Of a stretch of 64,000 bases of DNA, positions 1-64,000 are shown one piece after another. The notes below the pieces were generated by a model. The model was not told the DNA's origin. It saw nothing but the letters and a program-made list of their open reading frames with translations, and searched no databases. How positions within the stretch are numbered: position 1 is the stretch's first letter; each line of letters opens with the position of its first letter. A program made the translations under genes and the position numbers. The stretch is from assembly GCA_005223045.1 (NCBI GenBank), contig NJBM01000009.1, forward strand, positions 147,732-211,731, read 5' to 3'. The DNA comes from Planctomycetes bacterium B3_Pla (GTDB lineage: Bacteria; Planctomycetota; Phycisphaerae; Sedimentisphaerales; Anaerobacaceae).

Positions 1-1315
1 GCATGACCGTAATGAGATACTTGAAAAACTTAGTATTACGGGAATAATGGTCAAACGCTACACTCATTCCTATTGAGGAAAAAGCTATAGCGATACACAC
101 ACAAACAATTTTGCCACATATTTGGATATCGCAATCCCGGAATATCGGGATTTGCACAATGCAAAGCACGGAAATCAGAAGGCCCACGGAAGTTGTAAGA
201 CCACGTAGATAATCCTTAGCATCCACGCCGTACATGTAGTAAAGAAAGTCAGCTTGTCTAATCTGTAAAAGATCGGCTCGTTCGTTAACTGCAAACACCG
301 CAAAAACGACCAATATGAAGATATGATTGTTGCCGTCAGGATATTTGATCTGAAGTCCTAATGCAACAATCACACTCACTGTCACATAGAACAGCAATCT
401 CATGTGTGGCCCTCTAAACATGCGGAGCAACTCGATGCAAATCTGACCACCATACGAATTCGGCAAAATGCGAGAGATGAACTTCCGAAAAGGAACTGTA
501 AGAAACAGGTCTTTAGGTCGTGCAGGAATACTCAATGGTGGCCGCCTAACCAACTTCCATGATAACGCCGTCAATATTGTTGAAACCAACGCAACATGTA
601 AAACCGCCCAAAATCCTGTAACTGAAAATGCTGTATGTTGTGGAATCAGAGTACACGCCAACGAAATGATGCCGCTGGCCACCAACACAGGATCGGTAAG
701 GCAAATATCCGTTATACAACCGGTATACAGATTTCCACTTTTTAGGCTCCAGGCAAATCTACCCAAAAACAAAATCCCCCAAAGAGCCGGCGCCGATACC
801 AAGAATCGCTGTCCCCAGGCAAAACGCGAGGTAACCAATCCCAAAAACGCCTGAAGCGAGAGCACCCAAACAAAAGTTGCACCTATTAGCAACCATTTGA
901 CAGTCGCCCTTATTGTCCAAAGTTCAGTTCCTGCTCCACAAAGGCCGCAGATTAATAATATAATCCCAATTATTCCGACTGGAATCCCAACATAAGCATG
1001 TACGGCTAACAAGTGCATTGGTCTAATCGGCATATAACTCACAAAATTGTTCCATTTGCGATCTCGATTCAATCGTACTTGTTTGCTTAGTCCAATCCCA
1101 ACCCACGTTGCAAACATTAGGAGCAATAGAGGAACGATAGGCAAACCTTTTGCAATATATTGTTGCATACTACGGTAGGTGCTGAAACCTATCATAGCCG
1201 ACAATGGCCCGGCAAAAGCTACTAAAAAGATAAGACCGGGGTGACGATCAAACAAATCACTCTGCCGCCGAGCACTTAGTTTTCTCCTGAGTTGTACAAT
1301 TAAGGGCAATTTCAT
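1..1315 (-). CDS. Polytopic membrane protein, possibly ABC-2-type permease (partial, runs off left edge)
   Basis: An uninterrupted frame of 438 codons begins at the ATG at 1315 and is still open at the left edge, so the C-terminus is missing. An in-frame TGA lies just upstream of the ATG (about 1330), which fixes the start region. The product starts with a short basic segment and then has many hydrophobic stretches, for example FLVAFAGPLSAMIGF, IVPLLLLMFATWVGIGL, GIPVGIIGIILLICGLC, LLIGATFVWVLSLQAFLGLV and FILVVFAVFAV, separated by basic loops. This alternation suits an inner-membrane permease such as an ABC-2-type exporter subunit, but no family-defining motif was recognised and no ATPase gene is visible in the window. 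The coding assignment is firm; the function is open. Confidence 0.75.
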   Translation of the reverse strand, partial: MKLPLIVQLRRKLSARRQSDLFDRHPGLIFLVAFAGPLSAMIGFSTYRSMQQYIAKGLPIVPLLLLMFATWVGIGLSKQVRLNRDRKWNNFVSYMPIRPMHLLAVHAYVGIPVGIIGIILLICGLCGAGTELWTIRATVKWLLIGATFVWVLSLQAFLGLVTSRFAWGQRFLVSAPALWGILFLGRFAWSLKSGNLYTGCITDICLTDPVLVASGIISLACTLIPQHTAFSVTGFWAVLHVALVSTILTALSWKLVRRPPLSIPARPKDLFLTVPFRKFISRILPNSYGGQICIELLRMFRGPHMRLLFYVTVSVIVALGLQIKYPDGNNHIFILVVFAVFAVNERADLLQIRQADFLYYMYGVDAKDYLRGLTTSVGLLISVLCIVQIPIFRDCDIQICGKIVCVCIAIAFSSIGMSVAFDHYSRNTKFFKYLITVM

Positions 1316-1656
1316 TAACTTAGGTAAACCTCACAACATATCATCTGCAAATCCTGAACCGATAGGATGATAAGAGGTACGGATGGATAATTCAAGTCAT
1401 CACTCAATGACGACGGGTATCAATCGGTTCGGTTACTTTGTACCCCACATATTCCACTCTTTCGTCGAAGATTGCCTGGTAGCGGCCTTGTCTTCTCGGT
1501 GCGACAGTTTTTCAAACTGAGCCGGGACAAATGTTTTTGATTGGATCGAAGGCAATGCCGCTAATTCCGGCATTTCACAATCCGCATGGGCCGATCTTCC
1601 TGCATTTCCGTGCAAGCCGTAAGATTGTATTGGAAAGCCCCGCTTGAAAAAAGGCT
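1316..1656. other. Intergenic stretch between divergent genes
   Basis: About 340 bp between the minus-strand membrane-protein gene and the promoter of the DegP gene. A 60-codon minus-strand frame here has no ribosome-binding site and no recognisable content. I see no RNA gene or repeat. Confidence 0.5.
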
Positions 1657-1686
1657 TTGACGACCCGAACCTTCTTACGATAGAAT
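1657..1686 (+). promoter_or_regulatory. Sigma-70-type promoter for the DegP gene
   Basis: TTGACG at 1657-1662 and TAGAAT at 1681-1686 are 18 bp apart. The predicted transcript would start near 1693, about 80 nt before the AGGAG ribosome-binding site at 1761-1765. Confidence 0.6.
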
Positions 1687-1771
1687 CGTATTAGAATTGC
1701 TTGTTTGCAAATTTCGAATTGTTGGCATTTGTAGCCATCTTGCCAGAATAAGAACGAAAAAGGAGTATGAA

Positions 1772-3253
1772 ATGCAGATTGACAGTTTCAAACTTAATAA
1801 ACATTTGTTGCGTGGTCGTGTGGTTGCTACCTTTGTGTTACTGGTGTTTCTTGCTTTGCCGGCCTCCGTCTTTGCCGAGGAGCAGGAGAGCATTGTCGCC
1901 TTGCGGCAGATGGGCAAAGCCTTTACTTCTATCGCCGAAAATGCCTCGCCCGCCGTTGTCGCGATTACGGCAGAGAGAACCGCCACCCGGAGATACTCAG
2001 CACCGCGCGAATGGCCTTTTGGAGACCCGTTTGAAAACGATCCTTTCGAGTTTTTCCGCCGGCGCTCTCCTCGCCAGCGCTCGCCCCAGCAGCGGGGGCC
2101 GGCGGTGGCCCAGGGTTCGGGCTTTCTCGTTTCGGCTGACGGCTACATCTTCACAAACAATCACCTGGTCGGCGGAGCTGAGAAAGTCGAGGTCGAGCTT
2201 GGAGACGGCCGAAAATTTGACGCCAAAATTATCGGAGCAGACGAGGACACAGATGTCGCCGTTGTTAAAATCGACGCCAAGGAACTGCCTTACCTCGAAT
2301 TTGCTGACTCCGACGCCATCGAGGTCGGCGAATGGGTCCTTGCCATTGGCAATCCACTGACCTTCAGCCACACCGTCACCGCCGGCATCGTCAGCGCCAC
2401 GGGAAGAAGCAGTCTTGGTCTGGCCACTCTTGAAAACTTCATTCAAACCGATGCCGCGATAAATTTCGGCAATTCGGGCGGTCCTCTAATCAATCTTGAC
2501 GGAAAAGTCGTGGGGATGAACTCCGCTATTGTGGGTGCATCCGGCAATATTGGGATCGGTTTTGCAATACCGATAAACATGGCCAAGCACGCTTACGACC
2601 AGTTCCTCGAAGGTGGAACCGTCGAGTATGGCTTTCTCGGCGTTATGCCCGAGACTATGAGTCCGGATGACGCCCCGATTTTTGACCTGGAAGAAGGTAC
2701 CAGAGGCGTCGAGATTACGGAGGTTACCCCGGATTCCCCGGCCGACAAAGGGGGGGTAAAATACAATGACGTCATTCTTGAGCTTAACGGCGAGCCGGTG
2801 GAGTCAGCCGATACTTTCAGGAACCGAGTAGCCAGGCACAAACCCGGCTCTACCGTCGAGTTACTTGTGTGGCGCGATGGAAAACGAAAGACCCTCACTG
2901 TCAAACTCGGAAAGCGTCCTTCGCGGGCGGAACTTGACGGCGCCCTGCCTGAAGATACGGTGGAAGAGTTGGGTTTCGCCGTTCGCACCCTGACTGATGA
3001 GCTGGCCCAGCGTTACGGCTATGAAAACCAGACCGGAGTCATCGTCAGCGAGGTTGTGCCCGGCTCACAAGCTGCGCGAGCGGGCATCGTGCTCAGAGCG
3101 CTGATCAAGGAAGTCAATTTGCGCCAGGTCAAGAATACGAAAGAATTCAACGAAGCGATAAAAAAGGCGAAGAAAAGGGGACGCGCCCGACTGCTGGTAA
3201 AGCGAGGGCATTATCCTATGGTCTCAATAACTCTGAGGTTGTCACAAGAATAG
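1772..3253 (+). CDS. DegP/HtrA-type S1C serine protease, periplasmic, two PDZ domains
   Basis: A 493-residue envelope quality-control protease that degrades or refolds misfolded periplasmic proteins. The ATG at 1772 follows AGGAG with 6-nt spacing and gives a normal signal peptide (hydrophobic core VVATFVLLVFLALPASVFA, residues 17-35); an upstream TTG at 1697 would add a non-signal extension. The trypsin-fold domain carries His131 (TNNHLVG), Asp161 (DTDVAVVKI) and Ser235 in NFGNSGGPL. Two PDZ domains follow, one around residues 280-380 and a second, degenerate one at the C-terminus. A Pro/Arg/Gln-rich loop (about 75-110) precedes the catalytic domain. It is transcribed alone, with its own promoter and terminator. 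Members of this family with two PDZ domains are called DegP, DegQ or MucD; the exact subtype cannot be told here. Confidence 0.95.
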   Translation: MQIDSFKLNKHLLRGRVVATFVLLVFLALPASVFAEEQESIVALRQMGKAFTSIAENASPAVVAITAERTATRRYSAPREWPFGDPFENDPFEFFRRRSPRQRSPQQRGPAVAQGSGFLVSADGYIFTNNHLVGGAEKVEVELGDGRKFDAKIIGADEDTDVAVVKIDAKELPYLEFADSDAIEVGEWVLAIGNPLTFSHTVTAGIVSATGRSSLGLATLENFIQTDAAINFGNSGGPLINLDGKVVGMNSAIVGASGNIGIGFAIPINMAKHAYDQFLEGGTVEYGFLGVMPETMSPDDAPIFDLEEGTRGVEITEVTPDSPADKGGVKYNDVILELNGEPVESADTFRNRVARHKPGSTVELLVWRDGKRKTLTVKLGKRPSRAELDGALPEDTVEELGFAVRTLTDELAQRYGYENQTGVIVSEVVPGSQAARAGIVLRALIKEVNLRQVKNTKEFNEAIKKAKKRGRARLLVKRGHYPMVSITLRLSQE

Positions 3254-3288
3254 ACGGTTGTGCAGGACCGTTCTTCTTTAATAATTTG

Positions 3289-3312
3289 GCCCCGTCTTGA
3301 GCGGGGCTTTTC
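3289..3312 (+). terminator. Rho-independent terminator after the DegP gene
   Basis: GCCCCG (3289-3294) pairs with CGGGGC (3302-3307) and a T-rich run follows, 36 bp after the stop codon. Confidence 0.75.
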
Positions 3313-3329
3313 TGTTCTATTAGGTGCGT

Positions 3330-4103
3330 ATGGAAAGCAGACTCTTTAACCTATCGGGAAGAACGGCATTGGTTACCGGTGGAGGCCGGGGCATCGGTCT
3401 TGCGATTGCACGAGGTCTGGCCGAACACGGAGCCGACGTGGCGATTGTTGCCCGAACCAAAGAACAGCTTGAAGAAGCCGCCCGACAGATAGAAACCGAG
3501 ACCGGCAGAAAAGTGTGGATTTTTCAATTCGACCTTGCAAAGGTGGAGTTGTTAGAAGGCCTTTTCGAGAGCCTGATTGCTGAGACGGGCGGCATTGATA
3601 TTCTTGTAAACTGTGCCGGCGCGACCATTCGCGGAGCGGCCGAAGAGGTTGATCTAAAGACCTGGAATCAGGTCATAGAGATTAACCTGACTTCCGCATT
3701 TGTATTGTCGCAGGCGTTTTGCCGCCATCGAAAGAAGCAGGGCAAAGCCGGCAAGATAATCAATATCGGCTCATTGACCTGCCACGGCGCCCGGCCCACC
3801 ACGGCGGCGTACGCCAGCAGCAAGGGCGGCTTGCTCATGCTAACCAAGACACTGGCCGTCGAATGGGCCAAGTACAATATCAACGTAAACGCAATCGGCC
3901 CGGGCTATATCGCCACGGAACTCACCGAACCGCTGTGGACGGATGACGAATTCAACCGGTGGGTCCATTCGAAGACCCCGCTCGGCAGGTGGGGCCGGCC
4001 CGAGGACCTCGCAGGCACGGCGGTCCTGCTTGCCTCGAAGGCGGGCGATTTCATCACGGGCCAGATCATATACGTTGACGGCGGCTGGCTCGCACTGCTG
4101 TGA
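3330..4103 (+). CDS. Short-chain dehydrogenase/reductase (SDR)
   Basis: A classical SDR of 257 residues. The NAD(P)-binding glycine motif TGGGRGIG is at residues 16-23, NCAG at about 94-97, and the catalytic set is Asn119, Ser148, Tyr161 and Lys165 (YASSK). The C-terminus has the common family ending FITGQIIYVDGGW. The ATG at 3330 is chosen over a GTG two codons upstream because the preceding AGG is then correctly spaced. Overall it resembles gluconate 5-dehydrogenase or 3-oxoacyl-ACP reductase-like SDRs; the neighbouring isochorismatase-ThuA gene 35 bp downstream favours sugar or polyol metabolism over fatty-acid synthesis. Substrate unknown. Confidence 0.9.
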   Translation: MESRLFNLSGRTALVTGGGRGIGLAIARGLAEHGADVAIVARTKEQLEEAARQIETETGRKVWIFQFDLAKVELLEGLFESLIAETGGIDILVNCAGATIRGAAEEVDLKTWNQVIEINLTSAFVLSQAFCRHRKKQGKAGKIINIGSLTCHGARPTTAAYASSKGGLLMLTKTLAVEWAKYNINVNAIGPGYIATELTEPLWTDDEFNRWVHSKTPLGRWGRPEDLAGTAVLLASKAGDFITGQIIYVDGGWLALL

Positions 4104-4138
4104 TAATTCAGATTGCATCAGTTCGGAGGTAAGTTCAC

Positions 4139-5704
4139 ATGAGCATCGGCAAATCCACAGTCTCAGGCATAGTGTTTCTATTGGTATTCGCCTCAGTGCC
4201 GGCCCAGGCCGGAGAACTGGAGTTCGACGCTCGCAGCCGACAGCAGATACCAGGCGCATCCGGTCAGTACAGAGTTGTCAGCGAGAGGCTCACCTGGGCT
4301 CCTGCCGAGACCGCCATAATCATCTGTGACGTCTGGGACCGGCATTGGTGCAAAGGAGCGACCCTGCGCGGAGCCGAGCTTGCGCCGCGAATCAACGATG
4401 TCGCACGTAAAGCGCGCGAAATGGGCGCGCTGATAATTCACGCTCCAAGCGGCACGATGGATTCGTACAAGAACCACTCCGGGCGCAAGATCGCCCGCAG
4501 CGCACCGAAGGCGGCCAACCTGCCCGAGGACATCGCCCAATGGTGCAGATGGATCAATGCCGAGGAAGAAGCCGTCGGCTATCCAATCGACCATTCCGAC
4601 GGCGGCTGCGACTGCACACCCCAATGCAAACAGGGCAGCCCATGGCGCGGGCAGATCGGCACGATCGAGATCAGTGACAAAGATGCCGTCAGCGATTCGG
4701 GCGTCGAGATTTGGAACCTGCTCGAACATCGCGGCATCGACAACGTCATCATCATGGGCGTACATACGAACATGTGTGTGCTCGGCAGACCGTTCGGCCT
4801 GCGCAACATGGCGCGATTCGGCAAGAACGTGGTGCTCATGCGCGACCTGACCGATACGATGTACAACTCGCACATGCACCCGGTCGTCAACCATTTTACC
4901 GGCACAGATTTGGTGGTCGAGCACGTGGAGAAGTTCGTCTGCCCCACAATAACCTCGGCCGCTTTGACCGGCAAGCCGCGGTTCCGTTTCCGGAATGATA
5001 AACGTTCGCGCGTGGTTTTCATCTCGGCTGAGAGCGAGTACGGAGCCGCCGAGAGCCTGCCCGGTTTCGCGCACGAGCTGGAAACGAAGTACGGCTTATG
5101 CTGCGAGATACTTCAGGGCAGCACCGCCAAGAGCGGCAAAGACCGCAACTACATTCCCGGCATGGAGGCGCTGGCCGATGCCGATCTGGCTGTGCTGTTC
5201 GTGCGGCGAAGAGCGCTTCCGGCTGCGGATATGGCATACTTCCGCGAGTACATGGAGAGCGGCAAGCCGTTAATTGGATTGAGAACGGCCAGCCATGCGT
5301 TCGACACGCGCGGCAAAGCGCCGCAGGGCTACGCCGAGTGGCCTGATCTTGATCCCACTGTATTGGGCGGAAGATACCACGGTCATCACGGCAGCGGGCC
5401 TAAGTGTACTGTCACAACAGCCGACGGCGCCGAAGCTCATCCAATACTGGCTGGAGTGCAGGTTCCGTTCGCGAGCATCGGCTCGCTGTACGAAGTGCGC
5501 CCGCTGGGAAAATCGACAAAGCAACTACTGATCGGCACAATCCCCGGCAAGGCGTCCGAGCCGGTGGCCTGGACCAACAAGTACGGCAAGTCTCGCGTCT
5601 TCTACACGTCACTCGGTCATCCGGACGACTTCAAGAACGAGGACTTTCGCACTTTTCTGATCAACGCAGCATTCTGGGCGATGAATAAACCGCTGCCGAA
5701 GTAA
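4139..5704 (+). CDS. Secreted isochorismatase-fold hydrolase fused to a ThuA-like domain
   Basis: A 521-residue two-domain protein with a signal peptide (residues 1-24, ending PAQAG). The N-terminal half (about 50-270) is a cysteine-hydrolase/isochorismatase fold: Asp64 in IICDVWDRHW and the presumed nucleophile Cys213 in HTNMCVLGRPFG. The C-terminal half (about 283-521) is ThuA-like, the trehalose-utilisation family with a class I glutamine-amidotransferase-like fold, marked by GRYHGHHG and the ending NAAFWAMNKPLPK. ThuA-type proteins are linked to 3-keto-disaccharide metabolism. The start has a good GGAGG site, and the gene lies 35 bp after the SDR, so the two probably form one transcript. 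An exported oxidised-sugar or amide hydrolase is plausible; the substrate is unknown. Confidence 0.88.
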   Translation: MSIGKSTVSGIVFLLVFASVPAQAGELEFDARSRQQIPGASGQYRVVSERLTWAPAETAIIICDVWDRHWCKGATLRGAELAPRINDVARKAREMGALIIHAPSGTMDSYKNHSGRKIARSAPKAANLPEDIAQWCRWINAEEEAVGYPIDHSDGGCDCTPQCKQGSPWRGQIGTIEISDKDAVSDSGVEIWNLLEHRGIDNVIIMGVHTNMCVLGRPFGLRNMARFGKNVVLMRDLTDTMYNSHMHPVVNHFTGTDLVVEHVEKFVCPTITSAALTGKPRFRFRNDKRSRVVFISAESEYGAAESLPGFAHELETKYGLCCEILQGSTAKSGKDRNYIPGMEALADADLAVLFVRRRALPAADMAYFREYMESGKPLIGLRTASHAFDTRGKAPQGYAEWPDLDPTVLGGRYHGHHGSGPKCTVTTADGAEAHPILAGVQVPFASIGSLYEVRPLGKSTKQLLIGTIPGKASEPVAWTNKYGKSRVFYTSLGHPDDFKNEDFRTFLINAAFWAMNKPLPK

Positions 5705-5758
5705 CAAGATCATGCCATCAACTGACAGACCGTACAACAACGCCGCAGAAATATAAAC

Positions 5759-7588
5759 TCATAACCTGTTTAGCCTGGCTATCGCCCGGGCTATTCGGTC
5801 GCGCTGTGCTTCGATGGGAGCCGGGTCCTTAGTGAACGTGGTCATATCGCTTGTAATATCGCCGGGCACTTCGAGCAGGGCGGTGTATTCTTCTCGCAGT
5901 CCGGCGTTGATCTCGTTCTTTTTGGATTCGAGCAGTCTTTTCAGGGTGGCCAGGTATTCGTAGTCTTCGATGCCGTCCCGCAGCATTTCCCAGCGGATGC
6001 TGTCAACGGGCCCATCGAGCACAGGCCCGGATGGATGTGCGTCCGCGGCGGCTATGGGCGGATAGATGAATCGACCGTCGCCGTTGCCCCAGGGCCTCTT
6101 CTCGCCCTTGGGCGTGCTGTAGCCCGTGCGCCAGCCCATAGGGTCTTCGTAGGGATTCTGCGGATGCTCCGGGTCGGGAAACGCGGTGGGGCTTGTCCAG
6201 TAGTTCGTCTGCCAGACGAGGATCCCCTCGATATTACGCTGCCACGTCTGCCAGAGCCAAACCCGCAGTTCGGTGCCGGGATGATCGATGAATAATGTGC
6301 AATACGGCGCCTTTGGCCCGGTGCAGACGTACCACCAGAATTTCTCGCCGTGCTTGCGCCGCTCTTCGGATCGCTCTGGTTTGTACTGATTGGAAATGGC
6401 GCACCAGATGTCAGGCCCGCCGACGAGGTTCGGCTCGACCTGCTCGGTCAGCATACGGGTAATATCCGGAGCGGCAGCTTTGAGCTTCTCGAAACCGTTC
6501 ATAACAAACTCATAGTCCTTGGGGGCGGGCTCATCGAACCAATAGACAAAGGCCTCGTCGAGCCAGCCTTTTTCGCGAAGGTGCTCCTGGACTTGCCGGC
6601 AGTAGGCGTTGAAAGCCGCTTTGTAATGGGGCGTATCCTCGCTGTAGCCCAACAGCTCAGGCTCCCGGCGGGAATGGAAAGTGCCGCCGCCCAGGCCGGG
6701 GATGCGCAGGCGAAAGGAGTTGAAATGGTAGTGATCTATGCCTCGCCCCATCCCGGTATCCCAGGCCGTCCAGTCGAAGACCGGCTTGAGCTGATCGGGC
6801 GTGGTCGATGTAGTCACTTCGGGCCACGTGACTTTGAGATCGTCCAGCGGCGCCGGGTCGTAGGGTGATATGTGGTGGGCGCCGAAGCTGGCCCAGTATT
6901 TATCGAGCACCTGGCGTCTCTGCCCGGGATCGTTCAGCTTATGGTAGCGGAACACGTTGCCCGGCGAGAAGCCAAAAGCCGTCGTGCAAGTCATGCGGTC
7001 CGGCAAAATGAAGTCATAGACTTCCACGTGCAGCGCGACATCGGCGCTGTAGTTTTGCCCTCGAAGTCTGATACTGCCTTTGTAGATTCCTGCCGGAACG
7101 TCGCGCGGCGCCTTCACACGGATCCAGAACGGCTGATTCTTGTCCGCGTCCAGGTCGATAGGGCTTTTCAAAGGCGGCAGCGGGTCCGGCCACAGGCCCG
7201 GCGTCGAACTCTTGTCCGTCGGCCTCTCAACGTTGACATATCTTACCAAGAGAACTTCCACGTTTCCGGCGGGAATCGTCGCTCCGCCGGGGCCGGTCAA
7301 TTCTCCGGCACGGACTGTAAGTCCGGTCAGGGCGGACACCGGCCTGACCACTAACTGTGCCGCTTCGGCTTCGTTACGTGCGGTACGTATCGTGATGGCC
7401 CTGCTCTCTGCCGTGGGCAGAGGTTTGTCTGTGCCTATTTTCCATCCGGACGAAGCCCACCACAAGCCGACCTTGCCGGTCGAGCCGGCGAGCAGCTCGC
7501 CGTAGGATGAGTTCAAATAATCGCCGGTTTGAGCCGACACAACCTGGCCGGCCAGCAGCAAGACTAAATAGAGGATTCTTCTTACCAT
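5759..7588 (-). CDS. Secreted DUF4091 (GH123-like) glycosidase
   Basis: A 609-residue protein with an N-terminal signal peptide (ILYLVLLLAGQVVSAQ). A beta-sandwich region (about 45-190) precedes a TIM-barrel-like DUF4091 region. The segment FVYWFDEPAPKDYEFV (about residues 345-360) holds an acidic Asp-Glu pair that matches the catalytic region of the related GH123 beta-N-acetylgalactosaminidases. Aromatic-rich strands such as LVWQTNYWTSP follow, and the C-terminus has the typical WEMLRDGIEDYEYLATLKRLL helix region of this family. The ATG at 7588 follows AAGGTGA with suitable spacing. The gene stands alone, convergent with the isochorismatase-ThuA gene. Probable role: extracellular cleavage of amino-sugar-containing or plant/algal glycans; the substrate is inferred only. 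Confidence 0.85.
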   Translation of the reverse strand: MVRRILYLVLLLAGQVVSAQTGDYLNSSYGELLAGSTGKVGLWWASSGWKIGTDKPLPTAESRAITIRTARNEAEAAQLVVRPVSALTGLTVRAGELTGPGGATIPAGNVEVLLVRYVNVERPTDKSSTPGLWPDPLPPLKSPIDLDADKNQPFWIRVKAPRDVPAGIYKGSIRLRGQNYSADVALHVEVYDFILPDRMTCTTAFGFSPGNVFRYHKLNDPGQRRQVLDKYWASFGAHHISPYDPAPLDDLKVTWPEVTTSTTPDQLKPVFDWTAWDTGMGRGIDHYHFNSFRLRIPGLGGGTFHSRREPELLGYSEDTPHYKAAFNAYCRQVQEHLREKGWLDEAFVYWFDEPAPKDYEFVMNGFEKLKAAAPDITRMLTEQVEPNLVGGPDIWCAISNQYKPERSEERRKHGEKFWWYVCTGPKAPYCTLFIDHPGTELRVWLWQTWQRNIEGILVWQTNYWTSPTAFPDPEHPQNPYEDPMGWRTGYSTPKGEKRPWGNGDGRFIYPPIAAADAHPSGPVLDGPVDSIRWEMLRDGIEDYEYLATLKRLLESKKNEINAGLREEYTALLEVPGDITSDMTTFTKDPAPIEAQRDRIARAIARLNRL

Positions 7589-7711
7589 CGGACATCACCT
7601 TTCGCGCGCGTTCTCGATAAGCACTTCTTTGACAGCATTTGTCGCCAACTCTGGAATTCTCCACTACGAGCCGGAGCGCGTCAAGAGCTTCTTTGGTCCG
7701 GCCGTATTAAC

Positions 7712-7740
7712 TTGACGCCGAGCCTTGGAATGCTTAAAAT
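7712..7740 (+). promoter_or_regulatory. Sigma-70-type promoter for the Minf_1886-type gene
   Basis: TTGACG (7712-7717) and TAAAAT (7735-7740) are separated by 17 bp, about 58 bp before the start codon. Confidence 0.6.
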
Positions 7741-7798
7741 ACATGGAAGCTGATGTGGGTAGGACTTTTAAAGGATGGAGATCATTTGATTTTTGACA

Positions 7799-8152
7799 AT
7801 GAAGAAGAATCTTGAGCAGGTAGCTAAAGAAGACGGCCGATTTTGTGCCGCGGCGATCAAGTTTGTTTATGAGGGGCTTGGTTATACGGCGAAAAATGTC
7901 GCTTCCGAACCCAAGCACGTCAGCGGCCAGACGCTCTGCGAGGGTTTGAAAGAATTAGCCCTCGAAAAATGGGGCAGGTTGGCGCTGCTGGTCCTGAACA
8001 CGTGGGGCATCAAGACCACGAGCGATTTCGGAGATATAGTCTATCTTATGATCAGGCACGAATGGATGAGCGCACAGCCTAATGATTCGGTAGATGACTT
8101 CAATAATGTTTACGATTTCAAGACCGCATTCAAAGACCAGTTCAAGTTCTAA
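7799..8152 (+). CDS. Minf_1886-type conserved hypothetical protein
   Basis: A 117-residue soluble protein with conserved-looking segments DGRFCAAAIKFVYEGLGYT and FGDIVYLMIRHEWMS that I associate with the Minf_1886 family found in Planctomycetes and Verrucomicrobia; no biochemical role is known to me. An in-frame TGA at 7787 limits the start to the TTG at 7793 or the ATG at 7799. The ribosome-binding site (AAGGATGGAG near 7771-7780) is rather far from either. It is preceded by a good promoter and followed by a repeat-rich gap, so it is probably monocistronic. Confidence 0.75.
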   Translation: MKKNLEQVAKEDGRFCAAAIKFVYEGLGYTAKNVASEPKHVSGQTLCEGLKELALEKWGRLALLVLNTWGIKTTSDFGDIVYLMIRHEWMSAQPNDSVDDFNNVYDFKTAFKDQFKF

Positions 8153-8180
8153 ACAACCTGACATGAGGCCGGGTATTGTT

Positions 8181-8363
8181 GTCATTGCGAGGAGCGAAGC
8201 GACGCGGCAATCTCACATTACCATCTGCAATGCCACACATTGAGATTGCTTCCTCTTCGACTCCGCTCAGGGCTGAAGGCTTGTTTCACTCCTAAGAAAA
8301 TAGACTTCTCTTTGCAGCGTGGGGATTGAGATTGCCGCAGTCGCTACGCTCCTTCGCAATGAC
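8181..8363. repeat. Dispersed inverted-repeat element between genes
   Basis: Two related arms in opposite orientation: gtcattgcgaggagcgaagc and following bases at 8181-8215, and its imperfect inverse (tgagattgccgcag... cttcgcaatgac) at 8327-8363. The 110 bp between also contains a partial inverse copy. The whole 8153-8448 gap holds no convincing gene. Confidence 0.7.
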
Positions 8364-8448
8364 AGGAGTGGGTTGCTTTCTTCTCTATACATCCTGAGGA
8401 TCAGGTCAGGTGCTCGCAATGATGTTCATTGTCCCAGCTTTACAGAGC

Positions 8449-8928
8449 CTACTTCAATTCAAGCAAGAACGCCTGATCGCATCTGCTTGACAGGTGGTCT
8501 GCCTCGTATTCGGCAAAGCCATAGCTCTTGTACAAGGCAATCGCTTCTTTCAGGACCGAAGCGGTCTCCAGCACCATTTTCCTGAATCCCAGCCGTCTTG
8601 CTCTCAATAGTGCGTCGTCCAGCAGCAACTTGCCCAATCCTTTGCCTCTGTGTGAGCTGCTTAGATACATCTTGCGAAGTTCGCACGTCTGGTTCTCAAG
8701 CGGATAAAGCCCGTAAGCTCCGATTATCGAACCATTTTCTTCCTCCAGCACAAGAAACGTGCCGCCTCGGGCGAAGTAGGATTGCTCGATATCTTCGAGA
8801 TCGGCGTCGGTGGCCTGTGGGTCGGGCTTGAGGTTGTATTCCTTTAGAACGCCGTAAACCAGGCCGGCAACTTTCTCGCAATCTTTGTTGGTAGCAGGCC
8901 TCAATCTCGGCGTCGGCCGTCTTTTCAT
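8449..8928 (-). CDS. GNAT-family N-acetyltransferase
   Basis: A 159-residue GCN5-related acetyltransferase. The acetyl-CoA pyrophosphate-binding motif A is clear (SSHRGKGLGKLLL, residues about 91-103, pattern R-G-x-G-x-G), preceded by the beta4 strand CELRKMYLS and followed by the C-terminal motif ALYKSYGFAEYE. The N-terminus carries the usual R-P-A-T-x-x-D start (LRPATNKDCEKVAGL). The acceptor substrate cannot be inferred. No neighbour overlaps it; the nearest gene is 174 bp away. Confidence 0.9.
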   Translation of the reverse strand: MKRRPTPRLRPATNKDCEKVAGLVYGVLKEYNLKPDPQATDADLEDIEQSYFARGGTFLVLEEENGSIIGAYGLYPLENQTCELRKMYLSSSHRGKGLGKLLLDDALLRARRLGFRKMVLETASVLKEAIALYKSYGFAEYEADHLSSRCDQAFLLELK

Positions 8929-9025
8929 ACTGTCACTTAATTTCTAAAATGCACTTCCATAGTTCTCACTCGGAATTATCTACTATGGCACGCTGCGATA
9001 GTCAAGTCAGGAACATTACGCAGCG

Positions 9026-9064
9026 CAAAAACGAAATCCCCCGACACCAGGAATCAGGGGATTT
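9026..9064 (-). terminator. Terminator after the matrixin-like gene
   Basis: On the minus strand AAATCCCC pairs with GGGGGATTT across a 14-nt loop (9034-9064), followed by cgttttt. It lies 39 bp after the stop codon. Confidence 0.7.
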
Positions 9065-9102
9065 TGGTGTTTACTGTTTTTGAGTTTTTCCGTCCGGGAT
9101 GG

Positions 9103-9846
9103 CTATTCGCCGTATATTGCCCGGATACCACGAATGTCGCCTGAGCCTAAGGTCTGCTTCCATGTGTCACCCGGCCAGGTGTAGGCGTGCATCGTGAGCG
9201 CGCCGTCACGCGGCGAACGCAGGTCGTCCAGGACGAGAGTATGGCCCAACTCGTGAGTCGCCACACCCTGAATATCAAATCCCGTGGTGGTCCAATCCTC
9301 ATCCTTGTCAAAGATTAGATCGAACTCCACTAGTTCCTTAGTGTGCGGCCAAAACGAAAAGCTGGTCATGGCTATAGTACCTCCGGGACCATCTATAGTG
9401 CCCCAGGAGATAGTGTTGGTTTCATCTGCCGCTATACCAGGCGGCGGGTTCACTGCATTCTCAGAAATGCTGCCGTAGATGCCGGCGGTTGTTGCGCCAT
9501 CCCATGTCACGAAGGCAGGCGTGACTGCTGCGAATGCACCGGTAGGCGCCCCCAACGTATAAACAACACACGCCACTTGAGGATTATCGTCGGCCCAGCG
9601 GATGCCTCCCATAACCAGGCGGTAAGTATCGGCGTTTTCATCGCATTCATCAGGATACCAGGGCGGGGATGACCAGTAAGGAATGTTGACGAACGTAACT
9701 GTTTCTATTTCCGGCGGCCCCTTCGCATCCTTGTCTGCTGCACCCTGAGCCTTCTCGGCGGCCTTGCCGCCGGCCGGTATTGCCGGCGCTACAGCCAAAA
9801 GCACCAGCAAGCCGACTAAAATTGTTATCACTATTTTCGCTTTCAT
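9103..9846 (-). CDS. Secreted matrixin-like zinc metalloprotease
   Basis: A 247-residue protein. The ATG at 9846 has an excellent AAGGAGAAG site and yields a signal peptide (KIVITILVGLLVLLAVAPAIPA); a longer frame from 9951 would put this peptide internally. A charged linker (about 25-45) leads to a metzincin-type domain. The zinc site reads GVATHELGHTLVLDDL near residue 203: HExxH is intact, but the usual Gly is Val and the third ligand is Asp instead of His. Asp as third ligand is known in snapalysin-like metzincins. The C-terminus ends GDIRGIRAIYGE, the normal matrixin ending after the Met-turn region. Probably an extracellular protease; together with the serine protease upstream it suggests a protein-degrading neighbourhood. 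Confidence 0.82.
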   Translation of the reverse strand: MKAKIVITILVGLLVLLAVAPAIPAGGKAAEKAQGAADKDAKGPPEIETVTFVNIPYWSSPPWYPDECDENADTYRLVMGGIRWADDNPQVACVVYTLGAPTGAFAAVTPAFVTWDGATTAGIYGSISENAVNPPPGIAADETNTISWGTIDGPGGTIAMTSFSFWPHTKELVEFDLIFDKDEDWTTTGFDIQGVATHELGHTLVLDDLRSPRDGALTMHAYTWPGDTWKQTLGSGDIRGIRAIYGE

Positions 9847-10115
9847 AATACTTCTCCTTGTCCTGGATTTATAAAGGTTACTTCTCGCTACAATTAGACG
9901 GGACAGTTTTGCTGATGATGGTGCGTCTTGCTTCCACGCGGTATCCTCCACGAGAACAAACTATGTACTCCCGGCCTCTGATCTGACCTTACCCAACTTA
10001 TCAGATTCGACCGTAAGGATCAAGCGATTTGTCAATAATTGTGTAGAAGATAACTGGATTCCTGCTTGCGCAGGAATGACATCCATTATTTGAGCTGTGA
10101 CGGAGCACTATACTG

Positions 10116-10451
10116 CTATTCGTCCAGCGCGCGAAATGCTCCCGTTTCTTCGATGATTACCGCGTAGCCTTCGACGTTTGATGGAATCTTAGCTCGCAGT
10201 TGCTCTGGTTTTATCGACGAAAAAATCTTGATGCAGGGCTTATCGTCGCAAAGCCCGATTCCCGTGCCTTCGACCCCGGGAATCGCCATCCACTCGTCCG
10301 TATGGTCTTCCTGGACCTGCTCGATAGTTCGCTCCGGCACGGAACCTCCTTTCTCAAACTCGCCGGCACCGCGCTGCGAACAGCCAACAAGAGTGCCAGC
10401 CACACTGATAGCGCCAATAGTCAGGACAATAATTGTGATTTGCGTGTTCAT
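10116..10451 (-). CDS. Small lipoprotein resembling the N-terminal domain of the neighbouring protease
   Basis: A 111-residue protein with a lipoprotein signal peptide (hydrophobic residues 5-22, lipobox LVGC). The mature part contains HTDEWMAIPGVEGTGIGL, followed by PCIKIFSS and a final EETGAFRALDE. The same order occurs in residues about 45-110 of the trypsin-like protease encoded 144 bp upstream (SHRLMAIEGVEGTGTGL, PAIKVFTAE, TGKFYALKK). The whole lipoprotein is therefore a stand-alone version of that protease's N-terminal domain. A role as inhibitor, chaperone or membrane anchor for the protease is inferred and untested. Confidence 0.8.
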   Translation of the reverse strand: MNTQITIIVLTIGAISVAGTLVGCSQRGAGEFEKGGSVPERTIEQVQEDHTDEWMAIPGVEGTGIGLCDDKPCIKIFSSIKPEQLRAKIPSNVEGYAVIIEETGAFRALDE

Positions 10452-10595
10452 CGATGGACTTCAAGCTTCTCACGCCTTCAGGAAAACAGATGGACAACTT
10501 CACACACTACCGGCGCGCCGCAATCCATGTTCTCGATATTCGCCGGCGTTTATGCCGGACGGATACTGCCTCAGGTTAGAGTCTTTAGTCAACCG

Positions 10596-11660
10596 CTACT
10601 TGCCGTCAATGGTAACGTTAAAGCGATCAAGTACCAAGTCGATCCTATTAGCAAGCCCAAATATTCCTGCCTCGTCTCCAGCAAATAACAAACCAACTGG
10701 TTGACCTTTAGATTTTCCCCTCCCATCAGAGACCAGCAGCGAGCCAGAGTCTCCAGATAGGATAAAACCTCCGCTCATATCTACAACCATTATCTGATCG
10801 ACGAAGTGTGCAGTGCCAGAACTGTATATGACATCCATTTCAACGTTAGTGGCCCATACCTGTCCTTTGGTCAGTCTGGTCGTTCGGCCATATTTTTGCA
10901 CACGCTGGTTCACATAAGCCGTAGCTATGGTCGATTTAGGCGTCCCGTAACCATCAGACGGTGTGGCTTTATCAAGCCAGCTTTCATCACTGAGAGCAAT
11001 TGCCGCATCGATAGTGTTAGGCGATCCGTCGAACGCTATCGGTTCGTAATCGAACAGCGTGCCAATAGAATCCAGCGGATCGATCACACACTGGGGTACT
11101 ACGTCAAACCTTCCCGGCTGTAGCACCAAGCTGGGAATGGAGGCTGTGTCTTCCAGAGCGAAAACATGGTTGTTACTGAGTGCGTAAACGTCTGCCCCGT
11201 CAGTTACTCTACACCCTATCGTTCCGGCAGAACACTCGCCTTCGTTGCCGGTCGAGACTCCGATCGGAACTGGTCGCGGAAACCTATCAGTTGGATCGGT
11301 CGGTTCCTCTTCTTCTCCACCCCCGGGCCCACCTGCCCACGGGGGTTTCTTTAATGCGTAGAATTTACCGGTTACCACGGTTTGGACTGGAACCCCATCA
11401 AGCTCTTGAGGGATGCCAGCAACTCCCGGCTCCGCTGTAAATACTTTAATTGCCGGCCGGCCACTCTGGCCGAGTCCAGTGCCCGTGCCCTCGACCCCCT
11501 CGATTGCCATAAGGCGGTGGCTGTTCTTTTCCTGGATTTCTATGACTCGTTCAAAGGCATCTTCACTGCGGCCCTGGGCGAATAGGACGCCGGAAAGAGC
11601 TAAAAGACTGAAAACGGCAACAACAACCAACAGTATCTTACAGAATAATCGTCTTTTCAT
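10596..11660 (-). CDS. Secreted trypsin-like serine protease with N-terminal prodomain-like module
   Basis: A 354-residue protein. The ATG at 11660 is preferred over the one at 11666 because AAAGGGGG then lies 7 nt upstream. The signal peptide is FCKILLVVVAVFSLLALSGVLFA. Residues about 35-110 form a module shared with the downstream lipoprotein. A Gly/Glu-rich linker (about 114-124) follows, then a chymotrypsin-fold domain with His in YALSNNHVFA, Asp in NTIDAAIAL and Ser in LSGDSGSLLV. The signal peptide, module and protease order resembles secreted S1 proteases with inhibitory prosegments; the protease specificity is unknown. Same strand as the lipoprotein and matrixin genes, with gaps of 144 bp and 270 bp. 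Confidence 0.85.
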   Translation of the reverse strand: MKRRLFCKILLVVVAVFSLLALSGVLFAQGRSEDAFERVIEIQEKNSHRLMAIEGVEGTGTGLGQSGRPAIKVFTAEPGVAGIPQELDGVPVQTVVTGKFYALKKPPWAGGPGGGEEEEPTDPTDRFPRPVPIGVSTGNEGECSAGTIGCRVTDGADVYALSNNHVFALEDTASIPSLVLQPGRFDVVPQCVIDPLDSIGTLFDYEPIAFDGSPNTIDAAIALSDESWLDKATPSDGYGTPKSTIATAYVNQRVQKYGRTTRLTKGQVWATNVEMDVIYSSGTAHFVDQIMVVDMSGGFILSGDSGSLLVSDGRGKSKGQPVGLLFAGDEAGIFGLANRIDLVLDRFNVTIDGK

Positions 11661-12387
11661 AATCATGCCCCCTTTCTATTTGGACATTTTCAATTCACTT
11701 CAAACTAAAACTGGTCCTAAACTATATTATCGAACGTTTGTCCGAGATATGTTAAGAAAATATGCTTTTTCGCGGCACCGCTCGTTCTTCAGAATGAATT
11801 ATTCCCCGGATCCTTCAGTCGTCCTGCTCTCATACCGTATCCTCCAACAGATAGACGGCACACGTACCCCCCAAGAATTTACCTTTTACGAATTAATATT
11901 ATAGTGAATTAGGTCATAAAAGTCAATAAATTTATCTAAAATAATGTGGTTATTTTTGAGTCCCTGCCGTCGTGTATTCATAAGTGTTTGTATTGCATGG
12001 CGTTACGGACATGCAAGGGTCAAATGAATGTAAACTCCTTTAGAACAAATGATTATGACAAATACACCCTGTCGGAGGCTGCCGCCCGGGATCGAACCAG
12101 GCCCCAATTCAATAGTATAGGAATTTGTATTAGACACTGATTAACACCGATGAACACGGATTAAAGAATCGTAGGGGCAGGCCTGCGTTCTCCCTTGGGA
12201 ACGCCTTACGGTGTTGCCCTGGGCAACCACATAGGGTTGCCCCTACAAAAACCGTGTAAATCGGTGTCTCGCCGTAAGGCGTCCCCCAGGGAGAGAAAGT
12301 TCCGCCGAAGGCGGTTAATTCAAAGGGGGCGAGTACTCATTGACCGGAAAAAGCTCACGTTATTGGATTTTTCATGTAAAAAATAGT
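11661..12387. other. Long intergenic region with repeats, no gene recognised
   Basis: About 730 bp. It holds a 27-bp tRNA-like fragment (12077-12103), a dispersed motif with gattaacaccgatgaacacg near 12137, and a 12172-12297 element in which GTAGGGGCA and TGCCCCTAC face each other and tctcccttgggaacgcctta is mirrored imperfectly further right. Short frames here show no ribosome-binding site. Confidence 0.5.
12077..12103 (-). pseudogene. tRNA-like 3'-end fragment (T-arm and acceptor side)
   Basis: On the minus strand the 27 bases contain a T-arm-like CCTGG-TTCGATC-CCGGG followed by CGGCAGCC. No 5' half with D-arm and anticodon arm precedes it. A 25/27 identical copy lies on the plus strand at 18027-18053. 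Confidence 0.4.
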
Positions 12388-12415
12388 TTGACAGCGCGGG
12401 CGGACTTGCTAAAAT
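12388..12415 (+). promoter_or_regulatory. Promoter of the rplM-rpsI operon
   Basis: A consensus TTGACA (12388-12393) and TAAAAT (12410-12415) with 16-bp spacing sit about 30 bp before the rplM start codon. Confidence 0.75.
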
Positions 12416-12443
12416 AGCTGTTTTTTGGCAGTAAGATGAGAGT

Positions 12444-12881
12444 ATGTCTATGAAAAGCTTTATGGCAAAAAAGGATCAGGTTGAGCAGAAGTGGCTGCTT
12501 GTGGACGCCGAAGGGGCGATCCTGGGTCGAATGGCGGCGAAAATTGCTCCTATCCTGATGGGAAAAACCAAGCCGACGTACACGCCGCACGTCGATACGG
12601 GCGATTATGTGATTGTGGTAAATGCCGGGAAGGTAAAGGTCACCGGCAAAAAGGCCCAGGCGAAGGAGTACGACTACTACACGCACTACCCCGGCGGGCA
12701 TAAGTACGTAAGTTTTGCCGATATGATGGCCAGGAAGCCTGAGAAGGTAATTCAGTTGGCCGTCAGGCGAATGTTGCCCAAGAACAGGCTCGGCAGAAAA
12801 ATGCTCAAGAAGTTGAAGGTTTACCGCGGCTCGGAGCATGAACAACAGGCCCAGAGACCGGCAAAGATTGAACTGTTTTAG
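12444..12881 (+). CDS. rplM: 50S ribosomal protein L13
   Basis: A 145-residue uL13 protein that binds 23S rRNA early in large-subunit assembly. Diagnostic segments are QKWLLVDAEGAILGRMA near the N-terminus, DYVIVVNAGKVKVTGKK in the middle, and RRMLPKNRLGRKMLKKLKVY before the C-terminal HEQQAQRP. A second ATG two codons downstream (12450) is equally usable, and the family usually starts M-K-x-[FY]-M-A-K. It is the first gene of the normal rplM-rpsI pair, with a strong promoter immediately upstream. Confidence 0.97.
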   Translation: MSMKSFMAKKDQVEQKWLLVDAEGAILGRMAAKIAPILMGKTKPTYTPHVDTGDYVIVVNAGKVKVTGKKAQAKEYDYYTHYPGGHKYVSFADMMARKPEKVIQLAVRRMLPKNRLGRKMLKKLKVYRGSEHEQQAQRPAKIELF

Positions 12882-12898
12882 ATTGAAGATTGCAAATT

Positions 12899-13390
12899 AT
12901 GGCAGAGACAGAGACCAAAGTTGAAAATCCTGATGTCGAAGTAGCCGAAAAGCCGGCGGAAACCAAGCCCAAGGTTGCACCGGATCCGACCAGTGAGTCC
13001 AAGGGCGGTTACTGGTGGGGAACCGGCAGAAGAAAAAGCTCGGTGGCCCGTGTGCGAATCAAGCCCGGCAGCGGCAAATTGGTGGTCAACAAAAAAGAGC
13101 TCGACGATTACTTCAAAAGGGCGCAGGACAGAAAGGCTGTTCTGGCTCCCCTGAAGACTGTCGATGCGGAAAAGATATTCGACATCTTTATCAATGTCAA
13201 GGGCGGCGGAACCACCGGACAGTCGGGTGCATCGTTGCTGGGGATTGCCCGGGCCTTGAAGAAGTATGACGAGAGTTATCTCCACGTGCTGCGCGACGGC
13301 GGGCACCTTACCCGCGACCCGAGGATGGTCGAGCGAAAGAAGCCCGGCCAGAGAGGTGCAAGGAGAAGATTCCAGTTCTCGAAGCGTTAG
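12899..13390 (+). CDS. rpsI: 30S ribosomal protein S9
   Basis: A 163-residue uS9 protein whose C-terminal tail reaches the ribosomal P site. The core begins at GTGRRKSSVARVRIKPG and ends with the basic tail QRGARRRFQFSKR, as in all S9 proteins. About 40 residues of Glu/Lys/Pro-rich, probably disordered extension precede the core, longer than the about 130-residue E. coli protein. The ATG at 12899 is chosen; an in-frame TTG lies 9 nt upstream. It is 17 bp after rplM and followed by a strong terminator. Confidence 0.97.
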   Translation: MAETETKVENPDVEVAEKPAETKPKVAPDPTSESKGGYWWGTGRRKSSVARVRIKPGSGKLVVNKKELDDYFKRAQDRKAVLAPLKTVDAEKIFDIFINVKGGGTTGQSGASLLGIARALKKYDESYLHVLRDGGHLTRDPRMVERKKPGQRGARRRFQFSKR

Positions 13391-13420
13391 TCTGCAAATC
13401 ATTTTAGGATTGCTTTATCA

Positions 13421-13450
13421 GCCACTGGAATATCCGGTGGCTTTTTTTTT
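13421..13450 (+). terminator. Terminator of the rplM-rpsI operon
   Basis: GCCACTGGA and TCCGGTGGC form a 9-bp stem (one wobble pair) around an ATA loop, followed by nine T residues. Confidence 0.9.
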
Positions 13451-13467
13451 GAACGATGTGAATTCTT

Positions 13468-14337
13468 ATGCCAAGGGTAGAACATATAAAAAGAGGGGCC
13501 GTCCTGATGGTACTGGCAAGTGGATTTTTCTGCATTGCCGCCTGCCTGGTCAAGTGTGGCTCGTACATGGGCGCCTATAAGCTGGCTTTCTTTCGGTTTG
13601 TCATAGGGCTCGGCCTGATCGCAGCCGTAGCCATCTCGATGCGAGTCAAACTTGCATTTGTCAACAAGAAGCTGCTGTTCCTGCGAGGTCTCACGGGTGG
13701 GACAGCAGTCTGTATTGCGCTTCTGTCCATCACCAAACTCGGACTGGGCAAGGGCATGGTGCTGATATGCTCGTACCCGATCTTTGCCGCCCTGACCGGC
13801 GCCGTATTCCTGAAAGAACGACTGCGACTGTTGGATATCGGCGCCATTCTGACGGCTATTTTAGGCATCTACTTTCTCGCTTATGAGCGACAGCAGGGCT
13901 TTTCGTTGCTTGTCCTCGGTGGATATGAACTCCTGGCGGTGCTCGGGGCGGTGATTGCCGGGGTAACAGTAACGATGATACGCAAGCTCCACGATACGGA
14001 CAACTCATTGGCCATTTACTTCGCACAGTGCGCGGTAGGAATGTGGCTTGTCATGGCGCCGGCCTTCAGTACCCCGGTCGATATCGGCTTGAAAGGCGTT
14101 TCAATCCTGCTTGCTCTCGGCGCCAGTGTTACTATCGGGCAGTTGTTGATGACCGAGGGCTTCAAGTATGTGCCGGCCAAGACCGGTTCGTTGTTGCTAA
14201 TGCTCGAACCGATCCTGTGCTATATGGCAGGGGTCGCGATGTTCGGCGAGACTTTGGCCTGGCCCTGCGTGTTAGGTTCGGCGTTGGTTGTAGGCTCTTG
14301 CACGGTGGTTCTCGCCCACAAGAACCGGAATGCCTGA
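13468..14337 (+). CDS. EamA/DMT-family membrane transporter
   Basis: A 289-residue integral membrane protein of the drug/metabolite transporter superfamily, with about ten hydrophobic segments arranged as two EamA repeats. The first repeat ends with PIFAALTGAVFLKERL and the second with GSLLLMLEPILCYMAGVAMFGETL, the typical paired 'L-x-P-x-x-a-x-l-x-g-x-x-x-x-x-E' pattern of this family. Likely exports a small metabolite such as an amino acid or purine; the substrate is not predictable. It stands 17 bp after the rpsI terminator and 104 bp before argC, so it may have its own promoter. Confidence 0.9.
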   Translation: MPRVEHIKRGAVLMVLASGFFCIAACLVKCGSYMGAYKLAFFRFVIGLGLIAAVAISMRVKLAFVNKKLLFLRGLTGGTAVCIALLSITKLGLGKGMVLICSYPIFAALTGAVFLKERLRLLDIGAILTAILGIYFLAYERQQGFSLLVLGGYELLAVLGAVIAGVTVTMIRKLHDTDNSLAIYFAQCAVGMWLVMAPAFSTPVDIGLKGVSILLALGASVTIGQLLMTEGFKYVPAKTGSLLLMLEPILCYMAGVAMFGETLAWPCVLGSALVVGSCTVVLAHKNRNA

Positions 14338-14441
14338 CCGGCAAAGCGAACCTGCGCGCCAGGTGCGCATTTGTGGTGGTGTTTATGTCTCCGAAACAGT
14401 AGTATGTTGCGAATATCACAATTAGAGAAAGGGAGTATCGA

Positions 14442-15452
14442 ATGGTACGGGTTGCAATAATCGGAGCCAGTGGATATACAGGGGCCGAATCGATAAAGAT
14501 TCTTTTGCGGCACGGTAAGGCCGAGCTTACTTACCTGACCGCCCTGCCGGAAGAATGTGGGGCCGTGGGGGACGTATTTCCGCAGCTCAGGGGCCGATGC
14601 AGTTTGCAGATCGAGCCGTTGGATATTGAAAAGCTTGCCGGCGTGGCCGATGCGGCTCTTTGCTGTTTGCCGCACAAAGTCTCAATGGGATTCGTCCCCA
14701 GGCTGCTGGAGGCGGGGCTGAAAGTAATTGACTTTAGCGCGGACTATCGGCTGAAGGACGTGGCTGTTTACGAGAAGTTCTACAATGTCGAGCATACCGA
14801 CCGGGACAATCTGGCCCGTGCGGCATTCGGCCTGCCTGAGTTGTTCCGAGAGCAGATAAAGGGGGCTGATCTGATCGCTAATCCGGGCTGTTTCCCTACA
14901 GGAGCTTCGTTAGCAATTGCGCCGTTACTCAAAGAGGGACTTATTGAGACCGACTCGGTTATCGTCAATTCCGTGACCGGCGCATCGGGCGCGGGCAAGA
15001 ATCCATCGGAGAAGTTTCACTTTCCCAACATGAACGAGAACATCTTTCCGTATGGCATCGGTGTACATCGCCACATGCCCGAGATAGAGCAAATCGCCGG
15101 CGAAGTCGCCGGAACGGATGTCAGGGTGCTTTTTCAGCCGCACGTGGGACCATTCGACCGGGGGATTCTTTCAACGGTGTATTCTCAGCCGGTCAAAGAA
15201 ATTAGCAACGAGCAATTAACACGGCTCTACAAAGATTTCTACAGTGCCGAACCTTTTGTCCAGGTGCGCACAGGCGCTCCGGCAGTAAAGGACGTCGCCG
15301 GGACGAATTATTGCCACATCTTTGTGACCTGCGTGAAAGGCAGGATTGTCAGCTTCTCGGCAATTGACAATCTTATAAAAGGCGCATCCGGCCAGGCAAT
15401 TCAGAACATGAATATTGCCTTCGGACTCCCTGAGCAGTCAGGGCTTGCTTGA
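14442..15452 (+). CDS. argC: N-acetyl-gamma-glutamyl-phosphate reductase
   Basis: A 336-residue enzyme for the third step of arginine biosynthesis: NADPH-dependent reduction of N-acetylglutamyl phosphate to the semialdehyde in the cytoplasm. The nucleotide-binding start is VAIIGASGYTGAE, the catalytic cysteine is in LIANPGCFPTG (about residue 149), and HRHMPEIEQ plus the family's GASGQAIQNMN near the C-terminus are present. Length matches type-1 ArgC. A GGGAG site precedes the ATG. No other arg genes lie in the window. Confidence 0.96.
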   Translation: MVRVAIIGASGYTGAESIKILLRHGKAELTYLTALPEECGAVGDVFPQLRGRCSLQIEPLDIEKLAGVADAALCCLPHKVSMGFVPRLLEAGLKVIDFSADYRLKDVAVYEKFYNVEHTDRDNLARAAFGLPELFREQIKGADLIANPGCFPTGASLAIAPLLKEGLIETDSVIVNSVTGASGAGKNPSEKFHFPNMNENIFPYGIGVHRHMPEIEQIAGEVAGTDVRVLFQPHVGPFDRGILSTVYSQPVKEISNEQLTRLYKDFYSAEPFVQVRTGAPAVKDVAGTNYCHIFVTCVKGRIVSFSAIDNLIKGASGQAIQNMNIAFGLPEQSGLA

Positions 15453-15491
15453 TTCGCAAGGGGGGACTATACGTACAAGGGGGGCATCTAT

Positions 15492-16118
15492 ATGGAAAAC
15501 AGCAAACTGGTGAAGGTGGATCGTGTCTTACGCTGGATACATTTGTACACGGGCCTGTTCCTGTTGCCGTGGATACTGGTCTATGGCACGAGCGCATTTT
15601 GCCTGAATCACAACCAATGGTTCATCAAGAAGCTAAACATAACACCGCCTCGTTGGGAGGTTGCCCGCGAGGTCGATTTTACTCCTGATGATACGTTTCC
15701 CCACGAGCCTGCGCAACAGGCCCAGGCTATCTTGAAAATGCTGGACCTGGACGGCGCTCACCGGATATTGGGCAAGCCGACTGCGAATCAAATGGCCATC
15801 AACCGTATTTGCGCCAGCGGAAATTATCGCATAACCTGGCGCAAGCCTCGCTTGATCGTTGTTGTCGAGAAGCAGAAATCTTTCTCATATTACAGGCTTA
15901 TGCACTTCCTGCATTTTCGAGGGGGATACGGCCAGCCGTATTTCGCCCACATTACCTGGGCGGTAATCGTCGACGGAGTTGCCGCATCGATGTGGCTGTG
16001 GGTCATTTCCGGGGTTTATCTCTGGTGGCGAAGGACCCGCAAGCTCGCGCTGGGAGTCGTGTGCCTGGCTGCCGGATTGCTGTCGTTTATAGGTCTGGTG
16101 CTTCTTTTCTGCATGTGA
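15492..16118 (+). CDS. PepSY-associated transmembrane protein
   Basis: A 208-residue protein with one N-terminal membrane helix (LYTGLFLLPWILVYGTSAF), an extracytoplasmic domain of about 110 residues, and two C-terminal helices, of which the first runs AVIVDGVAASMWLWVISGVYLWW. The initial RWIHLYTGLFL and the closing SGVYLWWRR are typical of the PepSY-associated family, which includes iron-uptake-related reductase-like membrane proteins. It is shorter than the full three- or four-helix PepSY proteins. GGGGGG lies 7 nt before the ATG. It starts 39 bp after argC, but no functional link is obvious. Confidence 0.8.
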   Translation: MENSKLVKVDRVLRWIHLYTGLFLLPWILVYGTSAFCLNHNQWFIKKLNITPPRWEVAREVDFTPDDTFPHEPAQQAQAILKMLDLDGAHRILGKPTANQMAINRICASGNYRITWRKPRLIVVVEKQKSFSYYRLMHFLHFRGGYGQPYFAHITWAVIVDGVAASMWLWVISGVYLWWRRTRKLALGVVCLAAGLLSFIGLVLLFCM

Positions 16119-16119
16119 G

Positions 16120-16293
16120 GTGGGATGGATATTTGTTCTGCTTGGTCTGGCCTGGGTCCTGTCGGCAGACAGAAAGAACATGAACTGGAGGGTGAAAGTC
16201 CGGAAACGTTGGGTGCATGTCCGGCCCTTCTATGAAAAGGATAAAATCTTTTCGAGGCGATTATTAACGGTGCGAACGCTGGGGTGGGAATGA
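16120..16293 (+). pseudogene. Possible remnant of a NupC-type nucleoside transporter start
   Basis: A GTG-initiated frame starting right after the PepSY gene encodes FVLLGLAWVLSADRKNMNWR, which resembles the first helix and loop of NupC-family nucleoside transporters. After about 25 residues the similarity is lost and the frame stops at 16293. An ATG at 16290 overlaps that stop and encodes another short hydrophobic peptide up to 16400. The identification is weak. Confidence 0.3.
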
Positions 16294-16371
16294 TAGTCGG
16301 AATTGCCGCTCTGCTCATCGCGGTCCTGGGTCTGGTTGTCCTGGAGGATCGATTCTCCTGGGAGATTAGCT

Positions 16372-16737
16372 GTGTTCGTGAAACATTTGAAAGATTGTAA
16401 AGAATTCGTAGCCGGGGACGGCTCAATTCTGCGCGAGCTTTTGCACCCTGATAAAACAGCTCTGAAAATTCGTTATAGCCTGGCTCATGCAAAGGTTCCG
16501 GCCGGTCAAAGAACTAAGCCGCACAAGCTCAAGTCTTGTGAAGTGTACTACATAATAGCCGGACAGGGCTTGATGCACATAGACCAGGACACCTTCGAGG
16601 TTGGCCCCGGGTGCGCGGCCTGCATTCGGCCGCACACACTTCAATTCATCGAAAACACAGGAAATTCCGACCTGTGTTTTCTCTGTATAGTTGACCCCGC
16701 ATGGCAGAAAGGGGACGAGCAGGTCTTCGATCGGTGA
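16372..16737 (+). CDS. Small cupin-domain protein
   Basis: A 121-residue single-domain cupin. The first motif includes THKL-like metal-ligand positions in KPHKLKSCEVYYIIAG and the second is GPGCAACIRPHTLQFIENTG, with the glycine-turn spacing of a double-stranded beta helix. The GTG at 16372 is chosen because GGGAG lies 7 nt upstream; the longer frame starting at 16303 has no such site. Small cupins of this shape are often metal-binding isomerases or mannose-6-phosphate-isomerase-like proteins; no specific reaction can be named. Confidence 0.8.
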   Translation: MFVKHLKDCKEFVAGDGSILRELLHPDKTALKIRYSLAHAKVPAGQRTKPHKLKSCEVYYIIAGQGLMHIDQDTFEVGPGCAACIRPHTLQFIENTGNSDLCFLCIVDPAWQKGDEQVFDR

Positions 16738-16854
16738 TTTTCCGACTGCTCTGACTGCCCTATGTGTGCCTGTTCACGGACGGATTGCGCCAAAAGCGGT
16801 GACGCGATGCAAGAACCGGCCGTAGCCCATGTGTCGAAGGGGCCAGGGTGCACA

Positions 16855-17022
16855 CTACCAAGGTAGGGTGACTTGGATATAGTCGAACCAATAAGCTGCG
16901 ACTAAGGCAGCTATGAGCGCAACAAAAACCAGCTTGAGAATGCGGAATTGATGCGCCTGACTTTTAGTTCTCAACTCTTTCTTTAAATGTGATATTTCCT
17001 GTTTCGTCTCTTGTGTGCCCAT
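16855..17022 (-). CDS. Small single-pass membrane protein (55 aa)
   Basis: The ATG at 17022 is preceded by a near-perfect GAAGGAGG with 5-nt spacing, which makes translation very likely. The product has a charged, coiled-coil-like N-terminal part (TKQEISHLKKELRTKS) followed by one membrane helix (LVFVALIAALVAAYWF) and a short tail. I do not recognise a family. A longer frame from 17106 is not needed. It lies convergent with the cupin gene, separated by 117 bp. Confidence 0.7.
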   Translation of the reverse strand: MGTQETKQEISHLKKELRTKSQAHQFRILKLVFVALIAALVAAYWFDYIQVTLPW

Positions 17023-17557
17023 GTTAACCTCCTTCTTCTCGTTCCCTGCGGGGAACAGTGAATATGCTGATTTCTGCCATGCTGTCATGGCGCCGCTATA
17101 AAACAAAGTATAGAAAACGCGCAGTGGATATGCAAATCAGCCCTAATCGCTGATGCGCAACGGAACAACATGCAAGGGTATATATCACCGGGGATGCTCA
17201 GAGTCAACGGCAATGTTTAGATTACGCAACGCCGCTCTAACTGTTTTGGTGCAAAGTCGTTATATACGGGGGGTAATATCCGGCGAAATCGGCCGTGTTG
17301 ATTTTTTACAACACACAGTTTCAATCCATATAACGGGTGTGCATCGGAGAACAGAAACAAAACTAATGAGCAACACACAAAACTGCCCTGAACGAACGTT
17401 TCCCGGCTCAAAAGGGCGGATTTGGGTGGAAAATCGACCCTTCGATATTTGGGTATGGATTTTGCTATACATAAGTAAAGTGATGAGGCTTCGGGGGAAG
17501 TTTTGCCTGCATCGGGTGATTAGAAAAGGAACGTTCATTCGTGAGGAGAGCGGTGTG
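17023..17557. other. Intergenic region, no gene recognised
   Basis: About 535 bp between the divergent small membrane-protein gene and the 86-residue coiled-coil gene. A plus-strand frame runs through the right part in phase with the downstream gene but lacks a site for initiation and looks non-coding. No RNA or repeat was seen. Confidence 0.45.
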
Positions 17558-17818
17558 ATGGATGAGACAAACCTGGAGAACAAACTCAACGAACTGGTCA
17601 AAGAATTTGGAGAGACAGCCGACCCGCAGCACAGAAAATTGTCCAAATTCGCCAAACAGGCGCAGGCAAACCGCAAGAAGCTTGAGAAAAGCATCAACAG
17701 CCTGCAGGAATCGCTGGACTACCTGAGGGTATGCATCAAGTACCAGGTCTTCGATCTTGAAGCGACCCGCAGGGAGAACAAATACCTCCGAAAGCTGATC
17801 GAGGATGGCAACGGGTAA
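17558..17818 (+). CDS. Small coiled-coil protein of unknown function
   Basis: An 86-residue, highly charged and helical protein (heptad-like stretch ANRKKLEKSINSLQESLDYL, then ATRRENKYLRKLIEDG). The ATG at 17558 follows GAGGAG with 9-nt spacing; the longer in-phase frame from 17153 has low-complexity, non-protein-like content. The design suggests a cytoplasmic oligomer. No family was recognised and no operon partner is visible. Confidence 0.6.
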   Translation: MDETNLENKLNELVKEFGETADPQHRKLSKFAKQAQANRKKLEKSINSLQESLDYLRVCIKYQVFDLEATRRENKYLRKLIEDGNG

Positions 17819-18026
17819 GGCAACAAGTATAGCGCGCCACAGCAGAGAAAACGCACAGTAAAGAAACATGGCAGCCCAGTGATATGCGTGCGTCATCGCG
17901 CCTGAACAGACTAAAAATCAATCTGTAAACCGGCAAATCACCCATTAATCATTCCCTTCTTCACGCGCACCTTATACTGCATTTATAGTATGATTTGCCG
18001 CTACCGGTGGAAAAAGCTCAAATTTC

Positions 18027-18053
18027 GGCCTGGTTCAATCCCGGGTGGCAGCC
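18027..18053 (+). pseudogene. tRNA-like 3'-end fragment, second copy
   Basis: The 27 bases (ggcctggttcaatcccgggt and following ggcagcc) differ at two positions from the minus-strand fragment at 12077-12103. T-arm-like pairing is kept, and no 5' half of a tRNA is present. Confidence 0.4.
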
Positions 18054-18055
18054 CT

Positions 18056-18095
18056 TATATATGCTCAAAATCCAGTATATATGCTCAAAATCCAG
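18056..18095. repeat. Tandem direct repeat, 2 x 20 bp
   Basis: The unit tatatatgctcaaaatccag occurs twice without interruption. Confidence 0.9.
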
Positions 18096-18257
18096 ATTTT
18101 TGTAGGGGCAATCGGAAAGTTTGCATTCATTATTGCCGATAAAATGAAGGTGTGAGAAAAACGATGGGCTGAGAATGAACATTCGTTCAGCCCGGTGCAT
18201 ATAAAAGAATATGCAAGCCGAATTCTGACAAAGACGGTTCGGGCACATGTTGCCTAC

Positions 18258-18285
18258 TTGACAGCCGCGCTGAGTACGGTATATT
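18258..18285 (+). promoter_or_regulatory. Promoter upstream of clpC
   Basis: TTGACA (18258-18263) and TATATT (18280-18285) with 16-bp spacing, about 115 bp before the clpC start. I saw no CIRCE element or CtsR-type repeat near it. Confidence 0.65.
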
Positions 18286-18400
18286 AAGGGGTTTGGAAAG
18301 CATGACATTTGCCGGCCAAATAGATGTACAACGTTGATTATTGTACGGAATTGGCATTGGCAGGTCGGGATTCTTCGTAAAATATATTTCGGAGTAACAG

Positions 18401-20902
18401 ATGTTTGAGCGTTTTACAGACCGGGCACGCAAGGTAATGGCGCTGGCCAATCAGGAGGCACAGCGATTCAATCACGAGTATATAGGAACCGAACATATCC
18501 TACTCGGACTGGTCAAAGAAGGCAGCGGAGTCGGCGCTACCGTTCTGAAAAACCTGGACGTGGACATAAAGAAACTGCGGCTTGAAGTTGAAAAACTTGT
18601 CAAGAGCGGACCCGATATGGTTACGATGGGAAAGCTGCCGCAGACGCCGCGGGCCAAAAAGGTTATTGAGTACGCAATAGAGGAAGCCCGCTCGCTCAAT
18701 CACAATTATGTCGGGACCGAGCACATCCTGTTAGGTTTGCTCCGGGAGAGCGAAGGAATAGCAGCCCAGGTTCTTATGAACCTGGGCCTCAAGCTCGAGG
18801 ATGTGCGTCAGGAGGTATTGAATCTGCTGGGAGCCGGAGTGGATGACGGCCCCGCAGCTCTTGGGATGAAGATGGCCCCGGCTGTAGGCCGAAAGCCGAA
18901 AAGCAAAACCCCGGCATTGGACAGCTTCGGCAGAGACCTTACGCAGTTGGCGGTCGATGGCGAGCTCGACCCGGTGATAGGCAGGACAAAAGAAATCGAG
19001 CGCCTCGTGCAGATACTCTGCCGGCGCACGAAGAACAACCCTGTTCTCTTGGGTGAAGCCGGCGTAGGCAAGACTGCCATTGTAGAGGGGTTGAGCCAGC
19101 AGATAATCAACAAGCAAGTGCCGGAAATCCTCAAGGGTAAGCGCATGGTAGTGCTCGACCTGGCAATGATGGTGGCGGGAACAAAATACCGCGGGCAATT
19201 CGAGGAGAGAATAAAAGCGGTCATTAACGAAGTCAGGAGGGCCAAGAATGTCGTGCTGTTCGTTGATGAGCTTCATACACTTGTTGGAGCCGGCGGGGCC
19301 GAGGGCGCTATCGATGCCTCGAATGTGCTTAAGCCCGCTCTTGCCAGGGGAGAGGTCCAGTGCATCGGCGCAACTACCCTGGATGAATACAGAAAGCATA
19401 TCGAGAAGGATGGAGCCTTAGAGAGGCGGTTCCAGACAATCATTGTCGAGCAGCCTTCGAAGGATGAAACCCTGGACATACTCAGAGGACTTCGGGACCG
19501 GTACGAGGCGCACCACAGGGTCCGGTTTACCGACGAGGCCCTTTTTCATGCCGTGGAACTGTCAACCAGATACATTGCCGGCAGGTGCCTGCCGGACAAG
19601 GCGATAGATGTGATCGACGAAGCCGGTGCGAGAGTCAGACTCAAGAATATGACTCCTCCGCCCGACCTGACGCAGATTGAAGGAAATATAGAAAAGCTGC
19701 AAAAGGAAAAGGACGAGGCGGTTAGAAACGCCGATTATGAGCGGGCGGCGGCGTTGAGAGACGAGGCCCAGCAGCTTCTGGAGGAAAAGACCGAACTGCA
19801 CAAGAAGTGGTACGAGGAAAACAAAGAAGCAACCGGCGTGGTGGACAACGAGATCATTGCCGAGGTAGTCAGCAACATGACGGGTGTGCCTTTGACGAAG
19901 CTGGAGAAAAAGGAGACGCAGAGACTCCTGGAACTCGAGGTCGAGCTGCACAAAACGGTTGTTTCACAGGATGAGGCGATCACCGCCGTAGCTAAGGCGG
20001 TCAGGCGAAGCAGAAGCGGCTTGAAGGACCCGAATCGTCCGATGGGATGCTTCATACTCCTCGGGCCCAGCGGCGTGGGAAAAACACTGCTGGCACAAGC
20101 ACTGGCGGAGTTTATGTTCAGCGACAGGAATTCTCTGATTTGCCTGGACATGAGCGAATTCATGGAGAAACACAACGTCAGTCGATTGGTTGGGGCGCCT
20201 CCCGGATACGTCGGCTATGAAGAAGGCGGGCAACTGACCGAGAGGATTAGAAGGCGGCCGTACTCCGTCCTGCTCCTGGATGAAATAGAAAAGGCCCATC
20301 CGGACGTTTACAACATGCTGTTGCAGATTATGGACGAGGGCAGGCTGACAGACAGCTTCGGACGGAGCGTCGACTTTAAGAACGTCATTCTCATCATGAC
20401 CAGCAACATCGGTGCCGATTTGATCAAGAACCAATCCGGCTTCGGCTTCGGCAAGAAAAGCGCCGAGGCAAACTACGAGAAAATGAAGGACATTCTCCAG
20501 AAGGAAGTGGAGCACCACTTCAGGCCGGAATTCCTGAACCGGCTTGATGACACCATAGTCTTCAAGGCGCTGACAAGAGAGAATCTGCAGACCATTGTCG
20601 AGTACGAGCTTGCAAAGGTCTTCAAACGGCTGACCGAGCACGGCTTGAAACTGGAACTGACCGATCAGGCAAAGGAATTTCTCATCGACAAAGGTTACAA
20701 CCCAGAATTCGGAGCCAGGCCTTTGCGCAGGGCGATCGAGCACTACATAGAAGACCCGCTTTCAGAATTTGTCCTGGCAGGAAAGTTCGAGGGAAAGAAT
20801 TTCATAAAGATTGACGTGCAGGATGAAGAGAACTTGAAGTTTGAGGGTTCTAAAATCACCAAGCCGCAGGAAAGCGAGCCCGCCGTCGCTCAGTCAGAAT
20901 AA
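18401..20902 (+). CDS. clpC: ATP-dependent Clp protease ATP-binding subunit ClpC
   Basis: An 833-residue Hsp100 unfoldase that feeds substrates to ClpP. The double Clp N-domain starts [20 protein letters not shown] and covers about residues 1-145. The first AAA+ module has Walker [10 protein letters not shown] and Walker [16 protein letters not shown] motif lies in the middle region ([17 protein letters not shown]), which is what separates ClpC from ClpA and ClpB. The second AAA+ module has [11 protein letters not shown] and the sensor segment [10 protein letters not shown], and the C-terminal D2-small domain includes [20 protein letters not shown]. Weak GGAG site before the ATG. No mcsA, mcsB or ctsR neighbours, unlike Firmicutes. 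Confidence 0.97.
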
Positions 20903-21074
20903 CTGTATCATACTAATCTGAAGCGTTCAACAGTTGCCTCAACTTCCAGTTTTACGTCCTCAGGGATTGAGGCTGATCTCCTTCGTTTGCGACTCACGAG
21001 TATTGTCTCTTGGCAGTATAAAGATAAAGCTCACCGACACGTCTTATTATGCAGCCGGTGGGTCGGACAAATTC

Positions 21075-22244
21075 TTATTCAAGGTCCAATTCTTTTTTTA
21101 CTTGGTCAAATGAAGTAGTATTAGCATTAGCTTCTTTTGATTTCGCTTCACGAAGAGCTTTTAAGGATTCATAATCATCAAGCTCTTCTTGAATTCTTAG
21201 CACGTTATTTTGGACGAGGATTTTGCCTTCGGCGAACAGTTTTATAGCCTGCGGATAGGCGATACATTCCTGCTCGAAGACTCTTGCGGCCAACGTGTCC
21301 GGGGTGTCGTCGCTCCTGGCCTCACAGGCCTGCTGGACGATTATCGGCCCCTTGTCGTATTCGTTTGTGCAAAAGTGTACCGTGCAGCCGCTTATTTTGC
21401 ATCCCGCCTTTAGCACCGCTTCGTGGACATGATGGCCCCACATACCCCGGCCGCCGAAACTCGGCAGCAGAGCGGGATGAATATTCATGACGCGATTCTC
21501 ATAGCGCGCGGGTATCTTCCACAGGCAGAGCCAGCCGCCCTGAACAACAAGGTCAACGTTTTCAGCAGTAAGCTTTTCTTCTATGCTTTTGCTGAATTGA
21601 TCGATATCGGGATAATCCTTCTTGCGAACAATTTCTACTTTCAGCCCGGCGTTTCTTGCCTTCTCGACCCCGCCGGCTTTTGAAAGCGAGCTTATAACAA
21701 CAGCCACCTTGGCGTTCAGCCGGCCCTGGTCGATATGTTCGAGGATATTCATTAACGTTGTGCCTCCGCCGCTGATTAGCACGCCGAGCCTGATGGGTTT
21801 GCCCTTTGGGGTGGCCGGCCTCTTCTTGTCCTCGACATCGTGCCCGAGATCCAGAGCCTGATTCACCAGCCTGTCGGCCTCTTTGTTCTTGTCCCTGGTA
21901 ACATGCCGGACGTCCCAGCTCTCGAACCGGCCGAGCAGGCCGACGGCTTGCTGGAAAAGGGGCCGGATTTGCTCACTCTTGACCTTGTACTGGCCGTTGA
22001 TCTGCCTGACAAGCAACTCGCTATCGCTAAAGACAACCAGATTCTTAGTGCCGATTTGTGCCGCAGCTTCAAGGGCTTTGACAAAGCCCGTATATTCGGC
22101 AACGTTGTTCGTGGCTCGGCCCAGGACGAGGCCTTTTGCCTGCAGTTGCATCCCGGCGGCATCCGCTAATATGAAACCCGCAGCGGCCGGGCCGGGATTG
22201 CCTCTGCTTCCACCGTCTATGTGAGCGACTATTTTGTCAGGCAC
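21075..22244 (-). CDS. Fusion of RNase H-like domain and phosphoribosylglycinamide formyltransferase (PurN)
   Basis: A 389-residue bifunctional-looking protein. Residues 1-135 are an RNase HI-like fold with all acidic positions present: Asp10 (HIDGGSRGNPGP), Glu50 (NNVAEYTG), Asp74 (SDSELLVRQI) and Asp124 (NKEADRLVN). Residues about 151-345 are PurN-like, starting LGVLISGGGTTLMNIL and containing MNIHPALLPSFGGRGMWG and SGCTVHFCTNEYDKGPIIVQ, which keep the Asn, His and Asp of GAR transformylases. A charged tail of about 45 residues follows. GTG start at 22244 with GAGGAG 8 nt upstream. The RNase H part would cleave RNA in hybrids; the PurN part performs the formyl transfer in purine synthesis. 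The reason for joining them is unknown. Confidence 0.88.
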   Translation of the reverse strand: MPDKIVAHIDGGSRGNPGPAAAGFILADAAGMQLQAKGLVLGRATNNVAEYTGFVKALEAAAQIGTKNLVVFSDSELLVRQINGQYKVKSEQIRPLFQQAVGLLGRFESWDVRHVTRDKNKEADRLVNQALDLGHDVEDKKRPATPKGKPIRLGVLISGGGTTLMNILEHIDQGRLNAKVAVVISSLSKAGGVEKARNAGLKVEIVRKKDYPDIDQFSKSIEEKLTAENVDLVVQGGWLCLWKIPARYENRVMNIHPALLPSFGGRGMWGHHVHEAVLKAGCKISGCTVHFCTNEYDKGPIIVQQACEARSDDTPDTLAARVFEQECIAYPQAIKLFAEGKILVQNNVLRIQEELDDYESLKALREAKSKEANANTTSFDQVKKELDLE

Positions 22245-22336
22245 TGTGTCAACTCCTCAAAGTAAAATAGACATGAGTTCGGGCACACGCCCATCAGGTG
22301 CGCGACTGCGCTGCGGCCAAATCTCGCTCTCGGCTT

Positions 22337-23074
22337 CTAATCCTCATGCGTGCTGCTGAGCACAAGTATCCTCGTACAGTTGGGACAGTGGATCAGGTCA
22401 TCCCTGGTCATGAGCAGATTAACACTCTCGGCGGTAATGCCCATAAAGCAGCCTCCACAACTATAGGCTCCCTTACTGCCCTCCTGCTGCTCAACTATCG
22501 CGACAGCCTGACCGTCGTAAGTTTCAGCCACGCGTTTGAACTTGTCGAGCGAATCGCCGGGTATGGTCTGCGCAACTTCGTCCCATTCAGCCTGGATCTT
22601 GTCGATTTCGGCCTGGTACTTGCCTGCCAGTGTCTCGCTTTCTTTTCGGGTTTGCTCGAGTGACTCTTTTTGCTCGTCTATCTGCTTCTGGATATCTTCG
22701 CACTCGGTTTCATCGGCCTCAATGTCTTTCAACAATTCCAGGCTTTGGGCCTCGATCTTGGAATTGTCAGCCTTGGTAGTGTTAAGCTGGGTAAGGACAG
22801 CGGCGTACTCTTTGTTCGTTTTTGTGCTGTTAAGCGAGGCCCTCAGCTTGGCTATTGACACATCTCTGCTCTTGAGTTCCAATTCCAGGCGGTCGAACTG
22901 GACCTTGGTCAGTTGAACCTCTTCCTTTTTCGCTTCGAGAGCATTTTGAAGGCTTCTGATAAGGTTTTCCTGAATGACTACGTTCCTCCTGCACCTTGAC
23001 AGCTTTGCCTTTTCGGCTCGCAGGCGATTCTCAACACTTTGAAGTTTCACCAGCCCGTCTAATACAGGTCCCAT
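22337..23074 (-). CDS. Coiled-coil zinc-ribbon protein (DUF164/CT398-like)
   Basis: A 245-residue protein. Residues about 10-175 are an almost continuous coiled coil, and the C-terminus (about 205-240) is a zinc ribbon with CGGC and CPNC pairs. This is the layout of the DUF164/zf-RING_7 family, whose members (CT398 of Chlamydia, Rv2229c of Mycobacterium) are thought to act in nucleic-acid or secretion-related complexes. A strong AAAGGAG site precedes the ATG. It lies 92 bp upstream of the RNase H-PurN gene on the same strand. The same pairing with an RNase H fusion is found in mycobacteria, which supports a shared role. Confidence 0.85.
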   Translation of the reverse strand: MGPVLDGLVKLQSVENRLRAEKAKLSRCRRNVVIQENLIRSLQNALEAKKEEVQLTKVQFDRLELELKSRDVSIAKLRASLNSTKTNKEYAAVLTQLNTTKADNSKIEAQSLELLKDIEADETECEDIQKQIDEQKESLEQTRKESETLAGKYQAEIDKIQAEWDEVAQTIPGDSLDKFKRVAETYDGQAVAIVEQQEGSKGAYSCGGCFMGITAESVNLLMTRDDLIHCPNCTRILVLSSTHED

Positions 23075-23197
23075 TTATGCTCCTTTACGCCAGCCTTCAA
23101 ACGTTCAAACCCTGTATTATCGCCGCTTGGATTTTAGTCTGCAACAAAAAAGTTTCCGTTTTTTTTATTGCGCGGCTCCCCTTATAATCGCTCCATT

Positions 23198-24310
23198 ATG
23201 AAAAAGCTTTTGAAAGAACTCATTGAGGCTCAAAGCACCGCAGACAAAGGTGAATTAGCAGCAACGGAAGTGGTTTCGGCGTGGTTTCGCCGGGCAGGCA
23301 TAGATTTCAGGATAGATAGCTGGGACCGCACCAGAGCGAACATTGTCGCAAAGGTCGAATCAACCGGGCGCAGGCCGGGGTTGCTGTTTGCCTGTCATCT
23401 GGATGTTGTCGGTCCCGGCGAGGCGCCCTGGCGGCATCCGCCATTCCAGGCGGTTGAGAGCGACGGCAAGATTTACGGTCGAGGCTCGGTTGATATGAAG
23501 GGGGGAACGGCCGCAATTGTAACGGCTATCAGCCGGATCGTTGAGTCCGGCACGAAGTTGCAGGGTGACGTAATCTTTTTGGCTGCCGCCGGCGAAGAGA
23601 CAGATAGCTGCGGCGCAATACGATTTGCGGGCGGCCAGCGCTCCCTGCCGGAACTTGCCGCCGTGGTCATCCCCGAGCCAACGGACTTTGAGATTGTCAC
23701 GGCACACCGTGGAATGCTCTGGCTTGAGGTGACAACCGCGGGCAGGGCCGCCCACAGCTCGACGCCGCAATTGGGTGTAAATGCCATCAATTCAATGCGG
23801 CTGATCCTCAACGAGCTGGAAAACTACGAGATCCCCGTCGAGCCGCACAAGCTGCTGGGCGGTTGCTCCATGAGTATCAACACAATCGCAGGCGGCAAAG
23901 CGCTCAATGTCGTGCCGGACAAATGCAGTATCAGGATAGACATCCGCACGTTGCCGGGGCAGAATAATCAAAATGTCGTCGGCGATTTCGAAGAAATCTT
24001 TGCGAAGCTAAAATCCGAGAATCCGCAGTTTGACGCCGAGGTCTCCGTGCTGCGCGAGATGCAGGCGTTGGAAACCGATCGCGACTGCGATTTTGTAAAG
24101 GATTTTTGCTCCTGTGTGGGAGCCGATGAGACCAAAGCGGTCGGCTTTACCACGGACGCCCCACATCTTGCCTCACTCGGCGTGCCGATAGTAATCTTCG
24201 GGCCGGGCAAGCCGCATCTTTGCCACAAATCCGATGAGAATATTGACATCAGCGACCTCGAAAAAGCCGCCGAGCACTACAAAAACATCATTCTGAAATT
24301 CCTGACCTGA
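23198..24310 (+). CDS. M20-family metallopeptidase (ArgE/DapE-like)
   Basis: A 370-residue dinuclear zinc hydrolase. Metal and catalytic positions are visible: CHLDVVGPGE (first His/Asp), GRGSVDMKGG (bridging Asp), AAAGEETDSCG (catalytic Glu pair), IPEPTDFEIV, and a late His in PGKPHLCHKSDENI. The dimerisation lid contains HSSTPQLGVNAI. Likely substrates are N-acylated amino acids or dipeptides (acetylornithine deacetylase or desuccinylase type). The ATG at 23198 has no Shine-Dalgarno sequence; a TATAAT at 23183-23188 ends 9 bp before it, which suggests a leaderless or nearly leaderless transcript. It is divergent from the zinc-ribbon gene. Confidence 0.92.
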   Translation: MKKLLKELIEAQSTADKGELAATEVVSAWFRRAGIDFRIDSWDRTRANIVAKVESTGRRPGLLFACHLDVVGPGEAPWRHPPFQAVESDGKIYGRGSVDMKGGTAAIVTAISRIVESGTKLQGDVIFLAAAGEETDSCGAIRFAGGQRSLPELAAVVIPEPTDFEIVTAHRGMLWLEVTTAGRAAHSSTPQLGVNAINSMRLILNELENYEIPVEPHKLLGGCSMSINTIAGGKALNVVPDKCSIRIDIRTLPGQNNQNVVGDFEEIFAKLKSENPQFDAEVSVLREMQALETDRDCDFVKDFCSCVGADETKAVGFTTDAPHLASLGVPIVIFGPGKPHLCHKSDENIDISDLEKAAEHYKNIILKFLT

Positions 24311-24433
24311 TGTAGTAGTGGGCAGTTGAAATAATTGTCTGCCTTGAGCGAAGCCGAATGAGTGCGGAATGACAACTCGTCAAATCATATATGAAAGAGT
24401 ACTATGCGGCTTATCAGGTAACGGAGGTCGAAA

Positions 24434-26065
24434 GTGACAGGACGCAGAGGAATCCACACACTGAGCTTTTTGATGTCTGTAAGCATTTTGTTGGCGAGCT
24501 GCGGGTGCTTCGCGGGGACAAATACGTGTCCGCGTCGCGGGTTCTATGAGCTGTCGCTGGAAACCACCGAAAAGGCCCTCAATCCTTATACCGACATCGA
24601 GGTTGAGATCGTTTTCGAGCGGCCTGACGGCTCTAAAGTGTCGGTGGATGGTTTCTATGACGGCCCCGGCGTCTTCAAGGCAAGGGCCTACTGCGACACC
24701 GTGGGCAAATGGCGCTGGAGGTCATCTTCCAACATCGACGATCTGGACAAGAAAAGCGGGGCGTTCGAGGTCAAGTCCTCATCGCTCAAAGGCAAGCTGC
24801 GGGTGCATGAGAGAGATCCGCGTCAGTTTGCCTACGACAACGGGCAGTGGTTCCTGCACATAGGCGACACGGGGTATCGGTATGTGACGCAAACCGAGCC
24901 TAAATGGAAAGAGTATATCGACCAGGCGGCCCGGATGGGGGCGACGAAGATTCGCACGTGGTTCTGCCAGGGGCGATCGGACGTGCAGGTCCTTTTTTTC
25001 AACGGGCGAAAAGAATTGAATCTGGCGTACTGGCAGGAAATCGACAGGCGTTTGCAGTACGCACTCGAAAAGCACCCGCATATAATCTTCAAGCTGATCC
25101 CGTACGGGGAAGATACCGAGGAACTGCGAAGATACGACAAAGGCGACGAGGCAGCCAGGCTGATAGCCAGATACGCGCAGGCAAGATTCTCCGCTCTGCC
25201 GAATATTCACTGGTGCATCTCGAACGACCGCGAAATCGTGCCGGGCGGCAAGCTTACCGGCAGGAAAGTCCTTCGCCGGACAATCGACAAAATCGGCAGG
25301 GATATGGCGGCCAGGGAGCCTTGGGGGACGTTGCTCACAAACCACCAGAGCCGGTTCAAGGGATACGACTTTGTGGACGCGGCGTGGTCGGATATTATCA
25401 TGCTCGAAGACATGGATCAGGTTGACGGCAGAATCTTCAAAGAATACTACGATAAGCGGGCGGCGCCGATGGTTCTCGACGAGGACCGCTACGAGCACTG
25501 GCGCAATCCAAAGCATGACCGATATTTCTTTCGACGGCTGATGTGGGCGTCTCTTCTGTCGGGCGGACATGCCACTTATGGCGGGCTGAGGACGTATGAG
25601 CCGTATGACGGCAAAGAATCCGGCGTGCAGGGCTATTTCGATGCCGTCGCCGCCGGTAAGCTCGATCACGGGGCGGACGATTTCGTTCACATACACAAAT
25701 TCTTCGCCGATACCGGCCTGACGCTGGTCAATATGAAGCCCGATGATACAATGGTCGGCAACAAACCGGGGAAATACAAGTGCATCCACGATGACGAAGC
25801 ATACATTATCTATCTGGCCAATCCCGACGGCCCAAAACCGGGCGAAGCCAATGTCAGCCGGGCAACTCCGACTGTCACGGTCCGCTTGCCAGAAGGCACA
25901 TTTGCGGCAAAGTGGTTCAATCCGAGAAATGGCCGGTGGACAGACCGAAACAGTGTGCCCGGAGGCAGCCGGAAACTGACCGCGCCTGCCGGAGGCGACT
26001 GGATTCTTCTATTGAGGCCGACACATCCGCTCAGCAGTTCAACGGCCCTGCGATTCTGCATCTGA
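24434..26065 (+). CDS. Secreted DUF5060/DUF4038 glycoside hydrolase
   Basis: A 543-residue protein with an N-terminal signal peptide (LSFLMSVSILLASCGCFAG; the SCGC could also be a lipobox). The DUF5060 beta-sandwich covers about residues 35-120 and reads RRGFYELSLETTE, ALNPYTDIEVEI and VGKWRWR. The DUF4038 TIM barrel follows from about 130 (FLHIGDTGYRYV) to 470, with acidic candidates in CISNDREIVPG and VLDEDRYEHW. A C-terminal beta domain ends PAGGDWILLLRP. GTG start with ACGGAGG 6 nt upstream. The family includes apiosidases and other plant-polysaccharide glycosidases; the substrate is unknown. A larger relative lies at 45740-49072. Confidence 0.87.
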   Translation: MTGRRGIHTLSFLMSVSILLASCGCFAGTNTCPRRGFYELSLETTEKALNPYTDIEVEIVFERPDGSKVSVDGFYDGPGVFKARAYCDTVGKWRWRSSSNIDDLDKKSGAFEVKSSSLKGKLRVHERDPRQFAYDNGQWFLHIGDTGYRYVTQTEPKWKEYIDQAARMGATKIRTWFCQGRSDVQVLFFNGRKELNLAYWQEIDRRLQYALEKHPHIIFKLIPYGEDTEELRRYDKGDEAARLIARYAQARFSALPNIHWCISNDREIVPGGKLTGRKVLRRTIDKIGRDMAAREPWGTLLTNHQSRFKGYDFVDAAWSDIIMLEDMDQVDGRIFKEYYDKRAAPMVLDEDRYEHWRNPKHDRYFFRRLMWASLLSGGHATYGGLRTYEPYDGKESGVQGYFDAVAAGKLDHGADDFVHIHKFFADTGLTLVNMKPDDTMVGNKPGKYKCIHDDEAYIIYLANPDGPKPGEANVSRATPTVTVRLPEGTFAAKWFNPRNGRWTDRNSVPGGSRKLTAPAGGDWILLLRPTHPLSSSTALRFCI

Positions 26066-26187
26066 AAGAAAACCCGATTGTTGATGAGTTTCTCCCCCGC
26101 CTGGATACTTGGAGCCCCTAACAAAATGACAGATCAGCATTTATTCTGTTACAGGCTATTAGTCCGTCGGTCAGGTAGCCAGACAAC

Positions 26188-28584
26188 CTACTTGTTTATG
26201 ACGATAGTAGTGCCGTCGCTGTCTCCATCGGGATCATGGTTCTCAAGTTGCTCGTAGGTCAGCCCAGCAACGGTAATGCCCTCGACCTTGAAAGTACCTG
26301 TGGCCTTGCCTTTCTTATCTGGAAATGCTTCGGAGACCAAGACACAAATCCCATCAGGGTCGGTCTCGGCGTCAACCTGGGCACCAACCGGAATTCCATG
26401 CTGGTAGAAAGTGCCTCTTACAGTTGCATATGCTACCACGCCATCGTTCGTATCGTGTACTCTGACGGTAACCGATGCTCCCCAATTGCCCTTCGCAAAC
26501 TTAACACTCTGGCCGTCGAGGTCAGCTACATGCACTGTGGTAGCCGGCTGTGGCGGTACGGTCACAGTAACGGTGATGGAGTCGCTTGTGCTCGCACTTC
26601 CTGAGTCGGTCACCGAGGCAGTGATCGTATGCGTCCCCACGCTTAGGTTACTGGAAGAGAAGCTGCCTCCTGAGCCAATCGATCCATCTATGCTGGAGGT
26701 CCAGGACAGAAGTACTGTGATGTCTCCATCCTCGGCGTCAATGGCTGTTCCCGCGAACGCAATTGACTCGCCGTCGTTAAACTCGGAACCGTCAGGAGGA
26801 CTGGTGATCTCTACCGTGGGCGGGTTGTTCGCCGCGTTGCTTACTTGAACGAAGATCAAGTCACTCGCAGTATGTCCGATCATATCGGTTGCCGTGGCGA
26901 TTATCATGTAAACGCCGTCAGCAACGGAAGCGCTGTTCCACGTTACGCCGTAGGGAGCATCGGTATCGACGCCTATGCTTGTGGCGTCCACGAAGAATGC
27001 GACTTGGGAAATACCATTGTCGGCACTTGCATTTGCGGCCACATCGATAGTGCCGGAGACTGTGGAACCGTTGGTGGGACTGGTGATAGTCAACGTGGGC
27101 GGGTTGCTCACCGCGTTGCTTACGAGAACTAAGATCGAGTGGCTCGCAGTTTGTCCGGTCGTGTCCGTTGCCGTGGCGGTTATTATGTAAAGGTCGTCAG
27201 TAACGGCAGTGCTGTCCCACGGTACGCCGTAGGGGGCCTCGGTATCGACGCCTATGATCGGGGGGGTCGCAGGGTTCACGGAGAATTCGACCTGGGTAAC
27301 ACCATTGTCGTCGCTTGCGTCAGCGGTCACGCTAACTGTGCCGGAGAGGATGTCGAAATCGTAATGACTGGTGATAAATACATAAGGTGGATTGTCGCCT
27401 GGATTGTCGCCTGGACTGTCGCCTGGATCGACGCCTACCGCCTCGGCGACATTTACCAGCCCGTAGCCATACCAGGGGTCCCGTCCCGGATCGCCGAGGT
27501 CATCGGCGGTGGCGATAAGCTGGCCTTCGACGTCGCTAACACCGGCTGCGATGCACAAAGCTGCGGCGCCTGCCACGTGCGGGCAGGCCATTGACGTGCC
27601 GCTCAGAGGTAGATGCAACCCGCCGGGGAACGTCGAAAGGATGTTCGAGCCGGGTGCCGCCAGTGTCATGTCCGAACCCGTGCTGGAAAAGCTTGCCCTG
27701 ACATCGCCGATGGTAGTGGCCGCCACTGCGATACAGGAATCAAACTTGGCGGGATAAATCATGTTATCGCCGGTGCCCGGTACATTGCCGCTGTTACCGG
27801 CTGCGCATACATTGACAATTCCGGAGGCCTCGGCCGTAGCGAACATTAATTCTACGAGCAGGCCTGGATTCCCGGAGCTGCCGTAGCTGTTGTTTGTTAC
27901 CTGCATTCCGTTGTTCACAGCCCATTCAAGAGCGGCAATTATATCGCTATAGTTGCCGCTGCCGCTGGCCGACAAGACCTTTAGGCCATATAACCGGGCT
28001 TCAGGCGCAACGCCAACCACACCGCTGCCATCATCTTCGGCGGCGATCGTGCCGGCTACGTGAGTTCCATGATAATGGTCATCCATCGGGTCATCATCTT
28101 TGTTTACGAAATCGTAACCTAACTCGGCGGGATCAAAGTTCGCGTCCAGGTCCGGATGAGTGTAATCGATACCCGTGTCGATGACGGCCACCTTTACTCC
28201 TGTGCCCTTGTTGCCGCTGGCGTGAACTGCGCCGGCGCCTATTCGCTTCACTCCCCAGGTGTTGTCCAATTCAGCGTCGATGGCGTGTACCGTCAGATCC
28301 TCGTCAACCAGTGTCACATTCGGATTGCGCGAGAGTCCGTCGATAGCGGCTTTGGGAATCGACGCGGCGATGCCCGGAACAAGAGTATAAGTGTACTTGA
28401 TTACTCCGCCATGGGCGCGCACCAAAGCTTGCTCACTCGGCCCCGGAGCTTGCCGGAAGCCAATCAAAACCGGGACTCTTTCAGGTCCGCCGGCATTGTC
28501 ATTTGCTGCACCCGCCAGTCCTGCCGATACCAGGCAGACAACAAGCACTCCGGCCAGCATTGATTTCGCAACTTTAGCTCTCAT
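26188..28584 (-). CDS. Secreted subtilisin-like protease (S8) with Ig-like repeats
   Basis: A 798-residue exported protease. Signal peptide at 1-26, an I9-type inhibitory prodomain (about 36-100), and a subtilisin domain with Asp136 (VAVIDTGID), His172 (YHGTHVAGTI) and Ser331 (SGTSMACPHVAG). A short DPGD/NPGD tandem linker (about 395-410) leads to two closely related bacterial Ig-like domains, each ending in a VSN-A linker, then a PKD/cadherin-like module (NPPTVEITSPPDGSEF and onward) and a C-terminal beta domain of about 110 residues. The array probably serves as spacer or attachment. The ATG at 28584 has a GGTGGG site. It is probably an extracellular nutrient protease. Confidence 0.92.
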   Translation of the reverse strand: MRAKVAKSMLAGVLVVCLVSAGLAGAANDNAGGPERVPVLIGFRQAPGPSEQALVRAHGGVIKYTYTLVPGIAASIPKAAIDGLSRNPNVTLVDEDLTVHAIDAELDNTWGVKRIGAGAVHASGNKGTGVKVAVIDTGIDYTHPDLDANFDPAELGYDFVNKDDDPMDDHYHGTHVAGTIAAEDDGSGVVGVAPEARLYGLKVLSASGSGNYSDIIAALEWAVNNGMQVTNNSYGSSGNPGLLVELMFATAEASGIVNVCAAGNSGNVPGTGDNMIYPAKFDSCIAVAATTIGDVRASFSSTGSDMTLAAPGSNILSTFPGGLHLPLSGTSMACPHVAGAAALCIAAGVSDVEGQLIATADDLGDPGRDPWYGYGLVNVAEAVGVDPGDSPGDNPGDNPPYVFITSHYDFDILSGTVSVTADASDDNGVTQVEFSVNPATPPIIGVDTEAPYGVPWDSTAVTDDLYIITATATDTTGQTASHSILVLVSNAVSNPPTLTITSPTNGSTVSGTIDVAANASADNGISQVAFFVDATSIGVDTDAPYGVTWNSASVADGVYMIIATATDMIGHTASDLIFVQVSNAANNPPTVEITSPPDGSEFNDGESIAFAGTAIDAEDGDITVLLSWTSSIDGSIGSGGSFSSSNLSVGTHTITASVTDSGSASTSDSITVTVTVPPQPATTVHVADLDGQSVKFAKGNWGASVTVRVHDTNDGVVAYATVRGTFYQHGIPVGAQVDAETDPDGICVLVSEAFPDKKGKATGTFKVEGITVAGLTYEQLENHDPDGDSDGTTIVINK

Positions 28585-29197
28585 GATAATCCCACCCTTT
28601 CAATTTCATAAAGAGGTATTATATCGGGCCGCGACGAGATGTAACGAATTCCGCAAACAAATCTGTGATTTGCCCTTGCACCGCGTCCTCCACGATGAAT
28701 GAACGGTACGTTTCTGACATTTCATCATACCAACGATTTTATTCCAAACAAATATACTATCAAACTAATCCATGAGAGTCAAGATTTTTATAGGAACATT
28801 GCGACCGAGCCGGCCGGCGGGAGGATTGCCGGGTCGATTTCACAGATTTCGTCAAGCGCAGCCTTTGGCCGCAACCAAAAAACTCCAAACCACGAATTAA
28901 CACGAATTTTTGGGCCACAGACGCCGTCCTGAGCGCAGTCGAAGGAGAGCACAGAGAACTCAGAGAAATAATCAATAATCAATTACAAGGGCCACGGATT
29001 GACGCGGATTTTGGCGGATTTAGTATTTCGTATAAGGTGTTGTTTCATAACAAGTTAGAAAAACAAATTTTTGAAAAACACGCACAAAAAACAAGAAGTT
29101 GAAAGATTGTATTACTGATGGCCGCAAACTGGCTAACCGACTGCCTGCTCGACTCCACAGACCCGGCGTGCATACCAAAATAAGACCACGCTGTGCT
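28585..29197. other. Intergenic region with dispersed repeat motifs
   Basis: About 610 bp without a credible gene. It holds dispersed motifs of the type cacgaattaacacgaatttt (28889) and ccacggattgacgcgg (28991), which resemble the 12137 motif, and an AT-rich aataatcaataatcaatt run near 28967. Confidence 0.5.
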
Positions 29198-29437
29198 TCA
29201 AGGCTGTGAAAGAACTTGCTTGATTTGATCGGGGGAGGGGACTTTGCCGACCGTTTTGACCTGGCCGTCCACGACCAGGGCGGGTGTTATCATTACGCCG
29301 AACTTCGTGATCTCGTTGATGTCGGTGACTTTCTCTATCTCGAAATCATGCTCAAGCTGCTCTACGGCAGCCTCAGCGTTTTCCGCCAGCTTTTTGCACT
29401 TGGGACAGCCGGGGCCGAGGATTTGTATTTTTCTCAT
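29198..29437 (-). CDS. Small thioredoxin-fold protein (redox-active disulfide type)
   Basis: A 79-residue protein of the Thioredoxin_3 type: active site GPGCPKCKKL at residues 8-17, cis-proline in MITPALVVDGQ (about 49-59), and no signal peptide, so cytoplasmic. Such proteins are commonly encoded beside COG0701 permeases, as here: the permease gene ends at 29450 on the same strand, 13 bp upstream. The pair probably works together, with the thioredoxin acting as a thiol relay. It is the last gene of the likely ArsR-controlled operon. Confidence 0.9.
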   Translation of the reverse strand: MRKIQILGPGCPKCKKLAENAEAAVEQLEHDFEIEKVTDINEITKFGVMITPALVVDGQVKTVGKVPSPDQIKQVLSQP

Positions 29438-29449
29438 TTTGTGCCGCCT

Positions 29450-30787
29450 CTAAAAAAGCGCTCCGAAGATAATTCCCGAAATGCTCGCCATCGCTATTAC
29501 GAGCAGGACGAAAACAACGGTTTTCTGCGTTCCCATGACCGAGCGAATTACGAGCATGTTCGGCAAAGACAGTGCAGGGCCAGCCAAGAGCAGCGCCAGT
29601 GCGGGGCCTTTGCCCATGCCGGCGCCCATTAAACCTTGCAGGATCGGAACCTCAGTCAGCGTGGCGAAATACATAAACGCCCCGGCCACCGCGGCAAATA
29701 GGTTCGCCCGGATCGAATTACCTCCCACCGCGGCATTGACCCACTCGGCGGGGATCAGGCCTTCATGTTCCGGCCCCGGTCTGCCCAACAGAAGCCCGGC
29801 AGCTAACACACCCAACAACAGCAGCGGCAGCATCTGTTTTGCAAAGCCCCACGTCGCATCGGCCCATTCGAGCAACTCGGCCCGAGCGAACCATGACCTT
29901 AGCATCAGCACAAAGCCTGCTAAGAGCATAAGAACGATAGCCCAGCGCAACCGGTGAATGAGGTCGTAAAGACCGCTTTTTTCGATGCCCTCAACTTCCT
30001 GGATGAGTTCGACGGGGATTTGATGTGTCTTGCCGGCCACATCCAGGATCTCTACTTCCTCCGGGCTATGGCTGATCAGAGTGCCTTCGACGCGGAAGCT
30101 GCTCAGCCCGCCGGGGCAGCAGAGGAACACGGCCCGGACGTCGCCGCTGCGAGCCCAGTTCGCAAAGATCAGAATGGCTACCATTGCACCAAAATACATC
30201 GCGTTTTGCCGGATGGACCTTCCAACCGCAGGCACGGGCATAGCAATTTGACTGTTTGCTTTTTCCAGCTCCTGTTTGCGATATATCAAGTGCATCAGAA
30301 GGCCGATGACAATGCTGAAGACGATTGCTCCCACGGCGCGAGCTATGCCGATTTGGAGTCCGAGGACCCGCGCGGTCAGGATTATCGCAAGAACATTTAC
30401 TGCCGGGCCTGAATAGAGAAAGGCCGAAGCAGGCCCCAGCCCGGCTCCCATTTTGTAGATACCTGCGAACAGCGGCAAGACCGTGCACGAACAGACTGCG
30501 AGGATGCTCCCCGAGACGGATGCGACGGCGTAGGCCAGGACTTTGTTTGCCTTTGCGCCGAGGTATTTCATTACCGAGGCCTGGCTGACAAAAATAGAGA
30601 TCGCCCCGGCAATGAAAAACGCCGGCACAAGGCAGAGCAGAACATGCTGCCGGGCGTACCACTTGACTAATTGCAGCGATTCGGAAATCGCGTTATTAAA
30701 ACGAGCAATCCCGACCGGCAGGTAATAACACCCGGCAAAAACGGCAATGATAATTATCAGCGTCTTGCGCTCTGTTTTCCAGCTCAT
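29450..30787 (-). CDS. DUF318/COG0701 permease
   Basis: A 445-residue polytopic membrane protein. The family signature is VCSCTVLPLFAGIYK (about residues 97-111), repeated in degenerate form near the C-terminus (VPILQGLMGAGMG followed by ALSLPNM). There are about ten membrane helices; between residues about 215 and 275 a non-membrane insert is rich in beta and charged residues. The family includes ArsP, which exports trivalent organoarsenicals, and permeases of unknown cargo. The conserved Cys pair in CSC fits binding of thiophilic metal compounds. It is located 155 bp downstream of the FMN reductase-like gene and 13 bp upstream of the small thioredoxin gene. Confidence 0.9.
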   Translation of the reverse strand: MSWKTERKTLIIIIAVFAGCYYLPVGIARFNNAISESLQLVKWYARQHVLLCLVPAFFIAGAISIFVSQASVMKYLGAKANKVLAYAVASVSGSILAVCSCTVLPLFAGIYKMGAGLGPASAFLYSGPAVNVLAIILTARVLGLQIGIARAVGAIVFSIVIGLLMHLIYRKQELEKANSQIAMPVPAVGRSIRQNAMYFGAMVAILIFANWARSGDVRAVFLCCPGGLSSFRVEGTLISHSPEEVEILDVAGKTHQIPVELIQEVEGIEKSGLYDLIHRLRWAIVLMLLAGFVLMLRSWFARAELLEWADATWGFAKQMLPLLLLGVLAAGLLLGRPGPEHEGLIPAEWVNAAVGGNSIRANLFAAVAGAFMYFATLTEVPILQGLMGAGMGKGPALALLLAGPALSLPNMLVIRSVMGTQKTVVFVLLVIAMASISGIIFGALF

Positions 30788-30942
30788 GTCAAGATTCTCA
30801 GACTACGGTCGTTTGCTCTTGTCCAACGCTGCCGACCCCAGATAAGATTAGCATCTGATAATATACTCACGCAACGGCAACAGATTCAAGCCCGGTTATG
30901 AGTCTCTGCGATCTTTTCGGCATTTGTGCCCCGCCGGCCGAG

Positions 30943-31617
30943 TTAGGCCTTCTTGCTTGCGAGGCGAAGTGCTGCTTGTGCAACTCGAATTCCGAGCTTC
31001 CTGGCCGTGTCAATGCCAAATTCATCCTTCGTGATGTCATCGTTGGCGAGGTTCCAGAGAGTTGCACCCTGGTGTGCCCCCGGTTTGCCGCCGACGATCA
31101 TCATTTCATGGCAGAGCAACACGCTTTGGATCTGCTCGATGACGAGTTCCTGTCCGCCGTTTCGATAGGCACCGACCGCAAGTACTCCGGCCGGCTTGTC
31201 GGCCAAGAGAAGCTTGGGCTTGCGGAGGACGGCAAGGCGTTCGAGAAAGGCCTTACACAGTGCGCTCATACTGCGGAAGTAGCTCGGAGAGCCGATGATC
31301 AGACCATCAGGCACCGGATCTCTAAGCTCAGGGAGGATGCCGGCGAAATCGTCATCCGGTGGATTGGCAGCCCCGGAGAAGCCTGAGATTTCCATACCGC
31401 CCAGGTCCAGCAGTTGAGTCCCGACGCGCGAATCAACTGTCTTTGCGGCATCGAGCGCAATCTCGACGGCCGTGGCTGTGGTTTTGCCTTTGCGTGGGCT
31501 GCAGGAGATGCCCAAGATTGTGACGCTGCCGGCTTGGGCAGATTTTGCAGTATCCGATGCCAGAGTGGCGACGGCTCCGGCGGCGAGTGACGTTGAGATG
31601 AACTTTCTCCGATTCAT
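30943..31617 (-). CDS. Tat-exported flavodoxin-like NADPH-dependent FMN reductase family protein
   Basis: A 224-residue protein. The ATG at 31617 has AAGGAG 9 nt upstream and yields a twin-arginine-type signal (MNRRKFISTSLAAGAVATLA). The mature part is a flavodoxin fold: ILGISCSPRKGKTTA binds the FMN phosphate, LIIGSPSYFRSMSALCKAFLERL is the characteristic second motif of iron-sulphur flavoprotein/NAD(P)H oxidoreductases. The export signal suggests a folded flavoprotein in the periplasm, which is not usual for this family. It lies 37 bp after the DUF4405 gene in the redox operon. Confidence 0.85.
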   Translation of the reverse strand: MNRRKFISTSLAAGAVATLASDTAKSAQAGSVTILGISCSPRKGKTTATAVEIALDAAKTVDSRVGTQLLDLGGMEISGFSGAANPPDDDFAGILPELRDPVPDGLIIGSPSYFRSMSALCKAFLERLAVLRKPKLLLADKPAGVLAVGAYRNGGQELVIEQIQSVLLCHEMMIVGGKPGAHQGATLWNLANDDITKDEFGIDTARKLGIRVAQAALRLASKKA

Positions 31618-31654
31618 TTTCTTTTTCTCCTTATTTTGCACATGAACCACGTGA

Positions 31655-32101
31655 TTATCTCGAGTCTATTCTTGCCTGGTATTGCGGTGCCTCGCAGGTT
31701 CTCAGGCCACGGCTCCCCGGCGGACCGTCCAGCACCTTGGGCCTTACGAAATACGGGAAAGCAAGCAGCAGGGCTGTTACGAGAATGAGAGCGACCGCGA
31801 CAACCTTGCGGGTCAAAGGGTTCGGGATCACTTTGCAGAAGATTGCGACGATGCTCGCCCAGTGTAGGACGATATGGAGGACAAGCAGGGCAATAAGAAT
31901 CAATCCGATGTACAAATGAACCGTGCCCCATCGGTGACGGCCGAGACCACAGAAGAGCAACTCGACATTGCGGCCGTAGATTTCCCGTCGCTGATAGCCC
32001 GGCACAAGGACAAACTTGATCAGCAGGGCGATGCCTGCGATTGCAGCCATGCACAGGAGCATTAAGCCGTCAGTTATCAGGTTGAGTTTCGACCTTGTCA
32101 T
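31655..32101 (-). CDS. DUF4405-type membrane protein (cytochrome b-like)
   Basis: A 148-residue protein with three or four membrane helices. The N-terminal KLNLITDGLMLLCMAAIAGIA and central RHRWGTVHLYIGLILIALLVLHIVLHW match DUF4405, where paired histidines (here His68, His78 and His82 region) can ligate haem. The ATG at 32101 follows GAGGAG with 8-nt spacing; a GTG three codons upstream is less likely. It may pass electrons across the membrane to the exported flavoprotein encoded next. It lies 66 bp downstream of the CcdA gene. Confidence 0.8.
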   Translation of the reverse strand: MTRSKLNLITDGLMLLCMAAIAGIALLIKFVLVPGYQRREIYGRNVELLFCGLGRHRWGTVHLYIGLILIALLVLHIVLHWASIVAIFCKVIPNPLTRKVVAVALILVTALLLAFPYFVRPKVLDGPPGSRGLRTCEAPQYQARIDSR

Positions 32102-32167
32102 GATTCGCACTCCTCAACAAACCCACGCAACACTGCCCGACTTAAGGGCCGTGCAACCGCCACCGCG

Positions 32168-32869
32168 TCAGCGGGCTGTATAAATTAAATAGATCCCTCC
32201 AAGCAGTACGAGCAAACCACATATGCTCTTTAGAATCACAGCTCCTTTGGACTTCTCGTTCCAGTTCATGTAACGTTGGACAAGCCCGGTAAACGTCCCC
32301 GCCAAGACGATGACCGAACAGTGTCCCAGGCCGTAAACCACGAGCAACAGCACCCCGTAAAAGAGATTCGTTGCAGCTAATCTGAAGGTAACGCCCAGCA
32401 TAGGCGCCATAAATGCAAAAGCGCAAGGCCCTAAAGCGATGCCGAATACCAGCCCGAGAACAAACGCTGCAAACATTCCCTTTCGTTTCATTCCAACCTG
32501 TCCCGGCCCACCCCACGCCATGGGGATAACGCCCAATAGATGTAAACCTACAACAAAGAATATCAGAGCCACAAAGTAGTTGCCGTACTTGCCGAGGTCT
32601 CCGGCTATTCTGCCGGCGGCAGCAGTGACGGCACCTATGGCACCTATTGTGACTAAAATTCCCACTGCGAAGGAGGTCGATATGGTAAAGGCCCGTTTGG
32701 TTGACATTCTTCCTTGCTGGCCAATAAACCCTACGATAAGGGGAATACTTGCCAGGTGGCAGGGACTCAGCAGTATGCTGAGAACACCCCATACAAAGGC
32801 AGCACTTATGGCGATAAGAGCGGTGCCCTCAACGGCGCGTGTTAGTATCGTGAACAGTTCCCGCATCAT
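32168..32869 (-). CDS. CcdA/DsbD-type thiol-disulfide transmembrane transporter
   Basis: A 233-residue protein with six predicted helices. The two redox motifs of the family are LLSPCHLASIPLIVGFIG and IALGPCAFAFMAPMLG, each with one conserved Cys flanked by Pro. It carries reducing equivalents from cytoplasmic thioredoxin across the inner membrane. The ATG at 32869 overlaps the stop codon of the thioredoxin gene in an ATGA, a sign of translational coupling, so these two proteins are probably partners: CcdA reduces the anchored thioredoxin outside. Confidence 0.9.
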   Translation of the reverse strand: MMRELFTILTRAVEGTALIAISAAFVWGVLSILLSPCHLASIPLIVGFIGQQGRMSTKRAFTISTSFAVGILVTIGAIGAVTAAAGRIAGDLGKYGNYFVALIFFVVGLHLLGVIPMAWGGPGQVGMKRKGMFAAFVLGLVFGIALGPCAFAFMAPMLGVTFRLAATNLFYGVLLLVVYGLGHCSVIVLAGTFTGLVQRYMNWNEKSKGAVILKSICGLLVLLGGIYLIYTAR

Positions 32870-33351
32870 TTTGCTCTTGCCAGCTCGACGCCGAGTTCTC
32901 TCCACTTCGCAAGGATATCTTCTTTTGACATAAATCCCTCATGGCGAAAGAGTTCGGTACCGGATGCGTCAAAGAATATCTGTGTGGGGATGACCCAGAC
33001 CTTGTACTCTGCCACGAGGTCGGGATTCTTCTCGATATCGAAGACGTCCACTCTTAACCTGCCGGCATACTCCTGTCTTAGCTCTTCAAGAACGGGGGCC
33101 ATCATCTTGCACGGGATGCACTTTCCGGCACCGAGATCAACCAGTCGCGGCAACGCCATTGAAGCGTCGCTCTCAACATTGCCCGGTTCTTGAGCTTGTG
33201 GAACTGTGACGACGTTTCCAGGTGGCTCGACGACGGTCAATTCGGAATTCGCTCTATTGCCTTGTTTTAGAACAATTACAATAACAACGGCAACCACCAA
33301 TGCTGCAATAATTGCGATCTTTCCTGCTTTGTTCATATTGAGCAGATTCAT
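32866..33351 (-). CDS. Membrane-anchored thioredoxin-like protein
   Basis: A 161-residue protein with an N-terminal membrane anchor (IAIIAALVVAVVIVIVL, residues about 12-28), a linker, and a thioredoxin domain from about 65. Active site is GKCIPCKMMAPVL (near residue 75) and the cis-proline lies in VWVIPTQIFFDASG. The domain faces the periplasm. It sits 15 bp after arsR and overlaps the ccdA start. The start codon could be the ATG at 33351 or one five codons downstream; neither has a strong ribosome-binding site. Confidence 0.88.
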   Translation of the reverse strand: MNLLNMNKAGKIAIIAALVVAVVIVIVLKQGNRANSELTVVEPPGNVVTVPQAQEPGNVESDASMALPRLVDLGAGKCIPCKMMAPVLEELRQEYAGRLRVDVFDIEKNPDLVAEYKVWVIPTQIFFDASGTELFRHEGFMSKEDILAKWRELGVELARAK

Positions 33352-33366
33352 CCCAGGAGATATGGG

Positions 33367-33696
33367 CTAAAGGGCCCGAAGCAATTTCTCGCTGTCCTTA
33401 GCTCGGTGCGTCAGAACTCGGCTGGCGCACGAAAGAAAGTCGAGAACGCAAGGCGTTTTGAGCCTATAAATAACGTTGAGACCTTCTTTGCGACACTCCA
33501 GGACGCCAGCCCGTACCATTACTGAAAGGTGCCGCGAGACGTTCGACCTTTCAGAACCTACATGCTGTGCAATGTCGCAGACGCACTGCTCGCCGTCTCT
33601 TAGAAAATCAATGATTGCGATGCGCAGCGGATGGCCGATGGCCTTGGCAATCTCCGCCTGTTTTTCATATCGCAACTGCGTGTTCTTATCTGACAT
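33367..33696 (-). CDS. ArsR/SmtB-family transcriptional repressor
   Basis: A 109-residue winged-helix protein. The recognition helix lies in VGSERSNVSRHLSVM and the wing in LECRKEGLNVIYRL. Just before the helix is GEQCVCDIAQ, the Cys-x-Cys metal-sensing motif of ArsR-type (alpha-3) sensors. The ATG at 33696 follows GAGG with 6-nt spacing; a longer frame starts at 33711. It is the first gene of a minus-strand series reaching to 29198, and a promoter overlapped by an imperfect repeat lies immediately upstream, so autoregulation is likely. Ligand could be As(III), Sb(III) or another soft metal or thiol-reactive compound. Confidence 0.9.
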   Translation of the reverse strand: MSDKNTQLRYEKQAEIAKAIGHPLRIAIIDFLRDGEQCVCDIAQHVGSERSNVSRHLSVMVRAGVLECRKEGLNVIYRLKTPCVLDFLSCASRVLTHRAKDSEKLLRAL

Positions 33697-33726
33697 TTTG
33701 AACCTCGACATAGGTTACTATGTGGT

Positions 33727-33756
33727 AATATACTCATATAGTTACAAAAAGTTCAA
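33727..33756 (-). promoter_or_regulatory. Promoter and possible ArsR operator of the redox operon
   Basis: On the minus strand TTGAAC (33756-33751) and TATATT (33732-33727) are 18 bp apart. The spacer contains GTAACTATATGAGTATAT and similar AT-rich half-sites, which could be the repressor-binding site overlapping the -10 element. Confidence 0.55.
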
Positions 33757-33813
33757 GCAGGATCGGTTTTTTTTGGTTCTTTTGCCGGATATGGCCACTG
33801 TTTGCCGCGCAGG

Positions 33814-35286
33814 CTAATATTTTTTTCTGAACCTTGCGGCGGGGATGTTCATGAGCTTGCGGTACTTGGCAACGGTGCGTCTGGCTAAATTCTCGATGCC
33901 GGCCTGTTCCAGCTTAATGCGTATCTGATCGTCACTCAAAGGTTTGCTCTTGTCCTCGGCGTCTATGATTTCCTGCAGCTTGGCCCTTATGGCCTCCCAA
34001 CTTCGGGTCCTGCCGTTGGCGTCCTCTCTGCCGCCGCTAAAGAATTTTCGCAGCGGCAGTATCCCCCGGGAGCACTGGACGTACTTGCCGGAGACGGCCC
34101 GCGAGACCGTAGCCAGGTGCACGCCGACTTCATCTGCGACTTTTGACATCGGCAGCGGATGAAGATGCTGCTGGCCTTTCTCGAAAAAGTCCCTCTGAAA
34201 CTTGACCACCGCCCTGGTAACTCTCAGCAGCGTGCTCTTTCGCTGCTCTATCGCGTCCATGATCCACTGGGCCGAACGAAGATTGCCCTGCAGGAACTTT
34301 CTTGTCTTTTCGTTCACCTGGGTGTCTTTTGCCATTCTCGCGTAGTAGTCACTCACTTTCAGGTACGGCAAATTGGAATCGGGCAATCTCACGGAGTATT
34401 CGTCCGAAGTTTCCGAAGATTCGACTATTACATCGGGGGTGATAGGATGGTTCTGGTCCCGGCCGATTTGCAGGCCCGGCGAAGTGTCGAGCTTGCTCAT
34501 ACGCTCGACTGCCCGGTTGACTGTTTCGATGCTGCAGTTCATTTTTTTGGCGATGCCGGGCAGATGATTCTCGAGCAGGTCATCCATGTGCTCTGCGATC
34601 AAGCGGGATTCAAAGCTCATGTCTTCGGCGCTCTGGGCCATCTGGATAAGCAGGCACTCCTTCAAGTCACGCGCACCGACGCCCGTCGGCTCTAATTTCT
34701 GCACCAGCTCCAGCGCATGGTTCAGATCGTCGATCGTGAAGTCACCCCTGTCTTTGTTATATAACTGCTCCAGCCTTACGGACAGATAACCCCTGCTGTC
34801 GATATAATCTATTACCATGTTGCCGGCTATCTTCACGGGCTCTTCGGCATCCACCAGCCGCCACTGCTCGGTCAGGTGTTCGTGCAGCGATTGAGGAGGG
34901 GCTGCGGTGTTTTTCAGCGCTTCGAGTTTTCTGTCCGGCTCGTCGGACGAAACGCGCCGCCGGAAAGGACCCGCCTCGTCCATATAATCTCTGAAACCCT
35001 CGCCGAGGTTTTCAAGACGCTCGAAGTCCTCGGCCTTGTTGTTGTCCGTGCTGAGAACCAGGTCTTTTTCATCTGTATCATCTTGAGGCTGGTCCGGGAC
35101 CGAGTCGGCAGCGTCGGGACTTTCAGGCTCGACCATCTCCAGAACAGGATTGCTGTTAAGCTCCTGCTCGATTCTTTCCTGGAGGGCGAGGATCGGAAGC
35201 TGGAGGATCTCCATCGATTGAATCATGTGCGGAGCGAGCTTCATTCTCAACTCCATCCGCATCTGAGTTCTCATTTCCAGCTTCAT
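33814..35286 (-). CDS. rpoN: RNA polymerase sigma-54 factor
   Basis: A 490-residue sigma-N. Region I at the N-terminus is Gln/Leu-rich (APHMIQSMEILQLPILALQ), followed by an acidic region II (about 50-110), a core-binding region, and the C-terminal HTH and RpoN box (ARRTVAKYRKLMNI near residue 468). It directs transcription from -24/-12 promoters together with AAA+ enhancer-binding proteins, none of which is in the window. The ATG at 35286 is chosen because region I starts there; the longer frame from 35403 adds 39 unrelated residues. The ribosome-binding site is weak (AAGGCG). It is followed upstream by recR, 129 bp away. Confidence 0.96.
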   Translation of the reverse strand: MKLEMRTQMRMELRMKLAPHMIQSMEILQLPILALQERIEQELNSNPVLEMVEPESPDAADSVPDQPQDDTDEKDLVLSTDNNKAEDFERLENLGEGFRDYMDEAGPFRRRVSSDEPDRKLEALKNTAAPPQSLHEHLTEQWRLVDAEEPVKIAGNMVIDYIDSRGYLSVRLEQLYNKDRGDFTIDDLNHALELVQKLEPTGVGARDLKECLLIQMAQSAEDMSFESRLIAEHMDDLLENHLPGIAKKMNCSIETVNRAVERMSKLDTSPGLQIGRDQNHPITPDVIVESSETSDEYSVRLPDSNLPYLKVSDYYARMAKDTQVNEKTRKFLQGNLRSAQWIMDAIEQRKSTLLRVTRAVVKFQRDFFEKGQQHLHPLPMSKVADEVGVHLATVSRAVSGKYVQCSRGILPLRKFFSGGREDANGRTRSWEAIRAKLQEIIDAEDKSKPLSDDQIRIKLEQAGIENLARRTVAKYRKLMNIPAARFRKKY

Positions 35287-35415
35287 AAAAACGCCTTGAA
35301 GAAAACACTTATTGCGGCCGGTCACACCAGGCGCTGCTGCCACATCGTAAACGGTATAGAGGATTTCGTCAAGATTTGGCCGGCAATTGACAAACTTTGG
35401 CAAAAGAAGTGAAAA

Positions 35416-36021
35416 TTATTCTACTTTTTGCCTGCCGAGGATCGCGTCGGTAAGCATCTTGCCGCTTGCGTATTCGATATTGCTGCCGGTCGGAAGCCCT
35501 CTTGCCAGGCGGGTAATCTTTACACCGGTGCTTCTCAGCAAGGAGCTTATATAGAGTGTTGTGCCGTCGCCGGCCATGTTTGGATTTGTTGCCATTATCA
35601 CTTCTTTAACATTACCGCCGCGCACCCGCTCGACGAGCTGCTCGATGGCCAGATCGCCCGGTTCGATTCCCTCAAGCGGTGCGATGTGACCGCCAAGAAC
35701 GTGATAGACCCACTTGCAGGCACTCGTTTTCTCAAGACTTATGACGTCCTTAGGCTGCTCGACAACACAGATAAGGCTCTTATCCCGCCGGGGGTCCGAG
35801 CAGATTTGACAAATGGCCTGTTCCGAGAAGTTGTAGCAGACTTCACAGCGTTTGATCTTGTTCTTGACGTCCCGGATCGCCTCGGCAAGCTTCATGGCCT
35901 CAGCGGGCTCGGCCTTTAGCACATGAAAAGCCAGCCTCTCAGCCGTCTTGGGTCCGACCCCGGGCAGCTTGCCAAACTCCTCGATAAGCCTGTTCAAACT
36001 TTCAGTATATGCACTGCTCAT
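35416..36021 (-). CDS. recR: Recombination protein RecR
   Basis: A 201-residue protein of the RecFOR pathway, which loads RecA at gaps. The HhH region reads FGKLPGVGPKTAERLAFH, the zinc finger CEVCYNFSEQAICQIC follows, then the Toprim domain with VVEQPKDVISLEKT and TNPNMAGDGTTLYISSLL, and the C-terminal Walker B-like RLARGLPTGSNIEYA. Length is normal. It lies 45 bp downstream of dnaX. The usual small ybaB gene between dnaX and recR is absent. Confidence 0.97.
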   Translation of the reverse strand: MSSAYTESLNRLIEEFGKLPGVGPKTAERLAFHVLKAEPAEAMKLAEAIRDVKNKIKRCEVCYNFSEQAICQICSDPRRDKSLICVVEQPKDVISLEKTSACKWVYHVLGGHIAPLEGIEPGDLAIEQLVERVRGGNVKEVIMATNPNMAGDGTTLYISSLLRSTGVKITRLARGLPTGSNIEYASGKMLTDAILGRQKVE

Positions 36022-36066
36022 AATTGCTCACAGGCCATCCCCAAGCTGCCGGATAACTATCAAAAA

Positions 36067-37713
36067 CTATTGGCTTTCTTCGACACCGGTAATCGTTGCG
36101 TCAAGGCCCATGATGACTGTCTTGACTGCCGGGTCGTTGAGCAGTTCATTTCTCTTTTGGCTGCCTGTCCTGGGCGGGCTCGTGCTCGGCTCAGCCGGCT
36201 TTTGCTTGCCGGCGGCAGTTTCAAACTTGACTCTCACGGGCGCCGAGAACTCATTACTCAGCAGACTCTCGATTTGCTCGACTCGTCCGTTGCTCTCGGC
36301 CATTCTCATCTGCACTCGAGCCGAGGCGTCAAACTCAAGCGTCAACACCCCATCCTCGAATCGTGCCGGCACGGCAGAGCTTAAAAGTCCGCCCGTGCCG
36401 GGGCCGAGCTTACTCGTGATAAGCCTCAAAGTATCCTGCCAATTATCTTTTATCGACTTAACGTCTCGTGGTTCGTGGCTCGCGGCTCGCGGCTCGGAAT
36501 TTATTGCTCGTGCTTCTGTGACCCTGTGCCTTTGTGCCTCACCTGGCAAATCTTTTTTTTTAACGGCGGGCGCCGAACCGCCTTTCAATTGCGAGAGAAG
36601 CTCGTCAACATTCAGGAAATGCTCGCTCAAGGCGAATCGCAGCAGTGACGCTTCCAGCAGCGCCCTGCTCGTATCGCTGTTCTTGACCGACCATCGCAGC
36701 TTTTCCAGTGTCGCTATGCTGTAAACAAGTGCGGCAACGTCAAATTTCTCCGCCAGCTCGCCCGCTCGCTTTCGCTGCTCGCCCGTTAAGATAACAAGCT
36801 CACTTTCAACACCGGTGGATTTGACTACCATCAAGTCACGCATGAAATCGATAAGCGAATCAACGATCTGGACCTCACTTATGCCGACGCTGATCAAGTC
36901 CTCTATCGCGGTAAGCGTCCCGGCTGCATCGCTGTCGCCGATCTGCCCGATAAGATTCCAGATTTTTTCGCTGTTTGGCTGTCCGAGAAACTCCTCGAGC
37001 AGTTGGACTGTCAAAGGTTCGACGCCGGCGCTTATCAGCCTGTCCAACAGGCTCAAGCCGTCTCTCATTGAGCCGTTCGCCATTTTCGCCAACGGCAGGA
37101 CCAAATCCTCTTCATATTTTATCTTCTCCCACCCAAGGATGGCTTTCAGTTGTTCGGCTATTGCTGCCGGGCCGATATTGCTGAAATCGAATCGCTGGCA
37201 CCTCGATTGAATTGTTGCGATGACCTTGTTCGGCTCTGTGGTGGCGAAAATGAACTTGATGTGGCTGGGCGGCTCCTCCAGTGTCTTCAGGAGAGCATTG
37301 AAGGCCGAGACAGTTAGCATGTGCACTTCGTCGATGATGTAGATTTTGAATCTCGAACGCGCGGGCCTGTAGATCGCATTCTCGCGGAGCTCACGAATCT
37401 CATCGACCCTGTTGTTCGATGCCCCGTCGATTTCGATCACGTCGATATCTTCGCCGACGTTTACCGCAACGCAACTGTCGCACTTGCAGCAGGGCTTTGT
37501 TGTCGGCTCATCGAAAGCCAGGCAGTTGAGCGCCTTGGCCAGCACGCGCGCCAAGGTGGTTTTTCCGACCCCGCGCGTGCCGGAGAAAAGGTAAGCATGC
37601 GCGACCCTGTCGGTCTTTATCGCGTTCTTGAGCGTCTGGGCGATAGGATCCTGCCCGATAACGTCATCGAACGTCTGCGATCTGTATTTTCTTGCAAGAA
37701 CAGTATAAGACAT
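36067..37713 (-). CDS. dnaX: DNA polymerase III subunit gamma/tau
   Basis: A 548-residue clamp-loader ATPase. Walker A is SGTRGVGKTTLARVLA (about 44-59), the zinc module CCKCDSCVAV follows, Walker B region is YIIDEVHMLTVSAFNALL, and the SRC motif is ATIQSRCQRFDF. Domain III continues to about residue 365. The C-terminal tau-like part is Lys/Glu-rich and contains the low-complexity ARAINSEPRAASHEPRD, which looks like a small expanded repeat. No Shine-Dalgarno sequence is seen before the ATG. No slippery A-run for gamma production was noted with certainty. Confidence 0.96.
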   Translation of the reverse strand: MSYTVLARKYRSQTFDDVIGQDPIAQTLKNAIKTDRVAHAYLFSGTRGVGKTTLARVLAKALNCLAFDEPTTKPCCKCDSCVAVNVGEDIDVIEIDGASNNRVDEIRELRENAIYRPARSRFKIYIIDEVHMLTVSAFNALLKTLEEPPSHIKFIFATTEPNKVIATIQSRCQRFDFSNIGPAAIAEQLKAILGWEKIKYEEDLVLPLAKMANGSMRDGLSLLDRLISAGVEPLTVQLLEEFLGQPNSEKIWNLIGQIGDSDAAGTLTAIEDLISVGISEVQIVDSLIDFMRDLMVVKSTGVESELVILTGEQRKRAGELAEKFDVAALVYSIATLEKLRWSVKNSDTSRALLEASLLRFALSEHFLNVDELLSQLKGGSAPAVKKKDLPGEAQRHRVTEARAINSEPRAASHEPRDVKSIKDNWQDTLRLITSKLGPGTGGLLSSAVPARFEDGVLTLEFDASARVQMRMAESNGRVEQIESLLSNEFSAPVRVKFETAAGKQKPAEPSTSPPRTGSQKRNELLNDPAVKTVIMGLDATITGVEESQ

Positions 37714-37780
37714 TTTTGAATGATTATTGATTAATGATTATTGATTAAACATTATCCGGCGCAAAAAACATTCTGTGTTG

Positions 37781-38149
37781 CTATTCTGAGAATTCTGCAC
37801 TTCTGTCCTTTGCCGTTTTTCTTGACTTTATGAAAATAGCGGTTAACTCTTTACCTTCCTCAAGTAAACTGGAGACTTGGCTCTCACCGAGCAAGCACTC
37901 GTCGATAATGAACTGCAACCAAAAACAAGACTCATCGGCTTCTTCTATTACTATACTCACCTTAGAGGCAAAGTCTGCCTTTGATTGTGCAACACAGGCG
38001 GCACGATAGTTGGAAGCAACGGAGGTCGAACATCTGATTAGTTGCCTTCTAATGTGATCGCCCAAATCCGATTTCGGCAGAGCCAGACTTAACTTGACAC
38101 AACGATGTGCAAAGTTTTTGGTTCGCTCCTTGAGATCGTTTTCCCTCAT
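37781..38149 (-). CDS. Four-helix-bundle protein (23S rRNA intervening-sequence protein family)
   Basis: A 122-residue helical protein of the S23/IVP family: it has the typical LKERTKNFAHRCVKLSLALPK start, LIRCSTSVASNYRAAC in the middle (cf. family 'S-v-x-x-N-i-a-E') and a final helical segment with EADESCFWLQFIIDE. Members are often encoded in 23S rRNA intervening sequences but also occur alone and act as oligomeric rings of unknown role, sometimes accessory to retroelements. Here it is inserted between ffs and dnaX, flanked by AT-rich repeats at 37715-37750 and 38168-38205, which suggests gain by insertion. Confidence 0.85.
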   Translation of the reverse strand: MRENDLKERTKNFAHRCVKLSLALPKSDLGDHIRRQLIRCSTSVASNYRAACVAQSKADFASKVSIVIEEADESCFWLQFIIDECLLGESQVSSLLEEGKELTAIFIKSRKTAKDRSAEFSE

Positions 38150-38211
38150 CTGATATACGATGTTACGCGTTCAATTATCATTTATCACTTATCAATAATC
38201 ATTCAAAAGGT

Positions 38212-38309
38212 GGCCGGGTTAACCCACAGCACGACCAAGCGGCACGTTTATGGCTGCTCGGTTCCCCGCCTGACCAGGTTCACGGGCTCGGTCTGCATGG
38301 GACCCGGCC
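38212..38309 (-). ncRNA. ffs: Signal recognition particle RNA (4.5S type)
   Basis: On the minus strand the 98-nt sequence starts GGCCGGGT and ends ACCCGGCC, which pair to close the hairpin. The apical domain IV reads CCTGGTCAGGCGGGGAACCG followed by AGCAGCCA, the counterpart of the E. coli loop with GGTCAGGTCCGGAAGGAAGC. Location just upstream of the dnaX cluster is normal for bacteria. A TAGTAT box lies about 5 bp before the 5' end. It is likely to pair with Ffh; ffh is not in the window. Confidence 0.88.
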
Positions 38310-38566
38310 GGAAATACTATTGATGATTGATTACTGTCTATTCACCATATTTGCCGGTTCGGCACAAGTATAGCGGCAAAAAAAGCCATTTTCCACAAAA
38401 ACATTTTGGTTTGACAAATTTTGTTTCAAAAGCTATCTTCTGTGCGAACGAATTCCGGCGATTAGGGAAGATATGTGAGAAATAAGTATGCAGCGAACGC
38501 CTGCTTGTCGTCATGGTCTTGTCGAAGGTGGGTCGGGAATCTCGTGTGCACGGAAGGAGAATTGCT

Positions 38567-38749
38567 ATGAAAGTAAGAATTGAAGATACTTGTACGGCTT
38601 GCGGGCTTTGCGTAGATACGTGCCCCGAAGTATTCGAGATGGGCGACGAATTCGCACAGGTTATAACCGATGAGGTTCCCGCCGAGCACGAGACCGCCGT
38701 CCAGCAGGCCGCCGACGAGTGCCCCGTCGAGGCAATCATCGTCGAATGA
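38567..38749 (+). CDS. Small [4Fe-4S] ferredoxin
   Basis: A 60-residue monocluster ferredoxin: cysteines in CTACGLCVDTCP (residues 9-20, Cys-x2-Cys-x2-Cys-x3-Cys-Pro) and a late CPVEAI (about 52-57). The Cys-x2-Cys-x2-Cys group with the remote fourth cysteine ligates one [4Fe-4S], as in Thermotoga or Desulfovibrio ferredoxins; Cys at position 19 could form a disulphide or be a ligand in its place. The acidic body is normal. GGAAGGAG lies 7 nt before the ATG at 38567. It is a general low-potential electron carrier, convergent with proC with a 1-bp gap. Confidence 0.92.
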   Translation: MKVRIEDTCTACGLCVDTCPEVFEMGDEFAQVITDEVPAEHETAVQQAADECPVEAIIVE

Positions 38750-38750
38750 A

Positions 38751-39560
38751 TCAACCTGACAGCTCTCTGCCTCTGTCATACGCTGCCGTCAGGACATCAT
38801 TTACCAGGCGGCTGAAGTTGCCTTCTGCAAATACTTTGAGCGCTGCTTCGGTCGTTCCTCCGGGTGAGGTCACTTTTTGCCGCAGCTCCGCGGGGCCTTC
38901 GTTGTACTTGTCGGCTTCGGCCGCAAGCAGCCCCGATCCTTTGGCCGTTTGCAGAACCAGGTCTTTCGCGACGTCTCCCGGCAGACCTAATTCGATGCCG
39001 GCTCTTATCATCTCCTCCATCAATAGAAAGAAATAAGCAGGCCCGCTGCCGCTCACTGCCGTCACGGCATCGATCAAATCTTCATCATCGACGATAACCG
39101 CTTTGCCGACCGATGAGAAAATCGACATAGCTTTTTCCAGCAGCGGTTCTGCTCTGTCGTTGGCGAACAACGCGCTTGCGCCTTGGCCGATCAGAGCCGG
39201 TGTATTGGGCATGACGCGGACTATTGCGACCTCACCCAACGCCGCGGCAATGTTTGCGACCTTTATCCCTGCCGCGATGGATATAACGAGAGTTTTCTCG
39301 CCGATGGCGTCTTTGACGCCCTCCAGCACATCAGTCATATTCTGGGGCTTGACGCTCAGGACGACAGTATGAGCGTTCGCCGCTAATGCCGCATTGCTCT
39401 CGGCGGCAACAACACCATACCGCTCAGCGAGCGATTCAAGCCGTTCGGCTCTAATATCACTTACCAGGACATTCTCAGGCGCGTAAATGTCTGCCGCTAT
39501 TATGCCCTTTATCAGGGCCTCAGCCATGTTCCCACTGCCGATAAAGCCAATTGTGTCCAC
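38751..39560 (-). CDS. proC: Pyrroline-5-carboxylate reductase
   Basis: A 269-residue enzyme for the last step of proline synthesis, reduction of P5C with NAD(P)H. Start is GTG at 39560 with AAGGAG 6 nt upstream; it gives exactly the E. coli length, whereas the ATG at 39653 would add 31 unlikely residues. The nucleotide-binding motif is IGFIGSGNMAEAL, followed by VMPNTPALIGQGASAL and AVSGSGPAYFFLLMEEM, and the C-terminal KVTSPGGTTEAAL signature. It is divergent from the flavin reductase-like gene, 92 bp away. Confidence 0.96.
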   Translation of the reverse strand: MDTIGFIGSGNMAEALIKGIIAADIYAPENVLVSDIRAERLESLAERYGVVAAESNAALAANAHTVVLSVKPQNMTDVLEGVKDAIGEKTLVISIAAGIKVANIAAALGEVAIVRVMPNTPALIGQGASALFANDRAEPLLEKAMSIFSSVGKAVIVDDEDLIDAVTAVSGSGPAYFFLLMEEMIRAGIELGLPGDVAKDLVLQTAKGSGLLAAEADKYNEGPAELRQKVTSPGGTTEAALKVFAEGNFSRLVNDVLTAAYDRGRELSG

Positions 39561-39652
39561 TTCTTTCTCCTTGTTGGGATTGACCTGAGAGCTTACAATT
39601 TCGTCGGCTAATTTGTTGCGGGCAATATTAGGGCCAGTCACGGAGAAAAGCA

Positions 39653-40156
39653 ATGCAAAAACAGGTTGAATATCCCGAAGCGATCAGGACCAAGTATCCC
39701 GAGCAGGTCGTGATAGCCATCGCAAAGGACAAGGACGGCAAAGCCAATCCTATTACGTTGGGCTGGACCATGATTGTCTCGGGCAGCCCGCCGATGATGG
39801 CGATAGCCGTCGCAAAGAAGCATTACTCGGTGGAAGCGATAACACACTCGAAATGCTTCACCATAGCATTCCCATCCTCGGATATGGCCGATGCGGCCCT
39901 GTTCTTCGGATCGAGATCCGGCCGAAAGGTGGACAAATTCGCCGAGTTCGACTGCGCTACAGAACCAGCCAAGGCAATTGACTCTGTGCTATTGGCCGAT
40001 GCCGTAGCCAATTTCGAATGCGAACTCGAATCACAGGCGCCCGCAGGCGACCACATAATCTTCACCGGCAGGATCGTCGCGTCTCACACCAGCGCCGAGC
40101 CGAAGAAACGGCTATACACAATCGGCCCCGGCCACAAATTGGGACCGGCATCTTGA
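39653..40156 (+). CDS. Flavin reductase-like domain protein
   Basis: A 167-residue protein of the FMN-binding split-barrel, flavin reductase family. The family pattern appears as NPITLGWTMIVSGSPPMMAIAV (NP-x-t-x-x-W at the N-terminal strand), KHYSVEAI and FTIAFPSSDMADAALFFG; the latter half has DHIIFTGRIVASH. It probably reduces or binds FMN. It is similar to the group of stand-alone reductases often found in anaerobes. GGAG lies 7 nt before the ATG. No partner monooxygenase is visible. Confidence 0.87.
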   Translation: MQKQVEYPEAIRTKYPEQVVIAIAKDKDGKANPITLGWTMIVSGSPPMMAIAVAKKHYSVEAITHSKCFTIAFPSSDMADAALFFGSRSGRKVDKFAEFDCATEPAKAIDSVLLADAVANFECELESQAPAGDHIIFTGRIVASHTSAEPKKRLYTIGPGHKLGPAS

Positions 40157-40230
40157 ATTGACTATTTTCAATTTACTATTGTCTATTGGCAATACTCAAC
40201 ACTTGCATCGGGATTCTGGCAAAACAATAG

Positions 40231-40253
40231 GTAGGGTGCGATGAAATCGCACC
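40231..40253. repeat. Dispersed palindromic repeat unit
   Basis: gtagggtgcgatgaaatcgc plus acc; GGTGCGAT pairs with ATCGCACC. Same family as the two-copy element at 49096-49161. Confidence 0.8.
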
Positions 40254-40291
40254 GATGATGTGGGAATATGCACACTGCCGAGGCTCTATTG

Positions 40292-41986
40292 TCAGCCGGT
40301 CAGAAGCTCGAATTCTTCGAGGCTGAGTGATTGTCTGAGTTTTTGCAGGGCGATCAGCTCGATCTGGCGGACCCTCTCCTTGCTCAGGCCGAGTTCCTTG
40401 CCGATCTGTTTCAGGGTTTTTGTCTGCTTGCGTATTGGGGTGCCGATCAGACCGAAACGATTAACGATTATGTGCCGCTCGCGTTCGGTGAGATTGTCCT
40501 GGATGACCTGGGTCAGGCTTCGGTGGGCCTGTTCCATAGCCGCGAAATCCACCGCGTCTTCGGTTCTCAGATCGTGTTGGATCTTCACCAACGAAGCTGT
40601 AGTCGTTTTGTCGAGCCGGCTGGCTTGTGCCGGAATTTTACGGGCGAAATCCTTCGCTATGATCCATGAGGCGAAAGTGGCAAACCGAAATCCCCTGGTA
40701 TAATCGAATTTCTCGACCGCCCGCATTAGCGATACGTTGCCCTCGCCGACCAGATCGAGCAGGTTCGCTTGCTCGACCACATGTTTGCGCGCAACGGCTA
40801 CGACGAGTCGCAGGTTTGTTTCAATCAGTCTTCTTTTTATCTCCTCAGCCTGGGCTAAATAGCTTTCTATCTTAGTCAGCCTCGCGCCCGAGACGCTGGA
40901 ACGCTTTATGCCGGTGCGCATGCGGCAAGCCGAATATTTCAGATAATTGTATTGGCGGAACAACTTGACTTCACGCTCTCTGTTGAGTGCAGGGACATCT
41001 TTGAGCGTGCGCAAATACGCCGACAGAGAGCTGCCGGACAATTTGATCGGTCCAACGCTCTTGTGAGCTGTGGTCCCTTTGTTATCGACCGGCTCTGCCA
41101 GAATCTTTTGCTCGGCGTCTTCTTCGAGGAATTCATCGCTGGCGACGAATTCAATCCGTTTAGCCCGGAGCGCCCTGGCCCTTCGGCGATTGATGATCCG
41201 GTAGATCGAACTCTTGTTCCGATCGAAACGCTTCATAAGCTCCCTGGCGTCGCAGCCTTGCCTGAAGAGTCGATATATCTCGGCGGCCTGGGCCGGTTCA
41301 ATTACACCGCCGGACTTCTTGATAACGGCTTTCTGAGGATTGGCTTTTTCGTAGTTGCGCAGCGTGTATCTGATAGTCTCGGGACACTTACCGGTCTTGG
41401 CGCTTATCCTGTTTATGATCTGGCGGCGGGACAGATTCTTGCCGGCCGTGAGCCTTTCGGCCTGCCTGACAATTTGCTGTTTTTGCTTGTCCGTCAGCCG
41501 GACAAAGCCTTTGGCTTTGCTCACAAGTCCGGGATTCGCCTCGATGAATTTATTGACCTTTGACTGCAAAAAGCCGAGACGTCTTACGCCGTCGGGAAAG
41601 ATATATTTTCGCGGAATCAGGCCTCGTTTTCGCCAGCGATCAATCGTTTTTGTCGAAACACCCACCGCTTCGGCAAGCTCCGGCACGGTCCGGATTCTCT
41701 CGCTCTGCTCGGTGACGGGGCCGGCAAGCTGGCCGCTCAGCTTGGAGATGAAAACCCGAAGGTCTTCCAGCAGCTCATCGCCCTTGACAAGCTCGCCGCC
41801 GTCCGAACGCTTGAGGTTGAAACCCGTGATCCGAAAGAACACAAATTCGAAAGGATATTCCCTGTCCTTATCGACAATCGCAAACAGCTCTTCGGCGGCA
41901 TCGAGCTGCTTTCGTCGTTTCTTCTCCGGCGTGAATCGAAGCTGCATCAACAATTGCGCCAAATTATGACTTGCTATCCGTCGCAT
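40292..41986 (-). CDS. Sigma-70-family factor with N-terminal helix-turn-helix extension
   Basis: A 564-residue sigma factor. The C-terminal half carries region 1.2 (SSLSAYLRTLKDVPALNRE, about 319-337), region 2 (NLRLVVAVARKHV, LLDLVGEGNVSLMRAVEKFD, and FRFATFASWIIAKDFARKI, 391-451) and region 4 (LTERERHIIVNRFG to LSKERVRQIELIALQKLR, 499-551). Only about 45 residues separate regions 2 and 4, so region 3 is reduced or absent. The N-terminal 300 residues contain a MerR/excisionase-like HTH (TVPELAEAVGVSTKTIDRW, 100-118) and two more HTH-like segments around 199-215 and 242-268. The canonical WWIR of region 2.4 is ASWIIAK. The start has no clear Shine-Dalgarno sequence. Confidence 0.9.
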   Translation of the reverse strand: MRRIASHNLAQLLMQLRFTPEKKRRKQLDAAEELFAIVDKDREYPFEFVFFRITGFNLKRSDGGELVKGDELLEDLRVFISKLSGQLAGPVTEQSERIRTVPELAEAVGVSTKTIDRWRKRGLIPRKYIFPDGVRRLGFLQSKVNKFIEANPGLVSKAKGFVRLTDKQKQQIVRQAERLTAGKNLSRRQIINRISAKTGKCPETIRYTLRNYEKANPQKAVIKKSGGVIEPAQAAEIYRLFRQGCDARELMKRFDRNKSSIYRIINRRRARALRAKRIEFVASDEFLEEDAEQKILAEPVDNKGTTAHKSVGPIKLSGSSLSAYLRTLKDVPALNREREVKLFRQYNYLKYSACRMRTGIKRSSVSGARLTKIESYLAQAEEIKRRLIETNLRLVVAVARKHVVEQANLLDLVGEGNVSLMRAVEKFDYTRGFRFATFASWIIAKDFARKIPAQASRLDKTTTASLVKIQHDLRTEDAVDFAAMEQAHRSLTQVIQDNLTERERHIIVNRFGLIGTPIRKQTKTLKQIGKELGLSKERVRQIELIALQKLRQSLSLEEFELLTG

Positions 41987-42026
41987 GGGTAAATGTCCAT
42001 TTTACCAGAATTGGGCGCAAAAGAAC

Positions 42027-42043
42027 AGCCCCGCGAAGGGGCT
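42027..42043. terminator. Hairpin between the corrinoid-protein and sigma-factor genes
   Basis: AGCCCC and GGGGCT enclose GCGAA. T-rich runs occur on both sides when read from each strand, so it may end minus-strand transcription of the corrinoid gene or act in both directions. Confidence 0.6.
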
Positions 42044-42148
42044 TTTTCTTGAGTTTCAGCGGCTTCAGGCATATCCTGCGGATATGTAAGCAAACAACCG
42101 TCGGGCCAAAAAATTGCAGATACTCTGGCTTTGCCTTATGTGCTGCCG

Positions 42149-42775
42149 CTAAGCAACGAGGCTTTTGGCTACATCGACGGCCGAGGCGGCATCGGGGGCG
42201 TATCCGTCGGCGCCGATCTTGTCGGCATAATCCTGTGTGACAGGCGCGCCGCCTACTATGATCTTTGCCGCAACGTCGGCGTCCCTGAGCGCCTTGAGTG
42301 TTTTTTCCATGCCCGGCATGGTTGTGGTCAACAGCGCGCTCATGCCAACTACGTGAACACCGGCGGTTTTTACCTGCTCGACGAACTTCTCGGCCCCGAC
42401 GTCCACGCCGAGGTCGATCACTTCAAAGCCTGCTCCTTTGAGCATCATGGCGACCAGGTTCTTACCGATGTCGTGCAGATCGCCCTGCACGGTTCCGATT
42501 AGAAACCTGCCGACCGGCTCGACACCGGCTTTGGCCAGTTCAGGCTCGAGAATCTCCATCGCCATTTTCATCGCCCGCGCAGCGATTAGAACTTCCGGTA
42601 TATAAACCTCGTTCTTCTTGAAACGGGCGCCGATTACATCCATACCTGCAATCAGGCCGTCGTCGAGAACACTCTTGGGTGCTGTGCCCTCTGCGAGAGC
42701 TGCTTTCGTGATTTCCATAGCGGTGTTCTGGTCGCCTTTTATCACTGCATCCGCCAAAGCCTTCAAATCTGCCAT
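42149..42775 (-). CDS. Corrinoid (B12-binding) protein of methyltransferase type
   Basis: A 208-residue protein. Residues 1-85 are the helical cap typical of MtaC/MtbC/MtmC-type proteins (DGLIAGMDVIGARFKKNEVYIPEVL), and residues 90-208 are the Rossmann-like B12 domain with the lower-ligand motif GDLHDIGKN (DxHxxG), then SALLTTTMPGM and GGAPV. In such systems the bound cobalamin shuttles methyl groups between a substrate methyltransferase and an acceptor one. No methyltransferase gene lies next to it here. The ATG at 42775 has CAGGAG 7 nt upstream; the longer frame from 42856 is not supported. Confidence 0.92.
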   Translation of the reverse strand: MADLKALADAVIKGDQNTAMEITKAALAEGTAPKSVLDDGLIAGMDVIGARFKKNEVYIPEVLIAARAMKMAMEILEPELAKAGVEPVGRFLIGTVQGDLHDIGKNLVAMMLKGAGFEVIDLGVDVGAEKFVEQVKTAGVHVVGMSALLTTTMPGMEKTLKALRDADVAAKIIVGGAPVTQDYADKIGADGYAPDAASAVDVAKSLVA

Positions 42776-43218
42776 TTCAGTTCTCCTGAACCTTGTAAGA
42801 ATCCCAAACGAGGGTTCTGAAACCGAGTCATCGAAAATTAGCCAACCAACGCACAATTATTTTTCTCATGATGAAGCTATAATTAAACATCATTCCGGAG
42901 TCAAGGACAAGGAAAAAAATTTCCGAATCCCGATGTACGTTAATCGGGATTGCCGATTGGCGATTTTGCATCGATCAATCGAAAATTGCAAATAGCACAT
43001 TCTATATAGGACTTGCCCTGTCTGTAGCTCCCATAAAAACATCGCGTCCGGCAGTGAAGCTCATTTGCGGTGTTTGGCAGGGAAACTCATATAAAGCCGT
43101 TTCTTTGCCGTGTCGATAGTGAAAATGTCGTGTTGGAGGCATGGACAAGATGGAATTTGTCGTTTTTTTCGGAAGTCACAAAAGGATGCCGGATGTTGTG
43201 AAGTGATCGAGAGGATCA
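42776..43218. other. Intergenic region, no gene recognised
   Basis: About 440 bp between divergent genes. It holds a hairpin-forming ATCCCGAT with ATCGGGAT near 42929-42950 and otherwise nothing I can name. Confidence 0.45.
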
Positions 43219-43812
43219 ATGATGGCAGTTCGGTCAAGGCAGGCAAGAGTTCTTCTGGCGCTATTGGTTTCGATCGCAGTCGGCGCAACGATCCTGAATG
43301 TCCTGGGCCACACTCCTCCCACTGCCGGGGCATTTTGCCTTTCGCGCTATAACCGGCTGGCCCCTGTCAAAGAGGCCCTTCGCTGCCGAACTCCCCAGTA
43401 CCCTGGACGGTGGAAGCGGATCGAAATCAACTACATCAATCGCGATCCGGACAAGCAGGCCACGCGGGATCTCGACTGGGACATCAGCCAGGCAAGCTTT
43501 TTGGGCAACTCGGCCGGCTGCGAGTTCGCAGGCTGCCATTTCATCATCTGCAACGACCACATCGGCCTCGACGGCCAAATATATTCGACCGAAGAGTGGC
43601 AAAGACAATGGTCCGTCAACGGCGAACCACCGAACGGGACACAATCGCCCGCCGAAGATATTCAGACTATTCACATCTCTATCATAACCAGCGGCAACAG
43701 CGATCGCCCAACCGACTTCCGCATTAGAAGGACCCGGGAGCTTATCGAATTGTTGTGCGCGAGGTTGCACATACGACCCGAGTCGGTCCTCTACCCAAAC
43801 AACTGGCTGTAG
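43219..43812 (+). CDS. Secreted protein distantly resembling peptidoglycan amidase/recognition domain
   Basis: A 197-residue protein with an N-terminal signal or anchor (ARVLLALLVSIAVGATIL). The sequence order RWKRIEINYI, GCHFIICNDHIGLDGQIY and EDIQTIHISIITSG mirrors strands of the N-acetylmuramoyl-L-alanine amidase (Amidase_2/PGRP) fold: 'W-x-x-I-v-i-H-h-S', 'y-H-f-v-I-x-x-x-G-x-x-D-G-x-i' and 'i-g-i-x-l-v-G'. The first zinc histidine appears to be Asn. If the assignment is right it may bind peptidoglycan without cutting it. Start ATG 43219 with GAGG 4 nt upstream; the next ATG (43222) is better spaced. It stands alone. Confidence 0.55.
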   Translation: MMAVRSRQARVLLALLVSIAVGATILNVLGHTPPTAGAFCLSRYNRLAPVKEALRCRTPQYPGRWKRIEINYINRDPDKQATRDLDWDISQASFLGNSAGCEFAGCHFIICNDHIGLDGQIYSTEEWQRQWSVNGEPPNGTQSPAEDIQTIHISIITSGNSDRPTDFRIRRTRELIELLCARLHIRPESVLYPNNWL

Positions 43813-44416
43813 AAACAGGCGCCCGGAAAGCGCCCGGATTGCTGAGCACCCCGGTAATTGCCGGCACAGTATCCCAACGCAAAAGCAGCAACGAAAACCC
43901 CCTTGCTCTGGGACATAACAGTAAAACCCGCCTGCGACCTCGAAACGGCAACAGAAGTAGCCATAATAGTAGTAAACTCCCAATAACCAAGATTGTCTTA
44001 CTGACACGTTTACAGAAAGATCTTCTGATCCTTCGGCTATCAATCTCCGGCTTACAGCCGTCGGCAATACAGAAGCCGGTTGATCTACTGTTCCCGCGCT
44101 GCCAAGCTTGGATTTCTACGGAGTCCGCGTCACGCGATAGATTATACGCTTCACGGGGAACGGGCCACGCTCGCCTTCGGCGGAGTTGTAGTAAGCGGAA
44201 AACCTCCCCCTACATGGGACAGCCCGCCCTAAAATGTTTATCTCACCGAACATGTATGGCCGATGATTGTATAGTGGTTCCAGTGTAACGAGTCTTAGGA
44301 TTGCCAAGAGTGGCCAAGAAATCAAAATCGTGGAGGAGCACATATAAGAACTATGAATTCAGAATAGTGCTTTTTATGTACAGCGTAGAGTGAATGGCGT
44401 TTTAAGATTCCTTTCA
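43813..44416. other. Intergenic region, no gene recognised
   Basis: About 600 bp between convergent genes. Several short frames exist on both strands without initiation signals or protein-like composition. It may be decayed sequence; I cannot name its origin. Confidence 0.4.
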
Positions 44417-45334
44417 TCAGCAATTCATGATTTTCTTAATTACGGCTGTTGCACAAGCTTTAGCAATATGATAAATCTCATAAAACGCCGACCGGGTGAT
44501 TGAGCCAGAAGTGAATCCATGAGCAATTTCGTTTCTAAGATCGTATAGGTCATCCGCCTTGGATTTAGGATCAAATCCCGAATGATATTTAGGATTTATT
44601 TCCTTCAGAATAACTTCTTTACGATCAGAAAGAAGTCGAGATAAGTGTTTCCTTTTTGAACGAGCCAGGACTTTACAGTGATCACCTGCTAATACTTCTA
44701 AGCTAATGAATATCAATAAATAAGCTAATCTCTGATCTGGTAAGGAAAAGCTGGCTAAAAAAGCATTTATAGCAAGGTTTTGTCTGTCATTCAATTGGGG
44801 TAACGGTTCTTCAACTATAGAATTAAACAAGTCTTCTCTGGAAATTGCTCTCGAACCCGGCCTACCAATTAAGACATCAGCATCAACTATTTTTTTGTCC
44901 TCCGGTACAATGCAAGGTCTTGTAATATCGACAATTCCGTCAACATTAAAACTCTCATCCTCACCCGTATCCCATCCTTTCTGCTTTGCTGCCGGCCAAC
45001 TCGAAAAAAACTGAAAGGGACAAGGTTCATGCTCCAAGAATTCCCAATCAAGATAGATTGTTATAGATTTCTGTATAGCAAGATTAATGAAATATTTTTG
45101 CAGAATGTTAAATATCTTTTTTGCATCATCTAACGCCTCGATATTACTTATTTTTAGAATAGGAATGTCTTCCCTTGACACAACTTCAATTGCAATTTTT
45201 TCCTGGAGCATTTTACATAGCACGTTGACAAGCAAATGTTGATCTAAATTTATCTTGAAGATATTATCAGAAATATAAATCGGATAATACAAAGTAAAAT
45301 TGTCGCCTTCCTTACCTGTTGTTATTGGTTTCAT
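44417..45334 (-). CDS. AT-rich orphan with HEPN-type R-x4-H motif
   Basis: A 305-residue protein unlike its neighbours in base composition: the gene is strongly A/T-rich, with many AAA, ATT and TTT codons. Residues 1-180 mix strands and helices and are not recognised. Residues about 185-300 are helical, with SLEVLAGDHCKVLARSKRKH and, at 262-273, DLYDLRNEIAHG. The Arg267-x4-His272 pattern is the catalytic signature of HEPN RNases, common in toxins, abortive-infection proteins and Apea-type proteins. No antitoxin or MNT partner lies beside it. The high lysine and isoleucine content and the composition suggest recent transfer. Defence or stress role is inferred only. Confidence 0.75.
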   Translation of the reverse strand: MKPITTGKEGDNFTLYYPIYISDNIFKINLDQHLLVNVLCKMLQEKIAIEVVSREDIPILKISNIEALDDAKKIFNILQKYFINLAIQKSITIYLDWEFLEHEPCPFQFFSSWPAAKQKGWDTGEDESFNVDGIVDITRPCIVPEDKKIVDADVLIGRPGSRAISREDLFNSIVEEPLPQLNDRQNLAINAFLASFSLPDQRLAYLLIFISLEVLAGDHCKVLARSKRKHLSRLLSDRKEVILKEINPKYHSGFDPKSKADDLYDLRNEIAHGFTSGSITRSAFYEIYHIAKACATAVIKKIMNC

Positions 45335-45739
45335 TTTTTCAATCCAATCACATAAAATAATCAGTTGTTTTGTTACTGCAGTAGATTAATTTTCAAATTG
45401 TTTATTATCCAGCATCAAAAAAGATTGATGCTTTTGTTGTGAAGTCTCAACTATATACCAAAGTCCATCCTTAACACAATCGGCGAAATCTGAAAACACT
45501 GCCCCAGGCCAAATGGCCTACATAGCCATCGGCGCACACATTCTCCCTTTCTAACCCTAAAGGCGTTTGTGAGAGGGCAAATGTTGATAAGAAAATCAGA
45601 AGATTTGGAAAAAAAGTGAAAAAAGCAGGAAAAGATAGGGTTTAGCCGAGGAATTTCGAGTTTAGAATTGAGAATGAATAGTTTACTTGACGGCCGATGG
45701 CCGTGGTATATGGTTGATCCGCTGTTTCTATCACGTGAA
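45335..45739. other. AT-rich intergenic region
   Basis: About 400 bp between the HEPN-type gene and the polysaccharide enzyme. Short frames exist, none with a ribosome-binding site. The composition is like that of the HEPN gene, so the transferred piece may include it. Confidence 0.45.
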
Positions 45740-48700
45740 TCAGGGCGATCCGTAGAAGACATAGTTGTCGTAGGTTCGCTTGTCTGCTCGTTTCTTTTGA
45801 TGTTCGGCCAACTGGCCGTGATACTCGCAGTGAAAGAACCGGCTGTCAAACATGGGGCGGGGCATCCTGTCGGATTTGCCATCCAGAGCTGCCGTCAGGT
45901 GCAACAATGCCAGCGGTATCTCGTCGCCTGTTCTGGCGTACTCCCGCTGCGGTCGCGGGAACAGGCCGGTTGTTGTTTGCAGCTTTAGCAGATTGTCCGC
46001 AACGACGCATGCCATTTTCAGCATTGAACGATTGCCTGTGGCCCGGTGTAATTCGAGCAGGGCATAGATCAGCCTCCAATCCGCGCTATCGGCCCGGAGA
46101 TTGAAGGCCTGCTGCTCGCCGTTCGGCAGGCCAATATCGCCTATCCCCAAAGACCGGCCCATTTGACGAGCCATTCTCCAGTGCACGTCATCCTCGGAGA
46201 GACGATAGGCCATCGCGTAGCTCCACAGCAGGTGTCCGTCAGGTTTGCGAGGCGCAAAAGACTCAGGCACGTAGTATCCCTCTTTGGCCTCCTGCCATTT
46301 CAGGGGCGTGCAGTCGGTCATTAAGGCGACAAATCGTCCCGTGTCGGGATCCCAGCATCGGCGGGCGTATATTTTCAAATCATCGAGCGCCCAGGCGATG
46401 AATTCGCGTCCTGCATCCGCGTACTTTCCTCCGGCTTCGAGCAAAGTCTGGCCGGCCTGCATCTGAGCTAACGGGATATGGTGATACCGGGACGTCTGGT
46501 GATATGAAGCTACAATCTTGGCCTCGTTGATCGAGGGGTGAACGTGGCCGAGAGCATCCTGTGCCCGGTCGTGCTTTCGATAGCTCAACTGCCCGCCGCA
46601 CAGCCCGGTTTCAGGATGTTTTCCCTGCTGCCAGCGATAAACCAACCGGCGCGTCCATATCAGGGCGCGGTTGTTCTTGTCGAGCGCCGCCAACATAGTT
46701 CCACTGTGCATCAAGGGCGGGGTCACATTGGCAAATGACAGGTTGCCGCCGTCAGTCGGGAAAGGCACCTCAATCGCATCGGCGAACTCGTGATTCCATT
46801 TGGGTTTTGCCGGCTTTTCCGTATTCGCGTGCCGGTTGTAGTCAAGACGGCTCCAATCGAGGATATGCGTGGCCCAAATTGCCCCCATCAATTTGCGTGT
46901 GGATTCGGGATCCACCTTCCACATGAAACTATAGTACGGCTGGTGCCCTTTCATCTCATGGGCGCCTGCGTACTGACCAACCGGGCGGTCCGTCTGCAGG
47001 TCCCAGGCCAGATGGCCGCCCCAGTATAGAAGGCCGTTGTCTGACTGGAGATGCTGCAGCACGTGACCGGTAGCATCCGCCGCCGCCCGGCGATACTTAG
47101 AGTCTGCCGTCAAGGTGCTCAAGCCGTCGAGAATGCGAATCAGAGGTTGCTGACTGGCAAAATTGGACAACACCCAGGATTGCCCGTCTTTCTTCCATAT
47201 AACCGGTTTGAGGCTCCCGGCGTGAAGGCCGTCTGCAAATAGCGGTGTATGGTTGTTGCCGTATGTGTCGCGTCCTTTTTCGATCACCACTTCGGCGAAG
47301 TCCTTAACAGCCTTGAGATACCTGCCGTCGTCAAGCTCTGCGCTGCGAGCCAAGTGAAGCACCCAGTCTCTGGAGTCGGGCGGGGACCATTCGAAGCGGT
47401 CCTTCAGAGGCGTTTTTTTGTCGATAATCTTTTTCTCGCCTGTGCGCGGGTCTAACAGGCGGGCCATCCGCAGATCTACGACGTCACGGCCGAACTTGAT
47501 GGTGACTTTTTCTGTCACGCCGCGCACGTACGCTACGTAGTGTTCGCCCTGTTCGGCCAGCAGCCAATACGTCGTCTCGGGCGGGCACAGCAAAGTGCGC
47601 TTCGGTCCTTGCGCCGGGCCGAGGCGAACCTGGCGGTCGGATGAGCGGGGAGTCGAGGAACTGATCCAATCGTCGTGCGGCTGCAACTTCCACCACTCCA
47701 GGTCACGAAGGAAGCGCTGAGCCACGTGGTACTGATGTTCCCAGACGTCATTGCGCGGATCGTCCACGTTAAAGGGCCCCTTGTCGCGATTTCCACCCAT
47801 GTACGTCGTGCCGTATCCCGTCACGGGATAGCCGCCCGCCATGATAATGTCCCATGTCGCGTGCCGCATGGCGTCGGCGCTGAAGCTGTTGGGTTTGTCC
47901 ACTACGCCGTCGAAGTTGGAATCACGTAGAAAGTAGCCGTACTCGGAATTTACAATCGGCCCCGGGTGTGGGCGGGCCTGCCCTGAGCTTGCCGAACGGG
48001 ATTCCAGAATGCGCTCATGCAACATTCGGTAATTTTGCTGATAATCGCCAAAGCTCATCCATGAAGCCTTATTGAATTCGCGCACGCTTCCGTGTTGGGT
48101 CATGGGGTGGATCCCAATCATGCGGTTGTGGACGTCGGCTTCGTGCAGAACATCGCCTATTTCGATGAATTCCTCGCGTATGGCCTGCTCGGTGACATTT
48201 GGCCGTGTTCTGATTTCGGCGTGCCACTCGCCGGAGACGATGAAGTACACATCGTAAGCGCCGTATCTTGACGCAATATAGCGGGCGTACCGCTTCCTCG
48301 CCTCCAGGTGCGGGAATCGCCGCCAGGCATAAGGCTCTTTCCTGCGCTTGTCGCCCCATGCTAACACGAGACCTCCAATGATCCCTTTGTTGTTCAGGTA
48401 TTGCAGCCGTAAGTCGATTTCCCGCCAATAGGCGGGATTCAGGGTTTCTTCGGCCATGCTCTCGAACGGATCGCCACCACGATTTCCCCAACCGGCCTCT
48501 TGCAGGAGCATGGAATGAATAACATTCACACCCTGGCCGGCGCGCTCGTGAATATAGTGGAACACAGCTTTGCGATTGAGCTTCTCGGAAACTTCGTCCT
48601 GATACAGGGCCCAGCCGGTGTCACCCCAGAACAGAAACGGCGTGCCATCCTGGCGGGAAAAATGATGTGCAAATCCCGGCATTGGCCGAATGCTTCCCTT

Positions 48701-49072
48701 TCGCTTCGACGGGACACTTGTGAATTCGCCGGTCTGTCCATCCAGGCCGTCATCGGCAGAATGGACCTTAAACCGCCATTTGCCGGCAAGGTCGGGGCTG
48801 ATGCGTATCTTCCAGGAATGCGCTCCGTCCCAGAACAATGCAAGGGTGCGTTTTGTCCCGTCCGGCCGCTGAATGACCGCCGACGCTTGCAGATCGGTGT
48901 ACGGATTTTCGTATCTGTCCGCCGCCTGAAAGCTCGCCTCAAAGAACCCAAACCGCTCGACGGTCTGACTTGCCAGCGAGGACGTGCTCAATACTATCAA
49001 GCATACGATAGTGGTCACAAAGCTTCTCACTTGGCATTTAGCAGGATGTTTTAGATGTTGGGTCGCGATCAT
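45740..49072 (-). CDS. Large secreted polysaccharide enzyme: DUF5060/DUF4038 plus C-terminal alpha/alpha-toroid
   Basis: A 1110-residue protein with a signal peptide (VTTIVCLIVLSTSSLASQ, about 19-36). DUF5060 beta-sandwich: about 40-125 (RFGFFEASFQAADRYENPY, LAGKWRFKVHSADDG). DUF4038 TIM barrel: about 130-480 (FLFWGDTGWALYQDE, YFIVSGEWHAEI, VNSEYGYFLRD hold acidic candidates), then a beta domain to about 590 (SRDWVLHLARS). The remaining 510 residues are a helical domain of repeated W/Y/H-rich pairs (YGNNHTPLFADGLHAGSL, LLYWGGHLAWDLQTD, DGHLLWSYAMAYRLSED), like the (alpha/alpha)6 toroids of polysaccharide lyases and unsaturated-uronyl hydrolases. Probably cleaves a branched acidic polysaccharide with two activities. 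The GntP permease upstream may import the product. Confidence 0.82.
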   Translation of the reverse strand: MIATQHLKHPAKCQVRSFVTTIVCLIVLSTSSLASQTVERFGFFEASFQAADRYENPYTDLQASAVIQRPDGTKRTLALFWDGAHSWKIRISPDLAGKWRFKVHSADDGLDGQTGEFTSVPSKRKGSIRPMPGFAHHFSRQDGTPFLFWGDTGWALYQDEVSEKLNRKAVFHYIHERAGQGVNVIHSMLLQEAGWGNRGGDPFESMAEETLNPAYWREIDLRLQYLNNKGIIGGLVLAWGDKRRKEPYAWRRFPHLEARKRYARYIASRYGAYDVYFIVSGEWHAEIRTRPNVTEQAIREEFIEIGDVLHEADVHNRMIGIHPMTQHGSVREFNKASWMSFGDYQQNYRMLHERILESRSASSGQARPHPGPIVNSEYGYFLRDSNFDGVVDKPNSFSADAMRHATWDIIMAGGYPVTGYGTTYMGGNRDKGPFNVDDPRNDVWEHQYHVAQRFLRDLEWWKLQPHDDWISSSTPRSSDRQVRLGPAQGPKRTLLCPPETTYWLLAEQGEHYVAYVRGVTEKVTIKFGRDVVDLRMARLLDPRTGEKKIIDKKTPLKDRFEWSPPDSRDWVLHLARSAELDDGRYLKAVKDFAEVVIEKGRDTYGNNHTPLFADGLHAGSLKPVIWKKDGQSWVLSNFASQQPLIRILDGLSTLTADSKYRRAAADATGHVLQHLQSDNGLLYWGGHLAWDLQTDRPVGQYAGAHEMKGHQPYYSFMWKVDPESTRKLMGAIWATHILDWSRLDYNRHANTEKPAKPKWNHEFADAIEVPFPTDGGNLSFANVTPPLMHSGTMLAALDKNNRALIWTRRLVYRWQQGKHPETGLCGGQLSYRKHDRAQDALGHVHPSINEAKIVASYHQTSRYHHIPLAQMQAGQTLLEAGGKYADAGREFIAWALDDLKIYARRCWDPDTGRFVALMTDCTPLKWQEAKEGYYVPESFAPRKPDGHLLWSYAMAYRLSEDDVHWRMARQMGRSLGIGDIGLPNGEQQAFNLRADSADWRLIYALLELHRATGNRSMLKMACVVADNLLKLQTTTGLFPRPQREYARTGDEIPLALLHLTAALDGKSDRMPRPMFDSRFFHCEYHGQLAEHQKKRADKRTYDNYVFYGSP

Positions 49073-49095
49073 GTCGATGTCCTAACAAAAGTCAC

Positions 49096-49161
49096 GTAGG
49101 GTGCGATGAATCGCACCAGTATGATGCCCTCTCAGAATTGGTGCGATTCATCGCACCCTAC
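49096..49161. repeat. Perfect 22-bp inverted repeat of a dispersed palindromic family
   Basis: The left arm 49096-49117 (gtagggtgcgatgaatcgca plus cc) is an exact reverse complement of the right arm 49140-49161. Each arm is itself nearly palindromic. One related single unit lies at 40231-40253. REP/BIME-like. Confidence 0.9.
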
Positions 49162-49189
49162 TACTACTACTTTTCGCAACCTCGTTGAA

Positions 49190-50563
49190 CTACGCTAAAG
49201 GCAGAACAACTGCCAGTACCAGTGAAACCACTACCGTCGCCACGCCCATGAGGGCCAGCAGCAGGGTCCAGGATTTGAGACCTTCGGCTTCGCTAAGCCC
49301 CGTCATCTTGACGAAGATCCAGAAGCCGCTGTCGTTCATCCACGAGCAGATCATAGAGCCTCCTCCTATAGCCGTAGCCAGGTAGGCGGGGTGGTAACCC
49401 AATGACTTCATAGATGGGACCATAGCCGCGACCATGGACGAAGCGGTGATCATCGCGACGGTACCCGAACCCTGAGCGATTTTCATGATCGAGGCTATTA
49501 GAGCACCGAGCATCAACAACGCAATACCGCCGCTGTCGCCGGGAATAAGATTGGCGATTGCCGAACCGACATCTGCGGCCTCAAGCATCGCGCCAAAAGC
49601 GCCGCCGGCGGCTGTGATCAGAATAACAATGCCGCCGCTCATCAGAGAGACTTCAACGACTTTGCTCAATTGGGCCAATGTTAGTTGGCGTTTGGATTTC
49701 AGCATCCACATCGCAATCGCCGCCGCCAGCAGCATCGCGAGATTGACGTTACCGAGCACGGCTACGACGTCGGCGAATTGACGAAGAAAAGATCCCTCGG
49801 CGGCGGTCCTGGCGAAGACATCGACGATTGTATTTGCCGAGATCAGGGCGACCGGCAATAGGATGGGAAGCAGTGAGATAGACAGGGCGGGCAGCTCGCT
49901 GTCGTCGAATGGCTCAGGCTCGGCTTCACCTGTGCCGATCGGACGCAACGGGATGTTCATGCGCCTGTCGAACCAGCCGGCAAGCAGTATTCCCACGAAA
50001 GCCGCCGGCAGGGCGACAAGGGCGCCCGCGATAATCATCACCCCGATATCGATGTCGAGGTTCGCCGCCATGAACAGCGGTCCGGGTGTGGGCGGAACCA
50101 GCGAATGGGTGATAACGCCGCCGGCGGCAATGGCCAGCGCGTATTTTAGATAGTGCTTTCCCGTGCGGCGAGTCATGGACCTTGCCAGCGGCACGAGAAG
50201 ATAAAAGACCGTGTCGAAGAATACGGGAACCGACAGTACATAGCCGCTGGCCATCAGGGCGGTGGCGCTGCGTTTTTCGCCGAGCAGCGAGAGGAAGGCC
50301 CGAACGATACGGTCGGCTGCGCCGCTGTCCATCATGCACTTGCCTATCACGACGGCAAGCGCAATAACGATGCCGATTTTGCCTGCTGTTTTGCCGAATT
50401 CGGCCGCAACGCTGCTCACTTTCTCGGTCAGAGGGACCGCCGGAGCGAGCATACTTACAATCAGTGCCGCGCTGATCAGGGCGATAAAGGCGTTGATTCG
50501 CAAAATCACGATCATGCCAATGACAGTGGCAATCCCGATCCCAAGAATCAATAATGGAGGCAT
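49190..50563 (-). CDS. GntP-family gluconate/sugar-acid permease
   Basis: A 457-residue membrane transporter with about twelve helices. Recognisable family segments are SVPVFFDTVFYLLVPLARS, THSLVPPTPGPLFMAANL and, near the end, AIGGGSMICSWMNDSGFW. GntP proteins take up gluconate, ketogluconates or related hydroxy acids by proton symport. The ATG at 50563 follows GGGA with suitable spacing; a longer frame from 50641 adds a non-membrane stretch. It precedes the large polysaccharide enzyme on the same strand (117 bp past a palindromic repeat) and is divergent from the DUF1080 operon, so the three units may form one carbohydrate locus. Confidence 0.93.
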   Translation of the reverse strand: MPPLLILGIGIATVIGMIVILRINAFIALISAALIVSMLAPAVPLTEKVSSVAAEFGKTAGKIGIVIALAVVIGKCMMDSGAADRIVRAFLSLLGEKRSATALMASGYVLSVPVFFDTVFYLLVPLARSMTRRTGKHYLKYALAIAAGGVITHSLVPPTPGPLFMAANLDIDIGVMIIAGALVALPAAFVGILLAGWFDRRMNIPLRPIGTGEAEPEPFDDSELPALSISLLPILLPVALISANTIVDVFARTAAEGSFLRQFADVVAVLGNVNLAMLLAAAIAMWMLKSKRQLTLAQLSKVVEVSLMSGGIVILITAAGGAFGAMLEAADVGSAIANLIPGDSGGIALLMLGALIASIMKIAQGSGTVAMITASSMVAAMVPSMKSLGYHPAYLATAIGGGSMICSWMNDSGFWIFVKMTGLSEAEGLKSWTLLLALMGVATVVVSLVLAVVLPLA

Positions 50564-50717
50564 ACGATATTCCCTTTCAATTGCATGGATATTATGCACA
50601 CTGTATAGAATTATGTGGTAGTGTACCAACAATTTATCCAAGAGCCTCCATCAAAATGAACGCAATCATCATTTGTGATGTTGTTATGGCGGTTTTGAAG
50701 TCTTTTTGTTAGAGTCT

Positions 50718-50777
50718 CTAAATGGATGTCAGGATTCGTACTCGACAACCGTTATACTTTCAAGATGACAATCTCAG
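50718..50777 (+). promoter_or_regulatory. Promoter/leader module, copy A (upstream of DUF1080 operon)
   Basis: A 60-bp segment about 88% identical to 62474-62533. It holds gatgtcaggattcgta, a -10-like TATACT and an ATG at 50764 that opens an 11-codon frame (MTISDLGERQ, then stop). That stop overlaps the ATG of the DUF1080 gene as ATGA, so translation may be coupled. Confidence 0.6.
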
Positions 50778-50793
50778 ATTTAGGAGAAAGACA

Positions 50794-51942
50794 ATGAAAC
50801 ACTCGAGAAAGAAACTTGTTCTGGCATTTGTTGCAGCCGTGATGATGGGAATGCCCTGCATGGCTCAGGACGTCGAACCACCTTTTACGTGGGAAGGCAA
50901 AGGTAGTGGATCGTTCATCAGCGAAGAAGGGACTGAAGATATCAATTTCCAATTCGAGCTATCCATCGACGAACAAGGGATGTTTAAGGGACAAACAAGT
51001 AATGAGGACGGAACCTCCAAAATCAAGCACGTCTTTTATACCGAACCAAAGCAATATGATTTCCCCGGCTTCTTCTCAAGAAAGCTCATCATTGTTCTGC
51101 TGATTAACGAATATGGCAACAATCCCATGTTAAGCGTTTTGAATGGACGTGTCCTGGTTGACAGATTTCTCTATGGCGAAATAATGCTCACCAGGTATGA
51201 AGAAGGCAGTGACACAGCGAGAGCACTTGGCGTCGGCAATCCCGAAGCGACGTTGATGGAAGGCGATGAACTGCCAGATGGTCTAAAATCGGCCCTAAAG
51301 AAATGCCTCCCCTTTGGCATGGTGAAAATCGAAGGCGATTACAGGACTGTGGCAGACAGTGGGTCGAAAGACGGCGATGCCATCGCCCTGTTCAACGGCA
51401 GAGATCTCGAAGGCTGGCATATCTGGCTGGAGGATGCAAATGTCGATCCTGAGGATGTGTGGAAGGTCCGGGACGGCGAGATTTGGTGTACGGGAAATCC
51501 CACAGGTTTTTTGCGTACGAAGGAAGAATACAGCAATTACAAACTCGTCCTCGAATGGCGATGGCCTGAAAAGCCCGGCAACAGCGGAGTCCTGCTGCAT
51601 ATGGGCGGCGAAGAAAAAGTCTGGCCCCCGTGCATGGAAGCGCAGCTCATGCACAAACGCGCCGGCGATTTGATTGGAATGGGCTACACTTTCAACGAAA
51701 ACAAGGCGAAAAAAGGCGGATTCATCAGCTTTACGCCGCACATGAGCGATCCCAGTGAGAAAGAACTCGGCGACTGGAACAAGTATGAGATCACCTGCAA
51801 AGGCGGCACTATAGAGGCAACCATCAACGGCCGGCTCCAGAACAAGGCGACCGGCGTAAACATTGACAAGGGATACATCGGTCTGCAGAGTGAAGGTGTC
51901 CCCATTGTGTTCAGGAACATAAAGCTGACGCCTCTTAATTGA
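50794..51942 (+). CDS. Secreted DUF1080 (3-keto-glycoside hydrolase-type) protein
   Basis: A 382-residue exported protein. The signal peptide runs KLVLAFVAAVMMGMPCMAQD. Residues about 25-175 are a small beta-rich domain of unknown type, and residues about 195-382 are a DUF1080 concanavalin-like fold: IALFNGRDLEGWHIW, VWKVRDGEIWCTG, YSNYKLVLEWRWPEKPGNSGVLLHM, and the final EGVPIVFRNIKLTPL. Members of this family cleave 3-keto-glycosides formed by sugar dehydrogenases. The ATG at 50794 has AGGAG 7 nt upstream and is preferred over upstream 50722. It is the first gene of an operon with Gfo/Idh/MocA, a PQQ-like propeller and a second DUF1080 protein. Confidence 0.9.
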   Translation: MKHSRKKLVLAFVAAVMMGMPCMAQDVEPPFTWEGKGSGSFISEEGTEDINFQFELSIDEQGMFKGQTSNEDGTSKIKHVFYTEPKQYDFPGFFSRKLIIVLLINEYGNNPMLSVLNGRVLVDRFLYGEIMLTRYEEGSDTARALGVGNPEATLMEGDELPDGLKSALKKCLPFGMVKIEGDYRTVADSGSKDGDAIALFNGRDLEGWHIWLEDANVDPEDVWKVRDGEIWCTGNPTGFLRTKEEYSNYKLVLEWRWPEKPGNSGVLLHMGGEEKVWPPCMEAQLMHKRAGDLIGMGYTFNENKAKKGGFISFTPHMSDPSEKELGDWNKYEITCKGGTIEATINGRLQNKATGVNIDKGYIGLQSEGVPIVFRNIKLTPLN

Positions 51943-51979
51943 ACACAGTACAGGTCGCACCTAAGAAAATTCAAATATC

Positions 51980-53308
51980 ATGAAAAATGAGACAAACTGC
52001 AAATCAAGAATTACACGACGCCGGTTTATCGGCGCTGCAGCGTCGGTGACTGCGTTTACGATTGTTCCGCGGCACGTGCTGGGCGGCCCCGGCAAGACTC
52101 CGCCGAGTGAAAAGCTCAATATCGCCTGTATCGGTGTTGGCGGCAAAGGTTTCGATGACGTCAGGAACGTCATGAGCGAGAACATTGTCGCGATTTGCGA
52201 TGTTGACACTAAACACGCGGCCGAGGCATTCAACATGTTCTCCAAGGCAAAGAAATACAGCGATTACCGCAGTATGCTCGACAAGGAAGCCAAGAACATC
52301 GATGCGATTGTGGTTGCCACGCCCGATCATGTACATATTCCCGCCTGTGTGATGGCGATGAGGATGGGCAAGCACGTCTATTGTGAGAAGCCGCTGGGCC
52401 AGAATATCACTGAGATACGGCTGGCTACCAGAGTAGCAAAAGAAACCGGCGTAGTTACTCAGATGGGAAACAGCGCGCATACCGGCTACAACTATCGCAG
52501 CGTAGCAAAGATGATTAAAGACGGCGTCATAGGCGAGGTTAGGGAAGTCCACTGCTGGTGCGATAAGGCATGGCCCCCCGGTGACCGTCCGAAGTATAAT
52601 CCTCCCGTACCGAAGCATCTGAAGTGGGACCTCTGGCTTGGCCCGGCTCCGGTTCGACCTTATCACCCCACGTACCACCCGGACGGCTGGCGCAGTTGGT
52701 GGGATTTTGGCAACGGTCGGCTCGGTGATATGGGCTGCCACATGATCGACCTTCCGTTTATGGCGCTTGATCTCAGATACCCGCTTACGGTGGAGGCACA
52801 AAGCGCTAAATCCGCCCACGCCGAAAGCGCGCCAGGCTGGCTGATAAGCGAATGGACCTTCGGCGCCAGAGGCGAGTTGCCGCCAGTTCATCTGACATGG
52901 TATGACGGCAACGCCGGCAAACGTCCGGCGTTGCAGAAAGAGCACAACATGCCCGACTGGCCCGAGGCGACGCTCTTTGTCGGTTCCAAGGGGATGCTGA
53001 TAGCCGACTATGGCCGATTCAAGCTGTTCCCGGAATACAGGTTTGAGGGCGTAAGGCGTCCCCAGGTACCACGCAAGCCTTCCCATACCGATGATTGGCT
53101 GCAAGCTTGCAAGACCAATGAACCACTCAGGCCCGGCACCAACTTCAGCTATTCAGGCCCGCTCACAGAGACAGTCCTGCTGGGTATAGCTGCGTATCGT
53201 GTGGGCGAAAAACTTTCCTGGGATGCGAAAAACCTCAAGATCACTAACAATCCCCAAGCGGAGCGCTTCATCAGGCGTGATAAATACCGCAAAGGCTGGA
53301 CCCTTTAG
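51980..53308 (+). CDS. Tat-exported Gfo/Idh/MocA-family oxidoreductase
   Basis: A 442-residue dehydrogenase. A Tat signal is present (ITRRRFIGAAASVTAFTIVP). The Rossmann fold starts LNIACIGVGGKGFDDV, the family signature CEKPLGQNITE (about residue 138) includes the catalytic Lys of the EKP motif, and the C-terminal domain has the presumed substrate-site GDMGCHMIDLP. It most likely oxidises or reduces a sugar hydroxyl (often C3) with NAD(P) retained after folding in the cytoplasm. The gene is 37 bp downstream of the first DUF1080 gene and 14 bp upstream of the PQQ-type gene, so the enzyme probably makes or consumes the keto-sugar that the DUF1080 proteins cut. Confidence 0.93.
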   Translation: MKNETNCKSRITRRRFIGAAASVTAFTIVPRHVLGGPGKTPPSEKLNIACIGVGGKGFDDVRNVMSENIVAICDVDTKHAAEAFNMFSKAKKYSDYRSMLDKEAKNIDAIVVATPDHVHIPACVMAMRMGKHVYCEKPLGQNITEIRLATRVAKETGVVTQMGNSAHTGYNYRSVAKMIKDGVIGEVREVHCWCDKAWPPGDRPKYNPPVPKHLKWDLWLGPAPVRPYHPTYHPDGWRSWWDFGNGRLGDMGCHMIDLPFMALDLRYPLTVEAQSAKSAHAESAPGWLISEWTFGARGELPPVHLTWYDGNAGKRPALQKEHNMPDWPEATLFVGSKGMLIADYGRFKLFPEYRFEGVRRPQVPRKPSHTDDWLQACKTNEPLRPGTNFSYSGPLTETVLLGIAAYRVGEKLSWDAKNLKITNNPQAERFIRRDKYRKGWTL

Positions 53309-53322
53309 TAAGGAATTCGAAT

Positions 53323-54621
53323 ATGGAGTTAAATACAGTGAGCAACAAAACACAAGCAATGCTATTATTGTTATTGGCCGCGGCGATGATGCTGTTGTCC
53401 GTCCAGATCGTTAGAGCGAGCGACAATGGGAATTGGCCGGATTGGCGCGGCCCGACCGGCGATGGTCGAAGCGATGCGACCGGTCTGCCCCTGAACTGGT
53501 CGGAAACTAAAAACATCGTGTGGAAGACGCCCATACATGATCTGGGCTACTCAACGCCTGTGGTGTGGGGGGATCAAATCTGGCTCACCACGGCTACGAA
53601 GAAGGGTAAGACTCTCTACGCAGTCTGCATTGATCTGAATAGCGGCCGAATCATCCACGACGTCGAAGTGTTTCATCCTGAGAAGCCTCAGCGAATTCAC
53701 CGAAATAATTCATACGCGACGCCTTCTGCGGTGGTGGAGGAGGGATTTGTGTACGTACATTACGGCACGCATGGAACGGCGGCCATCGATTCGCAAACGG
53801 GTGAGGTTCTCTGGGGCAGGACCGATTTGAACTGCGAACATATGCAGGGACCGGTCTCTTCGCCGATTCTGTACGAAGATCTGCTCATCTTTCCTCTCGA
53901 GGGCGTCGACGTTCAGTTCGTTGTAGCCCTGAATAAAAAGACGGGCGAGACCGTCTGGCGATATGACCGTCCCCGGGAGCTTTACGAGGGTATTGAGCCG
54001 CTGTATCTTCTTAAGTCATATCACACACCGGTTATCGTGGAGGTCAACGGCGCACCCCAATTGATAAACAACGGCGCCATGCTGGTCACAGGCCATGAGC
54101 CTCGAACCGGTAAGGAGCTGTGGCGCGTCCGCTACCGTGACGACAATCCCATTTCCCGCATTATCAGTGGCCGCGGGCTCCTCTTCATCAATGCCGGCGG
54201 CAATCCCGGGGCATCCCACTTGCTGGCCGTACGTCAAGGCGCCGTCGGTGATGTGACCGACACGCACGTTGTATGGACGATGACCAAGAACGCACCTCAC
54301 GAGAGTTCCCCCATGCTGGTCGGCGATCTGCTCTATTTAATGAGCGACAAGGGGGTGCTGACCTGCAAGCAGGCGACCACGGGCAAGACCCTATGGACGG
54401 AGCGGCTCGAGGGTGATCACGGCGCTTCCCTGTTATATGCGGATGGCCGCATTTACATGTCCAACAAAGAAGGCAAAACGACTGTCATCGAACCGGGGCC
54501 TACCTTCCATGTTCTGGCCGTCAACCAACTTGACGGTTTCCTTGGTGCCTCTCCGGCCGTAGCGGGCAAGTCGCTGCTGCTTCGTACCAAGACGCACCTG
54601 TATCGCGTGGAAAACCAATAG
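53323..54621 (+). CDS. Secreted PQQ-like beta-propeller protein
   Basis: A 432-residue exported protein. The signal peptide covers about 13-32 (MLLLLLAAAMMLLSVQIVRA). The mature part has the planctomycete-type opening NWPDWRGPTGDGRSDATGL and then repeating blades with motifs such as GKTLYAVCIDLNSGRI, AAIDSQTGEVLWGRTD, VALNKKTGETVWRYD and TCKQATTGKTLWTERL, the Trp-docking pattern of eight-bladed PQQ-like propellers. Most such proteins do not bind PQQ and serve as scaffolds or unidentified dehydrogenases. It lies 14 bp after the Gfo/Idh/MocA gene and 15 bp before the double DUF1080 gene. Confidence 0.92.
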   Translation: MELNTVSNKTQAMLLLLLAAAMMLLSVQIVRASDNGNWPDWRGPTGDGRSDATGLPLNWSETKNIVWKTPIHDLGYSTPVVWGDQIWLTTATKKGKTLYAVCIDLNSGRIIHDVEVFHPEKPQRIHRNNSYATPSAVVEEGFVYVHYGTHGTAAIDSQTGEVLWGRTDLNCEHMQGPVSSPILYEDLLIFPLEGVDVQFVVALNKKTGETVWRYDRPRELYEGIEPLYLLKSYHTPVIVEVNGAPQLINNGAMLVTGHEPRTGKELWRVRYRDDNPISRIISGRGLLFINAGGNPGASHLLAVRQGAVGDVTDTHVVWTMTKNAPHESSPMLVGDLLYLMSDKGVLTCKQATTGKTLWTERLEGDHGASLLYADGRIYMSNKEGKTTVIEPGPTFHVLAVNQLDGFLGASPAVAGKSLLLRTKTHLYRVENQ

Positions 54622-54636
54622 AGAGAGATCGGAATC

Positions 54637-56118
54637 ATGAGAAAAACAATCGCTCTGCTCATGTTGATGTTCTCAGTGAGCACCCAGGCAAATGACTGGT
54701 TTGAGGCCTGGCATAACAGAGATAAATGGTTCGGGGCGGGCGAGGCCATGCTCAATCAGGACAACGCAAGACAACTGGTCGGCAAAGCGGGCAGCGGTGT
54801 CCTGATCAACGGCAAAGAAGGCAAGCGCCCCAGCCTCATCACCAAGCGGCGCGATTACCGTGACGTCGAAGTCCACGTGGAGTTCATGGTCGCCAAAGGC
54901 TCGAACTCCGGCGTGATATTTCATGGCAACTATGAAATCCAGATACTCGACAGCTACGGAATTAAGAAGCCGACGGCGGGACATTGCGGGGGAGTCTATC
55001 CGCGGGCCGAGAGCAAGCCTACCTACCATCACATCGACAAAGGCTCTCCCCCCAGAGTCAACGCCGCTAAACGGCCGGGCCAGTGGCAGACGATGGATAT
55101 TACTTTTAAGTCGCCCCGGTTCAACAAAGACGGCAAGAAAACCGCTCATGCCAGGTTCGTTAAGGTTGTGCACAATGGGAAGGTGATCCAGGAAGACGTT
55201 GAAGTGCCGTACGCCTGCGGCACTAACTGGGACCGCAAACAGTTTCCGCAAGGCCCAATCATCATCCAGGGCGATTACGGCCCGATAGCGATTCGTAACG
55301 TACGCATCAGGGAATGGAACGCAGACGCAGGGAAAAGACTGAACGTCCCGCCGGCCGGTTTCACCGCCCTTTTCAACGGCAAGGATCTCACCGGCTGGCA
55401 TACACCGCCCCTGGTTAAAGAATACTGGTCTATCGAGGATGGTGTGCTCAAGTCGCCCGGGCTTATTGAAAACTGGGGCGCCAGCCTCAGCACGAAGAAG
55501 CATTACAGAGATTTTGTACTGATGCTCGATTTCAGAATGCCGACCATTTCGGACAGCGGCATCAACTTCCGCAGATTGATTCCTGAAATTCCAGGCTTCG
55601 GGGACATGGAGCAATTTAACCTGAGGTCCAGGGGCGGAATGGGACACCTGGAGAGTTACTATTTTCTGCCCAAGGAGACTGCAAGAAAGATGGGCCTCAA
55701 GGAGGACGAGAAGCCTCACGTCCGGCATATCGATCCGGAAGTCGGCGTCTGGCATACGGTCAAACTGACCATGCAAGGCCGGACGTTCTCCGCCGAGTAT
55801 GACGGAGAGGTCATTCTTGATAAATTCGAGTACCACGACTGGATGATAAACACCGAGCCGGCGCCTATCAGGCTGCAAAAGCATATCGTCGTGCACGGTG
55901 ATAACCTCGGCAAAGAGAATCCCTGCCCCATCGAGTATCGCAACATCTTCATCAAGGAACTTGAGCCGGACAAGGATCCCTTGCATGGGGGCATGTCAGA
56001 CACAAAAAGGAAAACCTTGCCGGCGGTTGTTGCCGGCAAGGCTCTTAGCGAGGCCGAAGGGACTCGAACCCTCAACCTTCGGATCGACAGTCCGATGCAC
56101 AGAAAACACAAGTGTTGA
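54637..56118 (+). CDS. Secreted protein with two DUF1080 domains; C-terminus runs into a tRNA fragment
   Basis: A 493-residue exported protein (signal TIALLMLMFSVSTQAN). Domain 1 covers about 20-235 (VEVHVEFMVAKGSNSGVIFH, GPIAIRNVRIREW) and domain 2 about 240-445 (TALFNGKDLTGWHTPP, LMLDFRMPTISDSGINF, IEYRNIFIKELEP). Both are DUF1080 folds. After about residue 446 the frame continues through a hairpin terminator and then through the reverse of a tRNA-Asp fragment, giving the well-known artefactual peptide EGTRTLNLRIDSP, before a stop at 56118. The natural C-terminus is therefore probably near residue 445, and the tail was created when sequence downstream was changed. Last gene of the keto-sugar operon. 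Confidence 0.85.
   Translation: MRKTIALLMLMFSVSTQANDWFEAWHNRDKWFGAGEAMLNQDNARQLVGKAGSGVLINGKEGKRPSLITKRRDYRDVEVHVEFMVAKGSNSGVIFHGNYEIQILDSYGIKKPTAGHCGGVYPRAESKPTYHHIDKGSPPRVNAAKRPGQWQTMDITFKSPRFNKDGKKTAHARFVKVVHNGKVIQEDVEVPYACGTNWDRKQFPQGPIIIQGDYGPIAIRNVRIREWNADAGKRLNVPPAGFTALFNGKDLTGWHTPPLVKEYWSIEDGVLKSPGLIENWGASLSTKKHYRDFVLMLDFRMPTISDSGINFRRLIPEIPGFGDMEQFNLRSRGGMGHLESYYFLPKETARKMGLKEDEKPHVRHIDPEVGVWHTVKLTMQGRTFSAEYDGEVILDKFEYHDWMINTEPAPIRLQKHIVVHGDNLGKENPCPIEYRNIFIKELEPDKDPLHGGMSDTKRKTLPAVVAGKALSEAEGTRTLNLRIDSPMHRKHKC
56003..56041 (-). terminator. Terminator downstream of the tRNA-Asp locus (minus strand)
   Basis: CCTTGCCGGC (56015-56024) and GCCGGCAAGG (56032-56041) form a perfect 10-bp stem; on the minus strand it is followed by a T-rich run (ttttcctttttg). 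It lies 8 bp beyond the tRNA fragment's 3' end and overlaps the reading frame of the DUF1080 gene. Confidence 0.8.
56049..56098 (-). pseudogene. 3' half of tRNA-Asp(GTC), interrupted: possible attachment site
   Basis: On the minus strand the anticodon arm TCGGA-CTGTCGA-TCCGA (anticodon GTC at 56088-56086), a variable loop, the T-arm GAGGG-TTCGAGT-CCCTT and the acceptor strand CGGCCTC plus discriminator G are all present. Upstream of the anticodon stem only GC of the D-stem remains; then the sequence becomes unrelated. The break is therefore just 5' of the anticodon arm, as expected for a site-specific integration junction. Confidence 0.8.
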
Positions 56119-56317
56119 AGAAACAAAGACTTGCGAAACGTCAAAATCGCCGTTGACACCCCAGTTGACACCTACATCCCGAAAACAGGGTGAGATTGAC
56201 ACCTCGGAACTACCCTCAGACCTTGCTGACATCGTAGCGGTTTGGCCGAAACTGCCGGAGCATATCAAGGCGGCGATCAAGGCACTCGTGCAATCCAGCG
56301 CCAAGGAGACCGAGTGA
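56105..56317 (+). pseudogene. Fragment resembling the C-terminal tail of a tyrosine integrase
   Basis: A frame with no obvious start (a TTG at 56153 is possible) ends at 56317 and encodes LPSDLADIVAVWPKLPEHIKAAIKALVQ. From memory, tails of this form (acidic run, 'L-A-x-I-V-x-x-W-x-x-L-P-E-x-I-x-A-A-I') are common at the end of integrases in planctomycetes. No catalytic core precedes it; the tRNA junction lies just upstream. Its stop overlaps the ATG of the next gene as TGATG, so it is probably still translated. Identification is by recollection of similar tails only. Confidence 0.5.
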
Positions 56318-56943
56318 TGCGGACAGCAACCATGAATGGTGTTGACGCCCAAACGGGCGTGACTCCGGAGATTGAGGGCGAGACAGACGATCTCGGCAAA
56401 GAAGAGCAGAAAAGCAGGTTCATTCATCTGAGGGCCAAAGGTCTCAGCTATGCCAAGATAGCCAAGGATTTGAAAGTCTCTACGAGCACGCTGACCAACT
56501 GGAACCAAGAGCTTCTGGAAGAGATAGCACAGGCGAAGTCCATGGAGTTGGAGGCCCTCCAGGAAGAGTATTTCATGCTCAAAGAAGGCCGGATCAAGCT
56601 GCTCGGGGGGCAGCTGAAGACTATCCAAGAAGAGATCAGCGGTCGAGATCTCTCAAAGGTGAGCACAGAAAGGCTGATGGAGTTCCAGCTCAGATACTTC
56701 CGTGAACTCAAGACAGAGTACGTGGCGACTTCTGCGGGAGACAGAATTGGCATAAAACTGAACAGCAACGACATTGCAGAGCAGTTGCAGTCGGTTCTGG
56801 AGCGATATAAGGCTGGCCAAATAGACGAAGCTCAGGCCAAGCAAGAGCAAACGATGCTGCAGTCCATGCTTAAGGCCATTGAGCAGACAGAATTGGTAGC
56901 TAGGCTTGAGAAGATCGAGTCGGTAGTGAATGCAAGGAGGTAG
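56317..56943 (+). CDS. HTH protein with coiled coil, mobile-element associated
   Basis: A 208-residue soluble protein. The HTH segment is HLRAKGLSYAKIAKDLKVST (about 37-56), a resolvase/terminase-small-subunit-like DNA-binding motif, followed by long charged helices (LEALQEEYFMLKEGRIKLLG onward). The ATG at 56317 overlaps the upstream stop and has AAGGAG 10 nt before it; a longer frame from 56242 is not favoured. It may be a DNA-recognition subunit of a mobile element, like phage terminase small subunits, or a regulator; the following unknown gene starts 4 bp after its stop, with the AAGGAGG site lying over the stop codon. Confidence 0.75.
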   Translation: MRTATMNGVDAQTGVTPEIEGETDDLGKEEQKSRFIHLRAKGLSYAKIAKDLKVSTSTLTNWNQELLEEIAQAKSMELEALQEEYFMLKEGRIKLLGGQLKTIQEEISGRDLSKVSTERLMEFQLRYFRELKTEYVATSAGDRIGIKLNSNDIAEQLQSVLERYKAGQIDEAQAKQEQTMLQSMLKAIEQTELVARLEKIESVVNARR

Positions 56944-56946
56944 TCC

Positions 56947-58350
56947 ATGGCACGGAGATTGACGAAAGAAGCCATTAGAAAACTCCTGACCAAAGGGCTG
57001 ACAGGCTGGAAAGCTGGGAAGCTCATCCTGCAGGATTCAATCGAGTCCTATTTTAGGAGGGACTCCTTCCTCACCGAGGGCGATATCGCGGCCATCCGGA
57101 ACACGCGGATGGAAGGGGCCGATGTCCGGGACTACAACATGTTCATGGCTCTATGCCGGGGTTTCCACGTGGGCCATATGCTGGGGGAATGGACCTGCTC
57201 GGACGCCTGTCTGGAAATCATCCTGCTCGAACGGCCGCTGCGAGATGCTCACAAGCGCCGGACCGTGGAGTTGTTCGAGTCATTCGGCCCCCGTGTGGTC
57301 ACGCGGCAGCAGTACGACGATATCGTGGCGGCACAGAGAGAGAAGAAACTGGAACTTGAGTACAATCTGGCCTGGGTGATTGAGGATCGGTTCTATGCGA
57401 TAGCGCCACCGGAGGCCAGGGAGGAGATAGAAGAACTCTGCATTGACATAGAGTCTGCCCAAGACTTCGCATCTGCTATCCCCAAAAAATACACCGATAT
57501 TTACCAGCAGGCCGTTAAAGAGATTCGCCGTCTGCATATCAGCGGCAAGCTGCCGGCGGTTTACCAGAAAGAGGATGCGAAGGAGGCCGAGCCGCTCTTG
57601 GCCAAATGGAAGAGGGGCCAGCTTTCGGCCAGGGACACCATGAAACTCGTGGATCTGCTCTACGTCACTGGCCAGCAGCTCTACGAGTGCGACGAATTGC
57701 CGGAATGGAGAGACTATATGGACAGTTATAATCAATACGTGTCTGCCGATGAGGACGAGCGTTTCGGCCACACCTATGCAGTCCTGGAGGATTGTTCGGC
57801 AGCTTGGACCGATGAGCAAGGCTACTACAAGGGGCCGGGAAAGCCCAGTGAATGGATTACCCGGAGCACGGAACGGCTCCTGGGGCTTGTAAACGACGAC
57901 GACAAACCAAAGAAGTCCATCGCGAAGGTTGGGGCTGCATTGGTCGATAGGCTGGAGACTGCCATGCTGAATATTCGGCTGTTCTTGGCCACCAAGGCGA
58001 TACTCGACGCCGCAGCGGAGGCTGTCGAACTGGACATTCCGGCCAAAGTTGGCATGCTGGCCGGCCCCAATATCCGGCTTGGTGCGTTCGTTGCCATTTA
58101 CAACTTCCGGCTCGAGGAACTCAACGAAGAGCGAAAATCGTCGAAGTCCGGCGGGACCCGGCTGGAAAAGGCCCTCAGGATGCTGCCGCCCATCGACCCT
58201 GAGAAACTCGGGCCGAGCCCTGAGTCCCTGAAACAACTCAAGGACAATGTCTTGAAAGACGCCCAAGGCCACGATTGGCTACGGACCACGGTGCTCTCTC
58301 TGGAATATGAGGGCGGCTTCAGTTTCAGGGATGTGGTACGAGAGGACTGA
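56947..58350 (+). CDS. Large unknown protein of the mobile region (467 aa)
   Basis: A 467-residue mostly helical, charged, soluble protein with no signal peptide or membrane segment. It has several Trp/Tyr-rich parts (HVGHMLGEWTCSDACLEIIL, ELPEWRDYMDSYNQYVSADED) and a late LFLATKAILDAAAEAVEL. I do not recognise a family. The gene has a strong AAGGAGG site and is tightly linked to the HTH gene upstream, so they probably work together. Phage structural or packaging, element maintenance or host-interference roles are all possible; none is supported by a motif. Confidence 0.7.
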   Translation: MARRLTKEAIRKLLTKGLTGWKAGKLILQDSIESYFRRDSFLTEGDIAAIRNTRMEGADVRDYNMFMALCRGFHVGHMLGEWTCSDACLEIILLERPLRDAHKRRTVELFESFGPRVVTRQQYDDIVAAQREKKLELEYNLAWVIEDRFYAIAPPEAREEIEELCIDIESAQDFASAIPKKYTDIYQQAVKEIRRLHISGKLPAVYQKEDAKEAEPLLAKWKRGQLSARDTMKLVDLLYVTGQQLYECDELPEWRDYMDSYNQYVSADEDERFGHTYAVLEDCSAAWTDEQGYYKGPGKPSEWITRSTERLLGLVNDDDKPKKSIAKVGAALVDRLETAMLNIRLFLATKAILDAAAEAVELDIPAKVGMLAGPNIRLGAFVAIYNFRLEELNEERKSSKSGGTRLEKALRMLPPIDPEKLGPSPESLKQLKDNVLKDAQGHDWLRTTVLSLEYEGGFSFRDVVRED

Positions 58351-58802
58351 GAAGCTGCCATTTCCGCACTTGGGCATGGTTACCGCCAGAACGCCAGTTT
58401 TTCCGGCATTAGCGGGCGTAGAGAGGACAATAGGCACGTAGCCAATAGGTAGGCGGGCCATAGTCCAGCGTAGTCGCGTGGTGCCGGCTTTCGAAGCCCA
58501 AAAGCCCCTCCAATCCAAATTCCCGCCCATCCTCTTGCTGCTCAGATTGTCCTCATTTTGCATTTTCTGGCACATTTTTTCCCTTGAACGTCTGGCTGCT
58601 GCATCATACACTGCCAATTGCGATTTTACCCTGATTTCTCGGAGCCAAAGGTGAAGCTCTCCGGTGCGCCCGCCCTTTGCGGGATACCGACGGGGACGGA
58701 GTGCAGGAATACCGCCCCCCGCAGCTCGCAACTTGGTGCCCACCCCGTTGGCAGAGATGACATCGTGCGATGTTCTACCGCCGCACTAATTCGGGAGAGT
58801 GC
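58351..58802. other. Region between the unknown gene and the integron integrase
   Basis: About 450 bp. This is where attI and the first cassette would be expected beside an integron integrase. I could not identify attC sites (GTTRRRY with a matching RYYYAAC). A 154-codon minus-strand frame (58279-58743) has an implausible composition and no ribosome-binding site. Confidence 0.45.
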
Positions 58803-59894
58803 ATGACTCAGGTAGGAATAAGCAAGGCAGCATCCGGTTCTTCGTTAGAAGGACAGCAACCGCACCAGCAGTCGCCCGTTGCGAGAAAACCAAGGCTTCT
58901 GGAGCAGCTTCGCCAGGCATTGCGTTCACGCCACTATAGCCGTCGGACTGAGCAGACGTATTGTCAGTGGGTCAAGCGGTTCGTATACTTCCATAAAGTT
59001 CGCCACCCAGCGGAGATGGCCGAACCAGAGATCAATGCTTTCCTGACACATCTGGCTGTCAAGGAGCAGGTCAGTGCCTCGACCCAGAACCAGGCCCTCA
59101 GTGCGCTACTGTTTCTCTATCGACATGTGCTCAATCGGAAGATCGGGGACCTTGGCGAAGTGACCCAGGCTAGGAAGCCGAAACGCCTACCCGTAGTCAT
59201 GACGAGGGAAGAAGTCAAGCTTGTTCTCAGCCACCTCAAGGGCGACAGGTGGCTGACGGCCAGTCTGATGTACGGAGCGGGGCTGCGTCTCATGGAGTGT
59301 TTGCGGCTGCGGGTGCAGGATACGGATTTTGCAGCCAGGCAAATTATCGTCCGTGCCGGCAAGGGATTCAAAGACCGTGTTACTATGTTGCCCGAAGTGG
59401 TCACGGACCCGTTATTGAAACATCTGAAAAGCGTTAAGAGAATCCATGAACGCGATTTGGCAGAGGGTTATGGGTGCGTGTTCATGCCTTATGCATTGGC
59501 ACAAAAGTATCCCAATGCGGCGGCTAACTGGCGCTGGCAGTTTGTGTTCCCACAGGGGCATCGCTGGGTTAATAAGAAGACAGGGCAGCAAGGGCGGCAC
59601 CATGTTCATGAGTCGGTTTTGCAGAGATCTGTCAAAGAGGCTGTGAGAAAAGCGGGGATCGTCAAGCATGCCACGCCTCATACATTTCGTCATTCCTTTG
59701 CCACACATCTGCTGGAGGACGGGTATGATATCAGGACCGTGCAGGAACTCCTGGGCCACAATGATGTCAAAACCACGATGGTCTATACCCATGTTCTCAA
59801 TAGAGGTGGCAAAGGCGTGCGTAGCCCTCTGGATGGTCTCAGGAGCAGCCCTGGAAAGGTGTCTTATACGGATCTGCATAAGACCCCTGACTAA
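58803..59894 (+). CDS. Integron integrase (IntI-type tyrosine recombinase)
   Basis: A 363-residue tyrosine recombinase. SAM-like N-terminal domain: about 30-115 ([21 protein letters not shown]). Catalytic residues: Arg162 ([12 protein letters not shown]), His293 and Arg296 ([14 protein letters not shown]), His319 (LGHNDVKTT) and the nucleophile Tyr328 ([11 protein letters not shown]). The IntI-specific insertion is present at about 230-250 ([20 protein letters not shown]), which separates integron integrases from XerC/XerD. GGGAG lies just before the ATG at 58803. The protein appears complete. No cassette array is visible on either side. Confidence 0.92.
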
Positions 59895-60039
59895 ATCGCA
59901 GAGATTCCTGTATCTTCTTTATAGACAGTGGTTAACGGTTGAAACATGATTTAGTCGCTGGGTTCTTATGCTGCAAAACCAGCGTTGTTTGGGTTCTTAT
60001 ACGGATCCACATATACATTGTTAGATGAGGACAATTATC
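59895..60039. other. Sequence 3' of the integrase with short repeated motifs
   Basis: cttatacggatc occurs at the integrase end (about 59866) and again at about 59998, and GTTAGAT (fits GTTRRRY) is at 60020-60026, but no complete attC was seen. Confidence 0.4.
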
Positions 60040-60222
60040 ATGGTAACAACTTTTTCAATTAACCGGTATTTGCTAGTGACTTGGGCTTTTGCAACAAGTT
60101 GGCTCTTTCTGTTTTCTCCAACAAACTTAGGGGCAGTAGAGGACGGCAACTCGGAGTGCGCCGCCCCCTTATGTTGGTCCATGCGTCATGAGAGTAATTC
60201 ACAATACTTCTCCTTGTCTTGA
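60040..60222 (+). pseudogene. N-terminal remnant of a secreted protein
   Basis: ATG at 60040 (AGGA upstream) encodes a signal peptide-like start (YLLVTWAFATSWLFLFSPT) and about 30 more residues, then stops at 60222. With the LamG tail at 60251-60316 it looks like the two ends of a larger secreted gene joined by deletion. Confidence 0.45.
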
Positions 60223-60250
60223 GTAAGGCGGAGGGAACCGAAGCCTTGCT

Positions 60251-60316
60251 CAAGACACCTTCTTCTCCGGCCTGATCGACGACGTTCGCATTTACAACCG
60301 GGCAGTCAAACCGTAG
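60251..60316 (+). pseudogene. C-terminal remnant of a LamG-domain protein
   Basis: The last 21 codons read ...FSGLIDDVRIYNRAVKP and then TAG. 'G-x-I-D-D-V-R-I-Y-N-R-A' is the typical last strand of LamG/concanavalin-like domains in planctomycete secreted proteins. No start codon precedes it in frame. Confidence 0.6.
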
Positions 60317-60343
60317 CTAAGCCGTTTGAAGAAAAAAACTGGT

Positions 60344-60378
60344 GGGCTGGCAGCCTGAAACACTGCCAGCCCTTCTTT
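60344..60378 (+). terminator. Strong Rho-independent terminator
   Basis: GGGCTGGCAG (60344-60353) pairs perfectly with CTGCCAGCCC (60363-60372), followed by ttcttt. It lies 28 bp after the LamG remnant, as it would for the intact gene. Confidence 0.85.
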
Positions 60379-60484
60379 CATGATGTGGCAGGTGTAGTTC
60401 GTCGGACGGTTACAGAAGCTCTATTAACGTGAAGCCTTTTCGCGTGGCCACAACATATCTCCTTGTCTTTCAGAGAAAGTGTCT

Positions 60485-62259
60485 CACAATTAACATTTCA
60501 TTTGAATCTGGTGCTGTCTATTTCTGGCTTTGCCTTATCCCGCATTTCCCAGGTAAACAGTGACACATGAACAGGATTATGATAGTATGAAGCCTATGGA
60601 GACCACTCAAGCCAGCTTAGACCATCTGACATGGGAGAACCCAATGGGTGAAACACGCAAGGACGCTCTGAGGCTCAATTTTGACCGTAAATTGAAGCTT
60701 GAATTTCATGGGACCAAGGTCACCAGTGATGCTGGCCTGCTGGCTTATCGAGAGCTTGATGAGATACTCCGTCTGACCTCAGCAATTGACTCAGAGCTTC
60801 GTGACATCCGAACGGGCAAGAACACCCAACACGGTCTTGCCGCTTTGCTCAGACAGTCGATATACAGCAGGCTTGCTGGCTATGACGACACCAATGATGC
60901 CGAACGTCTATGTGTTGATCCTGCGATGCGGCATATTGCAGGGGGTAGAGCAATAGAACGTTCCGCCGCGTCAACCAGTGCAATGGGAAGATTTGAAACA
61001 GAGATACTGACTCAGTCCAAGAACCTGGAGCTATTGATGAACCTGGTAGGTCAATGGGTTGATCGAGTACACCAGCGAAAATCACTCAAGCAGATTATCC
61101 TTGATATGGACAGTTCTGTCAGCCCGACCTATGGCAATCAGGAAGGCACTGCTTACAACGGTTATTTTCAATGCACTTGCTATCATCCTTTGTTCTGCTT
61201 CAACCAATTTGGCGATTTGGAGCGAGCCCTCCTTCGCAATGGTAATGTTCATAGTGCCGATGACTGGCGACGTTTACTGGAGCCGATTGTCAATCGTTAT
61301 CGAGGCTATAACATCCTCCGATTCTTCCGTGGCGATGCAGCCTTTGCTGATCCCAATATTTACGGGTATCTGGAAGCAGAGGGATACTTATATGCGATAC
61401 GACTGAAGGGTAACCAAATACTGCATAAGAAGATTGAACACATGTTGACTCGACCTGTGGGGCGCCCACCAAAGAAGCCTGTTGTTCTATATCACAGTTT
61501 TCGGTATCAGGCAGCCAGTTGGGACGTGGCTCGCAGAGTAGTCGCCAAGATTGAGTGGCATGCGGGAGAACTTTTTCCAAGAATCAACTTTATAGTCACG
61601 AACCTTCGGTGGAAATCCAGCAATGTGGTGAGGTTCTACAACAAACGAGGCACTGCCGAGCAGTGGATCAAAGAGGGAAAATACGCGTTGAATTGGACAC
61701 GGCTTTCCTGTCATGATTTTGTGGACAATCAGGTCCGACTTCAACTCTTTGCCTTGGCTTACAACCTGGGTAATTTTTTGAGGCGATTGGCATTGCCCAA
61801 GCCGGTGAAGAAATGGTCGCTCAGAACGCTCCGTGAGAAGCTGATCAAGATAGGAGCTAAGGTGATCAGCCATTCGCGTTACGTGATATTTCAGATGGCC
61901 GAAGTGGCTGTTCCGAGGGTGCTGTTTCGTGAAATTCTGAACCGAATCCAACAACTGCGATTTTTGGCAATATCCAGTGGTCTGGGATGATTTATGAAAT
62001 TGCTGAAAGACCAGCTTCATGAACGGAGGGCGACGGCGGCGGTGTGCCAACATTGTGGGAACAAGTGCATTCTTCCCACAAATACGTGGCTTTTCTTCTG
62101 CGTAATGCGACATGGCGGCCCGAATTTCTCGGCAATTCGTTGAATTTGCGATGCAATTTTGGTATTATGGAACTCGAATTGAACAAGGAGTGTCTCAGGA
62201 AAAGTGCCCAAACGTGTAGAAATGCCGTTTGTGGAATCAAATGGGAAATGTCAGTTGAG
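60485..62259 (+). mobile_element. IS1380-type insertion sequence
   Basis: The transposase gene is bracketed by imperfect terminal inverted repeats: left 60485-60510 (ctcacaattaacatttcatt and tgaatc) and right 62234-62259 (gaatcaaatgggaaatgtca and gttgag). The 1775-bp length suits the family. I could not define target-site duplications with certainty. The 250 bp between the transposase stop and the right repeat contain no gene. Confidence 0.65.
60560..61990 (+). CDS. IS1380-family transposase
   Basis: A DDE transposase of up to 476 residues. The start is uncertain: GTG 60560, ATG 60587, ATG 60596 or the ATG at about 60644 (MGETRKDALRLNFD), where the family similarity begins. DDE-type acidic residues are in IILDMDSSVSPTYG, RFFRGDAAFADP and TAEQWIKEGKYALNWTRLSC. 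N-terminal helices include LEFHGTKVTSDAGLLAYREL and YSRLAGYDDTNDAERL, typical of IS1380. The frame is intact, so the element may be active. Confidence 0.9.
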   Translation: MTHEQDYDSMKPMETTQASLDHLTWENPMGETRKDALRLNFDRKLKLEFHGTKVTSDAGLLAYRELDEILRLTSAIDSELRDIRTGKNTQHGLAALLRQSIYSRLAGYDDTNDAERLCVDPAMRHIAGGRAIERSAASTSAMGRFETEILTQSKNLELLMNLVGQWVDRVHQRKSLKQIILDMDSSVSPTYGNQEGTAYNGYFQCTCYHPLFCFNQFGDLERALLRNGNVHSADDWRRLLEPIVNRYRGYNILRFFRGDAAFADPNIYGYLEAEGYLYAIRLKGNQILHKKIEHMLTRPVGRPPKKPVVLYHSFRYQAASWDVARRVVAKIEWHAGELFPRINFIVTNLRWKSSNVVRFYNKRGTAEQWIKEGKYALNWTRLSCHDFVDNQVRLQLFALAYNLGNFLRRLALPKPVKKWSLRTLREKLIKIGAKVISHSRYVIFQMAEVAVPRVLFREILNRIQQLRFLAISSGLG

Positions 62260-62473
62260 TCAAGTTCGGATCTACCAATAACCAGGTTTGCCATCCTTCG
62301 GGCGACTCATCTTTTGTCTTCTTCCCGGCGCTGGCAACTGGACGAATGTTGCATTAGTTGAAAAACAGAATGAAAAATTATAGAAAGCGTGGCGTGCAGG
62401 AGCACTGTTTATTAAGTCAAATGGGAAATCCCGGTTCAAGAGGACATAGATAGCGGAAGCACCAGGAATCTAT
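62260..62473. other. Short gap between the insertion sequence and the promoter module
   Basis: A sequence similar to the right repeat (gtcaaatgggaaat) recurs near 62418, perhaps from an earlier insertion. No gene recognised. Confidence 0.35.
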
Positions 62474-62533
62474 CTAAATAGATGTCAGGATTCGTATCCG
62501 TCAACCGTTATAATTTCAAGATGGCAATCTCAG
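62474..62533 (+). promoter_or_regulatory. Promoter/leader module, copy B (upstream of TolC-like gene)
   Basis: About 88% identical to 50718-50777. It contains TATAAT at 62509-62514 and ends in an ATG-started frame (MAISEQDILRMLMKSRDRIA onward). Spacing and the start codon position are the same in both copies. Confidence 0.6.
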
Positions 62534-62619
62534 AGCAGGACATTCTGCGAATGTTGATGAAATCGCGTGACCGCATTGCGGCGACTGATTGGTCCCGCCG
62601 ATCACCGAGGAGACAATAA
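62521..62619 (+). pseudogene. Truncated start of an ECF-type sigma factor gene
   Basis: A 32-codon frame starting at 62521 reads MAISEQDILRMLMKSRDRIA and then degenerates to a stop at 62619. Planctomycete ECF sigma factors commonly begin 'S-x-Q-D-I-L-R-x-L-x-x-x-R-x-R-I'. No region 2 follows. Its stop touches the GTG of the TolC-like gene, so it may act as a leader peptide. Confidence 0.5.
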
Positions 62620-64000
62620 GTGGAACCTGCACGCTGCCTGACTCGAATCATCGGAATCCTATCAATGCGAGTTTCCCCGCATGATTTCGGGGTGTGGGTG
62701 ATGCCTTTTCTGCTGGTATCCGTCGTTATCGCCGCCAGCGGGTGTTCGCGCACAGAGCATCGACTTCAAGCGGATCGGGAAGCGTACGATGTGATCGCCG
62801 AGCGAAACGATGATCCGCGATGGCACGCGGATGACTATAGCATCGAGATTGATCCTCGCAGTCGATACTTCGATCCCTGCGATCCGGATCGCCCGCCGAT
62901 GCCCTCGGACGATCCTGCCTCGCGCCAGTACATGCGCCGGGTTAGCGGCAAGAAAGGCTGGGAGCACTGGCATGACGACGGCGAGCGGGTCGAGCTGGAG
63001 AATCCCGCGTGGCGCGCGGCGCTTGCCGAATATGTTGAAATCGGTGCCGATGGCTCGGTCCAGCTCAACATCGACTCTGCGCTGAAACTCGCCTACGTAC
63101 ACTCACCTTCGCACCAGAACCAACTGGAGACCCTCTATCTGTCGGCCCTGGACGTTACGACAGAGCGATTCCGCCTGGATACGCAGTTCTTCGGCGGATA
63201 TGGCGCCACATACGACCGCCACGGATCGTTGAAGGACGATCAACTGACCGTAGGCCGTCCATCCACGGGCAATCCGGCACTCCAGACGCGACGGCGATTT
63301 GCTTCCGCAGGTGAGCTTCTGGTCGGATTCGCCAACTCGTTCGTGGTCGATTTCCCCGGCAACGGCGCGAACTTCGTCAGTTCGATTGCAAATTTCTCGT
63401 TCGTTCAACCGTTGTTGCGCGGTGCCGGGCGAGACATTGCGTTAGAGCAACTGACGTTTGTCGAGCGTGCCTTGCTTGCGAACCTGCGTGCCTACCGTCA
63501 ATATCGCCAGGGTTTCTATACGCAAGTCGCAATTGGAGAGCTGGGGGTCGTCGGACCACAGCGGGGTGGCGCTGGCACAGTCATCGCGGGATTCTCCGGT
63601 CAGGGTAGCGTCGGCGGTTATATCGGCCTGCTGCAACAACTCCAGCGGATCCGCAATACCGAGGACAACCTCAGCCTGCAGGAACGCACCCTGGCACGTC
63701 TGGTAGCCTTCCAGGAAATCGGTGTAATCGACCTGGTGCAAGTGGACCAGTTTTGGCAGAGCATTGAAAACGAGCGTGCCAACCTGCTGCAGATTCACAA
63801 TAGCTTTGAACTGACCCTTGATTACTACAAGACGGGCACACTCGGTTTGCCGCCGGACCTGCCAATCGAGTTGGACGACAGTCTGATTCGCCAGTTTCAA
63901 CTCGTCGCTCGCGAGGCAACCGCGGTCGAAGACGCGATTGTCGAGTTGCAGGATCGTGTGGGCGAGCTGTCGGACGATGTGGGCATCGAACCGATTCGTC
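62620..64000 (+). CDS. TolC-like outer-membrane efflux lipoprotein (partial, runs off right edge)
   Basis: A frame of 460 codons open at the right edge. The GTG at 62620 has GAGGAG 7 nt upstream; ATGs at 62665 and 62701 are alternatives. A lipoprotein signal follows (FLLVSVVIAASGCS; lipobox A-A-S-G-C). The mature N-terminus has the planctomycete-type segment PRSRYFDPCDPDRPPMPSDD. Then comes the first outer-membrane efflux domain: IDSALKLAYVHSPSHQNQLE, VERALLANLRAYRQYRQGFY and long helices such as ARLVAFQEIGVIDLVQVDQF, typical of TolC-family channel proteins for drug or metal export. The inner-membrane and adaptor genes would be expected to the right of the window. Base composition is more G/C-rich than that of the insertion sequence before it. 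Confidence 0.82.
   Translation, partial: MEPARCLTRIIGILSMRVSPHDFGVWVMPFLLVSVVIAASGCSRTEHRLQADREAYDVIAERNDDPRWHADDYSIEIDPRSRYFDPCDPDRPPMPSDDPASRQYMRRVSGKKGWEHWHDDGERVELENPAWRAALAEYVEIGADGSVQLNIDSALKLAYVHSPSHQNQLETLYLSALDVTTERFRLDTQFFGGYGATYDRHGSLKDDQLTVGRPSTGNPALQTRRRFASAGELLVGFANSFVVDFPGNGANFVSSIANFSFVQPLLRGAGRDIALEQLTFVERALLANLRAYRQYRQGFYTQVAIGELGVVGPQRGGAGTVIAGFSGQGSVGGYIGLLQQLQRIRNTEDNLSLQERTLARLVAFQEIGVIDLVQVDQFWQSIENERANLLQIHNSFELTLDYYKTGTLGLPPDLPIELDDSLIRQFQLVAREATAVEDAIVELQDRVGELSDDVGIEPIR

Follow-up and report, generated by a model that had tools for sequence, protein, structure and literature searches.

The window analysed here, a stretch of 64,000 nucleotides from Planctomycetes bacterium B3_Pla (contig NJBM01000009.1, positions 147,732 to 211,731), very likely contains one end of a mobile element whose tyrosine integrase gene (int) holds its own attachment site. 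Several parts of this reading are shown by sequence, namely the architecture of the locus, the agreement of reading frames across the attachment core, the detached integrase tails, the arm motifs, a joined gene in a complete viral genome and selection on the tail. Other members of the family are prophage-like.

The tRNA-Asp junction in the window

The attachment core (Table 1) matches nt 26-75 of an intact, 76-nt tRNA-Asp(GTC) gene located on a different contig of the same genome (G000:C39:453645-453720) in 50/50 nucleotides, and the match ends there. The piece keeps the anticodon arm, the variable loop, the T-arm and the acceptor 3' strand, while the acceptor 5' strand and the D-arm (the first 25 nt) are absent, and ARAGORN found no intact tRNA in the window. 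The host flank directly 3' of the piece is about 84% identical to the element side on C39 over 123 bp, with the core counted in. Host-type genes are located to the left of the junction; to the right, a tail-like frame extends to its stop and is followed by element-type genes.

Already upstream of the tRNA piece the tail frame is open, and it stays so up to its stop. On C39, a tyrosine integrase (PF00589, E 8e-16; SAM-like N-terminal domains) is encoded on the strand opposite to tRNA-Asp, and its reading frame crosses the antisense tRNA (..STRPKGLEPSTFGSTVRC..) uninterrupted by stop codons. The window has this antisense frame too (..LLARPKGLEPSTFGSTVRC..), and here it continues into ..LTPQLTPTSRKQGEIDTSELPSDLADIVAVWPKLPEHIKAAIKALVQSSAKETE and then stops. 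The motif TTGACACC is repeated with a 12-bp spacing on both sides of the core, at 56153 and 56165 in the window, where a further copy lies at 56196, and at −184, −172 and −160 before the core on C39. The pairing of the window tail with the C39 body rests on this identity of core, frame and arms; the two are on different contigs, and remains of other elements lie near both.

An earlier note, made without database searches, had described a tRNA-Asp cut 5' of the anticodon arm with its 3' parts kept, which held in view of the full identity to the C39 gene. Its proposal of an att junction in a tRNA gene, with host sequence on the left and element sequence on the right, is supported. It had placed the intact tRNA-Asp or the other end outside the window and had named the absence of any intact copy or second att as refuting; the search found the gene on C39, with an integrase pointing into it. 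An assembly error at 56.1 kb, the other possible refutation, is unlikely; the same junction layout occurs in dozens of genomes, in several of them on single contigs. The "integrase-tail-like fragment" of the note is real and can be specified further as the detached C-terminal end of the element's own integrase gene. An excised circle of the window element was not seen, and an empty attB could not be shown in two genomes of the same genus, as the loci taken from them are without tRNA-Asp.

Table 1 Features of the window around the junction and further observations (positions refer to the window).
Feature	Position	Strand	Remarks
Att core	56049..56098	-	3' part (nt 26-75) of tRNA-Asp(GTC)
Host flank directly 3' of the tRNA piece	55976..56048	.	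Terminator-like hairpin GCCTTGCCGGC..GCCGGCAAGG
Detached int coding sequence, linker after core	56099..56212	+	Putative arm repeats TTGACACC, encoding ..LTPQLTP..
Detached int coding sequence, conserved tail	56213..56317	+	PSDLADIVAVWPKLPEHIKAAIKALVQ...; stop 56315-56317
HTH (transposase/homeodomain-like) gene	56317..56943	+	Adjoins tails in other genomes too
467-aa protein, no known family	56947..58350	+	Found in 9/89 family genomes
Host-side 493-aa protein frame	54637-56118		Crosses the antisense tRNA piece in another frame
Integron-type integrase	58770-59894		TIGR02249, 478 bits (cut-off 265)
IS1380-family transposase	60560-61990		NF033539
Bacterial small SRP RNA	38209-38309	-	RF00169, 67 bits

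The host-side 493-aa frame also runs through the antisense tRNA piece, and its annotated end may therefore be wrong.

Both ends of another element of the same genome are present on one contig (G000:C38). There, the integrase body enters an intact tRNA-Arg(CCT) at 47.8 kb, and the far end, a tRNA-Arg piece followed by a tail, is located at 75.4 kb in the same frame with a core of 49 bp. The sense strand of the tRNA is read in at least one further pair, formed by C39 at 476 kb and the tRNA-Arg(ACG) on C27. Additional tails, integrase bodies or tRNA junctions were observed in this genome at C39:464653-464814, C39:476315-477313, C10:52537-52802, C17:229859-230008, C27:8429-8694 and C24:184616-184988, some of them decayed. 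From these extra, partly decayed loci we conclude that several such elements have entered and left the genome over time.

Paired bodies and tails and the joined gene

We collected 35 pairs of integrase body and tail from 24 genomes, with 30 of the pairs on a single contig. We selected them manually from hit lists according to orientation, the tail being in the position that the model requires. In 34/35 pairs, a tRNA or tmRNA core of 27-99 bp (core score ≥22) was present as a direct repeat, and in all 34 the reading frame agrees across the core, compared to 31/69 mismatched control pairs with tRNA similarity. The body frames are open into the core in 34/34 and the tail frames are open from the core in 33/34 pairs. 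The agreeing pairs use different antisense frames, of the GLEPSTFG, RDSNPR and RIRTFD types. The count overstates independence, since many pairs are related by descent and the 34 pairs are not 34 independent events. The criteria for a tRNA-targeted element, i.e. a tRNA piece and an intact tRNA in the same orientation bounding the element, are met by G000:C38 and by the 34 pairs. At most loci read, the integrase bodies run into antisense tRNA, and in a second set from outside the family an intact tRNA or tmRNA is present at 22/23 body loci.

The 35 pairs exclude two candidates that we interpreted as tandem or decayed cases, one with body, core and tail adjacent but out of frame (G183:C16) and one a partial joined copy (G375:C50). 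Long tail frames in G066:C7 and G005:C1 looked joined and were rejected for lack of a catalytic domain. One integrase of this type lies against a tmRNA gene (L366, G165:C3:94500-98000).

In 24/35 pairs, a shared repeat was detected before and after the core (p<0.01 against shuffles). The reading frame of the repeat differs between the two sides in 15 of these 24; therefore, it is the DNA that has been kept and not the peptide. The repeats resemble integrase arm sites, which is an inference, as no binding has been shown.

The two parts occur as one gene in viral contigs, although only two joined examples were found, one of which is complete. In IMGVR_UViG_3300025162_000083, a contig of 43,208 bp with a perfect terminal repeat of 127 bp and genes including terminase, head-protease and tail-fibre, int is one frame comprising the catalytic domain, an antisense tRNA piece and the tail; the integrase matches phrog_1 (E 1e-39), and an intact tRNA was not found in this contig. 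These parts follow in the same order in the second joined gene, that of IMGVR_UViG_3300031673_000939, where the tRNA piece is a 5' half in sense orientation. Searches of the viral contigs with the family integrase or the tail alone as query gave no joined genes, which were recovered with a broader integrase alignment. In L150 (G117:C13) the catalytic domain is joined straight to the tail and tRNA-Leu lies outside the gene; this relative without insert possibly represents the ancestral state. Cores made of the 5' half of the tRNA, as opposed to the usual 3' half, were observed in L174 (the second viral contig) and in L322/L347 (G360); upon integration at such a core, the host tRNA would therefore have its 5' half and promoter region exchanged for new ones.

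Across 24 tails, pN/pS was 0.27 in frame and third codon positions vary most, showing at the level of sequence that the tail is under purifying selection; the tails came from a protein search, which favours conserved ones. An AlphaFold model of the joined integrase of IMGVR_UViG_3300025162_000083 predicts an ordered body, a disordered region at residues 412-519 including the tRNA piece, and a helix hairpin at 525-557 (pLDDT about 88-91). Disorder of the linker would account for the tolerance of inserts from any tRNA, on either strand and in any frame.

The family tail query matched 61/89 family genomes, the lowest-scoring weak matches representing tRNA antisense alone, and the tail profile matched 215/397 genomes of the class. 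In the family search, almost all tails were located in short frames without a catalytic domain, and related tails come after tRNA pieces in many genomes. The top matches of a genome scan with a 4-row alignment were mostly planctomycete. No relatives of this integrase were found in plasmid or phage collections at 1e-10, and the joined integrase gave only weak matches to phages.

Proposed mechanism and rival explanations

The evidence for a mechanism is sequence; no transcript, protein or excision was observed. In the free circle, int would encode the DNA-binding and the catalytic domains, followed by a linker spanning about 100 codons and a tail of about 35, the linker consisting of arm repeats, the tRNA piece and more arm repeats. 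The integrase would use the tRNA piece as attP and recombine it with the host tRNA gene serving as attB. Integration would restore the host tRNA on one side, where the catalytic part would stay and int would read through the antisense tRNA into host DNA, thereby acquiring a host-encoded C-terminus. The tail would end up at the opposite end of the element, following the tRNA piece left there; in the window, this arrangement corresponds to 56049-56317. Excision would rebuild the full-length gene. We infer that the arm repeats bind the integrase and that the tail helps it to act on attP, be it in assembly, stability or direction. By analogy with the Myxococcus phage Mx8, loss of the tail may render the prophage integrase weaker or different.

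The junction could instead belong to an ordinary tRNA island with attP outside int, in which case the tail would be the remnant of a decayed second integrase and the frame match a product of chance. The tail of L150, which has its tRNA-Leu outside the gene, speaks for this view and indicates that a tail can belong to a normal integrase. However, the agreement of frames in every pair with a core, as opposed to fewer than half of the controls, the near absence of catalytic domains from tail frames and the matching arm repeats that flank the core all argue against it, and the joined gene of the first viral contig refutes it as a general account, so that we regard it as very unlikely. Equally improbable is that the antisense reading is an annotation artefact, with int ending before the tRNA and the frame open by chance. 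It is common for a frame antisense to a tRNA to be open and to be mis-annotated as the end of a protein, but here the frames agree in pairs using different antisense frames as well as in the sense-strand pair of C39 and C27, and selection acts on the tail beyond the core.

The detached tail might also be expressed alone at the far end and act in trans, e.g. as a directionality factor. In favour of this are the purifying selection on the tail and an open frame upstream of some tails; for the frame in the window, a GTG start lies at 55898. Yet the upstream part is host sequence that differs per element and therefore no common start or promoter is kept, and the joined form already accounts for the selection. 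We thus consider a trans-acting tail unlikely and retain the integrase with an internal attachment site as the preferred reading.

The principle of such an integrase is already known from Mx8, where attP lies inside int and integration swaps 112 C-terminal residues for 13, leaving an altered integrase with reduced activity or changed specificity (PMC4701971, PMC6070905). Mx8 integrates into a tRNA-Asp gene. As in the planctomycete integrase, attP of the Mx8 integrase (IntP/IntX) is in the int frame downstream of the catalytic domain, and integration gives a new C-terminus with the catalytic domain intact, for which the planctomycete evidence is sequence only. A peptide read from antisense tRNA, STGLEPVLLGS, is also present in the 574-aa Mx8 protein, at aa 456. 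BLASTP detected no similarity between the two integrases, HHalign gave a probability of 1%, and the Mx8 integrase did not match the tail profiles. We conclude that the planctomycete integrase works like that of Mx8 but belongs to an apparently separate and far more widespread family, and we do not file it as a relative.

The archaeal "suicidal" integrases of the SSV type likewise carry attP, within a tRNA segment, in int and are split by integration (PMC8371274). In SSV the split removes the catalytic domain and leaves neither part active, whereas the planctomycete gene is split after the catalytic Tyr and its catalytic part stays whole; PF16795 (Phage_integr_3, SSV type) is absent from it. 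In mycobacteriophage BPs, attP is in a coding sequence and integration drops a C-terminal segment and alters function, but the gene changed is the repressor and not the integrase (PMC4557955). Streptococcal ICEs in rumA have an att site in the integrase gene and a different C-terminus in the excised form (PMC4701971); they differ in using a serine integrase and a protein-gene target. The tRNA genomic islands of Islander show an intact tRNA at one end and a displaced piece at the other (PMC4383910), but their attP is usually not treated as part of int, Mx8 and SSV being the named exceptions. Integrases with an att site inside their own gene have been described as archaea-exclusive (PMC8371274) and as occurring in "very few" elements (PMC4701971). 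As far as we have searched, the Planctomycetota family is new, as are the tail that its members share and the repeated arm motifs.

With dozens of planctomycete examples, targeting many tRNAs and a tmRNA and having the detached tail in common, it becomes testable why a phage alters its own integrase by integrating, and how attP moves to new tRNA genes without breaking int, for which a disordered linker could tolerate nearly any insert. In planctomycete genomes, the tail can be used to recognise the far end of such elements, and detached tails account for otherwise puzzling short frames that encode tRNA-like peptides next to tRNA pieces.

Genes behind the tail

The ATG of the HTH gene overlaps the stop of the tail by one base, and the gene for the 467-aa protein adjoins a tail in four of the other genomes having it. 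A same-strand frame lies directly behind about half of the tails checked, without a chance baseline. It is possible, and at present only an inferred lead, that genes downstream of the tail are also separated from the int transcript upon integration. A bolder reading, which we would not quite back at even odds, is that these elements form a class-wide planctomycete family with the integrase tail as an integration-dependent switch. The tail would be present only in the free form and set integrase activity or direction; once integrated, an antisense-tRNA peptide would take its place and the genes downstream of int would lose their promoter.

Less than 2.5 kb from the junction, the window encodes an integron-type integrase, directly followed by the IS1380-family transposase; a simple pattern search of positions 58001-64000 found no attC-like sites. 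Elsewhere in the window, a bacterial small SRP RNA was identified (Table 1).
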